Virus record (IMG/VR): IMGVR_UViG_3300046532_003212
Span: 1 to 21,902 of that record
From: a virus
DNA length: 21,902 bases
Reading direction: 5' to 3' (one strand)
The notes under the pieces are model-generated. The model did not search any database and was not told the origin of the DNA. It saw nothing but the letters and a program-made list of their open reading frames with translations. The translations under genes were made by a program, and so were the position numbers. Positions 1-21,902 of this stretch are shown in pieces. How positions within the stretch are numbered: the stretch's first letter is position 1; every line of letters begins with the position of its first letter.

Positions 1-39
1 TTTCAGTCTAAATTTTTGCTAATTGGGAGTAATGAATAA
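1..39 (+). CDS. 3' end of an upstream gene (partial)
   Basis: Frame 1 is open from the window edge and stops with TAA at 37-39. That stop overlaps the ATG of the next small gene by one base (TAATG), the junction style used repeatedly in this genome. Only 12 codons are visible, so no function can be given. Frame 2 also closes nearby (TAA at 20-22), so the choice of frame rests only on the overlap pattern. Confidence 0.3.
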   Translation, partial: FQSKFLLIGSNE

Positions 40-206
40 TGGCACTTGTTACGCATTGTGAAAACTGTGGAAAAGAGTGTGAAGTTATCGAAGAAGATGA
101 TGGTGGATATGAAGAAATATGGGGTGCCAAAATTTGGTGCCACGCATTTACAACTAAATCTGCTTGCTGTAAAGAAAATTATGAGGAAATAGAAGATGGC
201 TATTAA
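39..206 (+). CDS. small Cys-rich (zinc-ribbon-like) hypothetical protein, 55 aa
   Basis: This short ORF starts at ATG 39 with a good Shine-Dalgarno sequence (GGGAG, 26-30) eight bases upstream, and ends at TAA 204-206, overlapping the next gene by 11 bases. The protein is acidic and carries a CxxC pair near the N-terminus (HCENCGKEC) and a second cysteine group (WCH, then ACC) towards the middle and C-terminus. The spacing suggests a small metal-binding fold, probably Zn. The function is unknown. Its position directly before a recombination ATPase suggests an accessory role in DNA metabolism, but the sequence does not show this. An alternative ATG at 32 is in another frame and closes after nine codons. 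Confidence 0.6.
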   Translation: MALVTHCENCGKECEVIEEDDGGYEEIWGAKIWCHAFTTKSACCKENYEEIEDGY

Positions 207-888
207 GATACAATCCACTATGGATTTAAGTCTTGATTCCGTTAAATGTGTTGTTTATGGAGGGCCAGGCGTGGGTAAAACCCGTCTGGCAGCTTCTTTG
301 CCCACTCCTATCATAATCTCCGCTGAACAGGGTCTATTATCATTGGCCGATGAGAAAGTGGATTATATAGAAGTGCGAAGTTTAGCAGACCTTAATGATG
401 CATACAAGTGGGCAACCACGGCAGCGGAAGCAAAACAATATGAATCTATTGGAATGGATACTTTGGCTGAGATAGCAGAAGTCCTAGTTACTGAATTAAA
501 ACCTCAGTATAAAGATGGTAGGCAAGCTTATATGGCTTTAGCTGACCAAATGATTCCAATGTTAAAAAACTTTCGCAATCTTAAAAATAAACATGTAATG
601 TTTACAAGTAAGATGATCTCTGTCAGAGATGACGAAAGTGGTAAAGTTACTGAAGAACTTTTGATGCCTGGCAAAGTGTTAGGTAATCAAATACCATATT
701 TAGTAGATGAGTATTTTAAATTGGAGGTAGATCGAAAAGGCATTTCTATGCTACAGACTTCTCCGTCAAGACTCTCATTTGCTAAAGACAGGTCAGGGGC
801 ATTGGACAACCCTGAAAAGCCTGACATGTCCTCAATCATAAACAAAATACTTGATAAAAGGAAACTTAAAAATGGCAATATTACCTGA
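196..888 (+). CDS. Sak4-like RecA-fold ATPase (phage recombination)
   Basis: The 230-aa protein has a clear P-loop (GGPGVGKT, residues 22-29) and a beta-strand ending in Asp88 (ESIGMD) that fits a Walker B acidic residue. A later strand (HVMFTSK, about 133-139) fits the sensor region of single-domain RecA-like phage ATPases (AAA_24/Sak4 type). Such proteins act in the cytoplasm with a phage ssDNA-binding protein in strand annealing or exchange during replication-coupled recombination. The next gene encodes exactly that partner type (DUF669), which strengthens the call. Start: ATG 196 has AGGAAA at 184-189, six bases upstream. The gene overlaps its successor by 17 bases, so the pair is probably translationally coupled. 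The ATPase fold is secure; the Sak4 label rests on motifs plus context. Confidence 0.8.
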   Translation: MAIKIQSTMDLSLDSVKCVVYGGPGVGKTRLAASLPTPIIISAEQGLLSLADEKVDYIEVRSLADLNDAYKWATTAAEAKQYESIGMDTLAEIAEVLVTELKPQYKDGRQAYMALADQMIPMLKNFRNLKNKHVMFTSKMISVRDDESGKVTEELLMPGKVLGNQIPYLVDEYFKLEVDRKGISMLQTSPSRLSFAKDRSGALDNPEKPDMSSIINKILDKRKLKNGNIT

Positions 889-1285
889 AATGTTTACACC
901 TGATGATGTAGAAGAAAACCCATTTGCAGCAATACCTGAAGGCTGGTATGAAGCAGAGCTTATCAAATCTACTTATGAAACTACAAATGATAAAGAAGGC
1001 AAATACTTTGCTATGACCTTCAGAATTATTGATGGTGAAAAAGTGGGACGCATGATTTTTACCAATCTTAATTGGGTAAATAAATCAGATGTTGCTGTGC
1101 GCATAGGCAAAGGAGACATGAAATCAATTGTTATAGCAGTTGGCCTTCCTGGTGACTATGATCTTGAAGATACTGATGATCTGCATAATATACCTTTGCA
1201 AATTAAAGTAAGTGTTAAGCCTGCAACTGCTCAGTGGCCTGAGAAAAATGAAATAAAAGGCTATAAAGCAATATCTGATGACTAA
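872..1285 (+). CDS. DUF669-type ssDNA-binding protein
   Basis: The 137-aa protein matches the phage DUF669 family, whose members bind single-stranded DNA and commonly sit beside Sak4-type ATPases. The recognisable block is near the N-terminus (NPFAAIPEGWYEAELI, about residues 16-31). A K-G-K-Y-F-A-M-T-F-R-I-I-DG strand pair follows, typical of the family's OB-like barrel, then a helix with K-S-I-V-I-A-VGLPG. A TTG at 851 would add seven residues, but ATG 872 is preferred: it has AGGA at 859-862 and overlaps the stop of the ATPase gene (886-888). It probably coats ssDNA for the ATPase and the replication proteins. An intrinsic terminator follows 20 bases after the stop, so this gene ends a transcription unit or attenuates the operon. 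Confidence 0.8.
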   Translation: MAILPEMFTPDDVEENPFAAIPEGWYEAELIKSTYETTNDKEGKYFAMTFRIIDGEKVGRMIFTNLNWVNKSDVAVRIGKGDMKSIVIAVGLPGDYDLEDTDDLHNIPLQIKVSVKPATAQWPEKNEIKGYKAISDD

Positions 1286-1305
1286 TTTCAATCTGTAGTT
1301 TAATC

Positions 1306-1328
1306 AGCCCCTTAATTGGGGCTTTTTT
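1306..1328 (+). terminator. Rho-independent terminator
   Basis: A perfect 6-bp stem AGCCCC (1306-1311) / GGGGCT (1318-1323) with loop TTAATT is followed by an unbroken run of T to 1328. It lies between the ssDNA-binding gene and the nuclease gene on the same strand, so it probably sets relative expression of the recombination pair against the downstream replication genes. Confidence 0.85.
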
Positions 1329-1356
1329 GGTATAAACTCAAAGGATTAAATTAATT

Positions 1357-2163
1357 ATGATAGTTGAAAGTTTTGAAGTTGTTTTAAATGAAGTAACAAC
1401 AGAATCTTTGCCAAGAGATTATCTTGGCCTAAGTTCTATTGGCACTAATTGTTATCGCAAATTACAGCACGATCATTATTGGACTTATAAATCAATACAC
1501 TCCGCTCAACTTCTTCGTCTGTTTGGAGTAGGACACAGAATGGAAGAGGTGATTGTATCTGATTTAGAAAAAGTTGGAATTCATATTGTATCAGATCAAG
1601 ATGAAGTTATAGGATTTGCAGGACACTGGAAAGGACATTCAGATGGGATAGCATTTTCTGAAAATAATATAGATCAAAGGTTTTTAACTGAATATAAAAC
1701 TCATAATGATAAAAGTTTTAAAGACTTGATTAAAAAAGGTGTGCTTGCCTCTAAGCCTATTCACTATGATCAAGTAACAGCATATATGGGATATGAAGCA
1801 TTACCATTTTGTTTATATGTTGCATATAATAAAAATGACTCTACATACTTTTTTGAAGTTATTAAATTTAATGAAGAAAGATTTCAAGAACTCTGTAAAA
1901 AGCAAGAAGAAATAATACTAGCAACAGATTTATTGCCAAGAGTAGGAAACGATTCTATTACTTGGTTTGAGTGTAAAATGTGTGATGCTAAGCAAGTTTG
2001 TCATGGGTATAAAGACCCTGAAAAAACCTGTAGAACATGTAATTATGTTGATATAGAGCCTAATGGTAAATGGTCGTGTTCTTTTCATGATAAAAATTTA
2101 ACTAGTGATGATCAACGAAAAGCTTGTGATTATCATGCATATAATAAAATGTTTAATATATGA
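1357..2163 (+). CDS. PD-(D/E)XK nuclease with Cas4/AddB-like Fe-S cysteine pattern
   Basis: The 268-aa protein shows the RecB/Cas4-type nuclease core in order: His60 (GVGHRMEE), Asp96 (GHSDGI), Glu112-x-Lys114 (TEYKT) and Gln139 (YDQVTAY). A lone Cys32 in the first helix (TNCYRK) plus C206-x2-C209-x5-C215 reproduces the one-plus-three cysteine layout that holds a 4Fe-4S cluster in Cas4 and AddB nucleases. Further Cys at 225, 228, 241 and 257 with nearby His form an extra C-terminal cluster. Expected role: 5'-3' or end-resecting exonuclease feeding the upstream Sak4/DUF669 pair. Start: ATG 1357 with AAGGA at 1341-1345. The stop overlaps the helicase start (ATGA). Metal and cluster ligands are seen in sequence; Fe-S binding itself is inferred. 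Confidence 0.8.
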   Translation: MIVESFEVVLNEVTTESLPRDYLGLSSIGTNCYRKLQHDHYWTYKSIHSAQLLRLFGVGHRMEEVIVSDLEKVGIHIVSDQDEVIGFAGHWKGHSDGIAFSENNIDQRFLTEYKTHNDKSFKDLIKKGVLASKPIHYDQVTAYMGYEALPFCLYVAYNKNDSTYFFEVIKFNEERFQELCKKQEEIILATDLLPRVGNDSITWFECKMCDAKQVCHGYKDPEKTCRTCNYVDIEPNGKWSCSFHDKNLTSDDQRKACDYHAYNKMFNI

Positions 2164-3722
2164 TTAAGTTAAGACATTATCAGGCGGGTTGTACTCCTGC
2201 TTTAACAGAATATATTAATTCAAATCCAGGAAAACACCCTTTAGTAGGGATGCCAACTGGAAGTGGAAAAACATATTGTATTGCAGACTTAGTTCAGCAT
2301 TATAGCCCAAAATATGATATAATAATTCTTTCTCATGTAAAAGAAATATTGGAGCAAAATCATGAGTCATTATCTGAGTACCTTGATGAAGAAGTGGGGC
2401 TCAACTCTGCAGGTTTGGGAAAAAGAGAATGGAAACATATTACCGTTGCTGGTATACAATCAGTTTATAAACAATCTTCAAGAGTTAAAGAAAATAGCAT
2501 CATCATTATTGATGAAGCTCATCTTATATCACCAAATGCAGAAACTATGTACCAAACCTTTTTTCAAGGTCTTAGGTCAGCTACTATCATTGGGTTTACT
2601 GCTACTCCTTTTCGTCTTGGTCATGGTCTTATATATGGCAACGGTAGGATGTTTGATGATCTTGTTTATGACTGGACAAGTGCTGAAAGATTTCAGCAAT
2701 TGGTTGATGAAGGCTACCTTGCACAAATAACATCAAAGCGCACTAAACTAGAAATGGATGTATCAGAAATTAAGCTAAAGGCGGGTGAATTTAATGAAGT
2801 TCAGCTCTCCGCTGCTTTCGATAGAGATGGTGTAACAAAAGAAGCCATAAAAGAAATTATATCAGCTGGACATAATCGTAAAAAATGGCTTATATTTGCA
2901 ATTGACATTAATCATGCAGAGCATATAGCTGAAACATTACTTAGAAATGGTGTAAGATGTGCCCCTGTACATTCAAGGATGGAAGAATCAGGATTTGAAA
3001 GAGATAAAATAATAGAGGCATTTAAAAATGGTAAATATAGATGTGTTGTTAATGTTAACATACTTACTACTGGGTTCGATGAGCCTGGCATTGATCTTAT
3101 TGCTATGCTTCGCCCTACAAATAGTCCTGTACTTCATGTTCAAAGCCTTGGCAGGGGATCACGAGTTAGTCCCAATAAAGCTAACTGTCTTGTGCTTGAT
3201 TTTGCTGGTAATACTGAGCGTCTCGGCCCAATAAATAATGTAATTGTAAAACAAAAAGGCAAAGGCAAAGGAGGTGGAGAACAATTAACAAAAACTTGTC
3301 CTAATTGTAGCAGTATTCTTTCCCCTGCTGTAAAATTTTGTCCTGATTGTAATCATGAATTTCAGTTTCAACATGGATTATCATCTCAAGCTGCAAATAT
3401 AGAATTAGTACAAACAGGTAAAGCATTATGGTTAAATTTAGACAGCATTAATTATAGCATACACAAGAAATTTGGATCACCATCATCTATAAAAGTTACA
3501 TATAATGCAGAAGGTGTAACTATATCAGAATTCGTTTGTATTGAGTACAAAGGTTATGCAAAACATAAAGCAAATCATTGGGTAAAATTTAGAGGAGGTG
3601 AGCTATGTGAAACAGCAAAAGAATTATTAGACCAGTCTAAATTATTAAAAATTCCTACAAGAATTCAAATTCAGAAAAAAGGAAATTATAACACTATTAA
3701 AAATGCTGAATTTGATGTTTAA
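2160..3722 (+). CDS. superfamily 2 DEAH-box helicase with C-terminal zinc ribbon
   Basis: The 520-aa protein is a DNA/RNA helicase of the UvsW/SSL2-like group. Visible motifs are a Q-like block (LRHYQ, 4-8), motif I PTGSGKT (32-38), motif II DEAH (118-121), motif III FTATP (146-150), motif V TTGFDEPG (303-310) and motif VI QSLGRGSR (328-335). Immediately after the second RecA-like domain is a four-cysteine zinc ribbon (C380-x2-C383, C394-x2-C397), then about 120 residues of unrecognised C-terminal domain. Such helicases remodel replication forks, R-loops or recombination intermediates. Translational coupling to the nuclease (ATGA overlap at 2160-2163) suggests the two work as a resection or branch-processing pair. 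The family assignment is secure; the exact substrate is unknown. Confidence 0.9.
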   Translation: MIKLRHYQAGCTPALTEYINSNPGKHPLVGMPTGSGKTYCIADLVQHYSPKYDIIILSHVKEILEQNHESLSEYLDEEVGLNSAGLGKREWKHITVAGIQSVYKQSSRVKENSIIIIDEAHLISPNAETMYQTFFQGLRSATIIGFTATPFRLGHGLIYGNGRMFDDLVYDWTSAERFQQLVDEGYLAQITSKRTKLEMDVSEIKLKAGEFNEVQLSAAFDRDGVTKEAIKEIISAGHNRKKWLIFAIDINHAEHIAETLLRNGVRCAPVHSRMEESGFERDKIIEAFKNGKYRCVVNVNILTTGFDEPGIDLIAMLRPTNSPVLHVQSLGRGSRVSPNKANCLVLDFAGNTERLGPINNVIVKQKGKGKGGGEQLTKTCPNCSSILSPAVKFCPDCNHEFQFQHGLSSQAANIELVQTGKALWLNLDSINYSIHKKFGSPSSIKVTYNAEGVTISEFVCIEYKGYAKHKANHWVKFRGGELCETAKELLDQSKLLKIPTRIQIQKKGNYNTIKNAEFDV

Positions 3723-3875
3723 ATGCATATACCTAAAAGTTATATGTAAAGTCTTTTTTATAACTAAATATTCTAAGGAATTTGAAAATAAAAGTAGACA
3801 AGACTGATGAAAAGCGTAAAATAGTATCACCGACTAGAAAAATAGTTGGCAATTTAAATCTAAAGGATATATATT

Positions 3876-4496
3876 ATGGGCAAGAAAAAAGAAAAATTTG
3901 ACGATGCAGAAATTGGATTTGATGGCTCTGGACATGATGTAGAAATTCAATCAGACCCTAATGAAGAAGTTCAAGCTGCATTTAGTATAGCTCGTGAATC
4001 TACAACTGATGAAGATGAAGTAAAACTTAAAATGATTGAAGCTGGTGCAACATTTAAAAATGTTACCCGCTTATATAATGCATACATGATTGATGCTGGT
4101 CTTGCTATTTCAAAACCAGATCGTGATGCCATTGTAGAAAGTGAATTAACTGGAATGTCGTTTGATACTGAAGAGAGCTTTAATGCTGCCATCTCTGTTC
4201 TTACTCTTGCAATTTCTGGTGCTACTGAACGTTCTGCTAGCTCATTAGTTCGATCTTTTGCTAAAAAGAATGAGCTGACTGTATATGCTAAGCCTAAAAG
4301 TGAAGGCGCAACCCGCACTAGCTTTGTTCATAAGTTTTATGAATTTTTAGTTGCAAACCCAGGCTGTTCAGAAAGTGAAGCTCATGATTTTATATTTGGT
4401 GTTGAGCCAAATGAGCCAACTTCTCAAAATGTCAAAAACTATGAAAAAATGCACCAAAATGTTCGTATACTAGCAAACCGCATTGCGGCTCAGTAG
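3876..4496 (+). CDS. hypothetical acidic protein in the replication operon, 206 aa
   Basis: I do not recognise this protein. It has a charged, probably disordered N-terminus (Lys-rich first seven residues, then an Asp/Glu-rich stretch to about residue 50), followed by a mostly helical body. The middle contains a Ser/Ala-rich helix pair (ISGATERSASSLVRSFAKK) and the C-terminal third (about 150-206) looks like a compact helical domain. No catalytic motif, signal peptide or membrane segment is visible. Start: ATG 3876 with AAGGAT about 12 bases upstream. It stands alone between the helicase and the exonuclease, with 153-bp and 63-bp gaps on either side rather than overlaps, so it may be expressed differently from its neighbours. 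A replication accessory or DNA-binding role is possible from context only. Confidence 0.75.
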   Translation: MGKKKEKFDDAEIGFDGSGHDVEIQSDPNEEVQAAFSIARESTTDEDEVKLKMIEAGATFKNVTRLYNAYMIDAGLAISKPDRDAIVESELTGMSFDTEESFNAAISVLTLAISGATERSASSLVRSFAKKNELTVYAKPKSEGATRTSFVHKFYEFLVANPGCSESEAHDFIFGVEPNEPTSQNVKNYEKMHQNVRILANRIAAQ

Positions 4497-4513
4497 TAGT
4501 AAACATTTAAATG

Positions 4514-4535
4514 ATGGGGCCTGAAAAGGCTCCAT
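4514..4535 (+). other. RNA hairpin, possible attenuator
   Basis: The gap between the 206-aa gene and the exonuclease contains ATGGGGCC (4514-4521), a TGAAAA loop, and GGCTCCAT (4528-4535). They pair over eight positions with one G-U. No T-run follows, so this is not a standard intrinsic terminator; it may stabilise an mRNA end or be a weak pause site. Confidence 0.4.
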
Positions 4536-4559
4536 TCTCACATTCAGAGTATTTAGCAT

Positions 4560-5102
4560 ATGAGTAATATAATAGTTTTTGACACAGAAACAACTGGATT
4601 ATTAAAACCTGAAATAAATAGTCTTAAAGCTCAACCTGAAATTACAGAAATTCATTGTACTAAACTTGATCCTTTATTAAATATAATTGATGAGTTTGAT
4701 ATGCTAATTAAACCAAATTTGCCAATTCCAGAAGAACTGGAGCGGAAGATAGGCATTACTAATCAAATGGTTAAAGATTCTCCAAGTTTTATTGACATTT
4801 ATAAACAGCTATCTCATTTCTTTATGGACTGTGATACTATGGTAGCTCATAATATTGGATTTGATAGATCAATGTTAGCGAATGAGTTATCTAGGATTGA
4901 AAAAGTTCTTCATTTTCCTTGGCCAATTAATCATATTTGTACTGTTGAAAAATCAATGTACATAGAGCAACGTAGAATTACACTTACTAAGCTCCACGAA
5001 CATGCCACTGGCACTCCATTTGAAGGGGCTCACAGAGCAGCAGTTGATGTAGCAGCTTTAGTAACCTGTTTTAAGTGGTTAGTATCAGAAGGTAAGATAT
5101 GA
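4560..5102 (+). CDS. DnaQ-like 3'-5' exonuclease (free-standing proofreader)
   Basis: The 180-aa protein has all motifs of the DEDDh exonuclease family: ExoI FDTETTG with Asp8 and Glu10, ExoII AHNIGFD with Asp102, and ExoIII HRAAVDV with His158 and Asp163. A family-typical GITNQMV element is at about residues 65-71. Length and order match the epsilon subunit (DnaQ) core without extra domains. It is translationally coupled (ATGA overlap at 5099-5102) to the polymerase gene, so it very likely supplies 3'-5' proofreading to a polymerase that, like bacterial PolIII-alpha of the DnaE class, has no exonuclease domain of its own. The ribosome binding site is weak (AGAG region about 4556 and upstream). 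Confidence 0.92.
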   Translation: MSNIIVFDTETTGLLKPEINSLKAQPEITEIHCTKLDPLLNIIDEFDMLIKPNLPIPEELERKIGITNQMVKDSPSFIDIYKQLSHFFMDCDTMVAHNIGFDRSMLANELSRIEKVLHFPWPINHICTVEKSMYIEQRRITLTKLHEHATGTPFEGAHRAAVDVAALVTCFKWLVSEGKI

Positions 5103-7792
5103 TAAATATAGCATTAAAGACTGAGTATTCTTTTAGACAGTGTTTTATGCCTATTAGAGATTTACATAAATATGTATTAAATGGTTATTTAGGTGTAGCA
5201 GATTATGATAATACATTCGCTCATGTGCCTCTTTCTATTGAAGCAGAAAAATATGGGTTTACTCCAATATATGGTGTTAGACTCCGCGTGTCAGCCCCTG
5301 AGAACGCCCGTACAGCGACTTCTCAAGAGTATAACGTCTTTATAGCCAAAACGAATAAAGGGCTTACAGAGCTTTACAAGCTCGTCTCAAAGGCATATAG
5401 TCAGTTCTATTATTTCCCTAGATTATTTTGGCAAGATATTGAGAATCTTCACCCAGACATATATATTCTTGGGTCAATGTATGAGAACTTTTTCCCTACT
5501 GCTGATGAAAGAACTGAGTATCAGCTAATAGCTGGAGCTAGAAAGTTTGGTGATGGATATTCTTACAATTTTAATCAGAAAGCTGATGATATGAGAATTA
5601 TTCCTGAAGGCAATATTCACTTAGAAATTGCTAAAAAATGTACTGCTACTATTAGTAAAGCACCTATGCTAAAGTTCCCTGGCCGTATGGATCTATATGC
5701 AAAATGTGAGATTGGTGCTAAAAAGCTTGGAGTTGATTTAAGTGATACTGTCTATTCTGAGAGACTAGAATACGAACTGACTCTTATTCATGAAAAAAAG
5801 TTTCAGGACTACTTCAAAGTAGTATCTGATATTATTACCAAAGCTAAGGCTAAGATGTTAGTTGGCCCTGGCAGGGGAAGTTCTGGTGGTTCACTCTTAT
5901 GCTATTTACTTGGTATAACTGGCATTGATCCAATTAAATATGGACTTCTTTTTGAGAGGTTTATTGACACAAATCGGTTTGACTTTCCAGACATTGACAC
6001 TGACTATCCTGATGTACATAGAAAACAAGTTTTAAAAGATATTGCTAAAATCTATGGTGATGATTGTGTTAAATCAATTGGAACTGTATTAACTCTTAAA
6101 GCCAAAAGCGCACTTAATGAAGTAGCAATGGCTCTCAATATTCCAGCAGCTGATATTGAAGAATTGAAAGGCTCAATTATAGAAAGGTCAGGAGGTGATG
6201 CTAGAGCTGCTTTCTGTGTAGCAGATACATTTACTGATTTAGAAATAGGTAAAAAGTTTATTGAGAAATATCCAAGAATGAGAACTGCTGGCAATATTGA
6301 AGGACATGCTACTACCTTTGGAACTCATGCAGCAGGGGTCATAGTTTCAAACTCTCCGCTGACTGAATTCTGCGGTGTAAACTCTCGTGAAAATACTTTA
6401 ATGATATCAGGCATTGATGCTGAAGCTATAAATCTGCTAAAAATAGATTGTCTAGGCTTGCGCACTCTTTCTATACTTATGGATGTTGCAAAGTTAAGTG
6501 GTTTTAAATATAGTGATTATTATACTCTTGACTATAAAGATCAAGCTGTATTTGATCTACTAACTGCTAAAAGGTATTCAGGCATATTTCAGTTTGATGG
6601 ACAAGCTTTAGGAATGGTTAGTGCTCAAATGGGTGTTCAGAACTTTGATGACATGATAGCTATTACAGCATTGGGTAGGCCTGGTGCTCTTAACTCTGGT
6701 GGTACAGCTAGATACATTAAACGTAGGACAGGAATTGAACAACCAATATATTTTGGTGATCTTCATAAAGAAGTAACAGAGCCTACTTATGGTGTAGTAG
6801 TATTTCAGGAACAGACAATGACAATCTTGAGAAGAATAGGAAGTATGTCTTGGAAAGATGTTAATATACTTCGCAAAGCTATGTCTAAATCATATGGAGA
6901 TGAGTTCTTTTCTAAGTATAAAGCTGACTTCATAGATGGAGCTCAAGGAAATGGATACACAGCAATCGAAGCGGAAAAAGTCTGGGAAGCCGTGGCCTCT
7001 ATGGGATCATACGGTTTTAACAAATCTCACGCAGTAGCATATGCTATGATTTCCTACTGGACTGCATGGGCTAAGGCTCATTATCCATTAGAGTTTGCTG
7101 CTGCTAATCTTAATCATGCAAAAGATGATTCTTCCGCTGTGAAGCTGCTCAGAGATATACATCTTAATGATGGAATACAATATACTCCATTTGATCCAGA
7201 TGAATCAGAATTAGGATGGACTATTCATAATGGAAAGTTATTAGGTGGTATTCTTAATTTGCCTGGTATTGGGCCTAAAAAAGCTCAAACTATATTAAAT
7301 GCCAGAAAGGGAAAAGCCAAACTAACTCCTGGTCTAATTAAAAAAATGATGAATCCAGAAACAATCTTTGATATATTATTCCCAACTAAACATTACTGGG
7401 GCCAGCTTTATTCTGACCCTAAAAGTTATGGTCTTCATAGATCACCTAGCATGATAGCTGATGTTGTAGAGCCTGGTGATTATATAATTATAGGCTGTGT
7501 ATTTGATAGAGATTTACGAAGCAGAAATGATACTCAGTCAGTAATAAAAAGAGGAGGCCAAGTCTTAGATGATCAGATCTATTATCTTAACTTGTATCTT
7601 GAAGATGATACAGATATTATTAAATGTACTATTCCCCCATTTAAGTTTGAGGAACTTGATGGTCAAAATCTTGCTGAAAATATAACAATAGGTAAAACAT
7701 GGTTTTTAGTTTCTGGTAAGATTCAGGGAAGCTGGAGAAATTTAACTATAGATGGTATAATTAACTTAAATGAAAGATTTGGAGTAAAGTAA
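5099..7792 (+). CDS. dnaE: DNA polymerase III alpha subunit-like replicase (DnaE type)
   Basis: The 897-aa C-family DNA polymerase is shorter than the roughly 1160 residues of the E. coli subunit. The palm is intact: GPGRGSSGGS (256-265), PDIDTDY with catalytic Asp298 and Asp300, and KIDCLGLRTL with the third Asp450. Other family blocks are YGVVVFQEQ (564-572), SYGFNKSHAVAYA (637-649) and the helix-hairpin-helix NLPGIGPKKA (720-729). The N-terminal PHP-like region begins TEYS (8-11) but lacks the HxH metal motif, so it is probably inactive and proofreading falls to the coupled DnaQ-like protein. The C-terminal tail (about 790-897) may hold a small OB-like domain. It is the genome's probable main replicase; whether it uses the host sliding clamp cannot be read here. 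Bases 5281-5320 are unusually GC-rich for this gene. Confidence 0.95.
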   Translation: MINIALKTEYSFRQCFMPIRDLHKYVLNGYLGVADYDNTFAHVPLSIEAEKYGFTPIYGVRLRVSAPENARTATSQEYNVFIAKTNKGLTELYKLVSKAYSQFYYFPRLFWQDIENLHPDIYILGSMYENFFPTADERTEYQLIAGARKFGDGYSYNFNQKADDMRIIPEGNIHLEIAKKCTATISKAPMLKFPGRMDLYAKCEIGAKKLGVDLSDTVYSERLEYELTLIHEKKFQDYFKVVSDIITKAKAKMLVGPGRGSSGGSLLCYLLGITGIDPIKYGLLFERFIDTNRFDFPDIDTDYPDVHRKQVLKDIAKIYGDDCVKSIGTVLTLKAKSALNEVAMALNIPAADIEELKGSIIERSGGDARAAFCVADTFTDLEIGKKFIEKYPRMRTAGNIEGHATTFGTHAAGVIVSNSPLTEFCGVNSRENTLMISGIDAEAINLLKIDCLGLRTLSILMDVAKLSGFKYSDYYTLDYKDQAVFDLLTAKRYSGIFQFDGQALGMVSAQMGVQNFDDMIAITALGRPGALNSGGTARYIKRRTGIEQPIYFGDLHKEVTEPTYGVVVFQEQTMTILRRIGSMSWKDVNILRKAMSKSYGDEFFSKYKADFIDGAQGNGYTAIEAEKVWEAVASMGSYGFNKSHAVAYAMISYWTAWAKAHYPLEFAAANLNHAKDDSSAVKLLRDIHLNDGIQYTPFDPDESELGWTIHNGKLLGGILNLPGIGPKKAQTILNARKGKAKLTPGLIKKMMNPETIFDILFPTKHYWGQLYSDPKSYGLHRSPSMIADVVEPGDYIIIGCVFDRDLRSRNDTQSVIKRGGQVLDDQIYYLNLYLEDDTDIIKCTIPPFKFEELDGQNLAENITIGKTWFLVSGKIQGSWRNLTIDGIINLNERFGVK

Positions 7793-7793
7793 A

Positions 7794-8372
7794 ATGTTAA
7801 TGGAGACACTAACTGTGACAAGAAAAGTTGCTATTGTTAAAAGATATAGTATGGCACATCTTAATAGGCCAGAAAGCGTATTAGAGCACACAGGAGGAGT
7901 ATGTTTAATTTCTATGTTAATTGGATTAGAATGCAATAAAGGTGATTTTAATATTGTAGATATGGGCAGTCTTCTTATGAAAGCAACAGTTCATGATTTA
8001 GAAGAATCAGAAATTGGAGATATTGCTAATCCTGTTAAATATGATAATGAAGATATTAATGATGCAATTTACATTGTTAGCAGTAAGGCAATGCAAAAGA
8101 TTTCTTCTGATCTTAATCACCCTATTTTACACGAATTATGGGAAACTGCAAAAGATGAATCAATAGAGGGAAGGATAGTCAAACTAGCGGATGTGTTATC
8201 TGTTTTAGCAAAAATATATGAAGAGTCAAAATTATATTCAAATACATCATTTAAACATTATGGATATAATACTTTATCATTTTTCTTAGATCAAAACAAA
8301 ATAGAAACTAATGAAGTATTATTAAATGTAATACAAGAAGCAATTAATATAAATGAGGAAATATTATTATGA
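7794..8372 (+). CDS. HD-domain deoxynucleotide phosphohydrolase (YfbR/DatZ-like)
   Basis: The 192-aa protein carries the full HD metal/catalytic set in YfbR spacing: His32 (EHT), His67-Asp68 with Glu71 (VHDLEE), and Asp133 (KLAD). The stretch GDIANPVKYDNEDI (75-88) closely parallels the GDLPTPVKYFN region of E. coli YfbR, a 5'-deoxynucleotidase acting on dNMPs, and Arg17 sits where YfbR has its substrate-contacting Arg18. The phage relatives called DatZ hydrolyse dATP in Z-genome phages, so substrate specificity is open. Start: ATG 7794 follows GGAG at 7781-7784 with nine-base spacing, one base after the polymerase stop. It is translationally coupled to the next gene (ATGA). It probably reshapes the dNTP pool for the polymerase just upstream. 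Confidence 0.85.
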   Translation: MLMETLTVTRKVAIVKRYSMAHLNRPESVLEHTGGVCLISMLIGLECNKGDFNIVDMGSLLMKATVHDLEESEIGDIANPVKYDNEDINDAIYIVSSKAMQKISSDLNHPILHELWETAKDESIEGRIVKLADVLSVLAKIYEESKLYSNTSFKHYGYNTLSFFLDQNKIETNEVLLNVIQEAININEEILL

Positions 8373-9508
8373 AAACTTATGATCCATATATAAAATGTTT
8401 ATCATCAATAGATGATCGCATTGCCGCTTGGAATACAAGCCGCCCAAATTTTCAGCCAGGTGATCTTTCTTTTGAAGAGATAGAGCGCATGGATTTAAGT
8501 CTCAACTCAATGAAAGTATACACCCTAGAAATTCGTTCATCAGTTCTTTTCCGCGATCTAATCCTTTCACTTAGGCCAATTCAGTGCTGGGCTCAATCAA
8601 CTAGGTCAGCTCCGTTGGATAGAGAAACACTTAGAATCTCATCTGAGTTTGCTCATATGAAATCTGATGATAGAAAAATTGATGAAATGATTAATAGGTT
8701 TGAAGAAGGTGAGCCCAGGGATCAAGTAAGAGGACTGCTGACTACTTCAGTTAGCACTGTATATACACTTACAATAGATCATAGAGTATTAATGGCATTT
8801 TGTAAAAGCCTATTGTTGCTTAATAAAGGTTTATTTGAATTATATGGTGCTATGCTTTTAGATTCTATTGATGGATTTGATGCATTTAATAAAAGTACTG
8901 TTCATCCTATTCACCCTTTTGTTACAATTACTAATGAAGAACGTGGAGAATATAGAACTGAAGAAGTAGGAAGTATGATCTTTGGGTTTTATAGTATGAA
9001 GTGTGCAATGGCTGCGCAATTTCTTCGTCAGCATTATAGCAAAATAAAAATTGGATATTGGGATATGATTCCTAATTTCTTTGAATCAAGTATGAGTCAG
9101 TCAGACAAAGTAGATGTTGCATTTTACATTGATAAAGCATCTTATGAACGTCTTATGAGTATGAGATCTCATTGGGCTCTTGACTGGTCTGCAGATATGT
9201 GGGGTGGGCTAATTGGAGATTTTGTAAAAAATATGAGCACCGAAGAATTTTGGAATTTCTTGCCAAATGGTGGTGGTAAACGTGACCCTTATTGGGCTGA
9301 CGTTTATAATAGGGTGCTCAGAAAAGACCCAGGCCTACCTTGCCCTATAATGTGTGAATGGCCAGAAATGATTGAATTAAAAGAAAAAGAAGTTGGATAC
9401 AGTTTAGTAATTCAAAAATATTATGACTGTGTTAAAGAAGGGTTTATTAAAGACAACCCTAATAATGAGCATCGTAAACTTTATATTTCACTAGGAGAAG
9501 AATCATGA
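8369..9508 (+). CDS. divergent ThyX-like (flavin-dependent thymidylate synthase-related) protein
   Basis: The 379-aa protein has partial but ordered resemblance to ThyX. LILSLRPIQCWAQSTRSA (64-81) aligns with the RHR-x7-S signature so that Arg69, Ser77 and Arg79 are kept, while the first Arg and the His are replaced. TSVSTVYTLTIDHRVLMAF (126-144) matches the ThyX strand-helix ending N-x-R-x-L-x-x-F, with Asp137 in place of Asn. Later segments (AAQFLRQHYSKIKIGYW, then SHWALDWSADMWGGL) weakly recall the same two motifs. It is longer than the usual 220-260 residues. Neighbours are an HD phosphohydrolase and a deoxyribosyltransferase, overlapping by four bases on each side, so it probably acts on a pyrimidine deoxynucleotide. 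It may catalyse a variant reaction rather than canonical dUMP methylation. The gene is secure; the family call is moderate. Confidence 0.5.
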   Translation: MKTYDPYIKCLSSIDDRIAAWNTSRPNFQPGDLSFEEIERMDLSLNSMKVYTLEIRSSVLFRDLILSLRPIQCWAQSTRSAPLDRETLRISSEFAHMKSDDRKIDEMINRFEEGEPRDQVRGLLTTSVSTVYTLTIDHRVLMAFCKSLLLLNKGLFELYGAMLLDSIDGFDAFNKSTVHPIHPFVTITNEERGEYRTEEVGSMIFGFYSMKCAMAAQFLRQHYSKIKIGYWDMIPNFFESSMSQSDKVDVAFYIDKASYERLMSMRSHWALDWSADMWGGLIGDFVKNMSTEEFWNFLPNGGGKRDPYWADVYNRVLRKDPGLPCPIMCEWPEMIELKEKEVGYSLVIQKYYDCVKEGFIKDNPNNEHRKLYISLGEES

Positions 9509-9927
9509 TTTATATAGCAAGCCCGTTTTTTAATGAAAAACAAGTTGATTTTGTAGAAACAATAGAAAAATCTTTAAATGCAGCAAGGATTGCATATTAC
9601 TCTCCTCGGGGTGAAGGCATTCTTTTGAATCAAACTGAAGAAGAAAGGCAAAAAAATAAAAAAAATATATATGGTATTAATATTAATATGATTTCTGCTT
9701 GTGATAAAGTTTTAGCAGTAATTGATAATAGGGATATTGGGACTATTTGGGAAATGGGATATGCAACTGGTAAAAAAATACCAGTTATAACTATATCAAA
9801 TTCTTCTTATGGGCTTAATGTAATGTTAGCTGAATCTGTACAAGCTCATACAGTTAACATAGAAGATGCTATAAAAGCAATAAAAAATGATCGTTTTCGC
9901 GGTGAGTTATTAGAGGGTGTATATTAA
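9505..9927 (+). CDS. nucleoside 2-deoxyribosyltransferase-like protein
   Basis: The 140-aa protein begins IYIASPFF, the characteristic first strand of nucleoside 2-deoxyribosyltransferases, and contains the catalytic block D74-x2-D77-x-G79-T80-x2-E83-x-G85-x-A87 (DIGTIWEMGYA), with Glu83 the expected nucleophile. A family-typical strand (KKIPVITIS) follows. These cytosolic enzymes swap bases on 2'-deoxyribose or, in relatives such as Rcl and MilB, hydrolyse deoxynucleoside monophosphates. The length is at the short end of the family but looks complete. It overlaps the ThyX-like gene (ATGA) and the ligase gene (TAATG), so these products are made together. It may salvage bases or clear a particular nucleotide, depending on the partner enzymes. 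Confidence 0.85.
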   Translation: MIYIASPFFNEKQVDFVETIEKSLNAARIAYYSPRGEGILLNQTEEERQKNKKNIYGININMISACDKVLAVIDNRDIGTIWEMGYATGKKIPVITISNSSYGLNVMLAESVQAHTVNIEDAIKAIKNDRFRGELLEGVY

Positions 9928-10826
9928 TGTTTAAACCAATGTTAGCTAAAAATATAGCAATCCAAGATATTCAACTTCCTGTATTTGTCAGCACAAAACT
10001 AGAGGGTGTTCGTGGCGAGTTTACACCTGATGGTTTAAAAACTAGACCAATGAAAAAATTCAATAATAGAAATTTAGAATTATTTTTTGGTGAAGTTTCT
10101 AATTATGTTAGAAAATATAACATATATATAGAAGGTGAATTTTATAAACATGGATTAGAGTTTAATGAGATAAGCTCAATTTGCCGAAGGGCGGAACACC
10201 CTGATACTGATACATTGGAGTTTCATATATTTGATATATATATGCCAGAATTTGCAAACGCATCTTTTGCTATAAGACTTGAAATGATGCAAACTTTAGT
10301 AGAACAAATAAATCATAAATCTGTTAAAGTTTGTTATCAAAGTTTAATTTATGAATTTGATACAATCCAAAATATGTATGAAATAGCAATTGATTCAAAC
10401 TATGAAGGATTGTGTTTTAAATCTCCGCGTGAAAGCTATAAACATGGTAGATCTACACTAGATCAACAGTTTACCAGAATAAAACAAGATAACACTTATG
10501 ATGGTATTGTATTAGACATTGTTGAAAGAATGGAAAACTTAGTTGAATCTAAGCCTAATGAATTAGGTATGATGTCTAAAACTCAAGATAAAGATTTAAA
10601 AGCTCCAACTGGTTTAGCTGCAGTTGCGGTAACTAGCTGCGAAGATTTTCCTGAACCAGTTAGAGTTGTTCTATCTAAGAACCTTAGTGATAATGATAGA
10701 GAAGAAATTTGGGCTAATCGTGAAGACTATATTGGTAAGAATCTCAGATTTTACGGAATACCAGTATTAGGAATGAATCAGCCTAGATGCCCAAGATTTG
10801 ATACTTGGAGAACAGACTTAGACTAG
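9927..10826 (+). CDS. ATP-dependent DNA ligase
   Basis: The 299-aa nucleotidyltransferase shows the ligase motifs in order: motif I KLEGVR (24-29, AMP-accepting Lys24, with Glu where Asp is usual in KxDGxR), motif III YIEGEFY (67-73), motif IV YEGLCFK (159-165) and motif V FTRIKQ (182-187). About 100 residues follow, enough for a small OB domain that closes over DNA. Size is in the range of minimal phage ligases, without extra DNA-binding domains. It would seal Okazaki fragments and recombination nicks. It starts within the stop of the deoxyribosyltransferase gene (TAATG at 9925-9929) and is the last + strand gene before the convergent junction. Confidence 0.9.
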   Translation: MFKPMLAKNIAIQDIQLPVFVSTKLEGVRGEFTPDGLKTRPMKKFNNRNLELFFGEVSNYVRKYNIYIEGEFYKHGLEFNEISSICRRAEHPDTDTLEFHIFDIYMPEFANASFAIRLEMMQTLVEQINHKSVKVCYQSLIYEFDTIQNMYEIAIDSNYEGLCFKSPRESYKHGRSTLDQQFTRIKQDNTYDGIVLDIVERMENLVESKPNELGMMSKTQDKDLKAPTGLAAVAVTSCEDFPEPVRVVLSKNLSDNDREEIWANREDYIGKNLRFYGIPVLGMNQPRCPRFDTWRTDLD

Positions 10827-10861
10827 AAGACATACCCTTGAGAGCTTCTGTATTCGTTTCT

Positions 10862-10925
10862 AAGCGATTCTATCCTTAAACCCTATAAAGGGCTAGGGGT
10901 AAAATAGAATCCCTTAAAAGCGATT
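10862..10925. repeat. pair of 8-bp direct repeats AAGCGATT flanking the junction hairpin
   Basis: AAGCGATT occurs at 10862-10869 and again at 10918-10925, 56 bp apart. It brackets the inverted repeat; the second copy runs into the stop codon of the - strand gene. It may be a protein-binding pair or a relic of a small rearrangement. With only eight bases, chance is not excluded. Confidence 0.4.
10866..10911. terminator. inverted repeat at convergent operon junction, candidate bidirectional terminator
   Basis: GATTCTAT (10866-10873) is perfectly complementary to ATAGAATC (10904-10911). The 30-base interior contains a smaller CCC (10881-10883) / GGG (10890-10892) stem around TATAAA. It lies in the 97-bp gap where the + and - strand operons meet, exactly where transcription from both sides must stop. 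No long T-run follows on either strand, so it is not a textbook intrinsic terminator. Confidence 0.45.
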
Positions 10926-12654
10926 ACAGAGCCTTGATTAAATCCTCAATCTTTTGAGCACCTTCTTTCTTTTTCTCTCTCAATCTGTAATCTTTAATAA
11001 TGGTATTAATATATGAGTCAATATCTTGTTGACTAGGTGCTTTATCATCATTATTAAGTGCAGCACCTATTCTTGGTGCTCTAAGTAATTCTGGAACACC
11101 ACCAGTCAAAAATTTATCATTATCATTTCTAAGAATTTCCCCAGTTTTACGCACAAGTTTTTGAGTAGGAGAAGCACCTATTAAAGGGTCTAGTAAAAAT
11201 TTCATTCCTCTAGGTGGAATACTGCCTAAATCTTTAGAAGCCATGTTTAACAAACCACTTGCCATTCCAGCATCTTTTCTTCCAACAGTCGCAATACCAG
11301 TTTCTGCCAGTTCTTGCAGTGGAAGCATTTGCTGAGCCCAATTATCAATTCCGCCTATTTGCCCAGAAGATGTTAACAGCTGTTGTGGAGTAAAATGACC
11401 AAAATTATTTTTTGCTGCAAATGCTGCTTTTTTAACAGCAAGATAATTTGGAAAATATTGATCAACTGATGACAATTCTTTTAAAACATTCTCATCTAAA
11501 TTTCCTCTATACATATCAATCATATCTTGAATTGATCTTTCAATTGTTGTTTTTCCTTTTCCTGCTACTTCTTGCTTAGCGGCATTTAATATTCTATCAA
11601 CATCATTAAACATAACATTACGAAGCCAAGGAGCAGTAGTAATTGCAGAAACACCTTCTGAATTAGGAGATAATTCATCAACTTTTCCTACAATCATTTT
11701 TTGTAAAGATTGCATAAAAGTTCTATCATCTTGACTATTCATAAATTTTATAGAATCATCAAGTGTATTTAATAATGATTGCATATCTAGCTGATTATAA
11801 TCAACCATATCCCAGACTCTTTGATATGCTTGTTTAAATTGTGATCCTAGCTGAGCAATCCCTTCTGCACCACTTTTGGTTATTTTTAGTCCTGGTAATG
11901 CTGCTGCTTTAAGAGCAACTTTATGCCAGTTGTCTTTAGCAAAAGTTGACATTTGCTCATAGCCTTTTGCAAAAAATGGAAGTATTGATGTTGTTCTTTG
12001 TATTTGTTGTAAAAGACCAGAAGATTTCCCTGCCATTCCCAGGGTCATATCTACACCTTTATCAATCATATCTTGAGCACCAGCTACTTTTGTTCCAATT
12101 CCATTAACAAATCCGCTTGCAGCTTTTCCAACTACACCTCCTGCTACAGTTGCAGCAGCATCAGTAGCTGCATTTCCCATTCTAGTTTGATCTGAATCTG
12201 GTTCCCTAAGTGCAGCAGTAGCACCAGATCCAAATAAATCACCAGCAAATCGAGCAGCAGGTTTTCCAAGTGCTCCTACAACTTTAAGAGTGTTACCAAT
12301 TGCTCCTGCAGGTGTTGCCATTTGTCCTAATTCAGCAATAGCACCTCCTGCTAAAGATGAATAAGGATTTTGATCTTCCAGAATATCCATAGCATTTTCA
12401 GCAAAATTAAGCTGCTCTTGATTTTGATCTGATTCACCAAGAAGCCATGGATATATGCTTTGTGCACCTCTTATTAACTGATCAGTTTTTCTACCAGCAC
12501 TAATTGCCATTGACTCTAATGCTTTAGTTTCTTCTGCTACTTGATATATTCCTTCATCTTGTTTACTTAGCGGAACCCATCCATCTTCATCAGAACCTCT
12601 ATAGGCAATTTTTTCACCAGTTTCATTATCTATTGCATATCTTGTTTGGCTCAT
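10924..12654 (-). CDS. large internal virion / DNA ejection-type protein
   Basis: The 576-aa protein is the last gene of the late operon. The N-terminal 95 residues are charged. Residues about 96-190 form a long Gly/Ala-rich stretch (GGAIAELGQMATPAGAIG, ATVAGGVVGKAASGF) typical of phage ejection or internal core proteins that can insert into or cross membranes. The remainder is helical, ending in a Lys-rich tail (LREKKKEGAQKIEDLIKAL). No lysozyme or protease motif is visible. Position at the end of a set of disordered virion proteins after the nozzle gene fits the P22/T7 arrangement of ejection proteins. The start ATG overlaps the previous stop by one base (TAATG on the - strand). The class is inferred from composition and order, not from a specific domain. 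Confidence 0.6.
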   Translation of the reverse strand: MSQTRYAIDNETGEKIAYRGSDEDGWVPLSKQDEGIYQVAEETKALESMAISAGRKTDQLIRGAQSIYPWLLGESDQNQEQLNFAENAMDILEDQNPYSSLAGGAIAELGQMATPAGAIGNTLKVVGALGKPAARFAGDLFGSGATAALREPDSDQTRMGNAATDAAATVAGGVVGKAASGFVNGIGTKVAGAQDMIDKGVDMTLGMAGKSSGLLQQIQRTTSILPFFAKGYEQMSTFAKDNWHKVALKAAALPGLKITKSGAEGIAQLGSQFKQAYQRVWDMVDYNQLDMQSLLNTLDDSIKFMNSQDDRTFMQSLQKMIVGKVDELSPNSEGVSAITTAPWLRNVMFNDVDRILNAAKQEVAGKGKTTIERSIQDMIDMYRGNLDENVLKELSSVDQYFPNYLAVKKAAFAAKNNFGHFTPQQLLTSSGQIGGIDNWAQQMLPLQELAETGIATVGRKDAGMASGLLNMASKDLGSIPPRGMKFLLDPLIGASPTQKLVRKTGEILRNDNDKFLTGGVPELLRAPRIGAALNNDDKAPSQQDIDSYINTIIKDYRLREKKKEGAQKIEDLIKAL

Positions 12655-13829
12655 TATTTATCCACCCATGTTGTTCCAGCTGTTGGACCATTTTTAGTAG
12701 CAACTTTTGCCGCAGAATTTCCACCTAATTTTGCATTGTGTGCTTCCCATCCTCCAGTTCCCCAAGTTTCTAAATTTTCTCTTTCCATTTGTTCTGTAAG
12801 ATTTTTATATATAGGATTATTAAAGGCACCACGACCTTCTTTTGCTATTATTTTAGCTAGTGTAAGATTCCTTTTTTGTCTTTGCATATTTATAAGAAAT
12901 ATTTCTCTAGGCTGCCCAAAAGTAGGCAACTGTTTTTGGAACATTAATTCTTCTTTTGGGCCAACTTGAGCGCCACGAATAGCAGAAATAATTTCAACAC
13001 TTAATCCTAAAGTTAAAGCAAGAGCTTCTGATGTTTCAGAGGGCATCGTATTTCCAAATTTATTCATAAAGTTATCTACTGCTATATTTGTTAAATTGCT
13101 GCCTCCTCTAAATTTAGATAAGTACCCACTAAACCCATCAAAATCAAGTTCTGGGTTCTGAACTAATTCAGCTAGCCTGTCTATATTCATATTACTTATT
13201 TGAATGTCAGCTGCTTGTTTTGCCTCTTGGGCAGTTGGCTGTTGAGCAAACAAATAGCCAAGATCATTTGCAGCCTGATATGTCAAACCAGCGGGTTGTG
13301 CAATTGGAGTTCCATTTGCATCAGTCATAGGAGTATTCGGGGGAATATATTTATCTGCTTGATCTATTAATACACGAGTTCCAGCCTTCATTGCATAAGA
13401 TCGAATAAAATCAGTTCTAACTTTCCCTGCTAATCCTAATTCATCTGCATATTTAGCACCAGGACTTCTATTATCAGTAAGCTGTGTTTTAGGAGTATTA
13501 ACTCTTTGATTATAATCACCAAGAAATTTTATGCCCTCTGCTTGTAGAACTGGGTTTTCACTATTAATTAATCCATCTATTTGCTGTTGCCACCTATCTA
13601 AATCTGTTGGCTCTTTATAGCCAAGACTTTGATCATTGGCATAAACATCAGCAGGAGATTCACCTGATTGTTTAGCATTTTGTAGTGTATTGTACTGAGT
13701 TGCATCCTTATCATCAGCAGTCTCTTGCAGCATATCACGGTTCATCCGCTGATACGCCATAGCAACATTTTTAGGGCTTGATTTATCAACTAAGCCCAAA
13801 GTATCCAAAAGACCATAAACAATAGCCAT
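12654..13829 (-). CDS. putative internal virion protein, 391 aa
   Basis: No domain is recognised. The product is mainly helical and soluble, with Gln/Asp/Asn-rich N-terminal segments and a C-terminal tail rich in Gly/Ala/Thr. It has no membrane segment or signal peptide. Start: ATG 13829 forms a TGATG junction with the upstream stop and has GGAG eight bases upstream; the GTG at 13832, one codon earlier, is possible but too close to that site. It sits between a Gly/Gln/Met-rich protein and the large ejection-type protein, so a role as a second internal or ejected protein is the likeliest reading. That is from context only. Confidence 0.6.
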   Translation of the reverse strand: MAIVYGLLDTLGLVDKSSPKNVAMAYQRMNRDMLQETADDKDATQYNTLQNAKQSGESPADVYANDQSLGYKEPTDLDRWQQQIDGLINSENPVLQAEGIKFLGDYNQRVNTPKTQLTDNRSPGAKYADELGLAGKVRTDFIRSYAMKAGTRVLIDQADKYIPPNTPMTDANGTPIAQPAGLTYQAANDLGYLFAQQPTAQEAKQAADIQISNMNIDRLAELVQNPELDFDGFSGYLSKFRGGSNLTNIAVDNFMNKFGNTMPSETSEALALTLGLSVEIISAIRGAQVGPKEELMFQKQLPTFGQPREIFLINMQRQKRNLTLAKIIAKEGRGAFNNPIYKNLTEQMERENLETWGTGGWEAHNAKLGGNSAAKVATKNGPTAGTTWVDK

Positions 13830-14488
13830 CACCTATTCTCCATCAAAGACTTAATTGCAGGATTCATATAAAAAGAATTATTCATTTTTCCAGTTCTTTT
13901 ATCTCTTGAATTACGATCTGCTGCTCTAGACCTAGCCATTAAAAGGGATAACTTACCACCAGCACCAGGCATTTCTGGTAAACTTTGCATTTGACCACCA
14001 GCTTGTGCTGCCATTTGCTGATCTTTAGGAACCTGGCCTGAAAATAATCCCTGCATCATTTCCATAGGATTAGCTTGCTGTTGCGGTGGACTCACTCCAG
14101 CCATACCATTTGCTCTATCTGCAGTAGTATATTTTTGAAGATCTTGCCACAACTGTTGTGGTTGGCCACCTCTAGCAGCTTGTTCTTGTTGGTTACCACT
14201 AGCCATTCCCCCAGAAGAGGCTCCAGCCATGCCACCACCACCACCAGGGAGGCTAGGGAGGCCACCAGGTGAGCCATACGAGCCACCTTGTTGCATAGGG
14301 CCACTAGACATTGGCCCAGCAGTTTGCATACCACTTGACCCTGGCATTTGGCCTGCATTCATTTGTTGAATTCCTGCTTGACCAGCCTGACTTAAAAGCC
14401 CAGCCATGCCACCGCCTCCTGCTCCTGCTGCTCCTGCTGCTGGTAGGCCTGCTGTTCCTAGTTGTGCCGCTATTGCTGCAAATGTCAT
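13829..14488 (-). CDS. Gly/Gln/Met/Pro-rich disordered virion-associated protein, 219 aa
   Basis: Low-complexity protein: Ala/Gly-rich first 30 residues, then Gly/Pro/Ser/Gln/Met repeats (such as SGMQTAGPMSSGPMQQGG) to about residue 170. A basic C-terminal tail follows, with clustered Arg/Lys (MARSRAADRNSRDKRTGK) and no globular domain. I count 20 Met in 219 residues. It overlaps the cupin gene (ATGA) and the 391-aa gene (TGATG). Because the coding DNA is repetitive and GC-rich, several spurious ORFs appear in the other frames. Proteins of this sort in short-tailed phages are usually inner virion or ejected components, or assembly helpers; the basic tail could contact DNA. Function is not shown by sequence. 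Confidence 0.6.
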   Translation of the reverse strand: MTFAAIAAQLGTAGLPAAGAAGAGGGGMAGLLSQAGQAGIQQMNAGQMPGSSGMQTAGPMSSGPMQQGGSYGSPGGLPSLPGGGGGMAGASSGGMASGNQQEQAARGGQPQQLWQDLQKYTTADRANGMAGVSPPQQQANPMEMMQGLFSGQVPKDQQMAAQAGGQMQSLPEMPGAGGKLSLLMARSRAADRNSRDKRTGKMNNSFYMNPAIKSLMENR

Positions 14489-14934
14489 TGTAATTCCCCT
14501 TTATCAATTAATAAATCTAAACTATCATAATTAGATACTGTTAACAAATCTACAAGTGCGTCTATATCTGTTATATTATCAGGGTTAGCATGCACAGTCA
14601 TCCACTCAGTATCAGTTAAAGCATAAACAGCTCTTTTTGTGCCAGGCTCTGATATCCATATTTTTGGTGCTGTATATGTATCAGAATCAAATTCAGTAAC
14701 TACTTTAATTTCTCCTTTAGTAATAACATTAATATGAGAATGTTTATGTATTTTACCAACAATACACATACCTTGAGGTATTCTCATTTGTCTGCAATAT
14801 AATCCTGGAGCAAACAAATGATCATTATATATTTCTTGCATTTTATCTGCAGGAATAGACTTAGGCAGAGTCTTTAGTTTAGACTCTAACCCAAGTATAA
14901 AATTACGAGCAATATCATTTTTCAATTTAGCCAC
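14485..14934 (-). CDS. cupin-fold protein in the virion operon
   Basis: The domain is a single cupin. Numbering from GTG 14934 (149 aa), motif 1 is G60-KI-H63-K-H65-S-H67 with G74 closing the strand, and motif 2 has PGTKRAVYAL (97-106) leading to His115, which could complete a metal site. The open frame extends upstream to 15024, but that part lies inside the previous gene's coding sequence. GTG 14934 overlaps the preceding stop (TAA 14929-14927) and is chosen; TTG 14925 is an alternative, and neither has a strong ribosome site. Cupins may be enzymes or simply structural beta-barrels. Between two disordered virion proteins, a structural or sugar/ligand-binding role is plausible. Similar cupin-like proteins do occur in phage structural modules. 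Confidence 0.65.
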   Translation of the reverse strand: MAKLKNDIARNFILGLESKLKTLPKSIPADKMQEIYNDHLFAPGLYCRQMRIPQGMCIVGKIHKHSHINVITKGEIKVVTEFDSDTYTAPKIWISEPGTKRAVYALTDTEWMTVHANPDNITDIDALVDLLTVSNYDSLDLLIDKGELQ

Positions 14935-15808
14935 CACCACCAGCAGAGAAGTTAAAGCCTTTAGACGTTCCTGAACCACTGCTTTGATCTGTTCCACTAT
15001 CAAGAACTGTAGGAGCACCAACAATATTAGAATAATTTGACAGATTCTGCCAAGGCATTTGACCTCCTTGCATCCAAGGAGCCATCTGATTCATGCCAAG
15101 ATTTTGTTGCGGCAGTAAATTATTCATTCCTTGCTGCATAGTGCCGTTTGCACCACTAAGTAAAGCCATTCCCCTGTCTTGAGCTTGCCCTCTCCCTAAA
15201 TCAGCTTGTTCTGCAATGCCCATTTTCCAGCTCATATCTGTATCATATGCATTCCCTCGCATTTGATTTTCAGTGTTAGTCATATCTCTATTTGCTTGAG
15301 CACCTAGCATAGCATTTTGCATAGCATGACGACTGCCTCCGCCCTGGCCCATAGCCCCTGCTTGTTGATTCATTTGATTTTGTTGGGTGTTTAAATTTTG
15401 ATTCATGCCTTGTTTCATTGAATCAACCATTGGGTCAATATAGGTATTACCAGGGCCACCAACTATTTCTTCGTACATTCTACCCGTTGCACTTGGATTA
15501 TTCATACTGCCCATTATTGAATCATATAGCCCAGCTTGCATACCAGATGTATCCCCATAAGCTCCTCCATTCATTTGATTTTGCAAACCACTCATTCCAA
15601 GATTATATACATCCGTCATTTGACCCTGCATGCCTGGGACCATTCCTTGTCCTTGATTAGCATAGTTCATTTGATTGTTATATAAGTTTCCACCTTGATT
15701 ATAAACGTCCGTCAGGGCCCCCTCTTGACCTCCATAAACATTTTGATCAAAAGTTGAATTTGACGAATAGTTGTTGTTTGATTTATTGCTGCCGAATCCG
15801 ATAGCCAT
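14927..15808 (-). CDS. Gln/Asn/Gly/Met-rich internal virion protein candidate, 293 aa
   Basis: Strongly biased composition: Asn/Gln/Gly/Met throughout, with 29 Met in 293 residues by my count. It includes the recurring element LTDVYNQGG / MTDVYNLG (about 32 and 65) and a more ordered middle (GGGSRHAMQNAMLGAQANRDM), which may be a helix. The C-terminus ends in Ser/Gly-rich sequence and four Gly. No signal peptide or membrane segment. Start: ATG 15808 with AGGAGA seven bases upstream, a very good site. This type of protein is common in marine and enteric short-tailed phages next to the tail nozzle, and is usually classed as virion or ejection protein. Here that is inferred from composition and neighbourhood. 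Confidence 0.6.
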   Translation of the reverse strand: MAIGFGSNKSNNNYSSNSTFDQNVYGGQEGALTDVYNQGGNLYNNQMNYANQGQGMVPGMQGQMTDVYNLGMSGLQNQMNGGAYGDTSGMQAGLYDSIMGSMNNPSATGRMYEEIVGGPGNTYIDPMVDSMKQGMNQNLNTQQNQMNQQAGAMGQGGGSRHAMQNAMLGAQANRDMTNTENQMRGNAYDTDMSWKMGIAEQADLGRGQAQDRGMALLSGANGTMQQGMNNLLPQQNLGMNQMAPWMQGGQMPWQNLSNYSNIVGAPTVLDSGTDQSSGSGTSKGFNFSAGGGG

Positions 15809-15823
15809 AATAATTCTCCTAGT

Positions 15824-16075
15824 TTAAGTCATTGCTACCCAAAAGCCTTCGACATACATCCAAGGCCCAGGGGCAGTTATAGTTGGTAAAATTGCTGCAT
15901 TAAAATATCTAACCATTCCATTTTCTACTTTATCAGGAATTGCACCTACAGGGGTAAAATCAGGAATATCAACAAGTGTTGCATTTAGCAATATCATCAT
16001 TCTAGTTAGCCACTCTTGTAAAGCTGGATTATCAGATAATGGTGGTTGCTCTAATGGTACAATTCTTGTGCTCAT
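15824..16075 (-). CDS. small tail-associated hypothetical protein, 83 aa
   Basis: The 83-aa protein has a helical N-terminal half (NPALQEWLTRMMILLNATL) and a beta-rich C-terminal half (VRYFNAAILPTITAPGPWMY then GFWVAM). The C-terminal pattern, strand-Pro/Gly-turn-W-Y/F-x-GFWV, recurs in small phage tail or fibre-adjacent proteins. The start ATG overlaps the stop of the nozzle-like gene (ATGA), with an AGG-containing site upstream, so the two are co-translated. Possible roles are a tail-tip or fibre adaptor; there is no specific domain evidence. Confidence 0.55.
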   Translation of the reverse strand: MSTRIVPLEQPPLSDNPALQEWLTRMMILLNATLVDIPDFTPVGAIPDKVENGMVRYFNAAILPTITAPGPWMYVEGFWVAMT

Positions 16076-17742
16076 CTTAATCCTGCCTCTACATATTCAA
16101 TATTAATTCCAGCTAGCGACCAATCTCCAACAGAATCACCACTTTCAATTCTTAAACTATGAAGCTCACCAGTTGTTCTAATATCTATTTTCCTTTGTTT
16201 ATTAGGATCAAAAAACACAGGCTCTTTCCATCTAATAGAGTCACCTGGAAAATCTTGAGAACCTACTAATATTTTTACAGATGAAGACCCAACTATATGA
16301 GGATATAATCTAGTTATAGTTGTAACTTTAACCAAAGAATCAATTATAAAACTTAGACGCTCAATAAATGAATTATCATTTGAACTTATAAAATTCCTGT
16401 CTGAATTTATTAAAACTAGCCTACCTTGGGTTGCTGGGTGTGGAGCGGGAATATCACCTGGAGCCTGAAGTCCGTATAATGTACTTTGAACAGGTCTGGC
16501 AAATTCTGAATCCCAAACAACAGCTCCTCTTTCTTGCCAACTAGGCCCAGGCGGCGGAGTTCCAATTAAATTCCAAGTCTCACCTAAATCACTAAAAGTT
16601 CCAAAAGCAGCATCTCTTATAACACCATCTGGCAAATCTATTATTGTCCAATTGTCATCTTCCCAATTATATACATAAGCAACATTAGCACCTTTTGCAG
16701 CATTACTAGATTCAACAGTTGGGATACAAAACCAAATTTGATTGTCTTCATTATATGCTACAACAAAAGCATTGGTATAATATTCATAATTAAAATCAGA
16801 ATTAAATCTAGTTGCTAATCTATTGTGTAATAATGAAGTTATTTCATTTCCATCATAACTATAAATTCCATCTCTGCCAATAAAATAATGCATAGAATTT
16901 ACTTCAACTAAACAATCCATGGCTAACAATCCAAAAGAAGAACTAGCATCACGAATTTGAAATACAAAAGGACCACCTCTATAGTCAAATACAGTTATTG
17001 ATGTTTCTCTATATACTATAAATGCATCTCTAAGAGATCTTGCATCAATAACTTTGCCTCCTGATCCACCTAAATAAACAAGCCCTGCAGTATTCGTTAT
17101 ATCTAGCTCATCCCAAGAATCAGGAATTGCTCCATTATCCGCTGGTGTGGACCATCTTACAGCATCAGGGTCACTAAAGCCTGGCCCAGAGATATCCAAT
17201 GCAAATAAATATTGTTTATGAGAGCGAATAATTTTAGCATGATATCCTTTATCTTTCCAAGTAATTTCAGGATCACCTACAGTAGCACCAGCAGACCATC
17301 TTAATGTTTGCAGCTTAGTTGCAGGGTCTTGAGGAGACCAATATTCTGGATAAACACTTAAATTATTAACTACCGGAATTTTGCCTAGTAAACAACCATT
17401 CCAAATTTTTTCATTTGCTAATGCTAAAGGAGTTGCAACTGTTATATTTGAAAATGTTGTTGAATTGCCACCAGTAAAACAATATACTGATTCAAAACCA
17501 TTTTCTTTTCCCGCTATTAACCAGAACCCAGAAACAAAAGCATTTACATTTAAAATAAGGCTAGGGGTAAAATTAGTAGGCAAACTAGCCAAAGCAGAAA
17601 AACCTCTATAATTAGTAATTTGATCAGAAGCAATTACTACATTTCTAAGATTTGTTAAAAAATCAAGTGGCAAAGTCCATGGCTGTAAATCTGTGTTAAT
17701 ACCCTTTTGCGCAAAAGAACTAACTGACAATTGTTTTATCAT
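16072..17742 (-). CDS. beta-propeller tail nozzle / packaged-DNA stabilisation-like protein
   Basis: The 556-aa beta-rich protein has repeated propeller-like blades: short hydrophobic strands alternating with W/Y turns (HKQYLFALDI, FIVYRETSITVFDY, HYFIGRDGIYSYDGNE, AYVYNWEDDNWTIIDLP). Its C-terminus carries KQRKIDIRTTGELHSLRIES and a W-S-LAGINIEYVEAG ending. Both features are characteristic of short-tailed-phage tail accessory proteins of the nozzle / P22 gp10 class, which close the portal channel and hold packaged DNA. Start: ATG 17742 with GGAG about ten bases upstream; it overlaps the upstream gene by 23 bases. This is the main evidence that the phage has a short tail. Assignment is by overall pattern rather than an exact motif. 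Confidence 0.65.
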   Translation of the reverse strand: MIKQLSVSSFAQKGINTDLQPWTLPLDFLTNLRNVVIASDQITNYRGFSALASLPTNFTPSLILNVNAFVSGFWLIAGKENGFESVYCFTGGNSTTFSNITVATPLALANEKIWNGCLLGKIPVVNNLSVYPEYWSPQDPATKLQTLRWSAGATVGDPEITWKDKGYHAKIIRSHKQYLFALDISGPGFSDPDAVRWSTPADNGAIPDSWDELDITNTAGLVYLGGSGGKVIDARSLRDAFIVYRETSITVFDYRGGPFVFQIRDASSSFGLLAMDCLVEVNSMHYFIGRDGIYSYDGNEITSLLHNRLATRFNSDFNYEYYTNAFVVAYNEDNQIWFCIPTVESSNAAKGANVAYVYNWEDDNWTIIDLPDGVIRDAAFGTFSDLGETWNLIGTPPPGPSWQERGAVVWDSEFARPVQSTLYGLQAPGDIPAPHPATQGRLVLINSDRNFISSNDNSFIERLSFIIDSLVKVTTITRLYPHIVGSSSVKILVGSQDFPGDSIRWKEPVFFDPNKQRKIDIRTTGELHSLRIESGDSVGDWSLAGINIEYVEAGLR

Positions 17743-18073
17743 GCGATAATTTCTCCAACTCTATAATTTTTGCTTGTTCTTTTCTTTCTTCTAACAAATT
17801 TAAAGTTGCAATTCCTGCTACTTGTGTATTGCTGTACACTGTATCTACAAGAACTGAAACAGTATCTGCTACTCTAACTGTTTTAGCCTGTATTCCTATA
17901 GACAATTGTGGCTGCCAAGCAATAGCACACTGAGTAACTTCTTCTAGCTCTTTACCTGTTTGTACATCAACACCAGATAATTTTATGTACCAAGCACATC
18001 TTTCAATAACTCCATCAACAATTTTTTCACAATTGCTGCCTAATGGACAAGTAAGTTTTACTTCAAGTGACAT
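17720..18073 (-). CDS. conserved Cys-containing phage hypothetical protein, 117 aa
   Basis: The N-terminal half resembles a small protein seen in many phages, with LTCPLGSNCEK (7-17), then ERCAWYIKLSG (24-34) and CAIAWQPQL (49-57). The four Cys (9, 15, 26, 49) could bind a metal ion. The C-terminal half is predicted helical (LNLLEERKEQAKIIELEKL). Function is unknown even in relatives. Start: ATG 18073 is preceded by AAGGAGA with six-base spacing, one of the best ribosome sites in the window. It ends inside the nozzle-like gene, so the two are coupled. Confidence 0.7.
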   Translation of the reverse strand: MSLEVKLTCPLGSNCEKIVDGVIERCAWYIKLSGVDVQTGKELEEVTQCAIAWQPQLSIGIQAKTVRVADTVSVLVDTVYSNTQVAGIATLNLLEERKEQAKIIELEKLSHDKTIVS

Positions 18074-18084
18074 TTAATTTCTCC

Positions 18085-18888
18085 TTATGGGGCTGGCGGA
18101 TCTACTTTTATAACTTCTATAGCATCTATATATTTAGGCTGCCATGTAATTGTTCCTAATGATGGAATAGAATGGTTATGGCCTAAACCACCGCCTGCAG
18201 TCTGAGTTGCGTTTCCTCCATAGTTATTGCTAGTTTGGCCGTATATTGGATCCCCAGAGTTAACTGAAACTCCTTGCATAGTATAAGCAAAATCACCTCC
18301 GCTTGAGCTGCCCTGCCAAACATTATCAGCAACACCAAGACTGCCCATTCCAGTGCCATTCCTAAACATCCAGTGTCGGTGGGCTGTAATGCCATGAGTA
18401 TGTGATGGAATTTGTGAAATCCCTAACACTGTACTGTTTGTAGTCCCTGTAGCAATAGTTTGTGATAAACCAGCACTAGCACTATTACTACCCCCACTAC
18501 CAGCTCCAAAAACACCAGTTGGCCCAACAATTCTTAAAAAAGAATCACTACCACGACCAGGCCGCCTGTTCCACAGAGGTAAATTTGCACTGCTTGTTAG
18601 TAATATGCAAGTGCCAGCAGGTGCCCGTATGGTGGTGCTAAGATTTGCGCCTGTATATGCCAATTGCTCCTGTATAGTAAAACCACCAGCACCAGATCCA
18701 GCTAAAGCATTCATTTCTGAAGCAGTTACAGTAACAGGGGAAGCAAGCCCTGTAGCACCACCTGTAAATTGCTGTTTTAAAACATCCTTTATAAGCTGAA
18801 TATGATTATCACCTTGTGCAACTGGGTCTGTGCCTAAAGGCCAAGATGCATTTAATCCTGATATTGTTGTTGCTGTTTCTAATCCCAT
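18085..18888 (-). CDS. tail collar-type tail fibre protein
   Basis: The 267-aa protein begins with an N-terminal segment typical of phage tail fibres (LGTDPVAQGDNHIQLIKDVL, 18-37). A Gly/Ser/Ala-rich middle follows, then a collar-type head domain with paired histidines: PSHTHG (161-166), AHRH (169-172) and GLGHNHS (234-240), before WQPKYIDAIEVIK (249-261). In the T4 gp12 class such HxH pairs bind metal at the trimer axis near the receptor-binding tip. It is probably a receptor-binding or adaptor fibre on the virion surface. Start: ATG 18888 with AGGT seven bases upstream, one base after the previous stop. Confidence 0.85.
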   Translation of the reverse strand: MGLETATTISGLNASWPLGTDPVAQGDNHIQLIKDVLKQQFTGGATGLASPVTVTASEMNALAGSGAGGFTIQEQLAYTGANLSTTIRAPAGTCILLTSSANLPLWNRRPGRGSDSFLRIVGPTGVFGAGSGGSNSASAGLSQTIATGTTNSTVLGISQIPSHTHGITAHRHWMFRNGTGMGSLGVADNVWQGSSSGGDFAYTMQGVSVNSGDPIYGQTSNNYGGNATQTAGGGLGHNHSIPSLGTITWQPKYIDAIEVIKVDPPAP

Positions 18889-18889
18889 G

Positions 18890-19084
18890 TTAACACCTGT
18901 CTATTGTTGAATTTGGTACATTAATAACAGTCCAAGTAGCAGTTTCTAAACAAACTTCAGTCCACTCAGTTGTTTCTACTGGAACTGGTGGAATAACTGG
19001 AATAATTGGCCCCATACCAGGAGGCGTAAAAACCCCCACAGAAAAAGGTGCACCAGCGATAGTATTTGGTTGCGCTATTCTCAT
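18890..19084 (-). CDS. small Pro-rich hypothetical protein, 64 aa
   Basis: A short ORF runs from ATG 19084 (overlapping the holin stop) to TAA 18890-18892. It is Pro/Val/Ile-rich in the middle (FTPPGMGPIIPVIPPVPVE) and then Trp/Thr-rich. No signal sequence, lipobox or membrane helix is visible. It is kept as real because it fills the space between two certain genes with tight junctions on both sides. It may be a small fibre- or lysis-associated protein; no function can be assigned. Confidence 0.55.
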   Translation of the reverse strand: MRIAQPNTIAGAPFSVGVFTPPGMGPIIPVIPPVPVETTEWTEVCLETATWTVINVPNSTIDRC

Positions 19085-19497
19085 CGAGATACACCTTTAG
19101 TTTTTTCATAAGTCCGCATAGCTCCTAGTCCTAATAAAGCAAGAACTAGGCCTGTAACTTCATTGCCATCAATTGTTGGTAATAAAGGAACAATTTCAGA
19201 AGCATTTTTATTTAATGTCACAATTCCTATAACAATAAAATCTTTTAATATCCAATTATACAGTAAAGCAATAGCACAAATCCAAAGCAGTGAAGGCCTC
19301 CCTCCTGCAACAAACCAGTTTGTATTTTTAGCTGCTTCAATATTAGCTTGCGCCTGCATCATGTGAGGTTGAGCCATAAGTGCTTGTATTTTTAATGCTG
19401 CCGCTGCTTTTTCATCGTCAGATGTAAACAGGCCGTCTAAACCGCCCATTACACTGTCAGCTAAACTGCCTACATCAAAGTTTACTATCCCACTCAC
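19081..19497 (-). CDS. holin, GTA/3TM type
   Basis: The 138-aa protein (from GTG 19497) has an amphipathic N-terminal region (about 10-60) followed by the signature TNWFVAGGRPSLLWICAIAL (59-78). Membrane segments lie at about 69-83, 85-95 and 113-127, and it ends GLGAMRTYEKTKG. This matches three-helix holins of the gene-transfer-agent family, which open the inner membrane to release endolysin. The frame is open further up to 19581, but GTG 19497 has a perfect AAGGAGA five to six bases upstream and overlaps the previous stop (GTGA), so the shorter form is chosen. The endolysin-like peptidase is two genes upstream. Confidence 0.85.
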   Translation of the reverse strand: MSGIVNFDVGSLADSVMGGLDGLFTSDDEKAAAALKIQALMAQPHMMQAQANIEAAKNTNWFVAGGRPSLLWICAIALLYNWILKDFIVIGIVTLNKNASEIVPLLPTIDGNEVTGLVLALLGLGAMRTYEKTKGVSR

Positions 19498-19775
19498 CTG
19501 GCTCTCCTTACAGCTAAAAACTGTAAAAATATTGTAGGCACAATAAAGAATTGAGTAACATGCCCAATTATATATGCCCAATCTTTACCAAGAAAAGGGC
19601 TTTCTTTAGTCATAATTTTAGGCCAAACAACTCTTAAATTTTCAACATCCATATTTGTATAGCTGTGACCTACTTGTTTAATACACCACCACAATCTTAT
19701 GCCAGCTTCTCCTGGGCCATCTGTTGTTACATAAGATTTTTTAGCAACTTCTAATCTTTCTTTATATTCAGACAT
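19494..19775 (-). CDS. small membrane protein of the lysis cassette, 93 aa
   Basis: The protein is soluble and charged at the N-terminus (MSEYKERLEVAKKSY). A Trp-containing region follows (IRLWWCIKQVGHSY), then a C-terminal hydrophobic segment of about 20 residues (66-88, WAYIIGHVTQFFIVPTIF) ending in the basic VRRAR. That suggests a tail-anchored inner membrane protein. It has no lipobox. It lies between the peptidase and the holin, so it may be an antiholin or another lysis factor; a spanin role is less likely because the membrane segment is C-terminal. Start: ATG 19775 has AGAGG with eight-base spacing; an upstream TTG (19799) would overlap the peptidase gene and has no comparable site. 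Confidence 0.65.
   Translation of the reverse strand: MSEYKERLEVAKKSYVTTDGPGEAGIRLWWCIKQVGHSYTNMDVENLRVVWPKIMTKESPFLGKDWAYIIGHVTQFFIVPTIFLQFLAVRRAR
19503..19509 (-). promoter_or_regulatory. Shine-Dalgarno AAGGAGA that decides the holin start
   Basis: On the - strand AAGGAGA lies here, with five bases to the GTG at 19497. It marks GTG as the true start although an ATG 28 codons earlier is in frame. Confidence 0.75.
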
Positions 19776-19786
19776 AAAATTAACCT

Positions 19787-20134
19787 CTAATAAAACCAAT
19801 ATTTTGGTATTCCTGATCTAGAATCAATATGAGTAAAAGCATCATAACTACCAACTGACATACCCAAGCTTTCTGCGTAGTCTGCAACTTTTTTTGGTTC
19901 TATTCCTTTAACATATATATCCGCTGCTCTAGCTAGCAAATGCTGTGAATAAGGTGCCCCACCAACAACTTTATTATGACTAGGGCACCTACAAGCGGAT
20001 GTAATTACAACTGGAGATTCAAAATGAGTACGAATAGTCTCAAGAGCTTCTAACAATACAGTGTCAACTGTATCAAACCCACATCCACATTTACAAGCAA
20101 ATTCAGCACGTTTAAAATTAGGAGATATCATCAT
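19787..20134 (-). CDS. peptidase M15 (D,D-/L,D-carboxypeptidase-like) endolysin
   Basis: The 115-aa single-domain Zn peptidase of the M15A type has the metal-binding block SQHLLARAADI (His65, Asp72) and the third ligand His102 (THIDSR). It also has the family signature SACRCPSHNKVVGGA (46-60) with several Cys. It would cleave peptidoglycan cross-links or stem peptides during lysis; no signal peptide is present, so it needs the holin to reach the wall. The ATG at 20134 overlaps the previous stop (ATGA), with GGAG seven bases upstream; a second ATG follows directly. Alternatively it could be a virion-associated wall-degrading enzyme, but location beside a holin favours endolysin. Confidence 0.9.
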   Translation of the reverse strand: MMISPNFKRAEFACKCGCGFDTVDTVLLEALETIRTHFESPVVITSACRCPSHNKVVGGAPYSQHLLARAADIYVKGIEPKKVADYAESLGMSVGSYDAFTHIDSRSGIPKYWFY

Positions 20135-20535
20135 TCACAATCTCCACTAATAAATTGCATGTTCAAGTCTTCTTGGTTTGCACTGTTGGCAAGCATCCTA
20201 TCTTCTAATCGGAACAAAGCAGCAGATACAGCACTAGTATTGCCAGCTTGAGCATAAAATAAGAAACCAAAAATACTACCAAATACAACAATTACTGCTA
20301 CTATTAAACTACCTATTTGCGCCCAGTTTGTTTCTTTAGGCTGACTAAAATGAGATAGCTGTTTACTTAATCTCTGCATGTTTTCAGTTTGATTAGCAAA
20401 CCCTGCAACTTGCTCGCGGCCTAATCCATCCATCCCTACTTTTAATCCTGCAATATCAGTTCTAATTTCACCAATATCTCTGACATTTCTTTGAGTAATG
20501 TCAAAATGTCCCCCAGTGTCTTCCTTGTCAGCCAT
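20131..20535 (-). CDS. single-span membrane protein with coiled-coil, 134 aa
   Basis: From ATG 20535 the protein has a hydrophilic N-terminal helix region (about 15-65; RTDIAGLKVGMDGL, ENMQRLSKQL) that looks coiled-coil forming. One strong membrane segment follows at about 72-95 (IGSLIVAVIVVFGSIFGFLF), then a helical C-terminus containing LFRLEDRML. The domain type is not recognised. The chosen start has AGGTGG seven bases upstream; ATG 20559, eight codons earlier, lacks a clear site. Next to an endolysin it may be a lysis-control or spanin-like protein, or a membrane anchor. The topology is visible; the role is a guess. Confidence 0.65.
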   Translation of the reverse strand: MADKEDTGGHFDITQRNVRDIGEIRTDIAGLKVGMDGLGREQVAGFANQTENMQRLSKQLSHFSQPKETNWAQIGSLIVAVIVVFGSIFGFLFYAQAGNTSAVSAALFRLEDRMLANSANQEDLNMQFISGDCE

Positions 20536-20560
20536 TCTTCTACCACCTTTGTTATCCATT

Positions 20561-21902
20561 TTAGATAGCTTCTAAAGCAGATATTCTGCTATTTAATTCT
20601 TTAATGCTATTTACAAGTACAGCAACTAATTTTGGATAATCTATTGACAAAGTTTCAGTCTTATCATTAGTTTCTTCATCATAATCATAGTTTATACCTA
20701 CAACCTCAGGAACCAACACTTGAATTTCTTGAGCACTAAATCCAATTTCAATTTGATCACCTCTTATGTCTTGATCTTTCCAAGTATACTTAATAGGGTT
20801 CATTTCTAAAACCGCGCTAAGCCCTGGTACTGAATCAGGCAGTATGTTTTTTAAAGTTACATCTGAACTAGAATTTGTTAATACTCCATTGGCCAATGAA
20901 TAAACAGCTCTGGTGCCAGACCCTGCTAGCCCTGAACAACCAATGTTGGTTGTGACGGTCAAACCGCCCGTGATGGTTGCACCAGCTGTAGTAAGATGTA
21001 ATCTCTTAACGGCCAGTGAAGGCAAAAGCCAGCTACCAAAAACATAAAAGCTATGACCATTAGCAGCATAAGTCATATCTCCTCGAGCAGTAGATGGTAC
21101 AAAGCCTCCTAGTGTTGATCCACCTGCAGCTGTTACAAAACCAATTCTAGCTCTATAAAAACCATAGGGCCAAAATGGGGTTGGCCCAGCATCAGGCTGG
21201 ATAGTGCCTTCAGTAGTATCTGTAAACTCTATACAAGGATCAATATCTCCCATGATAATATGCGGAGCACCTGTATTTACATCATATCCACTTGATGGAT
21301 CTGTGTCTTCAGGAAACTGAACAATTCTTTCAGTATTGTCTTTTTTGATAACTATAGGGCTATCAAAACCAGGTCTAAAAGTTTCATCAAAAGAGGTAAT
21401 TAGTCTTGGGGTTCTAATTTCTCCTCCAGCCCATTTTGACCAAGGTGCAACTATTCCAGAATTAGGGCCACCTGCTGGACCCTGACTTGGCAAATATGGT
21501 TTTTTCAGTAAAATGCCTCCGCTTGGTGCAGCACTAGCATCACTACCTATGGTAACCTCTGGTATGTAATTAGGATCAGGCTGGCCACTTAAAAAATTAT
21601 TCGGTTGCTTATATGGGCCCCAAATAAGCCTTCCAGGACTTTTCATTGAAAAATCAGAATCTGCTTCTATTTTAACTGGTGAGTCATAATCTGAAATTTG
21701 ATAGGTTTTTTCTGGAGTTGCAATATTACAAACGTCTCCTACTAAAATTGGGTTCAGCACTGTGCCGTTAGGTAGCACCTTGGGTGCCCAAGATTTAGGA
21801 TTAGTAGGGCCAACAGGTGCTTGATCTACAGTTATTTCATATACAGCAGAAGTAGCCCAATATATACCATTAGTATTTGTAGCAGGGAATAAAAGTGTGC
21901 TT
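20561..21902 (-). CDS. tail fibre/spike with C-terminal S74 auto-cleaving chaperone (5' end beyond window)
   Basis: The frame is open to the window edge, so the N-terminus and true start are outside; the GTG at 21778 is not the start, since 41 further in-frame codons precede it. The visible protein (about 446 residues) is beta- and Gly/Pro-rich. Its C-terminal 100 residues are the intramolecular chaperone of peptidase family S74: a Ser-Asp-x3-Lys dyad (Ser at 20864-20866, Lys at 20849-20851), GFSAQEIQ...PEVV, and SIDYPKLVAVLVNSIKELN near the end. In such fibres the chaperone trimerises the spike and then cuts itself off just before the Ser. The protein is expected on the virion surface, binding or degrading host polysaccharide; no enzyme motif is visible in the part shown. 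Confidence 0.85.
   Translation of the reverse strand, partial: STLLFPATNTNGIYWATSAVYEITVDQAPVGPTNPKSWAPKVLPNGTVLNPILVGDVCNIATPEKTYQISDYDSPVKIEADSDFSMKSPGRLIWGPYKQPNNFLSGQPDPNYIPEVTIGSDASAAPSGGILLKKPYLPSQGPAGGPNSGIVAPWSKWAGGEIRTPRLITSFDETFRPGFDSPIVIKKDNTERIVQFPEDTDPSSGYDVNTGAPHIIMGDIDPCIEFTDTTEGTIQPDAGPTPFWPYGFYRARIGFVTAAGGSTLGGFVPSTARGDMTYAANGHSFYVFGSWLLPSLAVKRLHLTTAGATITGGLTVTTNIGCSGLAGSGTRAVYSLANGVLTNSSSDVTLKNILPDSVPGLSAVLEMNPIKYTWKDQDIRGDQIEIGFSAQEIQVLVPEVVGINYDYDEETNDKTETLSIDYPKLVAVLVNSIKELNSRISALEAI

Follow-up and report, generated by a model that had tools for sequence, protein, structure and literature searches.

What does a ThyX-like protein with an apparently degraded signature motif do in a phage, encoded between two enzymes of nucleotide breakdown? 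The window, the whole 21.9-kb virus contig that was analysed, carries phage replication genes on the + strand and virion genes on the − strand. The open reading frame of the ThyX-like protein starts with ATG and lies in a translationally coupled run of four genes, in which neighbors overlap by 1 to 4 bases per pair (Table 1). The stop codon of the HD gene overlaps the ThyX-like start and the ThyX-like stop overlaps the start of the gene for the nucleoside 2-deoxyribosyltransferase-like (NDT-like) protein, both times as ATGA. A promoter or terminator specific to the module was sought, and the matches are no more numerous than in shuffled DNA. The window also encodes a polymerase of the DNA polymerase III alpha type (5099-7792) and, separately, an exonuclease (4560-5102); 21-22 of 35 loci have such a pair beside the module. 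Judged by eye, the window ligase lacks the N-terminal WGR-like stretch of the ATP-dependent ligases in relatives L009, L010, L012 and L013. A second metagenome contig (L007:1-9283) is near-identical to the window, with few amino-acid differences.

Table 1. Features of the module in the window; residues are numbered in the ThyX-like protein
Feature	Position	Strand	Evidence or remark
YfbR-like HD-domain 5'-deoxynucleotidase (predicted), 192 aa	7794..8372	+	Pfam and PDB matches, kept motif
Two-domain ThyX-like protein, 379 aa	8369..9508	+	Profile, HHalign, AF2 and Foldseek evidence
Repeat A, residues 1-170, complete ThyX-like domain	8369..8878	+	HHalign, AF2
SLRPIQCWAQSTR, residues 67-79; R69 = R80, S77 = S88, R79 = R90 (T. 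maritima)	8567..8605	+	W74, A75 invariant
IDHRVLMAF, residues 136-144; R139 = T. maritima ThyX R165	8774..8800	+	R in 61/61
Repeat B, about residues 194-300, abridged second ThyX-like domain	8948..9268	+	HHalign, AF2
QFLRQHYS, residues 217-224; Q75/R78/H79 equivalents	9017..9040	+	RHR in most relatives
R266 = T. maritima ThyX R174	9164..9166	+	R in 60/60
C-terminal tail, residues 301-379, not ThyX	9269..9505	+	D311, R315, P326 conserved
NDT-like protein, 140 aa	9505..9927	+	Pfam and PDB matches, kept residues
DNA ligase	9927-10826	+	Last gene in the coupled run HD, ThyX-like, NDT-like, ligase

By sequence and predicted structure the protein is a member of the ThyX superfamily, and a chance match is excluded. 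Pfam Thy1 (PF02511) matches it with E 0.013 and 15.8 bits, under the curated cut-off of 24.8 bits, which is passed by the relatives L013 (28.7) and gp130 of phage SP-15 (26.4). A tblastn search with the window protein finds seven phage records, SP-15 gp130 included, at 27-31% identity and near full length. A profile of 11 relatives compared with the whole PDB matches ThyX only (best E 3e-5). In HHalign, residues 2-170 are colinear with ThyX over 168 columns (E 2.4e-11), with a comparable score in none of 100 column shuffles; the ThyX side of this alignment consists of about 80 cellular sequences plus phage ones. The AlphaFold2 (AF2) model, built from a 31-sequence alignment, has a pLDDT of 91.2 and a pTM of 0.86, while the first model, from 7 sequences, reached a pLDDT of 56 and fold claims from it are limited to its ThyX matches. 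Foldseek against the PDB gives ThyX only among the best 50 matches listed (best E 2e-6, TM 0.58-0.65 by target), and the best match among viral models is SP-15 gp130, aligned at full length (408 columns, TM 0.94, rmsd 2.0). ThyA and ThyX have unrelated folds, and it is ThyX, not the fold of a ThyA-type dUMP hydroxymethylase, that the sequence and structure matches return. A match to resolvase HTH_7 (E 0.014), seen in one of 11 members, was dismissed as chance. Relatives with the family pattern were sought in bacterial genome contigs and none was found there. The ThyX assignment of the initial annotation is thus borne out, no unrelated fold having emerged from AF2 or Foldseek, and so is its remark that the protein is longer than usual, the ThyX sequences used in the comparison having about 205-278 aa.

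The added length is mostly the second, abridged ThyX-like repeat and a family-specific tail. The tandem arrangement is well supported. In the AF2 model an order of strand, helix, strand and then again strand, helix occurs twice, in residues 49-151 and 203-266. Repeat A has strand 49-58, helix 59-66, strand 72-75 and, further on, strand 128-137 and helix 138-151; repeat B has strand 203-211, helix 212-219, strand 224-228, helix 229-239, strand 247-255 and helix 256-266. HHalign aligns repeat B colinearly with ThyX at a score above all 200 column shuffles, in a test made with two references, the window and then the marine relative L135, although the sequence similarity is weak (E 0.002-0.007). 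Compared directly with HHalign, the N- and C-terminal halves show no significant similarity (E about 0.3). Duplication is claimed because each half matches ThyX and because of the predicted secondary structure; since the halves do not match each other, the duplication, if real, is old. The window protein shares its fold and most catalytic-site equivalents with T. maritima ThyX (TM0449). A ThyX, however, is a homotetramer of single domains of about 220 aa, in which one signature holds RHR together with S88/R90 and the folate site has H53 and Y91, whereas the window protein does not have RHR-x7-S in a single stretch: its equivalents are divided over the two fused repeats, and H53 and Y91 are lost. 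ThyX active sites are formed by more than one subunit, and the fusion would bring such a site inside one chain. The thymidylate synthase of Microcystis phage LMM01 (BFVD A0A7D4, 491 aa) gives a structural alignment of 431 columns (E 2e-6) and, as far as models tell, may be a further two-repeat ThyX.

Read together, the two repeats hold a nearly complete set of catalytic-site equivalents. Repeat A retains those of T. maritima R80, S88, R90, R147 and R165, and repeat B those of Q75, R78-H79 and R174. In the alignment of repeat B, R220-Q221-H222 lie over R78-H79-R80 and R266 over R174; the pair is R220-[H/Q]221 across the family, and a literal RHR is present in YerA41, phiXF1 and most marine relatives. 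Conservation was scored in 61 sequences, of which 33 are less than 90% and 19 less than 60% identical. Where aligned, R69, W74, A75, R79 and R139 of repeat A and R220 and R266 of repeat B are invariant or have one miss, while S/T77 and R/K121 vary conservatively. The position of the folate-contacting His53 is Asp in 59/59 sequences, and that of Tyr91 is V, S, T, N or I. In ThyX, R78 touches N1/O2 and S88 touches O4 of FAD (PMC11940539), and R174 activates dUMP (PMC8316439). Free formaldehyde is usable by ThyX via a flavin carbinolamine, and S88A, R90A and Y91A slow the use of this intermediate (PMC8316439). FAD- and dUMP-related residues are thus retained across both repeats and the folate-related H53 and Y91 are not, a pattern that speaks for a functional flavin enzyme whose carbon donor has changed. 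The initial annotation placed R69, S77 and R79 of SLRPIQCWAQSTR and the IDHRVLMAF motif correctly, but took the Arg and His of the signature as lost. This pair is found in repeat B, as is the equivalent of R174, and the view of the repeat A motif as a degraded signature was dropped after repeat B was found. Among the roles it had offered, the one to prefer is a changed carbon donor, given the invariant Asp at H53, the loss of Y91 and a relative whose phage bears a five-carbon side chain on uracil.

The HD protein matches the Pfam YfbR-like family (E 6.6e-23) and YfbR in the PDB (2paq, E 2e-6). Its motif is intact, with R17, H32, H67-D68, E71, D76 and D133 in 57/57 relatives, and it is predicted to convert dNMP to deoxynucleoside and Pi. 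The NDT-like protein matches PF05014 (E 1.9e-17) and the N-deoxyribosyltransferase 6evs (E 6e-8); Y3, D77, E83 and N105 are kept in 56-57 of 57 relatives (D77 and E83 each in 56/57), and the C-terminal Asn-x-Met motif, N105 and M107, in 57/57. Asp and Asn at two 5'-site positions of NDT and DNPH1 proteins mark the use of nucleosides, not nucleotides. We take D77 and N105 to be these two positions, forming a nucleoside-type pocket, which therefore fits downstream of a 5'-nucleotidase. Acting in turn, the HD and NDT-like proteins would convert dNMP to free base and 2-deoxyribose if the latter hydrolyses; as a rule NDTs transfer rather than hydrolyse. The 2'-deoxynucleoside 5'-phosphate N-hydrolase DNPH1/Rcl belongs to the NDT superfamily too and releases 2-deoxyribose 5-phosphate (PMC10483697), but it acts on nucleotides, whereas in the window NDT the 5'-site positions are taken by Asp77 and Asn105. 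DatZ of the Z (2-aminoadenine) phages is an HD-type enzyme. In those phages, NDT-family and HD-type enzymes (DmtZ/DutZ, DatZ) accompany a base-modification enzyme, as here (PMC12884076). Unlike the window module, they serve a purine (A to Z) replacement, and DmtZ acts on the nucleotide dAMP while the residues of the window NDT are read as nucleoside-type.

Both partner genes accompany the ThyX-like gene closely. When whole records were searched, the NDT-like gene was present in 11/11 records carrying the ThyX-like gene and the YfbR-like HD gene in 10/11, Vibrio phage Va2 being the sole exception; the NDT-like gene is also in the genomes of YerA41, GN1 and phiXF1. A scan seeded only with the ThyX-like proteins of YerA41 and phiXF1 gave 48 new contigs, some of them near-duplicates. 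In all 48, NDT lies immediately downstream or no more than 330 bases away and HD is adjacent, in the order ThyX-NDT-HD (36) or HD-ThyX-NDT (12); phage GXN1 has a third order, NDT-HD-ThyX, and the HD genes of SP-15 and Carin-5 lie far from the ThyX-like gene. By one tblastn method, relatives of the NDT and HD proteins occur in 29 and 37 of 50,697 phage records, respectively, and the phages found with the ThyX-like gene are in these lists in nine of nine and eight of nine cases. An SDR gene was considered as a general partner and rejected: among the first set of loci it adjoins the gene in SP-15 and is nearby in Carin-5 only, and none was found in the window. Where other Vibrio phages have HD, Va2 encodes a P-loop protein (L004:9225-9986; AAA_18 E 2.5e-4), by its sequence possibly a kinase. 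A further small conserved protein, nucleotide pyrophosphohydrolase-like by eye, is encoded near the module in 18/35 loci (e.g. L124:12025-12630).

The relative with the best-described DNA is SP-15. Its gp130 (KT624200, 'thymidylate synthetase') is a full-length homologue with 29.5% identity (E 2e-48), published without homologues and proposed to be a hydroxymethyluridylate synthase (PMC5977210). As in the window, an NDT gene is close by (gp127) and a YfbR-like HD gene is in the genome, though elsewhere; unlike in the window, the SDR gene gp129 is directly upstream and the NDT is longer. SP-15 also encodes a normal ThyX, gp9. More than half of its thymine is replaced by 5-(4',5'-dihydroxypentyl)uracil (DHPU) (PMC5977210), which, going by titles in the reference list of that paper, carries ribose label and is synthesised as the nucleoside triphosphate. 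YerA41 gp081 ('hypothetical protein') and phiXF1_88 were assigned to the family by profile (E 3e-34 and 5e-25), the former being about 18% identical to the window protein, and both genomes have NDT and HD genes like the window. YerA41 gp081 is probably the g127 'thymidylate synthetase' of the 2020 annotation. Thymidine in YerA41 carries a substitution of ~1 kDa, apparently an oligosaccharide (PMC9023294). Glycosyltransferases encoded downstream of the module in GXN1 and Vibrio phages (L002:19197-21170; L006:14137-16272) fit sugar decoration of a hydroxylated side chain. Listeria phage LIS04, classed in the genus of SP-15, has no gp130-type gene; near its NDT gene it has a more canonical ThyX (L035:11502-12617; Thy1 47 bits), with HD elsewhere in the genome, and it may make a different base.

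We tentatively propose, with a confidence somewhat short of even, that the protein is an FAD-dependent enzyme alkylating C5 of dUMP with an aldehyde derived from a sugar, the likeliest being 2-deoxyribose set free by the HD and NDT-like enzymes. From the observed ThyX homology, residue conservation and gene linkage we infer the fused active site, dUMP as acceptor, the use of flavin, the 2-deoxyribose donor and the sequence of steps. The 5-substituted dUMP would be made before replication, in place of dTMP, by the two fused repeats sharing catalytic residues between them. The aldehyde would be a sugar and not folate-borne formaldehyde, its likeliest source being the operon itself: the YfbR-like enzyme would turn dNMPs into deoxynucleosides, and the NDT-like enzyme would free 2-deoxyribose, whose C1 aldehyde is joined to dUMP. 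Reduced flavin would activate the aldehyde, as in ThyX with free formaldehyde, C5 of dUMP would attack it, and reduction of the adduct by the flavin would then leave an alkyl group. The outcome would be a polyhydroxypentyl-uracil; SP-15 would arrive at its 4',5'-dihydroxypentyl side chain by losing the hydroxyl on C3, a step in which the SDR gp129 may take part. Among the five carbons of the aldehyde 2-deoxyribose, C1, C2, C4 and C5 already agree with DHPU and only the hydroxyl on C3 has to be removed; with the chemical context, this makes it the simplest donor we can suggest. Against it, the product would be 3,4,5-trihydroxypentyl unless the 3-OH is removed, and no SDR gene was found in the window. 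The preference of NDTs for transfer, the distant HD genes of SP-15 and Carin-5, the failure to detect one in Va2 and the abridged, weakly similar repeat B also count against the scheme. The full claim, that a fused tandem ThyX joins C5 of dUMP to C1 of 2-deoxyribose supplied by a dedicated nucleotidase and deoxyribosyltransferase, is more doubtful still, although quite conceivable.

Other readings account for parts of this evidence. The protein could be a dUMP hydroxymethylase or a ThyX-type one-carbon enzyme using folate, with HD and NDT only removing dTMP and thymidine so that the modified base replaces thymine. The published proposal for gp130 (PMC5977210) is of this kind, and the clearing of competing nucleotides by HD- and NDT-type enzymes in Z-DNA phages (PMC12884076) is a direct precedent for such a drain. 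The loss of the H53 and Y91 equivalents in all family members speaks against it, as do the absence of well-known hmdU phages from the 29 NDT records and the ribose-labelled five-carbon chain of the SP-15 base, the label again being known from reference titles in PMC5977210. We consider this reading unlikely, if worth keeping in view. It is distinctly improbable that dUMP is alkylated with another sugar or carbonyl donor, such as ribose 5-phosphate or one made by an SDR, while HD and NDT deplete thymidine nucleotides. The ribose label is compatible with any pentose donor and an SDR gene accompanies the gene in SP-15 and Carin-5, but the invariant partner is NDT, not SDR.

A diverged but ordinary thymidylate synthase supplying phage dTMP would agree with the ThyX fold and with the frequency of ThyX genes in phages. 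It is very unlikely in view of the two-domain architecture, the lost folate residues, the strict linkage to nucleotide-degrading enzymes, the additional normal ThyX of SP-15 and the occurrence of the family in hypermodified-thymine phages. The non-catalytic role suggested by the initial annotation is scarcely credible: the repeat A motif does look degraded by itself, but with both repeats read the residues equivalent to the catalytic site hardly vary over 61 sequences, and 48/48 contigs have the gene together with those for two nucleotide enzymes. The family is a new two-domain ThyX subfamily, probably with a changed donor, that has near-invariant partners and is tied to known hypermodified-thymine phages.

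How SP-15, the only phage from which DHPU is known, synthesises this base has been a standing question since the base was described in 1972-73. Its gp130 can now be placed among about 60 relatives, with its architecture described, its residues mapped and two nearly invariant partner genes recognised, so the three-enzyme hypothesis is now concrete and there is a sequence signature for finding more hypermodified-thymine phages. A sugar donor would extend what the ThyX fold does chemically from methylation to C5-alkylation. The proposed scheme, if true, would be a sugar-dependent, folate-independent pathway of pyrimidine C5-alkylation that accounts for the ribose-derived side chain of SP-15, and it would predict a pentyl-type hypermodified thymine in about 60 more phages and phage contigs.
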